Below, in pieces: positions 1 to 36,089 of a stretch of 36,089 nt of DNA (position 1 is the first letter of the stretch; each line of letters begins with the position of its first letter). Origin of the DNA: a virus. The stretch covers positions 1 through 36,089 of the IMG/VR virus record IMGVR_UViG_3300027788_000036. One strand, given 5' to 3'. The notes below the pieces were generated by a model, which worked only from the letters and a program-made list of their open reading frames with translations, was not told the origin of the DNA and made no database searches. A program made the translations under genes and the position numbers.

Positions 1-55
1 CTTCAAGTGGTCGACCAACATGTGCTAGCAATTTAGTTATGTGATTAGGTACCAT
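1..55 (-). CDS. Partial small early protein cut by the window edge
   Basis: An ATG at position 55 opens a frame of 18 codons (MVPNHITKLLAHVGRPLE) that runs off the left end without a stop. It continues the leftward series of tiny genes, with the same orientation and compact spacing. There is no family match and too little sequence for a function. The support is only an open frame in a region where nearly everything is coding, so this is tentative. The 59 bases between it and the next gene contain no other convincing gene. Confidence 0.3.
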   Translation of the reverse strand, partial: MVPNHITKLLAHVGRPLE

Positions 56-114
56 TTATCGTGGTATCTTTACGGCATTCGCCCACCTAAATCCTAATTA
101 ACCTACTCGTCTAG

Positions 115-264
115 CTAACTCCATTCTCGGAGCATTATAATTGCCATATCTCTAATGGACTTAAATTCTTCTTCTGTGAAATCATTATAGTTATGTATAC
201 GATCTAACGTTCTTTCTATCTCGTCTATTAAATAACAAGCTTCTTTTTCTACTCCGCTATCCAT
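115..264 (-). CDS. Small acidic helical protein, 49 residues, function unknown
   Basis: This 49-residue frame runs from ATG at 264 to TAG at 115-117. The start lies 16 bases inside the end of the upstream gene, the overlap style seen throughout this leftward block, which supports translational coupling. The product is acidic and predicted helical, with EKEAC near residue 6 and TEEEFKSIRDM around 30-40. No signal peptide, membrane segment or metal-binding motif is visible. It resembles the unnamed small early proteins of phages. No function can be assigned. Confidence 0.55.
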   Translation of the reverse strand: MDSGVEKEACYLIDEIERTLDRIHNYNDFTEEEFKSIRDMAIIMLREWS

Positions 265-428
265 GTTAGTCCTTTATAGTTAAACCATTCAGTGATTCCG
301 TGAGATTCTTTGTTCTCATTGTATATAAATGCGAACGATGGTGGTAATTCGCCGACTGCATAACCTTTATACTTTAGTCCTTCGCTAGTTTTAGCGGTAG
401 TTTTCGATGTGAATTTAATTCTTTGCAT
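249..428 (-). CDS. Small basic protein, 59 residues, function unknown
   Basis: This frame starts at ATG 428, preceded by the A/T-rich run AAATAATAAAAT, and ends with TAG at 249-251. The N-terminal third is rich in Lys and Thr (MQRIKFTSKTTAKTSEG). The C-terminal part carries aromatic residues (EWFNYKGLTWIAE). It follows the zinc-knuckle-like gene by 6 bases and overlaps the next gene by 16 bases, so it is probably in the transcription unit started by the promoter near 640-670. The fold is not recognisable. Confidence 0.6.
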   Translation of the reverse strand: MQRIKFTSKTTAKTSEGLKYKGYAVGELPPSFAFIYNENKESHGITEWFNYKGLTWIAE

Positions 429-434
429 ATTTTA

Positions 435-623
435 TTATTTACGTCTCCATGCTTTGTGTACAGCAGCGGATAATGACTGAGATACGATTTGAATAGTATT
501 ACCTGTTTTGTGCTCGATGATAGGAATATAGCTATAAAGCTCTGTTGTGCTACACTCGACACAGTTACGGTAACCTAAGACTAATCTGCCTTCAGGAATT
601 ACATTTGTACATTTACATTTCAT
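435..623 (-). CDS. Small zinc-knuckle-like protein (CxC...CxxC), 62 residues
   Basis: The product begins MKCKCTNVIPEG and carries Cys3, Cys5, Cys21 and Cys24 (CKC and CVEC). This spacing could bind one zinc ion. The C-terminal half is a polar helix-like stretch ending in HKAWRRK, a basic tail that could contact nucleic acid. It is the first gene downstream of a copy of the early promoter: the -10 box edge is 14 bases upstream of the ATG, giving a very short leader. Its job is unknown. Small zinc-ribbon proteins in early phage regions often bind host transcription or translation factors, but that is only an analogy here. Confidence 0.65.
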   Translation of the reverse strand: MKCKCTNVIPEGRLVLGYRNCVECSTTELYSYIPIIEHKTGNTIQIVSQSLSAAVHKAWRRK

Positions 624-636
624 ATTGTTTGTTTAT

Positions 637-670
637 TATATTATCGATTTATTGTATCGTTTGTTTGTAA
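637..670 (-). promoter_or_regulatory. Early promoter copy P1
   Basis: Read on the minus strand, TTACAAACAAAC (670-659) is followed after 12 bases by CGATAATATA (646-637). The same two boxes at the same spacing recur at three other places in the leftward region. The ATG of the 62-residue zinc-knuckle-like gene is at 623, so the predicted transcript leader is only a few bases. The upstream box lies inside the last codons of the preceding gene, so those codons are constrained by both functions. Confidence 0.65.
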
Positions 671-868
671 ATTCTTATTCATTAGAACATACATCTCATC
701 CCAGTTATGTTCTTTATAACAAGATACACAAAAACCTTTGTCATATACTTTGACTTCAATAATCTTCTCAGTTATAACTGGATCACCTTGGCCTAACTTA
801 TAACTTAGTAGACATAAAAATATCATTATGCCTACTATTGCTAGTGTTTCTAGTTTAGTAACAGACAT
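641..868 (-). CDS. Small single-pass membrane protein with CxxC and NW motif, 75 residues
   Basis: Residues 7-24 (ETLAIVGIMIFLCLLSYK) form one strong membrane segment after a short N-terminus. The rest is probably outside the cytoplasm or membrane-proximal. Cys47 and Cys50 (CVSC) could be a metal or disulfide pair. The segment N55-W56-D-E-M-Y-V-L-M-N64 matches the spacing NWxxhxxhhN in the 62-residue membrane protein two genes upstream, suggesting a shared docking module. The start overlaps the preceding gene by 14 bases. The last codons overlap an early promoter. It belongs to a three-gene set of exported or membrane products. Lysis, superinfection exclusion or membrane takeover are possible; none is proven. 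Confidence 0.65.
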   Translation of the reverse strand: MSVTKLETLAIVGIMIFLCLLSYKLGQGDPVITEKIIEVKVYDKGFCVSCYKEHNWDEMYVLMNKNLQTNDTINR

Positions 869-1148
869 AGCATTCGCCTATTTTACCATATTTCTTCCAT
901 TCCTCATGGTTAGTACCATCACAAACTCTATCTCCTGTATTATGGTTAGTAAATCCTTGGGCTTCACCATTACATAATAGTATAGAACCGCTTTCAATAC
1001 CGTCTCTATATCTAGAGTCTTCTGTAATATCTAAAGATTTCTCTCTTATTACTTCTTTAGTATGACCTGTACATTTTAAATTACATAGTTTAGTTTCAAC
1101 CTGTCCTGTTAAGGATATCGCTAAGGCGATAGTTAAACTAGTAACCAT
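855..1148 (-). CDS. Small exported cysteine-rich protein, 97 residues
   Basis: The N-terminus (MVTSLTIALAISLTG) looks like a signal peptide, with cleavage likely near residues 15-19. There is no convincing lipobox. The mature part carries six cysteines (22, 26, 59, 76, 93, 96), an even number that fits disulfide bonding in the periplasm, although the CxxxC and CxxC pairs could also bind metal. The centre is charged and polar. The start overlaps the upstream membrane-protein gene by 11 bases, and the end overlaps the next membrane-protein gene by 14 bases, so the three are probably translated together. No known family is recognised. Confidence 0.65.
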   Translation of the reverse strand: MVTSLTIALAISLTGQVETKLCNLKCTGHTKEVIREKSLDITEDSRYRDGIESGSILLCNGEAQGFTNHNTGDRVCDGTNHEEWKKYGKIGECYVCY

Positions 1149-1326
1149 TTATAGTTTTTGAGTTAACGATGTTTTCTACATCTTGCCAATTATACCATTC
1201 CATATTAACTTCTGTTAACTTGTTTTGGATTTCATCTACTTTTTGTTGTTTACCTGTGTCATTACCGATTAGATAAGATGACGTTCCTACCAGTAATACT
1301 AGTACAGTTGTTTTTACTTTTTTCAT
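1138..1326 (-). CDS. Small membrane-anchored protein with C-terminal NW motif, 62 residues
   Basis: It has a basic start (MKKVK), one hydrophobic segment at about residues 6-21 and then a polar, helix-prone stretch (GKQQKVDEIQNKLTEVN). That arrangement is expected of a type II inner-membrane protein with a periplasmic tail. The end, N46-W47-Q-D-V-E-N-I-V-N55, matches the NWxxhxxhhN pattern of the 75-residue membrane protein downstream. It overlaps the exported cysteine-rich gene by 11 bases. The shape resembles an inner-membrane spanin subunit, but no lipoprotein partner is evident, so that idea stays weak. Confidence 0.65.
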   Translation of the reverse strand: MKKVKTTVLVLLVGTSSYLIGNDTGKQQKVDEIQNKLTEVNMEWYNWQDVENIVNSKTINGY

Positions 1327-1342
1327 ATATTTAATTTAATTG

Positions 1343-1549
1343 TTAATCTCCTGTGTAATTAGTTGGGTTAGTGTCATACATTTGTTGCATTGCTTTATCA
1401 TGTAGTACTTTAACTTCTTTGTAATACTCTGCATTTTCTACATTATCATCACGCCATTTCATTACACTACTGTAATCTGGGCTAGTATATGATCTGTTAT
1501 CAACACGACAAGTATATAATTCTTGTGATTTATGTTTAGTTATTTTCAT
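1343..1549 (-). CDS. Small soluble protein, 68 residues, function unknown
   Basis: The product (MKITKHKSQELYTCRVDNRS...) is polar, contains one Cys and several Tyr and Asp residues, and has no membrane segment. Its ATG overlaps the stop of the upstream gene in an ATGA arrangement, a standard sign of coupled translation. It is the second gene after the early promoter near 1767-1801. No domain is recognised. Confidence 0.6.
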   Translation of the reverse strand: MKITKHKSQELYTCRVDNRSYTSPDYSSVMKWRDDNVENAEYYKEVKVLHDKAMQQMYDTNPTNYTGD

Positions 1550-1743
1550 CTTAATAGTTTATTTAATAGTTGAGTCATGATATAATCGTGAGCTTCTTGA
1601 TAATCTCTTACACACTCTGAACCATCTGGTTCGAAATCAATATCACTATACTCCATCTCATGATCGACTATTTTATATATTTTGTGTAAGATTTGAGGAA
1701 CTAGTTTATCTGTTAGTTCATCGATTTGTTTCATTTTTGACAT
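1546..1743 (-). CDS. Small acidic helical protein, 65 residues, function unknown
   Basis: This is a mostly helical product (KQIDELTDKLVPQILHKIYK near the N-terminus) with an acidic middle (MEYSDIDFEPDGSE) and a helical end (QEAHDYIMTQLLNKLLR). It is the first gene downstream of early promoter P2; the -10 edge lies 24 bases from the ATG. The context AATAATAATTATG is shared with other early genes. The ending TGA overlaps the next ATG. No signal peptide or known motif is seen. Confidence 0.65.
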   Translation of the reverse strand: MSKMKQIDELTDKLVPQILHKIYKIVDHEMEYSDIDFEPDGSECVRDYQEAHDYIMTQLLNKLLR

Positions 1744-1766
1744 AATTATTATTTATTGTTTACATT

Positions 1767-1801
1767 TATACTATCGATATAACATTTGGTTTTGTTTGTA
1801 A
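1767..1801 (-). promoter_or_regulatory. Early promoter copy P2
   Basis: On the minus strand TTACAAACAAAAC (1801-1789) is followed after 12 bases by CGATAGTATA (1776-1767). It differs from the other copies by one base in the downstream box. It lies over the last codons of the 41-residue gene and 24 bases in front of the ATG at 1743. The spacing is identical to copies P3 and P5. Confidence 0.65.
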
Positions 1802-1896
1802 TTATTATACCTCTTCCAGTACTGATCTTCTACCATCTCTAGTTGTTGTTTAGTTAGTTTAAGTATTACCTTACGAGTTCTTTTCTTATCTACCAT
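1771..1896 (-). CDS. Very small basic helical protein, 41 residues
   Basis: I chose the ATG at 1896 (MVDKKRTRKVILKLTKQQLE) rather than a longer upstream start, because the longer form would overlap the 99-residue gene by about 90 bases, whereas this start overlaps by only 11. The product is strongly basic at the N-terminus and helical, ending NYKQNQMLYR. Those last codons coincide with early promoter P2. A nucleic-acid-binding role is possible from charge alone. Confidence 0.5.
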   Translation of the reverse strand: MVDKKRTRKVILKLTKQQLEMVEDQYWKRYNNYKQNQMLYR

Positions 1897-2185
1897 ATGT
1901 AGTATTATATTGATAAGGTTTTGGTTGACAGTTATTGTTATCGAAGTTAAGTAAGTGTTGTACTCTGTCGACACAGTTAGTTATTATATCTCTTTTGTAG
2001 AAGTATGATGACTTAGTTATTACTTTAGTTAGTTTGTTAATTTGATACATAGTAAATTTACCATGATACATATTTCTTCCTTTTGTTTGAACTCTGACAT
2101 ATCCACTCTCGTAACACACACCTAATCTACCATCAGTTAATCTGAAGTGAAGAGATCCTTTGTTAGTTATCTTAATTAATTTCAT
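1886..2185 (-). CDS. Small basic protein, 99 residues, conserved-looking, function unknown
   Basis: The product (MKLIKITNKGSLHFRLTDGR) looks beta-rich in its first half, with the segment YESGYVRVQTKGRN, and helical later (YQINKLTKVITKSSYFYKRD). It is basic overall. It starts 1 base after the stop of the 42-residue gene and overlaps the following 41-residue gene by 11 bases. This style of protein is familiar from uncultured marine phages, but I know no assigned function. Basic charge and the early location would fit binding to nucleic acid or a host factor. Confidence 0.65.
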   Translation of the reverse strand: MKLIKITNKGSLHFRLTDGRLGVCYESGYVRVQTKGRNMYHGKFTMYQINKLTKVITKSSYFYKRDIITNCVDRVQHLLNFDNNNCQPKPYQYNTTYGR

Positions 2186-2186
2186 A

Positions 2187-2315
2187 TTATATACATTGTT
2201 TATTAGTTTCTATAATACCTAAGACATCTTGTCTTGTTAGTATTCCTTCACTTTGAAGATTTATTACATGAGTCATATCGACTACTGTATTATTTATTGT
2301 TTGAGTTATTATCAT
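2187..2315 (-). CDS. Very small protein, 42 residues, function unknown
   Basis: The ATG at 2315 sits in an ATGA overlap with the stop of the upstream 46-residue gene, and the TAA ends one base before the ATG of the 99-residue gene. This perfect fit between two neighbours is the main support. The product (MIITQTINNTVVDMTHVINL) continues with QSEGILTRQDVLGIIETNKQ, which reads like one short helical pair. No motif is recognised. Confidence 0.5.
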   Translation of the reverse strand: MIITQTINNTVVDMTHVINLQSEGILTRQDVLGIIETNKQCI

Positions 2316-2452
2316 AGTTTATTATTTATTGTAGTTATTATTTTATCGTGAGTGTCAGATAGTTCTTGTTCACTCATGTTGGAAGTATCGTAATCTTGAA
2401 TTAGATCACTGTACATCTCGTCTCTTAGTATTTGAGTTTTTATATAGTTCAT
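2312..2452 (-). CDS. Very small protein, 46 residues, function unknown
   Basis: This is the first gene after early promoter P3: the ATG at 2452 is 21 bases from the -10 edge and has the typical early start context AATAATAACTATG. The product (MNYIKTQILRDEMYSDLIQD) continues into an acidic helical stretch and ends TTINNKL. Its TGA overlaps the next ATG by 4 bases. The promoter, start context and coupling together make it a real gene despite its length. Confidence 0.55.
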   Translation of the reverse strand: MNYIKTQILRDEMYSDLIQDYDTSNMSEQELSDTHDKIITTINNKL

Positions 2453-2472
2453 AGTTATTATTTAGTTACGTA

Positions 2473-2507
2473 TATATTATCCATTAGTATACGAGTTTTG
2501 TTTGTAA
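2473..2507 (-). promoter_or_regulatory. Early promoter copy P3
   Basis: On the minus strand TTACAAACAAAAC (2507-2495) is followed after 12 bases by GGATAATATA (2482-2473). The bases just upstream of the first box (AATAAGA) also match copy P1. It lies in the short gap between the 50-residue gene and the 46-residue gene. The downstream box and the flank to its left are nearly repeated at 3266-3281 (GTTACrTATATATTATC on the plus strand), which ties this copy to the weaker copy P5. Confidence 0.7.
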
Positions 2508-2510
2508 TTC

Positions 2511-2663
2511 TTATTGAACACTATCTATTAATATATTAAGTTCATTAAATAGATCACCATAAGGTGAATCATATACATTATCTAGTGTGTATGTTGTGTT
2601 GTTGACAGTGATTTCATATAAGTCATTGTCTTCATCTATTTTAAATGTTATTTCTTTTATCAT
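2511..2663 (-). CDS. Small acidic protein, 50 residues, function unknown
   Basis: I chose the ATG at 2663 (MIKEITFKIDEDNDLYEITV), because it has the early start context TAATAATTATG and the product looks like a compact beta-type protein from there. The open frame extends upstream to an ATG at 2729, but that extension would translate the tRNA-like hairpin and gives a low-complexity Ser/Thr/Ile-rich leader, so I consider it accidental. The product is acidic, with the C-terminal segment GDLFNELNILIDSVQ. No domain is recognised. Confidence 0.55.
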   Translation of the reverse strand: MIKEITFKIDEDNDLYEITVNNTTYTLDNVYDSPYGDLFNELNILIDSVQ

Positions 2664-2677
2664 AATTATTATATTAG

Positions 2678-2718
2678 TTGAAGTAGTGAGAATCGAACTC
2701 ACATAAACCATTACTTCA
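2678..2718 (-). ncRNA. tRNA-like acceptor/T-arm hairpin
   Basis: Read on the minus strand, TGAAGTA (2718-2712) pairs perfectly with TACTTCA (2685-2679) as a 7-bp acceptor-type stem. Inside lie a 9-base linker ATGGTTTAT and a perfect 5-bp T-stem GTGAG/CTCAC closing the loop TTCGATT, which fits the tRNA T-loop consensus TTCRANN. Position 2678 would supply an A discriminator; CCA is not encoded. There is no D-stem or anticodon arm, so it cannot decode. The linker has a GG pair that could imitate the D-loop contact to the T-loop. It lies between two small early genes, so it may be a processing site (RNase P accepts acceptor/T-stem minimal substrates) or a tRNA mimic. Sequence and geometry are seen directly; function is inferred. 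Confidence 0.5.
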
Positions 2719-2724
2719 TTTGTC

Positions 2725-2758
2725 CTCATCAGTTTGTGTACTATTCAGGTTCGATGAG
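2725..2758 (-). other. Hairpin adjacent to the tRNA-like element
   Basis: On the minus strand CTCATC (2758-2753) can pair with GATGAG (2730-2725) across a 22-base loop. It ends 6 bases upstream of the tRNA-like hairpin, so both may belong to one structured RNA between the 75- and 50-residue genes. The stem is short and the loop long, so stability is uncertain. Confidence 0.3.
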
Positions 2759-2764
2759 TCACCT

Positions 2765-2779
2765 TGTCATGACATTATG
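2765..2779. repeat. 15-bp repeat with palindromic core, copy 1
   Basis: TGTCATGACATTATG here is identical to 3143-3157. The first ten bases form a perfect palindrome (TGTCATGACA). This copy lies directly after the stop of the 75-residue gene on the minus strand and before the tRNA-like element. The flanking bases extend it to the dyad TGACAT-T-ATGTCA. It could be an operator or an RNA-level 3' element. Confidence 0.55.
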
Positions 2780-2782
2780 TCA

Positions 2783-3010
2783 CTATACTAATTCCATATT
2801 TCTTAACATTACTGGAATATTATTAGATGAAGTATAAGATTTGTATTTAGTAAAACAATTCATATTGTTTAATTTATCTTTCATTACTTCATATACAATA
2901 TCATGATTGTAAGTAATTTGAATACCTTTTTTATTAGTGAATGAAATGATTTGGTTTTTACCGATTAGAGACTTTCTTATTACGAATCTCTTTGAATTTA
3001 AAGTTGACAT
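2783..3010 (-). CDS. Small basic protein, 75 residues, function unknown
   Basis: The product begins MSTLNSKRFVIRKSLIGKNQ and continues IISFTNKKGIQITYNHDIVY, a beta-rich, Lys-rich pattern, then a helical stretch (EVMKDKLNNMN). It is basic, with no signal peptide or membrane segment. Early promoter P4 lies 31 bases upstream of its ATG, and the start context is AATAATAACTATG. Downstream come a palindromic repeat and the tRNA-like hairpin before the next gene. A nucleic-acid-binding role is possible, but no family is recognised. Confidence 0.65.
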   Translation of the reverse strand: MSTLNSKRFVIRKSLIGKNQIISFTNKKGIQITYNHDIVYEVMKDKLNNMNCFTKYKSYTSSNNIPVMLRNMELV

Positions 3011-3040
3011 AGTTATTATTATTTATTTAGTTATTATATA

Positions 3041-3075
3041 GTTATTATCCAGTTAGTTAGATAGTTTGTTTGTAA
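3041..3075 (-). promoter_or_regulatory. Early promoter copy P4
   Basis: On the minus strand TTACAAACAAAC (3075-3064) is followed after 13 bases by GGATAATAAC (3050-3041). This copy is fully intergenic. The predicted start of transcription is near 3034, giving a leader of about 24 A/T-rich bases before the ATG at 3010. It is the main entry into the leftward gene block. Confidence 0.7.
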
Positions 3076-3123
3076 GTTATTGTAAGTGTAGTATTATTTA
3101 TGTGTAGTAAATGTATTGAAAGT

Positions 3124-3170
3124 GTTGACACAATTGTCTATGTGTCATGACATTATGACATTATAATGTG
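3124..3170. promoter_or_regulatory. Palindrome-rich operator-like segment
   Basis: TGACACA (3126-3132) and TGTGTCA (3141-3147) form an inverted repeat with an 8-base spacer. This overlaps the palindrome TGTCATGACA (3143-3152), which belongs to the second copy of the 15-bp repeat (3143-3157). The density of dyads in under 50 bases, in a divergent intergenic region, suggests protein binding or a replication or expression switch. No known operator consensus is recognised. Confidence 0.4.
3143..3157. repeat. 15-bp repeat with palindromic core, copy 2
   Basis: TGTCATGACATTATG is identical to copy 1 at 2765-2779. On the minus strand it sits at the stop codon of the possible 31-residue ORF. Both copies therefore mark the 3' end of a leftward ORF. 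Confidence 0.55.
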
Positions 3171-3248
3171 GTATATTACATTTGGTATTGATACTATTAA
3201 TAGTACTTGTAAGAATTTCGAGTGAAGTTTAAAGATTTTGTTTAACAT
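3153..3248 (-). CDS. Possible 31-residue hydrophobic microprotein
   Basis: An ATG at 3248 opens 31 codons (MLNKIFKLHSKFLQVLLIVS then IPNVIYHIIMS) ending in TAA at 3153-3155. The product has a basic amphipathic start and a hydrophobic second half able to span or lie on a membrane. Support comes from position: the weak early promoter copy P5 has its -10 edge 25 bases upstream, within the 14-31 base range of the other four copies. Its codons also contain the 14-bp palindrome at 3192-3205, so the region may be regulatory rather than coding. Confidence 0.3.
   Translation of the reverse strand: MLNKIFKLHSKFLQVLLIVSIPNVIYHIIMS
3192..3205. repeat. Perfect 14-bp palindrome
   Basis: TACTATTAATAGTA is fully self-complementary, without a spacer. 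It lies in the divergent control region between the leftward and rightward genes and could bind a dimeric regulator. In an A/T-rich region such a palindrome can also arise by chance. Confidence 0.4.
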
Positions 3249-3272
3249 TGTTTAGTTTTAATTGGTTACATA

Positions 3273-3307
3273 TATATTATCGAAATCAAAATGTGAAACG
3301 TATGTGA
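3273..3307 (-). promoter_or_regulatory. Weaker early promoter copy P5
   Basis: The downstream box CGATAATATA (3282-3273 on the minus strand) is identical to that of P1. At exactly the P3 spacing lies TCACATACGTTTC (3307-3295), which keeps only about half of the upstream box. The flanking GTTACATATATATTATC (plus strand) nearly repeats the region of P3. It would feed the possible 31-residue ORF and then the whole leftward block. Confidence 0.4.
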
Positions 3308-3558
3308 AAAGTTGTAACTTGTTAGCGGAATGTCAGGCAAAAAGGCCTAGGACGGTTAAAAAAAAGGCGTTTTACTGGAGAAAAAGAAAAAAAAATAGTG
3401 AGGGGGAACGCTATACCCCAAAATGTGTAATACTTTTAATTTTAGTGACAGTAGGTACTTATCTATATAAGAGTAGTACGCTAGTGTCAGTATCTATGTA
3501 AATATTAAGTGTAATCTGTGAGTATATCTAGTATAAGATTAAGACTAAAAACTACAAA
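3308..3558. other. Rightward leader / intergenic stretch without a confirmed gene
   Basis: About 250 bases separate the last leftward signal from the first rightward gene. The stretch contains an A/G-rich tract at 3358-3403 and a short GGGG/CCCC inverted repeat around 3402-3420. I see no good TAnnTTTG box here, so the promoter for the rightward block is not identified. The only open frame, starting from TTG at 3262, lacks an ATG and was not accepted. Confidence 0.4.
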
Positions 3559-4038
3559 ATGGCAGAAGTAATTACATATCCATTAGCTACACCAGCTGGA
3601 GACACAAGATTAGTTGGTACGCAGATGAATGTACCTCAAGCTAACGGTGAAGCAAATCAAAACTTAACTAGAAACTTTACGGTATCAAGTGTAGCAGCAT
3701 TTGCTAACTCATATAGCTTAGGATACACAGTATACACAGCTGCCTTGATTCAAGCAGGCGCATCGGCTCCAGTGGCTACAATACTTCAAAATACTACAGG
3801 TGGAACATTCACGTGGTCATACACTAGCACAGGTCAATCTCGAATAACAGTTTCAGGTATAACATTACCTGCCAACAAAGTAGCTATATTTCTGTCTTCC
3901 GGCAGTGGAGACCAAGGTATAGGTGGAATAATAACTACCACTACTCAAATAAACGTTGATCAATTTAGCTCAGGTGGCGGTGGTCCTATAGATGGTATGT
4001 CAGCTGGTACTTCAATAGAAATTAGAATATACTCATAA
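3559..4038 (+). CDS. Tail appendage protein with short N-terminal anchor, 159 residues
   Basis: The N-terminus (MAEVITYPLATPAGDTRLVG) continues to NFTVSSVAAFANS at residues 39-51. The next gene has the same pattern of YP, a GD pair, a short linker, then F-T-x-x-x-V-A-x-F. I read this as a common virion-attachment segment. The remaining part is rich in Gly, Ser, Thr and Ala with alternating hydrophobics, as in beta-structured fibre or tip proteins, and ends SAGTSIEIRIYS. It opens the rightward block and is followed after 9 bases by the next appendage gene. The exact position in the virion is unknown. Confidence 0.55.
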   Translation: MAEVITYPLATPAGDTRLVGTQMNVPQANGEANQNLTRNFTVSSVAAFANSYSLGYTVYTAALIQAGASAPVATILQNTTGGTFTWSYTSTGQSRITVSGITLPANKVAIFLSSGSGDQGIGGIITTTTQINVDQFSSGGGGPIDGMSAGTSIEIRIYS

Positions 4039-4047
4039 AAATATAAC

Positions 4048-4773
4048 ATGGCTAGAATAAGTTCATATCCCTTTGATACTAATATAACAGGAGACGATGC
4101 GTGGATAGGTACAGACTCATCTAATAAACTGACTAAACAATTTACTGCTAGCGCAGTGGCTAGATTTATAAACCTTACAGGTAAAATATCTATTGGCGGC
4201 CAAATGAATTTCAAATGGTCTGATACACAAAATGGTGGACCAGGTACTATATCTAGAACTGGCGGCGGTGGTTCAGGTCTTGCGTTTAATACAATAACTC
4301 AAATGCGTATTTCTGTTACAGAAACAAGCAAAGAAAATGTTGTAGCGTTTTTAACATACATAATAGGTAAACCTATATTGTTAGGCCAAGGAGATCAAAT
4401 CAGCCAATTCGGTCATTATACTATAGCTTCATACGTAGTTGATCCACTCGACGCTACTTATTACATAGCTAATCTAACTTACATCGGAGGAAATGGTGTC
4501 ATTGCTGCTCAAGGTACAATATATACTATAGTACACTTCAATATAACTAGCGGTGGTACTGACGTAGGTTTAACACAAATCTTTAACCCAGCATCTACTC
4601 AATGGGTAATTAACAATACAACAGGTAAAGCTGATGCTTCTGTTACTCTTGTTAATAATCAAGGCGCTGGCGCAACAAACGAAATTATATACGGATGCGT
4701 AACGTATACTAACGCAACAACAATAACTGTAGACTTCGACCAAGCAGTAGCTGGGTCTTCGTTCTTAAACTAA
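4048..4773 (+). CDS. Tail appendage protein with the same N-terminal anchor, 241 residues
   Basis: Residues 1-45 (MARISSYPFDTNITGDDAWI, then GTDSSNK, then FTASAVARFINL) match a segment I know as frequent at the start of marine phage tail proteins. It is also present in the preceding gene and, more loosely, in the 999-residue protein. The body is beta-rich with glycine loops (RTGGGGSG at about 71-78) and ends FDQAVAGSSFLN. It is probably a trimeric fibre or tip subunit held to the tail by the anchor. No enzymatic motif is visible. Confidence 0.55.
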   Translation: MARISSYPFDTNITGDDAWIGTDSSNKLTKQFTASAVARFINLTGKISIGGQMNFKWSDTQNGGPGTISRTGGGGSGLAFNTITQMRISVTETSKENVVAFLTYIIGKPILLGQGDQISQFGHYTIASYVVDPLDATYYIANLTYIGGNGVIAAQGTIYTIVHFNITSGGTDVGLTQIFNPASTQWVINNTTGKADASVTLVNNQGAGATNEIIYGCVTYTNATTITVDFDQAVAGSSFLN

Positions 4774-4811
4774 AAAAAAACAACTCTAACTCATACTTAA
4801 AAAATTAAACT

Positions 4812-7361
4812 ATGCCTATTCAATATTTCTGTGGTATTACCATGAACCAAAACTCGATCGTAACACCGGTTATAGATCCAGTAAATACCGCGCCTAGCGT
4901 AGGTACTGAAGTCGAAGGACAACAATATTACGATACATCAACAAATTTAATGTATTTCTGGAACGGAACTTCATGGGTGACTATGGATGGTTCTGGATCT
5001 GGTGTATCAACACTTGCTATTGGAAACTCTGCTGTTAACGCGGCTGGTGTAAATGCCGGTTTAACTTTAAGTGGTGCTACAGGTGCTGTAACTCTTACTC
5101 CTAAAATATACGGTGGTGGTGCTAATGTTGGTTTTGTTCCAACTGGCGGTGCTGCTGGAACCTTTTTAAGAGGTGATGGTGTCTTTGCTACTCCTGCAGG
5201 TGGAGGAACAATGTCTTCATGGAAATTAGCAGCAAATACTGGAACTACTTTTGATATAGTAGACGGAGCAATCGCGTCGTTTGCGGCTACCGCAGGTAGC
5301 GGTATTAACACAGCTGTATCAAACCCTACTGGAACCACTGGTTTAGTAGGTATTGAAATGGATATTAATAATTTAACAACAGCTGTTGCAGTAAAAACTG
5401 ATTTCTTAGCTTTCTCTGATGAAAGCGAAACTGGTGATCCAACTAGAAAAGTGACTATCGAAGATGTATTAGCTCTTGGTGGTTTTTTAGCCGGTGTTGT
5501 AGCTGGTGATGGTCTTATTGAAACTAACGGTGCCACTACTAATCCTACTATATCTGTAGATTACGCAGGCGCTGATAATATTATTTTATCTGCTGCTGCT
5601 GCAGTAACTCCTGTTGGAGCTGATACTATAATGATAAATGATGATACTGACGGTGATGTTAAACAAGCATTGATATCAAACTTACCTTTTGATTCTTATG
5701 ACTCATGGAACCTAGCTGGCTCAGCAGGTACTCCTCAAGTAATATCTAGTGGAAATACAGCTACATTTTTAGGTTATGCACAAGACGATGCTCTTGCTGG
5801 TATCGCAACAGTTGCATCAGCTACAGATAGTTTAAAAATAGGATTAGATCAAAGTAAAATCCTAGCAGTAACTACAGCTGGTGATACAGATTATATTCTT
5901 ATATCTGATGTAACCACTGATGCAAACGAAAGAGTACCTGTTAGAAATTTAACATTAGATCAATGGGGTAATGCCGCAGGTAATGTTAGCATGGGTACTA
6001 GCCATAAAATAGTTGCAATGGCAGATCCAACTGCTGCTCAAGACGCTGCTACAAAAGCTTACGTTGATAGTTTAGTTGTTGGAGGTTTAACTTTTAGAGG
6101 AACATTCAATGCTTCGACTGGTCAAATACTTTCTGGAACATATTTCGTGGCAGGAGCTGGTAATGAAGTTTATTTATATCAAGTTAATACAGGTGTTTTT
6201 CAACCTTCAGCTGCAAGGATAGCTATAGACACAGGTGATTACTATATAGCGCAAGTTGCTGGTAATTTCTACGGAAGCTCTGGTACTGGTACATGTTCTA
6301 CAGTTCAAGGATTAGATATTGGGGATTCAATTATAGCAGTAGACGACGCTGCGGCAAACTCTTCTGTTTGTTCTGATTGGTCAATTGTTCAATCTGATGA
6401 AGGTGTTGCTAGTTTTACAAATGCTTTTGGCACATTTATAACAGGTACTAACAATCTAGGCGCATCAGGCGCTGTTACTTTAGGAACTATAGACTTAGTT
6501 AATAACACACCATTAAACGCTCCTACTTCTGCTAACTTTTATAGAGGTGATGGAAACTGGGTTACTCCTAGTACTAATGATCAAACAATTTCAGGTAGCG
6601 GATCAGATAACACTGACTCTGGCGTTACATTAAGTGATAGTGGCGGAACTGTTTTAATATTAGGTGCTGGTAACATAACAGCTGCCCAAACAGGTAATAC
6701 AATTACTTTAACTGGTACAGACACGGTTTCTTCTGTAGGTGTTAGCGCTAGTCAAAACGGACTAGCAATATCTCCAACAACAGGAAACGTTAAAGTTAAC
6801 ATTGATATCAATAGCATGGTTGATGGTAACGCTGCTGTTGGTTCATCGGATTTTTTAATGTTTAACGATGTTTCAGAATCTAAAAACCTTAGATGTAGAG
6901 TTTCAGATATTCTTGCTTTAGCTCCTCAAGGAGATATTACAAGTGTTGTAGCTTCTGCACTACCAGCAGCGCTAGGTATTAGCGTAACTAGTTCAACAGG
7001 TCCAATACCTGTAGTTGGTCTTGATATTACAGGCTTATCAACAGGAGCACCAGCATCAGGAGATTTTATAGCAATGTATGATATCTCAGGTACACCAGAA
7101 AACAAAAAAGTTACGGTTGCCAGTCTAGCTCCTATAATAAGAAAAGCAAGTACTTATGTTGAAACAATAACTAGTTTTCAAGAAGTTGATCACAATTTAG
7201 GTAGCTATGATGTTATGGTTCAATTATACAATGCAACTACTTATGAAACTGTAGAAGCATGCGTTGAGAGAACTACTACAGATAGTGTTACAATAGCAGG
7301 TTCAGCGTTTCCATCAGGTGACATTAGAGTGCTAGTTTCTCTTTGTGATCAAGGAGCATAA
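4812..7361 (+). CDS. Large tail fibre protein, 849 residues
   Basis: The N-terminal part carries YYDTSTNLMYFWNGTSWVTM, a short segment often found near the base of phage fibre proteins. The shaft is low in charge and rich in Gly, Ala, Ser, Thr and Val, and includes two connector motifs, FLRGDGVFATP (about residue 118) and FYRGDGNWVTP (about 576). The C-terminal ~75 residues (EVDHNLGSYDVMVQLYNATT region) are a compact tip domain with conserved-looking DVMVQLYN and VRTT-like strands. I started at ATG 4812; an ATG ten codons later is possible. It probably reads the host surface together with the two longer fibre proteins downstream. Confidence 0.65.
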   Translation: MPIQYFCGITMNQNSIVTPVIDPVNTAPSVGTEVEGQQYYDTSTNLMYFWNGTSWVTMDGSGSGVSTLAIGNSAVNAAGVNAGLTLSGATGAVTLTPKIYGGGANVGFVPTGGAAGTFLRGDGVFATPAGGGTMSSWKLAANTGTTFDIVDGAIASFAATAGSGINTAVSNPTGTTGLVGIEMDINNLTTAVAVKTDFLAFSDESETGDPTRKVTIEDVLALGGFLAGVVAGDGLIETNGATTNPTISVDYAGADNIILSAAAAVTPVGADTIMINDDTDGDVKQALISNLPFDSYDSWNLAGSAGTPQVISSGNTATFLGYAQDDALAGIATVASATDSLKIGLDQSKILAVTTAGDTDYILISDVTTDANERVPVRNLTLDQWGNAAGNVSMGTSHKIVAMADPTAAQDAATKAYVDSLVVGGLTFRGTFNASTGQILSGTYFVAGAGNEVYLYQVNTGVFQPSAARIAIDTGDYYIAQVAGNFYGSSGTGTCSTVQGLDIGDSIIAVDDAAANSSVCSDWSIVQSDEGVASFTNAFGTFITGTNNLGASGAVTLGTIDLVNNTPLNAPTSANFYRGDGNWVTPSTNDQTISGSGSDNTDSGVTLSDSGGTVLILGAGNITAAQTGNTITLTGTDTVSSVGVSASQNGLAISPTTGNVKVNIDINSMVDGNAAVGSSDFLMFNDVSESKNLRCRVSDILALAPQGDITSVVASALPAALGISVTSSTGPIPVVGLDITGLSTGAPASGDFIAMYDISGTPENKKVTVASLAPIIRKASTYVETITSFQEVDHNLGSYDVMVQLYNATTYETVEACVERTTTDSVTIAGSAFPSGDIRVLVSLCDQGA

Positions 7362-7381
7362 TAATTAAATCAAATATATAA

Positions 7382-10300
7382 ATGGCGACAATAAATTATT
7401 GTAATTATGAAATAAAAGGAACGTTAACTACCACCAGTACAATAACAGCTGGTGGTATAATAACGGCTCCAGGTGGTAATTCTACTCAATGGAACACAAG
7501 TTACGATAATTCTATAACAGGCTTTAGTGACTCTGGTAGTTCTACTATAACTCTTACGCTTACGCAACTAGATGGTGGAACATTAACTACATCATTTAGT
7601 AATCCGCAAGGTACAGTAACATCTGTAACAGTGTCAGGGTCAAGTGGTATATCAGGAAGTGGTACAGTTACAACCTCAGGTTCTATTGGACTTACAAATT
7701 CAGATAAAGGCTCTTCTCAAAACATATTTAAAAATATAGCATCTGATTCAGGTACTGCAGTTGCTGATAACAACAGTGATACTTTATCTATTGTTGGTGG
7801 TACTAATGTTACTACTGCTATTGTTGCCGATGTTTTAACAATAACAGCTACAGATACTACTACAAATAATTATTTAACAGGATTATCTTGGAGCACAAGT
7901 ACAGGAGTTCTTAGTGCTACGCGAAGTGGTTTAAGTACTTTAACCGTAGATTTAGACGGTAGATACGCATTAAACACTGTAGTTACAGGTGTAACAAGTG
8001 TAGGACTTACTTCCTCAGGTGATGCACTACAAATTACAAACACACCTATTACATCAACTGGTAACTTAGGTATAAGTTTTCAAGGTGACACAGACGAATA
8101 CATAAATGGTGAAGGTGATTTAGTATCTTTTCCAGCTATCCCACAAGGAGACATTACAGCAGTTACTGCAGGATCAGGATTAACAGGTGGCGGAACATCT
8201 GGCGCTGTAACATTAAATGTTGGTGCAGGTAATTTAATTGATGTAACTTCTACTGCGGTAAACGTTGATTTATCAGAGTTGGCTAGTGCTACAGGAGATA
8301 TGGTAGCAACTGATGGGTTTGCAATAACCAATGCCTCTGGTGGTCAGTTTAAAATGGTACCAAGTTTAGTTCCTAATAATTTATTTCCAAATGACGCTGG
8401 TTATATAACCTCATCTTCATTGCCAACTGTAAGCAATGCTACAATAACTGTAACTACAGGAACAGGTTTAGACGGAGCAACATCATTTACTCTTAATCAA
8501 TCTAGTTCAGCATCCATAGGATTAACTTTAGATTTATCAGAATTTACTGATATGACTGCGGCAATGACTAAAACTGATGAATTTATAGTGTTAGACTCTG
8601 GTGCAGAGCGTAGAAAAGCTTCAGGTGAAATAGATATAAGCTTATTTAATAATGATTCAGGATTTACATCATTTGCGGAACCAGGTATATTTTCAGGTGG
8701 TGGTACGCCAACTTTAGCATCAGGCGTTACAGGTCTGGAAATTCGTACATTAATAGGTGCAGGTACAAGTTCTAGCGCAGGAGTAACATCAGTTGCAACT
8801 GGCACTGGATTAACTGGTGGAACAATTACTTCTACAGGAACTTTAAGTTTAGCAACTGCTGGCGCAGGCGCTGGAGCATACGGATCAACTTCTAATAGTA
8901 CTAAAATAGATACTATAACTCTTGATGCTTATGGTAGAGTAACTGCTGTAGCTACAGGAGCAACTGGTCAAGTAAATACTGTTGCAACTGGAAATAGTTC
9001 TACTTTAGTTACTAACGGAACAACAACTGTAACATTAACACCAAATACAGGTACAGTAAGTTCTTCTTCAGCAAACTTAGCAACAGGAGCACAAATACAA
9101 ACAGCAATTGATTCAGCTACGACTGGAGCCTTAAAATTTGTAAGCGAATGGGATGCATCAGGTTTAAACGGTGGTTCACCAGATTTAAGGGTAGCATCAA
9201 CTCATGTACCAGGTAGTTATTATATAGTAAGTGTAGCTGGTGGTTCAACACCAAATGGATCAGGTACAACACCAAACAGTTGGGCTATAGGAGATTGGTG
9301 TGTTAGAGCTGATTTAGCTACAGATACATGGCAAAAAATTGATAACACACAAGTTGGTAATGTAACAGGCACTAGTTCAGCAACTAGAGTTGCGGTATGG
9401 GCAGATCAAACAAGTATTGGTGGAGATGGAGATTTAACTTTTGATGGTAGTAATTTAACCGTTGGTGGAATTGTAAATTCAACAGGTGGTAATTCTACAG
9501 AATGGAATACAGCTTACGATAATCAAATTACAGCGTTTACAGATTCAGGTAGTTCTACAGTAACATTAACTCTTACACAACAAGACGGTGGTACTTTAAC
9601 TACTTCATTTGCTATACCTCAAGGTGATATTACAAATGTAAGCACTACATCACCTATAACAGGTGGAGGATCAAGTGGATCAGTGACTATCGCGCATGCA
9701 GCTTCAGGGGTTACCGCAGCAAGTTATACAGCGGCAACAATTGCAGTAAATGCAACTGGGCACATAACTTCTGCTTCAAGTAATACTATACCTACAAATA
9801 CTAACCAACTTACTAATGGTTCAGGATATATAACATCTTCATCAACTAGTACCCTTTCAAACAAAAGCGGTAATATATCACAATGGACTAATGATTCAGG
9901 ATATATAACTTCGTCTTCATTACCATCTGTTGGTAACGGTCAAATAGACGGAAGAACTTCAGGTAATGGATTAAGTGGTTCTATGGATGCAACTGCAAAT
10001 CAAAGTGGTAACACTACATTTACAGTAACTTCAAATGCAACAACTGCTGCCACAGCAAGTACTATAGCTTATAGAGATTCTAGTGCAGATATTAATGCAA
10101 GATTGTTTAGATCAAATTATACTAATCAAAGTACAATATCTGGAGCAATAGCTTATAGAGTTAGTGCAACAGACAACTACATACGTTTTTGCAATAGTCC
10201 TTCTGCTATTAGAACTTTTATAGGTGCAGGTACTTCATCCTCGACAGGTACAGTTACTTCTGTAGGATATACTCATGGTGGAAACGCATTTACTGTAGGC

Positions 10301-11905
10301 GGTCAACCAGTAACAAGCAGTGGCACAATTGCTGTTACAATGGCAGGATCTGCTTCTCAGTATGTAAATGGCGCAGGTAATTTAACTACTTTTCCAAGTA
10401 TACCTCAAGGAGACATTACAGGCGTAACAGCTGGTACAGGAATGAGTGGTGGAGGAACAAGTGGTACAGTTACATTAAATTGTACTGTAACCGGTGATAC
10501 TGGTGTTCCAGCTATATTAAGCAATGGAACATCACCAAGTTTAAATAGTGGTATTACTGCAGGAGAAATTAGAAATTTAATTGGTGCAGGAACATCAAGT
10601 AGTTCAGGCGTAGTAGCTGTGCAAACTGCTGGTACTGTAAGTGGTCTAACTTTAACTGGAGGAATAATAACTGGTTCAGGTACTGTTACTTTAGGTGGAA
10701 CGTTATCTTTAACGTCAGCTAATGTAACCTCTGGATTAGGATTTACTCCTTATAATGCAACAAATCCTGCTGGGTATACAACCAACACAGGTACAACAAC
10801 CGCAGGTAACACACAAACGTTTACTGGCAAAAGTGGTAATATTAGTCAATGGACTAATGACTCAGGATATTCTACCACGACTGGAACTGTAACGCCTAGT
10901 AGTACAGATACTTTTACTAATAAGAGTGGAAACATTTCTCAATGGACTAATAACTCAGGTTATGTAACTAGTTCAGGTAATACCACTATAGGAACATCAA
11001 CTAACATTGGTATTAGTGCAGGCGGTGCAGTTCTATCTACTGTAAGTTTAACACAAGGTGTTATAACTGCGTTTACTACTAGAACAATGACATTAGCTAA
11101 CTTGGGCTATACAGGTGCAACTAATGCTAATTACATTACCAATAACAATCAATTAACAAACGGTTCAGGATACACTACTAATACGGGTACAACTACTGCA
11201 AGTAATACACAAACATTCACTAATAAATCAGGTAATATATCACAATGGACTAATAATAGCGGATACACTACTAATACGGGAGATATAACAGCAGTTACTG
11301 CAGGAACAGGTATGACAGGTGGTGGAACATCCGGTAGTGTTACATTAAATGTTATCGGTGGTGATGGTATAACTGCAAACTCTAACGATATAGCGGTAGA
11401 CAGTACAGTTGTAAGAACATCAGGTAATCAAAGTATATCCGGAAAATTTACCGCAGATAGTATAGCTTATACACCGGTACAAATTTCTGTCGGTTACAAC
11501 GATAACCCTTTTGGAACGCAGCCGGGGTCGTCTATAAAATTACTGAGTTTATCAGGTGGAAATAGTGCAACTTCAAGTGTTTCATCACCGCCAACAGGTG
11601 CTTATTATGTAGCACCGCAAGCGGGAAGAATTAAACAAGTTGTTTTAAGAAATGTAGGAACTACACCAACTAGCCATAGTACAAGAATAAAATTATACAA
11701 AAACGGAGCTAACACTTACACAAGTAGTTACGCAACAGGAACATCAACAAATGCAGTAGGTTGGTATGTTGATTTTGACGATATAAATCACGATTTTAGC
11801 CAATACGATAGAATTCAACTTGCTTTTCAAGGTTCTAACTCTAATACTGATTGGGAAAAGTTTAATCTAACACTTGTAATTCAATATGAAGATTATGAAT
11901 ATTAA
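7382..11905 (+). CDS. Very large repetitive tail fibre protein, 1507 residues
   Basis: The shaft is a long Gly/Ser/Thr-rich beta-structured region with recurrent modules: four copies of KSGNISQWTN[DN]SGY, three of a QGDITAVTAG..LTGGG-type unit, and a long-range duplication of the GGNSTQWNTSYDN segment (about residues 31-80 and again near 701-750). The last ~140 residues change composition (more aromatic and charged, e.g. YYVAPQAGRIKQVVLRNVG and a DFDDINHDF stretch) and look like a globular beta-sandwich receptor-binding tip. The start is preceded by AAATCAAAT, the context shared by several late genes. Binding target is unknown. Confidence 0.65.
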   Translation: MATINYCNYEIKGTLTTTSTITAGGIITAPGGNSTQWNTSYDNSITGFSDSGSSTITLTLTQLDGGTLTTSFSNPQGTVTSVTVSGSSGISGSGTVTTSGSIGLTNSDKGSSQNIFKNIASDSGTAVADNNSDTLSIVGGTNVTTAIVADVLTITATDTTTNNYLTGLSWSTSTGVLSATRSGLSTLTVDLDGRYALNTVVTGVTSVGLTSSGDALQITNTPITSTGNLGISFQGDTDEYINGEGDLVSFPAIPQGDITAVTAGSGLTGGGTSGAVTLNVGAGNLIDVTSTAVNVDLSELASATGDMVATDGFAITNASGGQFKMVPSLVPNNLFPNDAGYITSSSLPTVSNATITVTTGTGLDGATSFTLNQSSSASIGLTLDLSEFTDMTAAMTKTDEFIVLDSGAERRKASGEIDISLFNNDSGFTSFAEPGIFSGGGTPTLASGVTGLEIRTLIGAGTSSSAGVTSVATGTGLTGGTITSTGTLSLATAGAGAGAYGSTSNSTKIDTITLDAYGRVTAVATGATGQVNTVATGNSSTLVTNGTTTVTLTPNTGTVSSSSANLATGAQIQTAIDSATTGALKFVSEWDASGLNGGSPDLRVASTHVPGSYYIVSVAGGSTPNGSGTTPNSWAIGDWCVRADLATDTWQKIDNTQVGNVTGTSSATRVAVWADQTSIGGDGDLTFDGSNLTVGGIVNSTGGNSTEWNTAYDNQITAFTDSGSSTVTLTLTQQDGGTLTTSFAIPQGDITNVSTTSPITGGGSSGSVTIAHAASGVTAASYTAATIAVNATGHITSASSNTIPTNTNQLTNGSGYITSSSTSTLSNKSGNISQWTNDSGYITSSSLPSVGNGQIDGRTSGNGLSGSMDATANQSGNTTFTVTSNATTAATASTIAYRDSSADINARLFRSNYTNQSTISGAIAYRVSATDNYIRFCNSPSAIRTFIGAGTSSSTGTVTSVGYTHGGNAFTVGGQPVTSSGTIAVTMAGSASQYVNGAGNLTTFPSIPQGDITGVTAGTGMSGGGTSGTVTLNCTVTGDTGVPAILSNGTSPSLNSGITAGEIRNLIGAGTSSSSGVVAVQTAGTVSGLTLTGGIITGSGTVTLGGTLSLTSANVTSGLGFTPYNATNPAGYTTNTGTTTAGNTQTFTGKSGNISQWTNDSGYSTTTGTVTPSSTDTFTNKSGNISQWTNNSGYVTSSGNTTIGTSTNIGISAGGAVLSTVSLTQGVITAFTTRTMTLANLGYTGATNANYITNNNQLTNGSGYTTNTGTTTASNTQTFTNKSGNISQWTNNSGYTTNTGDITAVTAGTGMTGGGTSGSVTLNVIGGDGITANSNDIAVDSTVVRTSGNQSISGKFTADSIAYTPVQISVGYNDNPFGTQPGSSIKLLSLSGGNSATSSVSSPPTGAYYVAPQAGRIKQVVLRNVGTTPTSHSTRIKLYKNGANTYTSSYATGTSTNAVGWYVDFDDINHDFSQYDRIQLAFQGSNSNTDWEKFNLTLVIQYEDYEY

Positions 11906-11917
11906 ATCAAATAAATT

Positions 11918-12391
11918 ATGCAATTAGATACTTATAATATAGAAACAGACGGACAAGTAAGATATGTCAATGGAGGAATGGAATTTGTTCCTTACATGCA
12001 AGGTACAGAAGATGAAAAATATATGGAATACATAAATCATGTAATGGATTTAAAATGGGGTGACTATAAATTGTATTTAGTAGGAGGAATATTAGAAGGT
12101 TGGAAAACAACTGATATTGATATCTGTGTAACAGGAACTATAGGTGATGACTTATCAGGTTTAATGGAGCAAGCACATCAATTAGGTCCAATTGATATAT
12201 TTTATGTAGAATCTTTAGAAAAAATAAAAGGTAACAAGCATAGAATTTGGGAATTTGCAAAGTGTAGAGACATGGTAATACCCGGTTCAAGATTACACGG
12301 AAAATGGAAAATGGATGGTTTGTTTTGGATGACAGAAAAATTTGACGCAAAAGGTAGAACATATAGCAAAGAACCGTTGCTACTTAATTAA
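11918..12391 (+). CDS. Small nucleotidyltransferase-like protein, 157 residues
   Basis: Residues 53-71 read YLVGGILEGWKTTDIDICV. This gives the minimal nucleotidyltransferase signature: a GG pair (56-57), eight residues, then D66-x-D68. A third acidic candidate is D93 in IDIFYV on the next hydrophobic strand. Length fits a single-domain enzyme of the Pol-beta-like superfamily, which transfer nucleoside monophosphates to proteins, nucleic acids or small molecules. It lies between two tail-fibre genes, 12 bases after the larger one, and is followed by a hairpin and a new promoter. The substrate is unknown. It could modify a virion protein or a host molecule. The motif is visible, but activity is inferred. 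Confidence 0.55.
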   Translation: MQLDTYNIETDGQVRYVNGGMEFVPYMQGTEDEKYMEYINHVMDLKWGDYKLYLVGGILEGWKTTDIDICVTGTIGDDLSGLMEQAHQLGPIDIFYVESLEKIKGNKHRIWEFAKCRDMVIPGSRLHGKWKMDGLFWMTEKFDAKGRTYSKEPLLLN

Positions 12392-12426
12392 AGTAAAAAT
12401 AACCTAAAACAAGTGATAATACAAAT

Positions 12427-12443
12427 ACACCCTGCTAGGGTGT
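12427..12443 (+). terminator. Perfect 7-bp hairpin, possible weak terminator
   Basis: ACACCCT (12427-12433) pairs perfectly with AGGGTGT (12437-12443) around the loop GCT. Only a short A/T stretch follows (TTAATTT), not a clean T-run, so termination may be partial. It sits between the nucleotidyltransferase-like gene and the next promoter. Confidence 0.5.
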
Positions 12444-12459
12444 TTAATTTAAAAAGTAT

Positions 12460-12467
12460 TATATTTG
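12460..12467 (+). promoter_or_regulatory. Host-like (Bacteroidetes) promoter -7 box
   Basis: TATATTTG matches the Bacteroidetes housekeeping -7 consensus TAnnTTTG. It lies 17 bases after the hairpin and 39 bases before the ATG at 12507. A clear -33 TTG is not visible, so strength is uncertain. It would start transcription of the coiled-coil gene and the 999-residue fibre gene. Confidence 0.5.
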
Positions 12468-12506
12468 TAGAATATAAATAATGTTAAACAATTAAAATTC
12501 AATCAA

Positions 12507-12794
12507 ATGGCAAAACAATTAGAAAAACAAGAATTAAAATCAATTCAAGACGCACAACTTAACTTTAATAAAAGCAAAATGCAATTAGCTGACAACGCTT
12601 TGCAGCAACAAGCTATTATAAAAGAAATTGATGAAATTAAATCTAATTTCGCAGTATTAGAACAAGATTTAATTAAGAAGTACGGACAAGATAGCAGTAT
12701 CAACATGGAAACCGGTGAGGTAAAAAGTGGTGATGAAGTAAAGGCTGATGAAAAAGCAAAAGAAAATAGTAAACCACTAGAAAAAGTAGAATAA
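12507..12794 (+). CDS. Small coiled-coil protein, 95 residues
   Basis: Residues 1-60 are a continuous helix rich in Gln, Lys, Glu and Leu (MAKQLEKQELKSIQDAQLNF, later AIIKEIDEIKSNFAVLEQDL) with coiled-coil periodicity. The end is a charged, disordered tail (KADEKAKENSKPLEKVE). Proteins of this type occur beside virion genes in uncultured marine phages, with no assigned role. The stop overlaps the next ATG by one base (TAATG), so it is coupled to the 999-residue fibre. It could be a fibre assembly chaperone or an internal scaffold, judging by context only. Confidence 0.55.
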   Translation: MAKQLEKQELKSIQDAQLNFNKSKMQLADNALQQQAIIKEIDEIKSNFAVLEQDLIKKYGQDSSINMETGEVKSGDEVKADEKAKENSKPLEKVE

Positions 12795-15793
12795 TGGCAA
12801 AAATTAGCGACACTACGAGTTATCCCAATATCGCACCGGTTGGTGACGATTATTTAATATTAACAGATAAAGATTCTTCGTTAGCTACTAAAACAGTTAC
12901 TGTAGAAGATCTTGGTTTATATTTGTTTGGGAATATACCCGGTTCGCTAATACCTGCACTTGATGATTCATATGATATCGGTTCTGCTTCAAAAGAGTGG
13001 AGAGATTTATATATCGATGGTGTTGCTCGTATAGATGATTTACGAGCTGATGTAGGAGAAATAATAACACTAACTGTTCCAACAAGTTTTGTGCTTAGCG
13101 GAGCAGTTAGTGGTTCATCACTAATAACAGCTACTACATTATCAGGAGCTTCAAATTCAAACATAGCAAGTACACTTGCTATTAAAACTTATGTAGATAC
13201 AGCTATAGCAACGGTTGATGATTTATCAGGAACTTATGATATAGGAACTACATCAGTAAACATACCAACACAAATATTAAGAATATTAGGAACAGGTAAT
13301 CAAATCATAACAACAGGTGATGATGCACAAACAATGCAGCTTTCTTTTCCAACAAACATTACAACACCGGGTCGATTAGCTAGTACAGGAGAAATTTTTC
13401 CTGTTACAGACAAAAACATTAATTTAGGTCAAGTAGGAAGCAGGTGGCAAAACTTCTTTACTGAAAACATAGCTGATGAGACTGATTCATTTGGATTAGC
13501 TAAACATTTTTTAGGTAAAAATGACCTTAACACAGCTTTAGAGTGGAAAGAAGTTCCTGATGAAGATTTAAGAGTAAGACTAACTAGTGCTGCTGCTATT
13601 ACATTTACAGTTGATTTAGGAACTGAAAGTTTAGGAATAATAGGTACAGAAGATGAAATTGAAGTCGTAGACGCAGGAGGTAACACAGCAGCTTTAAGGT
13701 TACCGGTAGATATAACTACAAGAGGTCAGTTAAATTCTTTAGGAACAATAATTCCTCTTACAGATGCAGATACTAATTTAGGCTCGACAACTAAAAGATG
13801 GCAAAGCTTTTTTACAAAAGACATTGTTGATGCAGGTAACAACTTAGGTGTAGCTGCTCAAGTTCTTGCTAAGAATGCAGCTAACACAGGATTAGAGTGG
13901 ATTACTAATGGAGCATCTGACACATTAAATATAAGTATAGATTCAATTGGTACTTTAGCAACTTCTGTTGATTTACCTACACAAAAGCTTTCTTTATTAG
14001 GTACAAGTAATCAAATTGAAATTGTAAATCCTGTAGCTCAAACTATAGCATTTCAGTTACCGGTAGATATAACTACAAGAGGTCAGTTAAATTCTTTAGG
14101 AGCAATAGTTCCTGTTACAGATGCAGTTGAAAAACTTGGTAGTGCAACTAAAAGATGGCTAAGCTTTTTTACACAAGACATTGCTGATGCAAACGATGAT
14201 TTTGGAACAGCTAACCAAGTTCTTGCTAAAAGTAATACAAATGCAGGGTTAAGATGGCGTAATGAAGTTAATGATAAAACATTAAATATAGTTGATTTAG
14301 ATGGTACTGCAGGAAGTATAGATTTACCAACTGAAACTTTTTCTTTATTAGGAACAGTAAATCAAATAAACGCTGTAGTTGCTAACCAAACTATAACATT
14401 TGCTTTTCCAACAGATATAACAACACCGGGTCAACTTAATAGTGGAGGTGCAATATTACCGGTAGCAGATGGAGTTAACAATTTAGGAGGAATATCTAAC
14501 AAGTGGGCAACATTTTTTCCAACAGAGATTGCAGCTGCAGATGATGGAACAGGAGCTGTAGGTCAATATCTTGGAAAAGATTCAAGTAATGTGTTAGATT
14601 GGATTACACCTGTTATATCAAGTTTTAAAGTTTCAGATTCTGAAACTCCTCCAAACGTAACAGTAATAAATAATACAGATACTGTTACTTTTGCGGGTAC
14701 AACAAATCAATTAAGTGTAATTGAAAATTCAGGAACATTAACTTTTAGTTTTCCAACAGATATAACAACACCGGGTCGATTAGCTAGTACAGGAACAATA
14801 ATTCCTGTTACAGATTTAGATACTAACTTAGGCTCGACAACTAAAAGATGGCTAAATTTATTTGCAAGTCAAATAGTTGATAAAGATGATTTGACAGGTG
14901 GAGCGGCTCAAATTTTAACAAACGATACAGCAGGAACTAAATTAACATGGACTACAGGTGGAACTGCAGGACAAGTTTTAGCTAAAGATGTAGCTAACAC
15001 AGGATTGGAATGGGTTAATCAACCTACGTTAGCTCCTAGTTTAGAGTTTTTAGGTGATACTAATACTTTAACTCCGACAGTAGATTTAAACTCAGAAAGT
15101 TTATCAATTCTTGGAACTGCTAATGAAATTGTAACTGTTGGTGTTGACCAATCTTTAACAATTGCTTTTCCAACAGATATAACAACTAAAGGAATATTAA
15201 ATAGTACAGGTATAATTATACCGGTTGGTAATAAAACCACAAATCTAGGTGCTACAGCTAATAGATGGCAAAACTTCTTTACTGAAAACATAGCTGATGA
15301 AGCCGACAATTTTGGAACAGCTAATCAAATATTAGCTAAGAATGCAGGTAATACAGGGTTAGAATGGAAAGATAGCAATTACGATATATTAGAAGTTACT
15401 ACAACAATAACCAATGCTCAAATGTTAGCTATTGAAACAACACCTATTCAAGTAGCTCCTGCTCCGGGTGCAGGTAAATTAATCGCTGTAGTAGAATGTT
15501 TATGGAAATTAGACTATGTAGCTCCTGCATTTGATTTTGTGGCTGACCCTTTTATAAGATATGATTCAGGTGGAAGCAATACTCAGTATAGACCTTTTGG
15601 AGCTTTTGATAACGGAATTGTAAATGCATCTGTTGATTTTTATCAAGCTGTACCACCGGTTCAAAGTCAAGGAAATGCTAATGGTCAAATATTAATAAAC
15701 AATGGATTGTTTATTACAGCAACACAAAATCCATCACAAGGTGGTGGTAGTTTAACTTTTAAAGTTAAATATAGAGTAGAAGACGCATTCTAG
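12794..15793 (+). CDS. Tail fibre protein with ~118-residue tandem repeats, 999 residues
   Basis: The N-terminus (MAKISDTTSYPNIAPVGDDY) resembles the anchor of the first two appendage genes. Six repeat units follow, each containing a strand pattern LSLLGTxNQI, a PTDITTxGxLNSxGxIxPV segment and a KRWxxFFTxxIAD segment. The W-FF motif falls near residues 215, 333, 452, 570, 687 and 822, so the period is about 118 residues, the last longer. An earlier KEWRDLYIDG near 70 may be a degenerate unit. The C-terminal ~130 residues form a different, more aromatic tip. Some repeats are identical over more than 30 bases of DNA, indicating recent duplication or recombination. Confidence 0.65.
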   Translation: MAKISDTTSYPNIAPVGDDYLILTDKDSSLATKTVTVEDLGLYLFGNIPGSLIPALDDSYDIGSASKEWRDLYIDGVARIDDLRADVGEIITLTVPTSFVLSGAVSGSSLITATTLSGASNSNIASTLAIKTYVDTAIATVDDLSGTYDIGTTSVNIPTQILRILGTGNQIITTGDDAQTMQLSFPTNITTPGRLASTGEIFPVTDKNINLGQVGSRWQNFFTENIADETDSFGLAKHFLGKNDLNTALEWKEVPDEDLRVRLTSAAAITFTVDLGTESLGIIGTEDEIEVVDAGGNTAALRLPVDITTRGQLNSLGTIIPLTDADTNLGSTTKRWQSFFTKDIVDAGNNLGVAAQVLAKNAANTGLEWITNGASDTLNISIDSIGTLATSVDLPTQKLSLLGTSNQIEIVNPVAQTIAFQLPVDITTRGQLNSLGAIVPVTDAVEKLGSATKRWLSFFTQDIADANDDFGTANQVLAKSNTNAGLRWRNEVNDKTLNIVDLDGTAGSIDLPTETFSLLGTVNQINAVVANQTITFAFPTDITTPGQLNSGGAILPVADGVNNLGGISNKWATFFPTEIAAADDGTGAVGQYLGKDSSNVLDWITPVISSFKVSDSETPPNVTVINNTDTVTFAGTTNQLSVIENSGTLTFSFPTDITTPGRLASTGTIIPVTDLDTNLGSTTKRWLNLFASQIVDKDDLTGGAAQILTNDTAGTKLTWTTGGTAGQVLAKDVANTGLEWVNQPTLAPSLEFLGDTNTLTPTVDLNSESLSILGTANEIVTVGVDQSLTIAFPTDITTKGILNSTGIIIPVGNKTTNLGATANRWQNFFTENIADEADNFGTANQILAKNAGNTGLEWKDSNYDILEVTTTITNAQMLAIETTPIQVAPAPGAGKLIAVVECLWKLDYVAPAFDFVADPFIRYDSGGSNTQYRPFGAFDNGIVNASVDFYQAVPPVQSQGNANGQILINNGLFITATQNPSQGGGSLTFKVKYRVEDAF
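13437..15300 (+). repeat. Tandem coding repeats in the 999-residue fibre gene
   Basis: Units of about 355 bp recur with their W-FF segments near 13440, 13793, 14150, 14505, 14855 and 15260. Stretches near 13701-13746 and 14059-14104 are identical over about 45 bases. The segment near 13444-13478 recurs near 15265-15299, and that near 13366-13394 recurs near 14767-14795. Such identity makes unit loss or gain by recombination likely. Confidence 0.6.
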
Positions 15794-15805
15794 TAATTTA
15801 ATATA

Positions 15806-16030
15806 ATGGACATAAGAAAGATTTCTGTAGGTCCTGATTATAAGTCAGGAGCTATGCATTATTTAGTAGGTCAAGATGTTTTAGGTGGTAACTATGTTAT
15901 TCATTTAATTAAGCATGATTTAAAAAATCAAACTTTTTCTATTTACATAATTCAAAAAGAAGAAATAAAGCTTTGGAAGTCTTTCAATCACACTATGCCA
16001 ATATCAATCGAATATAATATAAATTTTTAA
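15806..16030 (+). CDS. Conserved-looking small protein, 74 residues, function unknown
   Basis: The product (MDIRKISVGPDYKSGAMHYL, then VGQDVLGGNYVIHLIK) looks beta-rich, with a final segment WKSFNHTMPISIEYNINF. The motif set KISVGPDYKSGAMHY seems familiar from uncultured marine phages, where it sits near terminase genes, but I know no function. No signal peptide or membrane segment is seen. It lies 12 bases after the repeat fibre and 15 bases before the GroES-like candidate. Confidence 0.55.
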   Translation: MDIRKISVGPDYKSGAMHYLVGQDVLGGNYVIHLIKHDLKNQTFSIYIIQKEEIKLWKSFNHTMPISIEYNINF

Positions 16031-16045
16031 ATCTAATGAAATCAC

Positions 16046-16609
16046 ATGCAATCACCTCACAGCTTTATAGTAGAACCATTAAAAGGAAAGCGTTACGATA
16101 ATACTAAAAAATTAGGAGAGGTAGATTTTATAATAAGCACTTCTCAAGAAGACCATAAGTTTTCAAATCGTTTCGCTAAAGTAAATTCTTTACCTTTAAA
16201 TTATTGTGGTCCTATAAAAATAAACGACCTTTTGTTAGTACATCATAATGTATTTAAAATATATTACGATATGAAAGGATATGAAAAAAGTGGTAAAAGT
16301 TATTTTAAAGATAATTTATTTTTAATAGATAACGACCAATTTTTTTTATATAAATCAGGAGATGAGTGGTTTGCTCATGATAAATATTGTTTTGTAGAAC
16401 CGGTAAAATCTAAAGATTATTATTTAGATAAAGTAGTAAAATACGAACCTTTAGTTGGAAAAATTAAATATCCAAATCAAGAACTTATAAATTATGGAGT
16501 TAAAGTTGGTGATGAAGTTGCTTTTCAACCTGATAGTGAATATGAATTTACTGTAGATGGTGTTCTTCTTTATAGAATAATGTCTAAATTTATAACAGTT
16601 AAATTATGA
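16046..16609 (+). CDS. Candidate co-chaperonin (GroES-like) protein, 187 residues
   Basis: The product is beta-rich, with two segments that fit GroES-type barrels: an N-terminal one with INDLLLVHHNVFKIYYD (about 77-93) and a C-terminal one with VKVGDEVAFQPDSEYEFTVD (about 151-170), followed by GVLLYRI. It is about twice the ~95 residues of bacterial GroES, so it would be an atypical or enlarged form. Related proteins are, to my memory, labelled co-chaperonin in marine phage genomes. A role in folding the capsid protein would fit its place before the head genes. I cannot confirm a mobile loop, so this is moderate to low confidence. Confidence 0.4.
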   Translation: MQSPHSFIVEPLKGKRYDNTKKLGEVDFIISTSQEDHKFSNRFAKVNSLPLNYCGPIKINDLLLVHHNVFKIYYDMKGYEKSGKSYFKDNLFLIDNDQFFLYKSGDEWFAHDKYCFVEPVKSKDYYLDKVVKYEPLVGKIKYPNQELINYGVKVGDEVAFQPDSEYEFTVDGVLLYRIMSKFITVKL

Positions 16610-16881
16610 GCAACAAAGAAGTTAAATTAAAAATAATTGATGCAGCTGAAAAAGCTGTAGAAGAATTAATTAATGTTGCAAAAGAAAAAATAGTTACAGG
16701 AACTGAAGATGATGTATCTGCAGATAGATTAAAAAATGCAGCAGCTACAAAAAAATTAGCAATATTTGATGCTTTTGAAATATTAAATAGAATAGAAATA
16801 GAAAGAGACGCATTAGAAACTGAAGGAATAAAAACAAAAATAAACACTAATCAAGGATTTGCAGAACGAAGGTCTAAATAA
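16606..16881 (+). CDS. Small helical protein before the large terminase; candidate small terminase subunit
   Basis: This is a 91-residue, mostly helical product (MSNKEVKLKIIDAAEKAVEE), with the segment KNAAATKKLAIFDAFEIL in the middle and a basic end (GFAERRSK). It overlaps the previous gene by 4 bases and the large terminase by 23 bases, the usual place of a small terminase subunit. Size is at the low end for that role, and no clear helix-turn-helix is visible. The assignment is from position only. Confidence 0.45.
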   Translation: MSNKEVKLKIIDAAEKAVEELINVAKEKIVTGTEDDVSADRLKNAAATKKLAIFDAFEILNRIEIERDALETEGIKTKINTNQGFAERRSK

Positions 16882-19102
16882 AATATACACTACACTTGTA
16901 GATATTATTCCTAAATCTGTTTTGACAAATAAAAACAGAGCAAAAACTTGGGAGTACGGATTTAATGAAAAGTATGGTATAGTTATAATTTCTCGCACAG
17001 GTCAAATAGGAGATATTATACAAATTAATGGTGTGGATATAGCTTTGCCATTACAACCTCAAATTATTACTAAAAGACATACTGATAAATCTCAACAATA
17101 TTGGGAAAGACAAGAATATCCAAAAGTATTAAAAAGGATTTCATCTATATTTCAATGGAATGATATGCCTTCTATATTTAAAAATCAATGGATAGATTAC
17201 ATTGAAAAAGAATTTGATAGTAGAGAAGATGGACATTGGTTCTATAATAATGGCAAGCCAACTTATATTACAGGTTCGCATTACGTTTATTTACAATGGA
17301 CTAAAATTGATATTGGTTATCCTGATTACAGAGAAGCTAATAGATGGTTTTTTATTTATTGGGAAGCCTGTAAGGCTGATATAAGAAGTTTTGGATTATG
17401 TTATTTAAAAATTAGACGTTCCGGATTTTCTTTTATGGGTTCTTCTGAATGTATAAACACAGGAACATTAGCTAAAGATGCTAGAGTTGGAATATTATCT
17501 AAAACAGGTTCTGATGCAAAAAAAATGTTTACAGACAAAGTAGTTCCAATAGGAACTAATTTACCTTTCTTTTTCAAACCTATTCAAGATGGTATGGATA
17601 AACCTAAAACTGAATTAGCGTTTAGAGTTCCTGCATCTAAGATTACAAAAAAAAATATGTATAATGTTGATGCTGAAGAACTAGATGGATTAGACACTAC
17701 AATAGATTGGAAAAATACAGATGATAACTCTTATGATGGTGAAAAATTATTATTATTAGTTCATGATGAAAGCGGTAAATGGTTAAAGCCTAATAATATT
17801 TTAAATAATTGGCGAGTTACTAAAACTTGTTTACGATTAGGTAGTAAAATAATTGGTAAATGCATGATGGGTTCTACTTCTAATGCGTTATCAAAAGGTG
17901 GTGCAAATTTTAAAAATCTTTATGAAGATTCTGACCCTACAAAAAGAAATGCCAATGGTCAAACAAAATCAGGGTTATATAATTTATTTATTCCTATGGA
18001 ATGGAATATGGAAGGTTTTATCGATAAATATGGAATGCCTGTTTTATATACACCCAAGACACCTTTGTTGGGAATAGATAATTCAATGATTAAAATTGGA
18101 GCTATTGAATATTGGCAAAATGAAGTTGATTCATTAAAATCAGACCCTGATGCATTAAACGAATATTACAGACAATTTCCTAGAACTGAGTCTCATGCTT
18201 TTCGTGATGAAAGCAAACAGTCATTATTTAATTTAACAAAAATATATCAACAAATTGATTACAATGATTCTTTAATTATAGAACATCATGTTACTAAAGG
18301 AAGTTTTTATTGGAAAGATGGTATTAAAGATTCTATAGTAATGTTTAGACCTGATAGAAATGGAAGATTTATGGTAGGATGGACACCGAAAAAATCTTTA
18401 CAAAACAGGTATTATATAAAGAATGGAAAAAAATATCCTTCTAACGAACATATAGGTTCTTTTGGTTGTGATAGTTATGATATCTCAGGAGTTGTAGGAG
18501 GAGGAGGTTCTAATGGAGCTTTACATGGTATGACTAAATTTAATATGGACGATGCACCATCTAACGAATTTTTTTTAGAATATGTTGCTAGACCACAAAC
18601 AGCTGAGATATTTTTTGAAGATGTTTTAATGGCATGTGTTTTTTATGGTATGCCTTTATTATGTGAAAATAACAAACCTCGTCTTTTGTATCATTTTAAA
18701 AACAGAGGATACAGAGGTTTTAGTATGAATAGACCTGACAAAGTATTTAATAAGTTATCAAAAACAGAAAGAGAATTAGGTGGAATACCTAACTCAAGTG
18801 AGGATGTAAAACAATCTCATGCATCTGCTATTGAGTCTTATATTGAAAAACATGTTGGATTAGATTTTGAAGGAACGTTTAGAGATAGTGAAGATATGGG
18901 TATAATGCCTTTTATTCGTACACTAGAAGATTGGGCAAAATTTGACATATCAAATAGAACTAAATTTGATGCTACAATTAGTTCAGGATTAGCTATTATG
19001 GCTAATCAAAAACACCTTTATTTACCTACCAAAAAAGAGTCAAAAATAAGCATTAACTTTGCAACATACACTAACACAGGAACTTTAAGCAAAATTTTAT
19101 AA
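16859..19102 (+). CDS. terL: Terminase large subunit (DNA packaging ATPase/nuclease), 747 residues
   Basis: It pumps phage DNA into the procapsid and cuts it. Residues 184-193 (KIRRSGFSFM) occupy the Walker A position in the deviant form typical of many phage terminases, without the usual GKT/S. Residues 297-308 (LLLLVHDESGKW) give Walker B with D303 and catalytic E304. CMMGSTSN at 335-342 fits the coupling motif. The C-terminal nuclease shows FGCDSYDISG with D538 and D541. The start is TTG at 16859: no in-frame ATG lies nearby, and an in-frame stop lies 18 bases upstream. It is followed at once by the portal gene. Length and motifs recall crAss-like terminases. Confidence 0.85.
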   Translation: MQNEGLNKIYTTLVDIIPKSVLTNKNRAKTWEYGFNEKYGIVIISRTGQIGDIIQINGVDIALPLQPQIITKRHTDKSQQYWERQEYPKVLKRISSIFQWNDMPSIFKNQWIDYIEKEFDSREDGHWFYNNGKPTYITGSHYVYLQWTKIDIGYPDYREANRWFFIYWEACKADIRSFGLCYLKIRRSGFSFMGSSECINTGTLAKDARVGILSKTGSDAKKMFTDKVVPIGTNLPFFFKPIQDGMDKPKTELAFRVPASKITKKNMYNVDAEELDGLDTTIDWKNTDDNSYDGEKLLLLVHDESGKWLKPNNILNNWRVTKTCLRLGSKIIGKCMMGSTSNALSKGGANFKNLYEDSDPTKRNANGQTKSGLYNLFIPMEWNMEGFIDKYGMPVLYTPKTPLLGIDNSMIKIGAIEYWQNEVDSLKSDPDALNEYYRQFPRTESHAFRDESKQSLFNLTKIYQQIDYNDSLIIEHHVTKGSFYWKDGIKDSIVMFRPDRNGRFMVGWTPKKSLQNRYYIKNGKKYPSNEHIGSFGCDSYDISGVVGGGGSNGALHGMTKFNMDDAPSNEFFLEYVARPQTAEIFFEDVLMACVFYGMPLLCENNKPRLLYHFKNRGYRGFSMNRPDKVFNKLSKTERELGGIPNSSEDVKQSHASAIESYIEKHVGLDFEGTFRDSEDMGIMPFIRTLEDWAKFDISNRTKFDATISSGLAIMANQKHLYLPTKKESKISINFATYTNTGTLSKIL

Positions 19103-21538
19103 ATGAAAGATATTAAGATAGATATAACGTCCACAGGATTCCCGAGTCAGTTTGTTTCTGATGCAGAAAAAGCAACTGTTGAGTTTGGTTTACAAATAGG
19201 ACAGGCTATTCAATATGAATGGTTTAGAAGAGATGGCGTTGGTAGTAGATATTATAGCCAATGGGAAAACTTTAATCGACTTAGGCTATACGCAAGAGGA
19301 GAGCAAAACATTGGTAAGTATAAAAATGAATTAGCTGTAGATGGTGATTTAAGTTATTTAAATTTAGATTGGTCTATAGTTCCTATTATTCCAAAATTTG
19401 TAGACATTGTAGTTAATGGTATGTCAGATAGACTTTTTAAAGTTGAAGCTTATGCTCAAGACGCATTGTCACAACAAAATAGAAGTAAATATCAAGATGT
19501 AATTCAAGGACAAATGGCAGGTAAAGATATCCTATTGGATATACAAAAAGACTTTGGTGTTGACCCTTTTATTACTGAAGCTGATAGTCTTCCTGAAAAT
19601 GATGAAGAACTTTCATTATACATGAATTTAAATTATAAGCCTGCAGTAGAAATTGCTGAAGAAGAAGCTATTAATACTTTATTTGCAGAAAACCATTATC
19701 AAGATACTCGTAAAAGAATTGATTATGATATTACAACTATTGGTATTGGGTGTGCTAAACATGAATTTTTAGAAGGTTCAGGCGTAGAGGTTTCTTATGT
19801 AGACCCTGCAAATTTAGTTTATAGTTATACTGAAGACAAACATTTTAAAGATTGTTTTTATTGGGGAGAAATTAAAACTGTAGCTATTACAGAATTAATT
19901 AAAATTGACCCTAGTTTAACTAATGAAGATTTAGAAGAAATAAGTAAATACGGGCAATCTTGGTATGATTATTTTAATACAGCACAGTATTATCAAAACA
20001 GTATATTTTATAGAGATACAGCAACTTTAATGTATTTTAATTATAAAACCACTAAAGAATATGTATACAAGAAAAAAATATTAGAAGGCGGCGGTTCAAG
20101 AGTAATAGAAAAAGATGACCAATTTAATCCTCCTGCTGATGTAATGGAAGAAGGAAACTTTGAAAAAGTAAGTAAAAGAATTGATGTTTGGTATGAAGGA
20201 GTTATGGTTATGGGAACAAACTTTATATTAAAATGGAAGTTAGCTGAAAATATGGTTAGACCAAAGTCTGCATCTCAGCATGCTATTTCTAATTATGTAG
20301 CAGTAGCACCTAGAATGTATAAAGGAAACATAGAATCATTAACTAGAAGAATGATTCCCTTTGCAGATTTAATTCAAATTACACATTTAAAATTACAACA
20401 AGTAATTGCAAGAGTAGTTCCTGATGGTGTTTTTATAGACGCTGATGGATTAAGTGAAGTTGATTTAGGCACAGGAAATGCATACAATCCTGAAGATGCT
20501 TTAAGACTATACTTCCAAACAGGTAGTGTAGTAGGAAGAAGTTATACTCAAGATGGTGAGTTTAATAATGCTAGAGTTCCTATTCAACAACTAACTTCTA
20601 ATAGTGGAGCTAGTAAAACTCAAATGTTAATTACTAATTATAATCATTATATGGATATGATTAGAACTGTAACGGGATTAAATGAAGCTAGAGATGGTTC
20701 TACTCCAAGTCCTGACGCATTGGTTGGTGTACAAAAATTAGCAGCATTAAATTCTAATGTAGCAACTAGACACATTTTAGAAGGTGCATTATATGTTTAT
20801 AGAACTTTAGCTGAAGCATTATCTTATAGAGTTGCTGATGTTTTAGAATATTCAGATTTTAAAGAAGAGCTTATAAATCAAATAGGTAAATACAATACTT
20901 CTATATTAAAAGAAATATCTGATTTATATATTTATGACTTTGGAATTTTTATTGAAGTTTCTCCTGATGAAGAACAAAAAGCTATGTTAGAACAAAACAT
21001 ACAAATGGCTTTATCTAAGTCAGATATTAATCTTGAAGATGCTATTGATATTAGAGAGTTAAGAAATATTAAATTAGCTAATCAATTGTTAAAATTAAAG
21101 CGTAGACAAAAAGCTGAAGAAGACCAAAAGAAAGAAGCAATGAAAATGCAAATGCAAGCTAATGTTAATATGAAATCTCAAGAGATGGCAGCCGCAATAT
21201 CTATGCAAAAAATACAAGCTGAATCTCAAGCTAAAATGCAATATCGTCAAGCTGACATTGCTTTTGAAATTGACAAAATGAAAATAGAAGCTGAGTTAAA
21301 AGCTCAATTAATGGATAAAGAGTTTCAGTATAATATGCAAATAAAAGGTCAAGAATCTGAAGCTTTAGGCAGTAGAGAAAAAGAAAGAGAATCAGCAAAA
21401 GCATCAAGGATTAGTCAACAAAATACTCAACAGTCAAATTTAATAAATCAAAAGAAAAATAATCTACCTCCGCAATCATTTGAATCTAACGAGGATAGTT
21501 TAGATGGTTTTAATTTAGCTGAATTTGACCCTAGATAA
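19103..21538 (+). CDS. Portal protein, 811 residues
   Basis: It forms the dodecameric channel at the head vertex, through which DNA is packaged and ejected. The ATG follows the terminase stop with no gap. The body (residues ~30-650) has the aromatic and charged pattern of large portals, including the segments YSQWENFNRLRLYARGEQN and LDWSIVPIIPKFVDIVVNG near the N-terminus. From ~660 onward it becomes a long Met/Gln/Lys-rich coiled coil (KMQMQANVNMKSQEMAAAIS), probably the barrel or internal crown. A length near 800 residues agrees with portals of crAss-like podophages. Assignment rests on position, length and sequence style. Confidence 0.8.
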   Translation: MKDIKIDITSTGFPSQFVSDAEKATVEFGLQIGQAIQYEWFRRDGVGSRYYSQWENFNRLRLYARGEQNIGKYKNELAVDGDLSYLNLDWSIVPIIPKFVDIVVNGMSDRLFKVEAYAQDALSQQNRSKYQDVIQGQMAGKDILLDIQKDFGVDPFITEADSLPENDEELSLYMNLNYKPAVEIAEEEAINTLFAENHYQDTRKRIDYDITTIGIGCAKHEFLEGSGVEVSYVDPANLVYSYTEDKHFKDCFYWGEIKTVAITELIKIDPSLTNEDLEEISKYGQSWYDYFNTAQYYQNSIFYRDTATLMYFNYKTTKEYVYKKKILEGGGSRVIEKDDQFNPPADVMEEGNFEKVSKRIDVWYEGVMVMGTNFILKWKLAENMVRPKSASQHAISNYVAVAPRMYKGNIESLTRRMIPFADLIQITHLKLQQVIARVVPDGVFIDADGLSEVDLGTGNAYNPEDALRLYFQTGSVVGRSYTQDGEFNNARVPIQQLTSNSGASKTQMLITNYNHYMDMIRTVTGLNEARDGSTPSPDALVGVQKLAALNSNVATRHILEGALYVYRTLAEALSYRVADVLEYSDFKEELINQIGKYNTSILKEISDLYIYDFGIFIEVSPDEEQKAMLEQNIQMALSKSDINLEDAIDIRELRNIKLANQLLKLKRRQKAEEDQKKEAMKMQMQANVNMKSQEMAAAISMQKIQAESQAKMQYRQADIAFEIDKMKIEAELKAQLMDKEFQYNMQIKGQESEALGSREKERESAKASRISQQNTQQSNLINQKKNNLPPQSFESNEDSLDGFNLAEFDPR

Positions 21539-21566
21539 TAGATTAAAAAAAGTGAAAGTAAATGTG

Positions 21567-21574
21567 TAACTTTG
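21567..21574 (+). promoter_or_regulatory. Host-like promoter -7 box before the scaffold gene
   Basis: TAACTTTG matches TAnnTTTG and lies 22 bases before the ATG at 21597, in a 58-base gap after the portal gene. No clear -33 TTG is seen. It could raise expression of scaffold and capsid protein above that of the portal and terminase. Confidence 0.5.
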
Positions 21575-21596
21575 TAATAAATTAAAATTAAATCAA

Positions 21597-22685
21597 ATGA
21601 ATTTAGAAAACATTAAAGTAAGAGAAGTTTCTGCACCTGAAAAGGGAAGAGCTGAAATTGAGCAAGAGCTTTTGGATAAGAGTGCTCTACAACAACAACC
21701 TAAAACTGAAAGTGTAAAATCACAAGAAGTTGAAGAAAAAAAAGAAAATAATGTTGAGCTGACAGATAGTTCAGTAAAAGATTATTTAGAAAAAAGATAC
21801 AATAAGTCTATCGATTCATTTGAAGACTTATTAAAAGAAAGAGAAGAACAGCCGGATTTGCCGGAAGATGTATCTTCCTTTTTAAAATATAAAAAAGAAA
21901 CAGGTAGAGGAATCAATGACTATGTTAAATTAAACAGAGATTTTGATGACATGCAACCTGATAATTTGTTAGCTGAATATTTTTTAGAAACTGACGAAGC
22001 TATTGACTCAGAAGATGTAGATGCATTATTAGATGACTACAGATTTGATGAAGATGTAGATGATTCTCAAGTGATAAATAAAAAAAAGCTAGCAAAAAAA
22101 AGAGCAGTTGTTAAAGCTAGAAAGTATTTTAACGAACAGAAAGAACAATATAAACAACCCCTTGAGTCAAGACCGGTTGTTGGTTCTGAAAATAGTGAAG
22201 AACTTGAACAGTATAAACAATTTGCAAAGAGTGCAAAAAGCAAAGAGGAAACGGCTAGAAAAAATTCTGAGGTATTTGAACAAAAAACCAAAGAAGTTTT
22301 TTCAAATGAGTTCAAAGGTTTTGAGTTTAAATTAGGTGATAAAGATGTCACTTATAGTCCGGGAGATGCATCAGAGTTAATGTCTAAACAATCTAATGTT
22401 TTGAATTTTATAAATAAATTCATGGATAGTTCAGGTCAAATTGATGACGCATACGGATACCACAGAGCTTTATCACTTGCCATGAATCCTGAAAAGTTTG
22501 CCAAGTTCTTTTATGAACAAGGTCAATCGGATGGTGTTACTGACGTAGTTCGTAAAACTAAAAATATAAATATGAGAGTCAGAAACACACCCGAAGTAGG
22601 AACTACTCAAGGAGGAATGAGAGTAAGAGCTTTAAACACCGATTCAGGTCGAGGTTTGAAGATTAAAAGTGCGAAAAGAAAATAA
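21597..22685 (+). CDS. Acidic scaffold-like head protein, 362 residues
   Basis: It lies directly between portal and major capsid protein, the usual scaffold position. The N-terminal ~110 residues are highly charged and probably disordered or helical (EVEEKKENNVELTDSSVKDY). Residues ~150-180 form a very acidic stretch with many Asp, followed by a basic helix (KKKLAKKRAVVKARKYF). The C-terminus is basic (GRGLKIKSAKRK), which could bind capsid protein. No protease motif is visible. The start is preceded by AAATCAAATG. The scaffold role is inferred from position and composition; it may instead be a minor head protein. Confidence 0.6.
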   Translation: MNLENIKVREVSAPEKGRAEIEQELLDKSALQQQPKTESVKSQEVEEKKENNVELTDSSVKDYLEKRYNKSIDSFEDLLKEREEQPDLPEDVSSFLKYKKETGRGINDYVKLNRDFDDMQPDNLLAEYFLETDEAIDSEDVDALLDDYRFDEDVDDSQVINKKKLAKKRAVVKARKYFNEQKEQYKQPLESRPVVGSENSEELEQYKQFAKSAKSKEETARKNSEVFEQKTKEVFSNEFKGFEFKLGDKDVTYSPGDASELMSKQSNVLNFINKFMDSSGQIDDAYGYHRALSLAMNPEKFAKFFYEQGQSDGVTDVVRKTKNINMRVRNTPEVGTTQGGMRVRALNTDSGRGLKIKSAKRK

Positions 22686-22711
22686 TAGTCTAACAAAAAA
22701 AAATTAAAATT

Positions 22712-24166
22712 ATGGCAGTATTAGCAGCTCCAACGTTTCAATTGCAGCCAAGTGCTCAGCAAGTAGCGTTGTCGTCAAATTATATTACCAATACTCAATT
22801 TAACTTTTTGAATCAGTATCTACCGGATACTTATGAAAAAGAGTTTGAGAGATATGGTAATAGAACAGTATCATCATTCCTAAGAATGGTTGGTGCTGAA
22901 ATGCCTTCTAACTCAGACCTTATCAAATGGGCAGAGCAAGGAAGGTTACATATTAAATATGTAAATTGTGTATTAGGTGGTGCAGGTGCAGGTGCAGCTT
23001 CGGAAGTGTTTACAGTTCCCGCAGCTCAAATCGACCCCGCAAGACAACCATCAGGTTCAGTAGCACCCGCAGGTGCAGCAGGACAAATCGGTATCAGAAA
23101 AGGTCAAACAGTAATGGTCTCTGATGATACAGTAGGTTCTGCATTAAATAATAAAGGTATCGTAACAGCTGTAACAGCTACTACATTTACTGTTAGTTTC
23201 TACGAAGCAGCAGGATTAGCAGCTTACGCAGGAACAGTATCTGTATTTATTTATGGTTCTGAATTCAAAAAAGGAGTTAATGGAATGGAAGGTGGATTAA
23301 CTTCTAACGATTTCATTTTCGAAAACTCTCCAATTATCTTAAAAGATAAGTACCAAGTATCAGGTTCTGATATGGCACAAATTGGATGGATTGAAATTCA
23401 AACTGAAGATGGAGCGAATGGATATTTATGGTATCTTAAATCAGAGCACGAAACTAGATTACGTTTCGATGATTACTTAGAAACAGCTATGGTAGAAGCT
23501 GTACCGGCAGAAGCAGGTTCAGGTGTTGCTACTCAAGCAGTTTATGCAGATGCAGGTAACAAAGGTTCTGAAGGTGTATTCTATGTAGTAGAAGCTAGAG
23601 GAAATGTTTGGGGTGCAGGTAATCCTACTGATTTAGCAGGGTTTGATAGCATTATCTCAAGATTAGATAAGCAAGGTTCTATTGAAGAAAATGTAATTTT
23701 CGTAAACAGAAACTTCTCTTTTGATATTGATGATATGTTAGCAGCTCAAAATTCTTATGGAGCAGGTGGTTCATCTTATGGACTATTTGATAACGATGAG
23801 GAGATGGCGTTAAATTTAGGTTTCACAGGATTCAGAAGAGGTTACGACTTCTACAAGTCTGAGTGGAAATACTTAAATGACCCAACAATGAGAGGTGGAT
23901 TAATTGGTGGAGCAATCAACGGACTTTTAGTTCCTGCAGGCTCAACTACTGTTTATGACCAAATACTTGGTAAAAACGCTAAGAGACCTTTCTTACATGT
24001 TAGATATAGAGCATCAGAAGCTGAAGACAGACGTTATAAGTCTTGGATTACAGGTTCTGCAGGTGGAGCAAGCAACAAAGATTTAGATGCAATGGAAGTT
24101 AACTTCCTATCTGAAAGATGTGTTTGTACTCTAGGAGCTAACAACTTCTTCTTATTTAAATCATAA
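22712..24166 (+). CDS. Major capsid protein, 484 residues
   Basis: It builds the icosahedral head. Support comes from its position after the scaffold-like gene, its length, and an N-terminal helical arm (ITNTQFNFLNQYLPDTYEKE) followed by a beta-rich body with an inserted Gly/Ala-rich region (GGAGAGAASE near 89-98) of the kind seen in HK97-fold capsid proteins. Codon use is cleaner than in neighbours (many GCA and GGT codons), as expected of a highly expressed gene. A strong terminator follows its stop. The family seems close to crAss-like capsid proteins. Confidence 0.75.
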   Translation: MAVLAAPTFQLQPSAQQVALSSNYITNTQFNFLNQYLPDTYEKEFERYGNRTVSSFLRMVGAEMPSNSDLIKWAEQGRLHIKYVNCVLGGAGAGAASEVFTVPAAQIDPARQPSGSVAPAGAAGQIGIRKGQTVMVSDDTVGSALNNKGIVTAVTATTFTVSFYEAAGLAAYAGTVSVFIYGSEFKKGVNGMEGGLTSNDFIFENSPIILKDKYQVSGSDMAQIGWIEIQTEDGANGYLWYLKSEHETRLRFDDYLETAMVEAVPAEAGSGVATQAVYADAGNKGSEGVFYVVEARGNVWGAGNPTDLAGFDSIISRLDKQGSIEENVIFVNRNFSFDIDDMLAAQNSYGAGGSSYGLFDNDEEMALNLGFTGFRRGYDFYKSEWKYLNDPTMRGGLIGGAINGLLVPAGSTTVYDQILGKNAKRPFLHVRYRASEAEDRRYKSWITGSAGGASNKDLDAMEVNFLSERCVCTLGANNFFLFKS

Positions 24167-24180
24167 TAAGAGTATATATT

Positions 24181-24213
24181 AAGAGGGAGGATTAACCTCC
24201 TCCCTTTTTTTTT
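24181..24213 (+). terminator. Intrinsic terminator after the major capsid gene
   Basis: AGGGAGG (24184-24190) pairs with CCTCCCT (24199-24205) around an 8-base loop, with extra A/T pairs outside. A run of nine T follows. It ends about 20 bases before the next ATG, so it may lower the transcript level of the connector genes relative to capsid. Confidence 0.8.
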
Positions 24214-24235
24214 AATCAAATTAAATTATAATAAA

Positions 24236-24982
24236 ATGAAAACAAAAATAGAATTCGTAGACAAAGTCTACAGACTAAAAGGAGATAAAGCTCCTTTAGC
24301 TTTTATGTTGGCTTCTCAACATAGTAAAAGATTTCCCTTAATGCATTTTGATAATAACGAAGGTCTTAATAAACCTTTACGTTATGCAAAAAACCAAAAG
24401 TCTCCTTTCGTAGACGAACAAGATGGTAACGTTATACTTGAACCTATAATCTTTGAAGATGGTATGTTAAGTGTAGTTAAAGAAAATCAAGTGTTACAAA
24501 AGTTTTTATCTTTACATCCTCAAAATGGAGGTTTGTTTGAAGAAGTTAATAAAGGAAAAGAAGCAGCTGATGATGTTGAAATAATGTATGCAGAGGTAGA
24601 TGCTTTAATTTTAGCTAGACAAATGACAATTTCTCAATTAGAAATGATTGGTAGAGTATTGTTTGGAGATGTTAATAAAATGACTACAGCAGAATTAAAA
24701 AGAGATATGTTAGTTTTTGCAAGAAATAATCCTGCAGATTTAATTAATATAGTTAATGACCCTATGTTAAAATTACAGTCTAAAGTTCAAATGTTTTTTG
24801 ATAATAAATTATTGATTTACAAAAACAACAAAAGAGATGTGCATTTTAATACGTCATCTAATAAAAAACGAATGGTTACAATACCATATGGTGAAGACCC
24901 ATTATATATTGTATCTTCTTATCTTCAATCAGATGAAGGCGTAGAAGCATTAAAATTGCTAGAAAAACGTTTAGAAAAATAA
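24236..24982 (+). CDS. Conserved-looking virion-cluster protein, 248 residues, function unknown
   Basis: The product (MKTKIEFVDKVYRLKGDKAP) begins beta-like and then turns helical, with an acidic region EEVNKGKEAADDVEIMYAEV near 100-120. Its end has the segment NKKRMVTIPYGEDPLYIVSS. It lies between two terminators (24181-24213 and 24992-25024) and is the first gene after the capsid, so it is transcribed mainly by readthrough. Proteins like it follow the capsid gene in uncultured marine phages. It may be a head-completion or capsid-associated protein, but no function is established. Confidence 0.5.
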   Translation: MKTKIEFVDKVYRLKGDKAPLAFMLASQHSKRFPLMHFDNNEGLNKPLRYAKNQKSPFVDEQDGNVILEPIIFEDGMLSVVKENQVLQKFLSLHPQNGGLFEEVNKGKEAADDVEIMYAEVDALILARQMTISQLEMIGRVLFGDVNKMTTAELKRDMLVFARNNPADLINIVNDPMLKLQSKVQMFFDNKLLIYKNNKRDVHFNTSSNKKRMVTIPYGEDPLYIVSSYLQSDEGVEALKLLEKRLEK

Positions 24983-24991
24983 GAAATTAGA

Positions 24992-25024
24992 AAGGGGTTA
25001 AAAAAATTAACCTCTTTTTTTTTT
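24992..25024 (+). terminator. Strong intrinsic terminator
   Basis: AAGGGGTTAA (24992-25001) pairs with TTAACCTCTT (25007-25016) with one G-U pair around a 5-base A loop, giving 10 bp. A run of T extends to 25024. It closes the 248-residue gene and leads at once into a promoter box. Confidence 0.8.
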
Positions 25025-25027
25025 GCT

Positions 25028-25035
25028 TATCTTTG
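25028..25035 (+). promoter_or_regulatory. Host-like promoter -7 box after the terminator
   Basis: TATCTTTG matches TAnnTTTG and lies 15 bases before the ATG at 25051. Terminator and promoter together form a reset module that uncouples the connector genes from upstream transcription. The leader would be only about 10 bases. Confidence 0.55.
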
Positions 25036-25050
25036 TAGAAAAGAATACAG

Positions 25051-25788
25051 ATGATACAACAAGTTTATGAAGCTGTTCTTGCTATTTTAAATAAAAATAA
25101 TTACGGGTATTTATCTCCTGCTGATTTTAATTTATATGCTCAACAAGCTCAGTTAGATTTATTTGAAGATATTTTTTATCAATTCAATTATCAACTTAAC
25201 AAAGAAAATATAAGACAGTCAGGCACAGGATATGCGGATATTAAAAAAGGATTAGTAGAAGTAATAGATATGTTTTCAGTTACCAAGCCTTTAACTACAG
25301 CTGCTAACAACACTTATCAAATGCCATCTGTAATAACAACAGGTTCTGATTTTTATTTTATAAACAAAATATTATGTTTTAAAGCTGATGGAGTAACGTA
25401 TACAGGTGAAGCAGAAAGAGTTAGTCAGGGTAAAATAACATTACTAAACAATTCTTTATATACTGCACCTACTACAACATACCCTGCTTACACTACAGAA
25501 GGAAGTATATTAACAGTATTTCCTACATCAATTGTAGCGGCAAATCAAGTTCAGGCACAATACATTAGATATCCTGAAACACCTATTTGGACATATGTAT
25601 CATTAGGTGCAGCACAACAACCGCAATTTAGTATTACAGCAAGTTATCAAGACTTTGAATTACCTTTAGATTACTTTCAAGATTTAGTAAATAAAATTTT
25701 ACAATTTGCAGGAATGGAAATAAGAGAAATTGAAGTTGTACAATATGCTATAGGACAAGACCAAAAAGAAACTCAAGACGAACAATAA
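25051..25788 (+). CDS. Head-tail connector / ring-like protein, 245 residues
   Basis: It begins MIQQVYEAVLAILNKNNYGY and continues LSPADFNLYAQQAQLDLFED, a helical N-terminal pattern I associate with connector-type virion proteins of crAss-like and marine podophages. The middle is beta-rich. It overlaps the next connector-like gene by one base (TAATG). It probably forms one ring below the portal. Assignment is from order and sequence style. Confidence 0.55.
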   Translation: MIQQVYEAVLAILNKNNYGYLSPADFNLYAQQAQLDLFEDIFYQFNYQLNKENIRQSGTGYADIKKGLVEVIDMFSVTKPLTTAANNTYQMPSVITTGSDFYFINKILCFKADGVTYTGEAERVSQGKITLLNNSLYTAPTTTYPAYTTEGSILTVFPTSIVAANQVQAQYIRYPETPIWTYVSLGAAQQPQFSITASYQDFELPLDYFQDLVNKILQFAGMEIREIEVVQYAIGQDQKETQDEQ

Positions 25789-26711
25789 TGGCTTATATAA
25801 ATCAATATCAATATTATACAAATAATGAGACTACTCCACAAGATGAAAATTGGGGGTCATATCAATATATTAGTTTAGAAGATATAATTACTAATTTTTT
25901 ATTAATGTATAATGGTAATCATTCTTTGGTTAATAATGAAGAAAGATATAAAGTATTGTTTCATGCAAAAAGAGCAATACAAGAATTAAACTACGATGCA
26001 TTTAAAGAAGTTAAAGTATTAGAGCTTCAAATTAGTGATACCTTACGTTATGTATTACCATCTGATTATGTTAATTGGGTTCGTATCTCTTTGTCTTACA
26101 ATGGTTTATTAAGACCATTAGTTGAAAACGTACAGATAAATAGTGCTAGTGCTTATTTACAAGATAATTCAGGTAATATATTGTTTGACCAAAATGGAAA
26201 TATTTTAAAACCTGAAAATTCAGAGTTTACAAAAGAAAGATTACAAAACCACCAAAGAACACAATATTTAAATCAAAACGCTCCTTACAATGGATATTGG
26301 GGATGGGAAGTTGATGGAGCATGGTTTTTTGATATGGCTATAGGAACGTCATGGGGATTAAACACAGAAACAGCTAACGCTAATCCTACATTTCGTATAG
26401 ACAAAAAAGCAGGAGTAATAAATTTTAGTTCTGCTATGAATGACAAATTAGCTATATTAGAATATATATCTGATGGTATGGAAAATGGTGATGATTCACA
26501 AATTACTGTAAATAAAATGTTTGAAGATTATATGTATGCATATATAGAATATGCTATATTAAATAGTAAACTTGGTGTTCAAGAGTATGTAATTAAAAGA
26601 GCTCAAAAAAGAAAATCATCACTATTAAGAAATGCCAAGATTAGAGTAAGTAATATTCATCCGGGTCGCCTTATCCAAAATATGAGAGGTCAAGATAAAT
26701 GGATAAAATAA
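25788..26711 (+). CDS. Head-tail connector / tail-tube-like protein, 307 residues
   Basis: Residues ~28-80 (YISLEDIITNFLLMYNGNHS, then RYKVLFHAKRAIQELNYDAF) are helical and followed by beta strands (LRYVLPSDYVNWVRISLSYN). This helical-then-beta arrangement is like the P22 gp4 / T7 gp11 type adaptor that binds the portal. The end is basic (RRLIQN-like, with NMRGQDKWIK). It is coupled to the upstream ring-like gene and precedes the large hub gene by one base of gap. Role is inferred from these features. Confidence 0.6.
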   Translation: MAYINQYQYYTNNETTPQDENWGSYQYISLEDIITNFLLMYNGNHSLVNNEERYKVLFHAKRAIQELNYDAFKEVKVLELQISDTLRYVLPSDYVNWVRISLSYNGLLRPLVENVQINSASAYLQDNSGNILFDQNGNILKPENSEFTKERLQNHQRTQYLNQNAPYNGYWGWEVDGAWFFDMAIGTSWGLNTETANANPTFRIDKKAGVINFSSAMNDKLAILEYISDGMENGDDSQITVNKMFEDYMYAYIEYAILNSKLGVQEYVIKRAQKRKSSLLRNAKIRVSNIHPGRLIQNMRGQDKWIK

Positions 26712-26712
26712 T

Positions 26713-29700
26713 ATGGCAAATATACAAAAGAATTTTATACAAGGTAAAATGAATAAAAGCGTTGATGAACGCTTAATTCCTAATGGTCAATATATAGATG
26801 CTTTAAATGTTAGATTAGGTTCTACCGAAGCATCAGAAATTGGTTCAGTAGAAAACTCTAAAGGTAATACAAAAATTACAACACTTACTTTTAGTGGAAC
26901 TGAATTAAGTGCAAATGCTAGGTGTATAGGTGCTTATGAGGATGGTTCTAATGAAACTATTTATTTTTTTGTACATGACCCTTCTTTTACTGTAGGAACG
27001 ACAGGTAAACTTGATATGATAGTTTCGTTTGATGAACAAAACGATGTAACTACTTATCATGTTGTTTCAATGAAAGAGGGAGCAAGTGGTACAAATACTA
27101 CTTTAAATTTTGATTCTAAATTTTTAATTCATTCTATAAATAAAGTTGAAGATTTATTGTTTTTTACAGACAATCTAAATCAACCTCGTTTTATTAATGT
27201 TAAAAGAAATTATCAAGAACCTTTTAGTAACATAGATGTAATTACAGCAGAGTCTTTATTAGTTATAAAAAAACCACCTGCAGCAAGTCCTGAATTTTCT
27301 TTGTTTACTTCACCTCAAGAAAATAATTATTTAGAAAACAAACTTGTTTGTTTTGCATATCGATATGAATATCAGGATGATGATTATTCAGCTACATCAC
27401 AATGGTCAAAACCTGCGTTTTTACCTAAAACCTTTTCTATAGGTATTGATGATAAATTAAATAATGGTATGGAAAATGCTAGAAATGGCGTTTCTGTAAC
27501 TTACAATACCGGTAGTTCTTTAGTAAAATCTATTGAAGTTTTATTTAAAGAGTCAAATAAAAATACTATAAACATAATAGATAAATTTAGTAAAGAAGAA
27601 AATGGTTTTGTAGATAATCAAGATGTAACGTTTGAGTTTGATAGCAATCAAATTTTTACAATTTTAAATTCTGACCAACTTGGAAGATTATATGATGCTG
27701 TACCTTTAAAAGCAAAAACACAAACTTTAATGGGCAACAGATTAATTTATGGTAATTATATTGAGGGATATAATTTAACTTCATCTAATGGAGAACCTAT
27801 TAATTTAGACTACACAACAACACTTGTAAGCAAAGCAATTGGATTAAGTGATGTAACTACTACATTATCAAACGGAACGTATACAATTGACACCACAGCA
27901 GGAACACAAACAATAACCGATTCAATTGTTAGTTTAGATTTAACTGATTTTGATTTAGTTGTTGGAGCTCAAATAACGTTTGATATAAGACTTGTACATG
28001 CTTCATTTACAGGAACTCCTGTTCCAAGTGAAACAGTAGCACAATTAGACTTATCATTTTCATTTACATTACCAACAAATTACAATACGCTTACTTCATT
28101 AGTAAATTCAACAGAATTTCAATCAGCAGTAGGTCCGGGTCAGCCAATAGCAACATCATGTAGTTTAGGAACAACTTGGACAGATGAATATAACTGTTTA
28201 ATGCCTAACACTTTAAGTTCATTAACAGCTTATACTTCAGGAATAGGTTCAGTTACTTATCCTGCAGTTGGCGCAATGACAGCTACTGTTTCAGGAAATA
28301 GTATTATTGTACAAATTCCTGCTATGCAATGGGTGGATAATACAGCAGCACCAACCGTAACAATAACAGAATATTTTAGTATTCAAACTAGCGAAGCAAC
28401 ATTTCAAAAAATAAGCAATACAGAAAGTTTACATAGTAATAGAGATTATGCAGTTGGTATAGTATACATGGATGATTTTAATCGTTCATCTACAGCTTTA
28501 CTAGCTCCTAATTCATCAGTTCATGTGCCATGTTCAGTTTCAGATTTTAAAAATAATATTGATATAGAAATACCAACAAATATGCTCCCTCCTTTTTGGG
28601 CAAAAAGATATAAGTTTGTTATAAAACCATCTGAAACTAGATACGAAACCATATATAGTAATTTGTTTATAAATGACCCTAATGCTTCAGGATATTGGTT
28701 TTTATTAGAAGGAGAAAATGTAGAAAAAATATCAGAAGGACAAAGACTTCAAGTTAAATCTGATACGTCAGGTGCGATTAATAATTGTGCTGTTGCTACA
28801 GTTTTAGAAAAAGTATCTCAGCCTGCAGGATTTATAAAGTTTGATTCTTCTTTTTCTTCTACTCAAGTAGATGCTCCGGCAGCAACTTATATGCGTATAG
28901 TTCCTAATGATTTTAATGTAGTGTTAGATGAAGGAGCTGTTGAATTTAAACAAGCTGAACAGTGTACAGATATTTCAGGAGACTCTCCTATGGCTGCATG
29001 TTTAATCAATCGATTGGATAGTTCATCATCTCAACCTTCCGGTTATTTATATAGTGATTATACTATTCCTGAAGGTAGTCGTATAAAACTATATTTTAGA
29101 TTTAGACGTTTAGGAACAGGTGACGGTAACAAGAAATGTGAAAGAAGAATTTATGAATTAGATTTAGATTTAGTTTCTTCAGCAAACTATAATAATTTTC
29201 AAGAATGGTTTATTGGTGACAATATTGAATTAAGACTTGATGATGGTACATGGACAGGGGGAAGCACATCAGCAGGAAACCCTCCAACAAACACTTTATT
29301 AGGTAATCTTAACTCCGCTTTTAATGGTAGACCAACAGAAATTGAAGCGGGCATGAGTTATAATAATAGTATAACAACAAACTTTTTTAGATTTGTAAGA
29401 AGCGTTACAGACAATGGATTATGGTTATGTGCTACAGGTACAGAAAGTTGTTCAGGTATTGGACAACAAAGTAGAAGACGTTCGTGTTCTAAAATTGAAG
29501 TAACTGTATTTAGAAGTGAGGATACTATAGTTTTTGAAAGCGAACCACAAGAAAGTTTGCCTGATGTGTTTTATGAAGGAGACCAAAGTTATCCTATTAT
29601 TTCAACTACAGGTTTGCATGGTGGTGGAACAAATGCACAAATTCTTGCAGGAAACAGAACACAAACCTCAGCAACTTCAGGTAAAATACAAACAACATTA

Positions 29701-31221
29701 TTTAATTGTTATGCATTTGGTAACGGAGTAGAAAGTTTTAAAATATTAGATTCTATTGGAGGGCAAGAATTACAAGTTGGTAATAGAGTTACAACAACAG
29801 CTAATCAAGAATACCAAGAAGCACATAGATTTGCCGACTTAACTTATAGCGGTAGATATAGTGATTTTTCAAATATTAATAAACTAAATGAATTTAATTT
29901 TAGTTTAGCAAATTATAAAATATTAGAAGATTCTTTTGGTCCTGTAGCAAAATTATATGGAAGAGAAACAGATGTTTTAGTTTTACAAGAAGATAAAATC
30001 TCATATGTATTAGCAGGTAAAAATTTATTATCAGATTCTACAGGAGGAGGTGCTATAGCATCAGTTCCTGAAGTTTTAGGAACGCAAATAGCTAGAAAAG
30101 AAGTATATGGGATTAGTAACAATCCTGAAAGTTTTGTTTGCTATGGAGCTGATAAATATTTTACAGATGCTAAAAGAGGTGCTGTGTTACAAATGCGTGG
30201 TACAAGTATGCAAAATGAACAACTGTCTGTAATATCCGAAATGGGGATGCGTGGATTTTTTAGAGATTTATTTATTAATTCTTTTGACACACAAAAACTT
30301 GGCGGATATGACCCTTACATGAATGAGTATGTATTGTCAAATAATTGTATTTTATTACCTGCTTCTGTACAAGAAGAAAATTGTGGAATATCTTTTAACT
30401 ATGGAATTCTATCTCCATCAACTCCACAAACATTTATAGTAAGACTTGGACAGCAAATAGGTCAAGTTTCAATAGTGTATACAACACCCGTTCTTGATAA
30501 TAATACTACTTTTAAAATTACAGTAGATTACAATGGAGCTGAGGTTGTTAATACAGGTGATATAACAAGTGGAGGTACAGTAACTTTTGATAAAAATAAT
30601 TTGCTTATTAATACAGCTACAGTAAATGTAGTTGTTGTAGGAGGTAATGCACAAAACTTAGGAATGTCTGTTAGCTGTCCACAGGCTGACCAAATCACAG
30701 TAAAAACTATTGTTATAACAAGTGACACAAGTTCAGGTGCTTTAATACACACATATTATGGATATAGTGATGCAGCTTTTTCGACATTACTAACAAGTCA
30801 ATTTGTTCAGTTTGGAAATGGTGTAAATCCAATAGTTTCTAGTTTTGTAGAAGTTACAGGAGGTCAAGGACTTAACACAATACCAACAGACAGTTCTACA
30901 GTACAGTTAGGTACACTTTTCAAACCTTCAGATGATTATTTGTTTGACACTACATCAGATAGATTTGGATATTTGAGAAGTGCAACAAATTACAATAACA
31001 ATTCATCAGATATTACAAGTCTATTAACATCTATTGATAGTGCGTCAAATTGGCTAACTACAAATACTACATTAGCACCGTCAAAATATTTTGGTGAATT
31101 TACAATGCCAAATAATGACTTAGATTTTTTATATTTGGTATATGATTTAAGGTCAACTTTTCAATTACAAATGTGTTTTTCACCTACAGGGGAACAAGAC
31201 GCTTGTTGTGGATGTGTATAA
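26713..31221 (+). CDS. Large tail stabilisation / hub protein, 1502 residues
   Basis: The N-terminus (MANIQKNFIQGKMNKSVDER, then LIPNGQYIDALNVRLGSTE) is a characteristic opening I know from large tail stabilisation or hub proteins of marine and crAss-like phages. The body is long, beta-rich and probably propeller-like in its central part (KLYGRETDVLVLQEDKISYV, then VYGISNNPESFVCYGADKYF around 1090-1150), typical of P22 gp10-like closure proteins. The C-terminus has a Cys cluster (QDACCGCV). It should sit at the end of the tail tube and carry fibres. Length and position support the call; the details are inferred. Confidence 0.65.
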   Translation: MANIQKNFIQGKMNKSVDERLIPNGQYIDALNVRLGSTEASEIGSVENSKGNTKITTLTFSGTELSANARCIGAYEDGSNETIYFFVHDPSFTVGTTGKLDMIVSFDEQNDVTTYHVVSMKEGASGTNTTLNFDSKFLIHSINKVEDLLFFTDNLNQPRFINVKRNYQEPFSNIDVITAESLLVIKKPPAASPEFSLFTSPQENNYLENKLVCFAYRYEYQDDDYSATSQWSKPAFLPKTFSIGIDDKLNNGMENARNGVSVTYNTGSSLVKSIEVLFKESNKNTINIIDKFSKEENGFVDNQDVTFEFDSNQIFTILNSDQLGRLYDAVPLKAKTQTLMGNRLIYGNYIEGYNLTSSNGEPINLDYTTTLVSKAIGLSDVTTTLSNGTYTIDTTAGTQTITDSIVSLDLTDFDLVVGAQITFDIRLVHASFTGTPVPSETVAQLDLSFSFTLPTNYNTLTSLVNSTEFQSAVGPGQPIATSCSLGTTWTDEYNCLMPNTLSSLTAYTSGIGSVTYPAVGAMTATVSGNSIIVQIPAMQWVDNTAAPTVTITEYFSIQTSEATFQKISNTESLHSNRDYAVGIVYMDDFNRSSTALLAPNSSVHVPCSVSDFKNNIDIEIPTNMLPPFWAKRYKFVIKPSETRYETIYSNLFINDPNASGYWFLLEGENVEKISEGQRLQVKSDTSGAINNCAVATVLEKVSQPAGFIKFDSSFSSTQVDAPAATYMRIVPNDFNVVLDEGAVEFKQAEQCTDISGDSPMAACLINRLDSSSSQPSGYLYSDYTIPEGSRIKLYFRFRRLGTGDGNKKCERRIYELDLDLVSSANYNNFQEWFIGDNIELRLDDGTWTGGSTSAGNPPTNTLLGNLNSAFNGRPTEIEAGMSYNNSITTNFFRFVRSVTDNGLWLCATGTESCSGIGQQSRRRSCSKIEVTVFRSEDTIVFESEPQESLPDVFYEGDQSYPIISTTGLHGGGTNAQILAGNRTQTSATSGKIQTTLFNCYAFGNGVESFKILDSIGGQELQVGNRVTTTANQEYQEAHRFADLTYSGRYSDFSNINKLNEFNFSLANYKILEDSFGPVAKLYGRETDVLVLQEDKISYVLAGKNLLSDSTGGGAIASVPEVLGTQIARKEVYGISNNPESFVCYGADKYFTDAKRGAVLQMRGTSMQNEQLSVISEMGMRGFFRDLFINSFDTQKLGGYDPYMNEYVLSNNCILLPASVQEENCGISFNYGILSPSTPQTFIVRLGQQIGQVSIVYTTPVLDNNTTFKITVDYNGAEVVNTGDITSGGTVTFDKNNLLINTATVNVVVVGGNAQNLGMSVSCPQADQITVKTIVITSDTSSGALIHTYYGYSDAAFSTLLTSQFVQFGNGVNPIVSSFVEVTGGQGLNTIPTDSSTVQLGTLFKPSDDYLFDTTSDRFGYLRSATNYNNNSSDITSLLTSIDSASNWLTTNTTLAPSKYFGEFTMPNNDLDFLYLVYDLRSTFQLQMCFSPTGEQDACCGCV

Positions 31222-31232
31222 ATTAAAATAAA

Positions 31233-32189
31233 ATGGGAATAACAGTAAATTATTATTTAGATACAAACGATTTTCAAACAGCCACAGCTGTTTATACAGA
31301 CAATGCTTTGACTGTATTAGCTCCTGATGGATGGTATTCTTATAGTAATAGATGGCGAAAACAAACAAGTGGTGTTTTAGGTTCTGTTGGGGTATGTCCA
31401 TCTTGTAATCAAGCATGTTCTTCATCACCTTTTTTATCTGCTTATTCTTATTTTATGGGAAGTAATACTGAAGGTGCGGGTGTTTACAATTTAACAATTG
31501 ATACAGGTTCTGCGGCAGGAATTAATAGAATGTTTCTTGGTCGAAATGCTAGTGATTGTTATGGTATTCAAATAGTACATGACTCTGCTGTAGTTAACAA
31601 TTGGATTACAGGTGAAGGATATGAATCACCGGGAAATAGTGATGCAATATGGATGGGAGATACTACTGTAGCAGCAGGAACTGTGTATACTAATCAACCA
31701 TCGTTTACATGGAATGGAACATCTTGGGTACAGTCTTCTACTAATGTAGGTTATACAGTTAATAGCACAACAAATTTTACAACAACACAAGACCTATATA
31801 ATCTAGCAGTATTTTCAAAAACTACAGCTGTAAATACAACAGTACAAATTACAGTTTTTATTCCTCCTTTTTCAAGTTCAGGAGTTAATACAAATGTTTT
31901 ATTTTCTCCTGTATGTTCTGCATTATTAATTGCAACACCTTATAATGCTACATCTTATCCTAATCCTGCTGATGCATGTAATGCTACAGGAACAACTGAT
32001 AGTGTTTTTATTGCTAACGCTACATCAGGAAATATATCTACAGATATAATACCTGTTAAATATTCTTATGCATTTACAAATACATTTGGAACTACTGCAG
32101 TTGGTGTAGGATATTATAAAACAAGTCAAGGATATATGCAAGTAGATAGTAATGGAGTAGTAATCGATGTAGGCAGTTGTCCTCCTTAA
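31233..32189 (+). CDS. Virion surface/tail protein with cysteine motifs, 318 residues
   Basis: It begins MGITVNYYLDTNDFQTATAV followed by YTDNALTVLAPDGWYSYSNR. The beta-rich body includes CPSCNQAC near 55-62, and the end, GYYKTSQGYMQVDSNG, finishes DVGSCPP. The first segment looks like a short adhesion-type domain often seen in marine phage tail proteins. Cys residues near the start and end may form disulfides outside the cell. It lies 11 bases after the hub gene and probably decorates the hub. Exact role unknown. Confidence 0.5.
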   Translation: MGITVNYYLDTNDFQTATAVYTDNALTVLAPDGWYSYSNRWRKQTSGVLGSVGVCPSCNQACSSSPFLSAYSYFMGSNTEGAGVYNLTIDTGSAAGINRMFLGRNASDCYGIQIVHDSAVVNNWITGEGYESPGNSDAIWMGDTTVAAGTVYTNQPSFTWNGTSWVQSSTNVGYTVNSTTNFTTTQDLYNLAVFSKTTAVNTTVQITVFIPPFSSSGVNTNVLFSPVCSALLIATPYNATSYPNPADACNATGTTDSVFIANATSGNISTDIIPVKYSYAFTNTFGTTAVGVGYYKTSQGYMQVDSNGVVIDVGSCPP

Positions 32190-32199
32190 AATTTAAAAT

Positions 32200-33030
32200 A
32201 TGAGTTGTACAAATCAAACAGTAAGTTATAGCGATGGCGTAAAAGGGTTTCCTTCTTTTTACTCCTATCATCCTAACTATATGATAGGCATGAATAATTA
32301 CTTCTATTCATTTGACAAGGGTAATCTTTACCGTCATAACAGTAACGATAGAAGAAACAGTTATTATGGTGTAGATTATAGTTCTACTATTACAAGTGTA
32401 TTTAATGAATCACCTTTAGAGAATAAATTATTTAAAACTATTAATTTAGAGTCTGACGCTTCATGGTCTGTAGATTTTACAAGTGATATCCAATTTACAG
32501 GATATATAAATAGCACATCGTTTGTTAAAAAAGAAGGTGCGTGGTTTGCGTATTTAAGAACTGAAGGTTCTGTTGCAGGAATAGGAACACCTATTGACAG
32601 CCAACAATATCCTTTACGTTCTATTATGGGTATAATGAACAGTACAGCTAGAGGTGGTACTATAGCTAATCCTATTATACAGTTTAGTATTGGTATAAAT
32701 TCTAGTTTAGCGTCTTATATAAATCCACAAATAAATATAAATGATTTTATTTATTGGAGTGATTTAACGGGAAATAACGAATTAACATATGCAGGAAAAA
32801 TACAATCTATAGCTTACTCACCTATTAATGGTGTTGTAAGTATTACAATTGACGCTGCCGGTGCGGTTGTTATACCTGCGGGAACATTATATTTTGCAGC
32901 TGTAAAAGACCAAATTGCAGAATCATATGGTATATTAGGACACTATGGTAAATTTAAATTAACTAATAGTGATATTACAGCTACAGAGTTATTTGCTGTA
33001 GAGTCAGATGTTATGAAAAGTTATCCTTAA
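32200..33030 (+). CDS. Virion structural protein, 276 residues
   Basis: The N-terminus contains YSDGVKGFPSFYSYHPNYMI then GMNNYFYSFDKGNLYRHN, a pattern I recognise in tail-end structural proteins of marine and crAss-like phages that resemble part of the hub. It is beta-rich throughout and ends DVMKSYP. It lies 10 bases after the preceding gene. It is probably a hub or nozzle component; no enzymatic motif is present. Confidence 0.55.
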   Translation: MSCTNQTVSYSDGVKGFPSFYSYHPNYMIGMNNYFYSFDKGNLYRHNSNDRRNSYYGVDYSSTITSVFNESPLENKLFKTINLESDASWSVDFTSDIQFTGYINSTSFVKKEGAWFAYLRTEGSVAGIGTPIDSQQYPLRSIMGIMNSTARGGTIANPIIQFSIGINSSLASYINPQININDFIYWSDLTGNNELTYAGKIQSIAYSPINGVVSITIDAAGAVVIPAGTLYFAAVKDQIAESYGILGHYGKFKLTNSDITATELFAVESDVMKSYP

Positions 33031-33036
33031 AATTAG

Positions 33037-33044
33037 TATCTTTG
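33037..33044 (+). promoter_or_regulatory. Host-like promoter -7 box with near-leaderless start
   Basis: TATCTTTG matches TAnnTTTG, with the next ATG only 6 bases beyond its end. If active, transcription would start at or next to the A of the ATG, giving a leaderless message. It lies in the 20-base gap after the 276-residue gene. Confidence 0.5.
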
Positions 33045-33050
33045 TGTTAA

Positions 33051-33461
33051 ATGAAATTTAATATAAGGGTACTTAAGGAAAACGACTATGAAGATATATT
33101 AGTCGGATGGTGGAAAGATTGGAAATGGATTCCTCCTGTAAAAGATTTTTTACCTCTTAATGGCTTGGGTGGTATTATGGTAGAGTGGAATGATATACCT
33201 GTTTGTGCGGGTTTTATTATTCAAACTAATAGTAAAGTAGCATGGATAGAATGGATTGTATCTAATAAAAATTTTAAAGAAAAGCTTCATAGAAAAGATG
33301 CTTTAAATTTATTGGTACAAACATTAACTGATGTAGCTAAAAAAACAGGTAGTACATATGCGTATACAATACTTAAAAGTCCTTCTTTAATAAACACATA
33401 CAAAAATAATGGTTATTTAGGAGAAGAACAAAATATAAACGAGATGATAAAAAAATTATAA
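33051..33461 (+). CDS. GNAT-like acetyltransferase, 136 residues
   Basis: The layout fits a short GNAT fold: strand and helix at the start (MKFNIRVLKENDYEDILVGW), central strands with IPVCAGFIIQTNSKVAWIEW (about 51-70), a helix (DALNLLVQTLTDVAKKTGST) and a final segment SLINTYKNNGYLGEE, where the Tyr-x-x-x-Gly-Tyr arrangement is common at the end of the acetyl-CoA site. The acetyl-CoA loop (Q/R-x-x-G-x-G/A) is not clear, so catalysis is uncertain. Similar small proteins occur between structural genes of marine phages. Its target could be a virion or host protein. Confidence 0.5.
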   Translation: MKFNIRVLKENDYEDILVGWWKDWKWIPPVKDFLPLNGLGGIMVEWNDIPVCAGFIIQTNSKVAWIEWIVSNKNFKEKLHRKDALNLLVQTLTDVAKKTGSTYAYTILKSPSLINTYKNNGYLGEEQNINEMIKKL

Positions 33462-33462
33462 T

Positions 33463-34398
33463 ATGGCGTTAGCAACCACAATTTTAGCAGCAAGTGCATT
33501 AGCAATGTCTATAGGAACTACTGTGGCATCAGGTGCACAAGCAGCAAAACAACGAAGAATTCAAGCAGGTGCTGAAGAAGATGCAAACAGATTTATGAAA
33601 GATGCAAGAGATAAGCTTGAAGTAAACGAATATGACGAGTTAAGTATTAACAGTTTAGTTTATGACAATCAAAGAGAAGAGCTTTCTAAGGTTGGTGCAG
33701 CACTTATAGAAAATGCACAACAATCAGACAGACCAAATATGGGTGCTCAATCTATTGTTGATGCAGTCAACAAAGCCAATACATCTATAACTGAAAAAGA
33801 AGTAAACGAATTACAAGATTTAGATTTAGTTCAAGCTGAAGAAGCTACAAGAAAAAGTGATATAGGCATACAATTAGATTTAGGCGAAGTTCAAGGTGCA
33901 CAAAAAGCCGCAGCTGATGCAGGAGAATTAGCACAAAAATATAAATCAGATTTTCTGACTCAACTTCCTCAAACAGCAATGGCTGCAGTTTCTACACTTG
34001 CTCCTGTTTTTGGTAAAAATGCTCAAACAAAAGGAATAGAAGGTTTTGAGTTTGGAGGTAAAACAGGTCTTGAAGGAATACAAGCTAAGTTTGGTGACGA
34101 TGATTTTATAAAATCTTTAGATGGTAAAGGGTTTGGTTCTATACCATTTGAAAATTTAAAGGACATAGGTAAGTTAAAGTCTAATGCTTTAGATGATTAT
34201 GTAAGAAATAATTTATCAGGTGGAAATTTAAAATATTTAATGGATAATCAAACAGGTAATGCTAATCCTTTTACACCAACTACAAGTAAACAATATAGCC
34301 AAACTTTTAAAGATGCAGGGTTAAATAGTGGTGTAATGACAAATTCTGACAAAATAGCAGAGTTAGAAGCTGCATTAGCAAAACTAAAGAAAGGATAA
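33463..34398 (+). CDS. Probable internal virion (ejection) protein, 311 residues
   Basis: Residues 2-25 (ALATTILAASALAMSIGTTV) form a hydrophobic, Ala-rich segment that could insert into the host membrane. It is followed by a long helical, charged region (KQRRIQAGAEEDANRFMKDA) up to ~165. Then come Gly-rich and Ala-rich stretches. The last ~20 residues are a short coiled coil (IAELEAALAKLKKG). This Ala-rich start plus helical body, placed after the tail genes, is like T7 gp14-type ejection proteins. The following long gene may be its partner. The role is inferred. Confidence 0.5.
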   Translation: MALATTILAASALAMSIGTTVASGAQAAKQRRIQAGAEEDANRFMKDARDKLEVNEYDELSINSLVYDNQREELSKVGAALIENAQQSDRPNMGAQSIVDAVNKANTSITEKEVNELQDLDLVQAEEATRKSDIGIQLDLGEVQGAQKAAADAGELAQKYKSDFLTQLPQTAMAAVSTLAPVFGKNAQTKGIEGFEFGGKTGLEGIQAKFGDDDFIKSLDGKGFGSIPFENLKDIGKLKSNALDDYVRNNLSGGNLKYLMDNQTGNANPFTPTTSKQYSQTFKDAGLNSGVMTNSDKIAELEAALAKLKKG

Positions 34399-34399
34399 T

Positions 34400-36089
34400 A
34401 TGGCAACTAATTTTGGATATATAAGAAAAGACCAAGACGCTAGAGTAAATTGGCAAGAGGTTGGTAAAAACGCTAGTGATACTATACAAGCTGAAATTGA
34501 TAGAAGAGAAACTATTAAAGCTGATATAGATGCAGATTCTAATGCGTTAGACACACAAATATATGAAAACATTGATTCTGATAATGCAGACCTTGCGTCT
34601 GAAATGTTAAGTGTTGCTAATTTAACTTCAGAAACTAGATTACGTCAAGATAAGAATCTAAAAAACGGTTCTTTAAGCCTTAAAGACTACACTATTCAAA
34701 GAAATAACCTTAAACAAGGTGTCGCTAATATTAGCGAAATGAATAAATCTAAAATAAAAATAGATACTGAGTTTCAAGCATTAGTTCAAGCCGGAACAAT
34801 AAATCCACAATCAGTTGCTGTAAGAGCATACAATGAACAATTTGAAAACCTAAACAATTTTGGTATTCAGTTAGATGAATTTGGAAGTCCATATTTAGCT
34901 AAAAGAATTAAAATAAAAGATGAGGAGACAGGTGTAATTAATGAAACTTTTTCTACCGACCCTAATGATATATACAGTATAAAAGGTGCAAGAGCAAACA
35001 TGGGTCAAATATTAAAACAACAAGATTTTACTAAAAATGTACAAGGTTATGTAGGGTTAGCAGGAAAAACTTGGGTGGAAGCAGGAGGTCAGTTTAAAAC
35101 TGTAGATGACGCATGGCAAAACGAAAACTTTAGAAAATTAATTGAAGCTGAAATTAGAGCTGATTTAACTAACCCTGATTTTGCGTCAGGATTTGCAGGT
35201 CAGTATTTACAAGGTTATGAATATGCGTTTTTAAAAGGAGATAGTAAAGCTAATGCTAATCAAATTCCTTTAGTTCAAATTAATGGACGTTGGACCTTTG
35301 ATGCTGACAGTAAGCAAGGTAAAAAACTTGTTGACGAGTCAGTTACTAAGTTAACAGAAATGACTAGAGGAGGAATGTCTAAAAAGGAAACTCCTTATTC
35401 ACCGAGTGAGTTAAAAGGATATGGAGAAATAGGTGACGAAAAAGATAATATAGAAACTACAGCTAAGTTAATAGGTGATATATATAATGGGGATGTACAA
35501 GAGCTAAAATCTGCATTAGTTTATTTTGAAGGGAAAGAGAGTAAAATTACAAATTTAGAAGTTAGTGATGATGGTAGTAAGTTTTCATATGATGTTAACA
35601 CAGAAAATGGTGGAAAGGTTACAAGAACATTAGACAGAAACTTTGGACCTGAAAATTTCTTAACTCAAATGAGCAAACAAATTGGTACATATGATTTAGC
35701 TCAATTAAGAGGTACAAAAGCATATGATTCTTGGAGTCAAAGAAATGATGGAAACTATACTAATCTACCTAAAACCACAAGCTTCTCGGGAGCTTATACC
35801 GAAGCAGCTACAGAGGTTGAGAATCTTCTTACTAGAGAAGGCTTAAATGAAGATGGCACTACGGTTGTATCTGCACTAGATAGTTTTAATAAAGCATATG
35901 ATAAGGATACACCTTTGGGCGATAAAGTATCTATTATTTCACAAGAATTCTTAGAATCAAAGATAGAAAATGCTCAAGTTGAGCAAGGTAGTGATGGATA
36001 TCTATATATAGAAATAGATGGTACTACTACAGGACCTATTGTAATTAAAAACAGTCAAGGAGGAAAACCTGTTTCAAAAATAATTAGTG
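34400..36089 (+). CDS. Large probable internal virion protein, partial (first 563 residues)
   Basis: An ATG at 34400, one base after the previous stop codon, opens a frame that stays open to the right edge of the window, so the stop is not seen. The visible part (MATNFGYIRKDQDARVNWQE...) is hydrophilic, with long helical stretches in the first 150 residues and mixed, Asp/Asn-rich segments later. No signal peptide, membrane helix or catalytic motif is seen in this part. In podophages this place usually encodes a very large ejected protein. In some crAss-like phages a virion RNA polymerase lies among the ejected proteins, so the missing part could be decisive. Confidence 0.5.
   Translation, partial: MATNFGYIRKDQDARVNWQEVGKNASDTIQAEIDRRETIKADIDADSNALDTQIYENIDSDNADLASEMLSVANLTSETRLRQDKNLKNGSLSLKDYTIQRNNLKQGVANISEMNKSKIKIDTEFQALVQAGTINPQSVAVRAYNEQFENLNNFGIQLDEFGSPYLAKRIKIKDEETGVINETFSTDPNDIYSIKGARANMGQILKQQDFTKNVQGYVGLAGKTWVEAGGQFKTVDDAWQNENFRKLIEAEIRADLTNPDFASGFAGQYLQGYEYAFLKGDSKANANQIPLVQINGRWTFDADSKQGKKLVDESVTKLTEMTRGGMSKKETPYSPSELKGYGEIGDEKDNIETTAKLIGDIYNGDVQELKSALVYFEGKESKITNLEVSDDGSKFSYDVNTENGGKVTRTLDRNFGPENFLTQMSKQIGTYDLAQLRGTKAYDSWSQRNDGNYTNLPKTTSFSGAYTEAATEVENLLTREGLNEDGTTVVSALDSFNKAYDKDTPLGDKVSIISQEFLESKIENAQVEQGSDGYLYIEIDGTTTGPIVIKNSQGGKPVSKIIS

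What the first reader, a model, noticed from the sequence alone, without database searches (positions are those of the whole stretch)
2678..2718. tRNA-like minihelix (acceptor stem plus T-arm, no anticodon) between two early phage genes
On the minus strand a 7-bp acceptor-type stem and a 5-bp T-stem are both perfectly paired, the T-loop TTCGATT fits the tRNA consensus and the discriminator position is A. Only nine bases replace the D-arm, anticodon arm and variable loop, and they contain a GG pair that could dock on the T-loop. This is not a decaying tRNA gene with random losses: every remaining tRNA element is intact. Minimal acceptor/T-stem hairpins are known substrates of RNase P and of CCA-adding enzymes, so this could be an mRNA processing signal that separates the 75- and 50-residue genes, a stabilising 3' end, or a decoy for tRNA enzymes. 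A short hairpin (2725-2758) just upstream may be part of the same RNA.
Basis: partly seen in the sequence, partly recalled or inferred. Interest (0 to 1): 0.78.

Follow-up and report, generated by a model that had tools for sequence, protein, structure and literature searches.

The report
Anticodon-less tRNA minihelices punctuating phage mRNAs
A tiny RNA fold that copies only the top half of a transfer RNA sits between genes in many unrelated bacterial viruses, and it carries nearly the full set of features that the cell's tRNA-trimming enzyme RNase P reads, so it probably cuts long viral messages into single-gene pieces.

Summary
The minihelix at 2678-2718(-) is one copy of a widespread, strongly covarying RNA element of tailed phages: a 5-7 bp acceptor stem, a D-loop-like bulge (A)AYGGUU, a 5-bp T-stem with loop UUCRANU, then A73-C74-D75-A76. 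It occurs in the window's marine flavophage relatives (usually one copy), in unrelated marine phages (about 10 copies per contig) and in cultured Mycobacterium smegmatis phages (Cuke 11, Fowlmouth and MrMiyagi 8, Predator 6, Wildcat-type 2). A model trained only on phages unrelated to the window finds this site as its sole hit (E 9.5e-12). Copies lie mostly between genes; in Shine-Dalgarno-type phages they often follow a stop codon by 8-10 nt and precede a hairpin, the ribosome-binding site and the start codon.

The conserved bases match published RNase P contacts (elbow GG/UUC-A, G53, A73, C74, A76, 11-12 bp ruler), while C75 is avoided, so no CCA is encoded. Best reading: host RNase P, probably with RNase Z, processes phage mRNA at these sites. 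Cleavage is inferred, not shown. No Rfam family matches above threshold, and no held paper describes it.

The parts
2678..2718 (-). tRNA-like minihelix: acceptor 2718-2712 with 2685-2679, bulge ATGGTTTAT 2711-2703 (GG 2709-2708), T-stem 2702-2698 with 2690-2686, T-loop TTCGATT 2697-2691, N73 = A2678
   Evidence: sequence and fold; covariation in relatives; independent model R3 E 9.5e-12
2674..2677 (-). 3' tail CTAA: C74, T75, A76, A77. C74 and A76 are conserved and C75 is avoided across phages
   Evidence: counts over 138 unique copies
2721..2764 (-). upstream module: hairpin 2758-2753 with 2730-2725; AGGT 2764-2761 could pair with ACCT 2750-2747 as a pseudoknot (this second pairing does not vary, so it is unproven). 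Some relatives carry the same module, others an H-type pseudoknot here
   Evidence: compensatory stems in relatives; pseudoknot relatives
2783..3010 (-). upstream small early gene, 75 aa, conserved in the window family; function unknown
   Evidence: ORF list and 31 relatives
2511..2663 (-). downstream small gene, 50 aa from ATG 2663; the identity of this gene differs among relatives while the minihelix stays

Best explanation
The element is a natural minimal tRNA mimic, acceptor stem plus T-arm plus D-loop GG, built into polycistronic phage mRNA as a processing site. Host RNase P recognises the elbow and the A73/C74/A76 tail, measures 11-12 bp, and cuts 5' of the stem. Because C75 is missing and no CCA is encoded, host RNase Z can also cut after A73 and excise the minihelix. 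The upstream message then ends shortly after its stop codon, or after a pseudoknot or hairpin. The downstream message starts at C74, in many phages with a protecting 5' hairpin followed by the ribosome-binding site. Shown here: the structure, its conservation, its location and the tail. Inferred: both cleavages and their effect on stability and translation. RNase P is the better supported of the two enzymes.
For: Stems covary across unrelated phages. Conserved bases match published RNase P contacts: elbow stacking, G19, G53, A58, A73-U294, C74 pairing, A76 stacking, 12-bp ruler, and acceptor/T-arm hairpins are cut correctly (PMC11143913). A73 131/138, C74 135/138, A76 122/138, C75 2/138; 11-12 layers in 137/138. 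RNase Z acts on CCA-less precursors and reads the elbow (PMC4810234). Copies are intergenic (113/134 against 31% random) with an ATG-led ORF within 200 nt in 131/134. Repeated in early intergenic gaps in marine contigs, Cuke and Predator. A hairpin of at least 5 bp follows in 55/65 SD-type copies, 2.9 expected.
Against: No RNA end, cleavage assay or RNA-seq was available. C75, one of the three RNase P tail pairs, is missing. The 5-bp acceptor with a 1x1 position is shorter than a real tRNA stem. The universal A76 is not needed for RNase Z. Many phages related to the window by terminase lack the element, so it is not essential. The window phage has only one copy.
Confidence: 0.62

Rival explanations
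1. Cap without excision: RNase P cuts 5' of the element (or nothing cuts), the minihelix stays as the structured 5' end of the downstream mRNA, and it protects that mRNA or helps ribosome loading.
For: Elements lie just upstream of start codons (median 38 nt). RNase P contacts are conserved better than anything specific to RNase Z.
Against: In SD-type phages a second hairpin follows at once, which would be redundant as a 5' cap. Avoidance of C75 points to CCA-less 3' processing.
Confidence: 0.18
2. Elbow-reading regulator: the element binds another tRNA-elbow partner (ribosome L1 stalk, a phage protein or a tRNA-modifying enzyme) and controls translation or transcription without being cut.
For: Several cellular partners read the elbow (PMC4810234). 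Placement close to start codons.
Against: Does not explain the A-C-D-A tail at the tRNA 3' position or its repetition between successive genes.
Confidence: 0.1
3. Decoy: the released RNA titrates tRNA enzymes or tRNA-targeting defence nucleases.
For: Minihelices are recognised by several tRNA enzymes; many copies in some genomes.
Against: No anticodon, so not a lure for anticodon nucleases; placement inside mRNA leaders with hairpin and ribosome-binding site is unexplained.
Confidence: 0.05
4. DNA-level feature: a degenerate tRNA gene, an attachment site, or a recombination linker between gene modules.
For: Phage att sites often copy tRNA 3' ends (general knowledge). One phage tRNA-Gln shares the 21-nt 3' stretch. 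Genes downstream vary among relatives.
Against: Compensatory changes in all stems. Neighbouring copies in one genome have different stems, which a fixed att core or homologous linker would not give. Up to 11 copies per genome.
Confidence: 0.03

Closest known systems
Synthetic acceptor/T-arm hairpin substrates of RNase P (McClain and Altman; AT1 and pre-tRNASer-derived series), reviewed in PMC11143913
   Same: [quoted passage not shown] cut at the canonical site by bacterial RNase P
   Different: Designed in the laboratory; no conserved D-loop GG bulge is described there; the phage element is natural, lies in mRNA and lacks C75
tRNA-like domain of tmRNA (Rfam RF00023)
   Same: Acceptor stem and T-arm without an anticodon arm. 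Two L184 copies match the ends of the model with everything between deleted, E 2e-4, below gathering score
   Different: No tag ORF and no tmRNA pseudoknots; no CCA; placed inside mRNAs between genes
Mitochondrial tRNA punctuation
   Same: tRNA-shaped elements between genes of long transcripts, excised by RNase P and RNase Z to free the mRNAs (PMC11144196 abstract)
   Different: There the elements are real tRNAs; here they are 41-46 nt minihelices that cannot decode; cleavage in phages is not yet shown
Other natural non-tRNA RNase P substrates: T4 gene 32 mRNA, phage C4 antisense RNA, M3 RNA, plant-virus 3' tRNA-like structures (PMC11143913)
   Same: tRNA-like or hairpin signals in viral RNAs cut by RNase P
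   Different: Single cases with other folds; no conserved, repeated intergenic minihelix class
RNase III sites between T7 early genes (general knowledge)
   Same: Intergenic processing signals that leave hairpin-protected ends
   Different: Other enzyme class and other RNA fold

Membership tests
Canonical tRNA gene | Cloverleaf with D-arm and anticodon arm, callable by ARAGORN | tested here: not met
   No tRNA called in the window; nine bases replace D-arm, anticodon arm and variable loop
Canonical tRNA gene | 3' CCA end, encoded or added | tested here: inconclusive
   CCA is not encoded: C75 in 2 of 138 copies. Added CCA cannot be tested from sequence
tmRNA | Covariance match to RF00023 at gathering score | tested here: not met
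   Best 20.2 bits against a gathering score of 47; window fragment 12.3 bits
RNase P substrate | Acceptor/T-stem stack of about 12 bp from the T-loop | tested here: met
   11 layers in 108 and 12 in 29 of 138 copies; window has 12
RNase P substrate | T-loop UUCRA and D-loop GG able to form the elbow, G53-C61 | tested here: met
   G53-C61 invariant and T-loop conserved; GG in all gene-anchored copies. The tertiary contact itself was not modelled
RNase P substrate | R73-C74-C75-A76 tail for P15 pairing | tested here: inconclusive
   A73, C74 and A76 conserved, C75 avoided: partly met
RNase P substrate | Cleavage 5' of the stem | not testable with these tools
   No RNA data held
RNase Z substrate | CCA-less acceptor/T-arm with elbow; cleavage after N73 | not testable with these tools
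   CCA-less and elbow features present; cleavage not testable
Phage attachment site from a tRNA gene | One copy per genome, core identical to a host tRNA 3' end | tested here: not met
   Up to 11 copies per genome; stems vary with compensation. No integrase was seen, but it was not searched for exhaustively

The most novel reading that the evidence does not exclude
A general, previously undescribed phage RNA class: anticodon-less tRNA minihelices, shared by unrelated phages of Actinobacteria, Bacteroidota and other hosts, are excised from polycistronic mRNA by host RNase P and RNase Z. Phages would thus have their own tRNA punctuation, with C75 selected away so that the freed minihelix is neither charged nor recycled as a tRNA.
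Probability: 0.5. Interest if true: 0.92.

Novelty: new variant of a known kind. Interest (0 to 1): 0.86.

Why it matters
If true, the tRNA-trimming enzymes of bacteria also serve as a general mRNA-processing machine for phages. That would give a prokaryotic parallel of mitochondrial tRNA punctuation and a natural counterpart of the synthetic minihelices used for decades to study RNase P. It would explain many unannotated intergenic gaps, help to place true gene starts in phage annotation (several annotated starts in Cuke and Predator lie inside or upstream of an element), and supply a portable part for cutting synthetic operons. It is testable now in a safe laboratory host.

Tried and rejected
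Decayed tRNA and att-site readings: rejected by covariation and copy number. Chance hairpin: rejected. Hammerhead-like reading of the upstream CUGAUGAG: considered and dropped, because no GAAA partner strand is visible and Rfam gives no hit. Plastid-ycf2 (E 0.24, opposite strand) and mir-1175 (E 3.9) Rfam matches are chance. Megablast of the window's first 12 kb and blastn of the L056 cassette region against named phages gave nothing. The upstream 75-aa gene has no relative in named phages. Isolated relatives of the window by terminase (elemo, phi13:2, phi46:3, MW202828) have no clear copy, so the element is not universal in this group. [quoted passage not shown] A weak second hit at window 805-834(-) was judged chance (E 0.04; absent with R3). 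Ten full-text searches found no description of the element, but the library lacks most subscription papers, including some mycobacteriophage genome papers.

Full report
**Observation.** The minus strand at 2718-2678 holds a 7-bp and a 5-bp helix, both perfect, a T-loop TTCGATT, a nine-base bulge with GG, and a 3' A. The fold is stable for its composition (z -2.75). Neither ARAGORN nor Rfam at gathering scores reports it.

**The window.** It is a 36-kb virus record. Its terminase, portal and structural genes belong to flavobacterial phages; the closest named relative by terminase is MW202828 (74%), then Flavobacterium elemo and Cellulophaga phages. The element lies between a 75-aa and a 50-aa gene on the minus strand.

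**Relatives by the neighbouring gene.** Searching with the 75-aa protein gave 31 loci. Downstream of that gene most carry the same element with quite different stems, for example TGACATA/TATGTCA, AGTACG/CGTACT, TGTAGT/ACTACA and AGTAGT/GCTACT. The AUGG of the bulge and the T-loop stay the same, and the downstream gene changes. On 31 aligned copies 92.7% of cells pair, 104 cells change on both sides, and the covariation score is 0.756 (shuffled 0.195, slid at most 0.12).

**Spread.** A pattern for the bulge and T-loop with a partial acceptor constraint gave 55 viral stretches, including one in a 301-kb phage contig. The near-identical pattern gave only 4 stretches in 84,980 species genomes. Of these, three carry the element with flanks like the phage loci, and one is a CRISPR spacer. 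The same pattern with GG changed to CC gave 7 stretches, none with both stems. An AACGGTT version found further carriers. Named carriers are all M. smegmatis phages: Cuke (11 copies), Fowlmouth and MrMiyagi (8 each), Predator (6) and the Wildcat type (2).

**Independence.** Model R3 was built from 74 copies in loci chosen as SD-type, judged non-Bacteroidota and unrelated to the window (covariation 0.898 against 0.178). It finds the window element as its only hit, E 9.5e-12. Models R2 and R3 found nothing else in 149 and 101 bacterial genomes apart from the seed assemblies. Caveat: part of this score comes from bulge and T-loop letters that the patterns had fixed. The stems were not fixed, and many training copies (AACGGTT, AAGGGTA) did not match the pattern that fetched their locus. 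Alignments A2 and A3 were fitted to a model, so their pair counts lean towards it; A1 (a gap-free MAFFT alignment) does not have that problem, though its sequences were preselected by the bulge/T-loop pattern.

**Architecture.** Consensus: acceptor 5 bp (6-7 in the window family), (A)AYGGUU plus 2-5 nt, often one 1x1 position, T-stem 5 bp ending in G-C, loop UUCRANY, then A73 C74 D75 A76. Counts: A73 131/138, C74 135/138, A76 122/138, C75 2/138. In the subset whose search did not fix the tail: C74 40/42, A76 37/42, C75 1/42. The stem end lies 11 or 12 layers from the T-loop in 137 of 138.

**Location.** 113 of 134 unique copies are intergenic by crude gene calls (31% expected at random). An ATG-led ORF starts within 200 nt in 131, median 38 nt. 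In marine contigs L037, L056, L083 and in Cuke and Predator, copies sit in successive early intergenic gaps, mostly about 8-10 nt after the stop codon, all on the coding strand. There the order is element, ACGA, hairpin, purine-rich ribosome-binding site, ATG. A perfect hairpin of at least 5 bp follows in 55 of 65 such copies (2.9 in shuffles); in Bacteroidota-type copies it does not (4 of 32, 6.7 in shuffles). Neighbouring copies in one genome mostly have different stems and often different hairpins, so this looks like RNA conservation and not DNA repetition.

**Upstream modules in the window family.** Many relatives have an H-type pseudoknot ending just before the element. Its two stems vary with compensation (ACTGT/ACAGT, AGTGT/ACACT, AGTCG/CGACT, CGAG/CTCG; ACTTGTT/AACAAGT, AGTATTC/GAATACT, ACTATTC/GAATAGT). 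These stems were picked by eye. The window itself has another module, whose hairpin also varies with compensation. If RNase P cuts at the element, these modules become the 3' end of the upstream message. That last step is inference.

**Expanded versions.** Some relatives carry the same ends with a larger middle (L027, L029, L008, L009, L020), for example GGGCGTG...CACGTCC-ACTAA with inserts from a few tens to about 100 nt. The minihelix may thus be the minimal form of a family of tRNA-like elements.

**Mechanism.** Bacterial RNase P RNA contacts the elbow by stacking. Interference mapping marks G19, G53, A58 and G71. A73 pairs with U294, C74 and C75 with the P15 loop, and A76 stacks on that helix. 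The stem length of 12 bp is used as a ruler, and the enzyme cuts acceptor/T-arm hairpins correctly (PMC11143913). Most conserved letters of the phage element fall on this list; C75 is the exception. RNase Z matures CCA-less precursors and also reads the elbow (PMC4810234). Loss of C75 fits a site meant to be cut at both ends and not to become a CCA-ended tRNA. I know of no other elbow reader that explains the A-C-D-A tail together with placement between genes. I therefore favour processing by RNase P, probably with RNase Z (0.62). No RNA end has been measured.

**Known or new.** The fold resembles the synthetic RNase P minihelices, and in Rfam it touches only the tRNA-like domain of tmRNA, below threshold, apart from chance matches. 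Ten full-text searches found no report of such elements in phage mRNAs. [quoted passage not shown] I file it as a new variant of tRNA-like processing signals: a natural, repeated, anticodon-less form that appears undescribed.

Noticed in passing
L091:1238-1276 (JAAFJE010000003.1, Cytophagales MAG): A CRISPR spacer (CAAAGGTGTAATGGTTTATTAAGGTTCGATTCCTTAGCA) is itself a copy of the minihelix core, between repeats GTCTTAATCCTTGTTCTAGTGGAATATGGTTGCTGAC. It suggests that a Cytophagales host was infected by a phage with such an element.
   Followed up: partly
L008:8101-8195, L009 about 9897-10025, L020 about 10845-10918, L027 about 7329-7405, L029 about 8325-8440: Larger tRNA-like elements with the same acceptor/T-arm ends and ACTAA tail but with inserts in place of the anticodon arm (recurring motifs GTAAATCG and GGCGAAAGC); some lie upstream of other early genes. 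Function unknown.
   Followed up: partly
window 2721-2785(-) and the same place in L011-L094: Two interchangeable structured modules (an H-type pseudoknot, or GGUGA-stem-GAACC...AAACU-stem) sit directly upstream of the minihelix; both have compensatory changes and neither was identified as a known family.
   Followed up: partly
L337 (Predator gp49), L308 (Cuke gp43, gp44, gp52): Annotated start codons lie upstream of or inside a minihelix; the real starts are probably the ATG after the hairpin and ribosome-binding site.
   Followed up: no
window 2511-2729(-): The listed 72-aa ORF starts upstream of the minihelix and reads through it; the real gene most likely starts at ATG 2663.
   Followed up: yes
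L326:1000-1106(-) and L332:3114(-): Contigs with genome-type identifiers carry elements (two adjacent copies in L326) followed by runs of GGCAAGG-like repeats instead of a clear hairpin and ribosome-binding site; possibly prophages or another use of the element.
   Followed up: no
window 3140-3170(-) and 2765-2790(-): The sequence ATAATGTCATGACA occurs both in the region upstream of the 75-aa gene and just after its stop codon (23-nt match, 91%); possible operator-like repeat.
   Followed up: no
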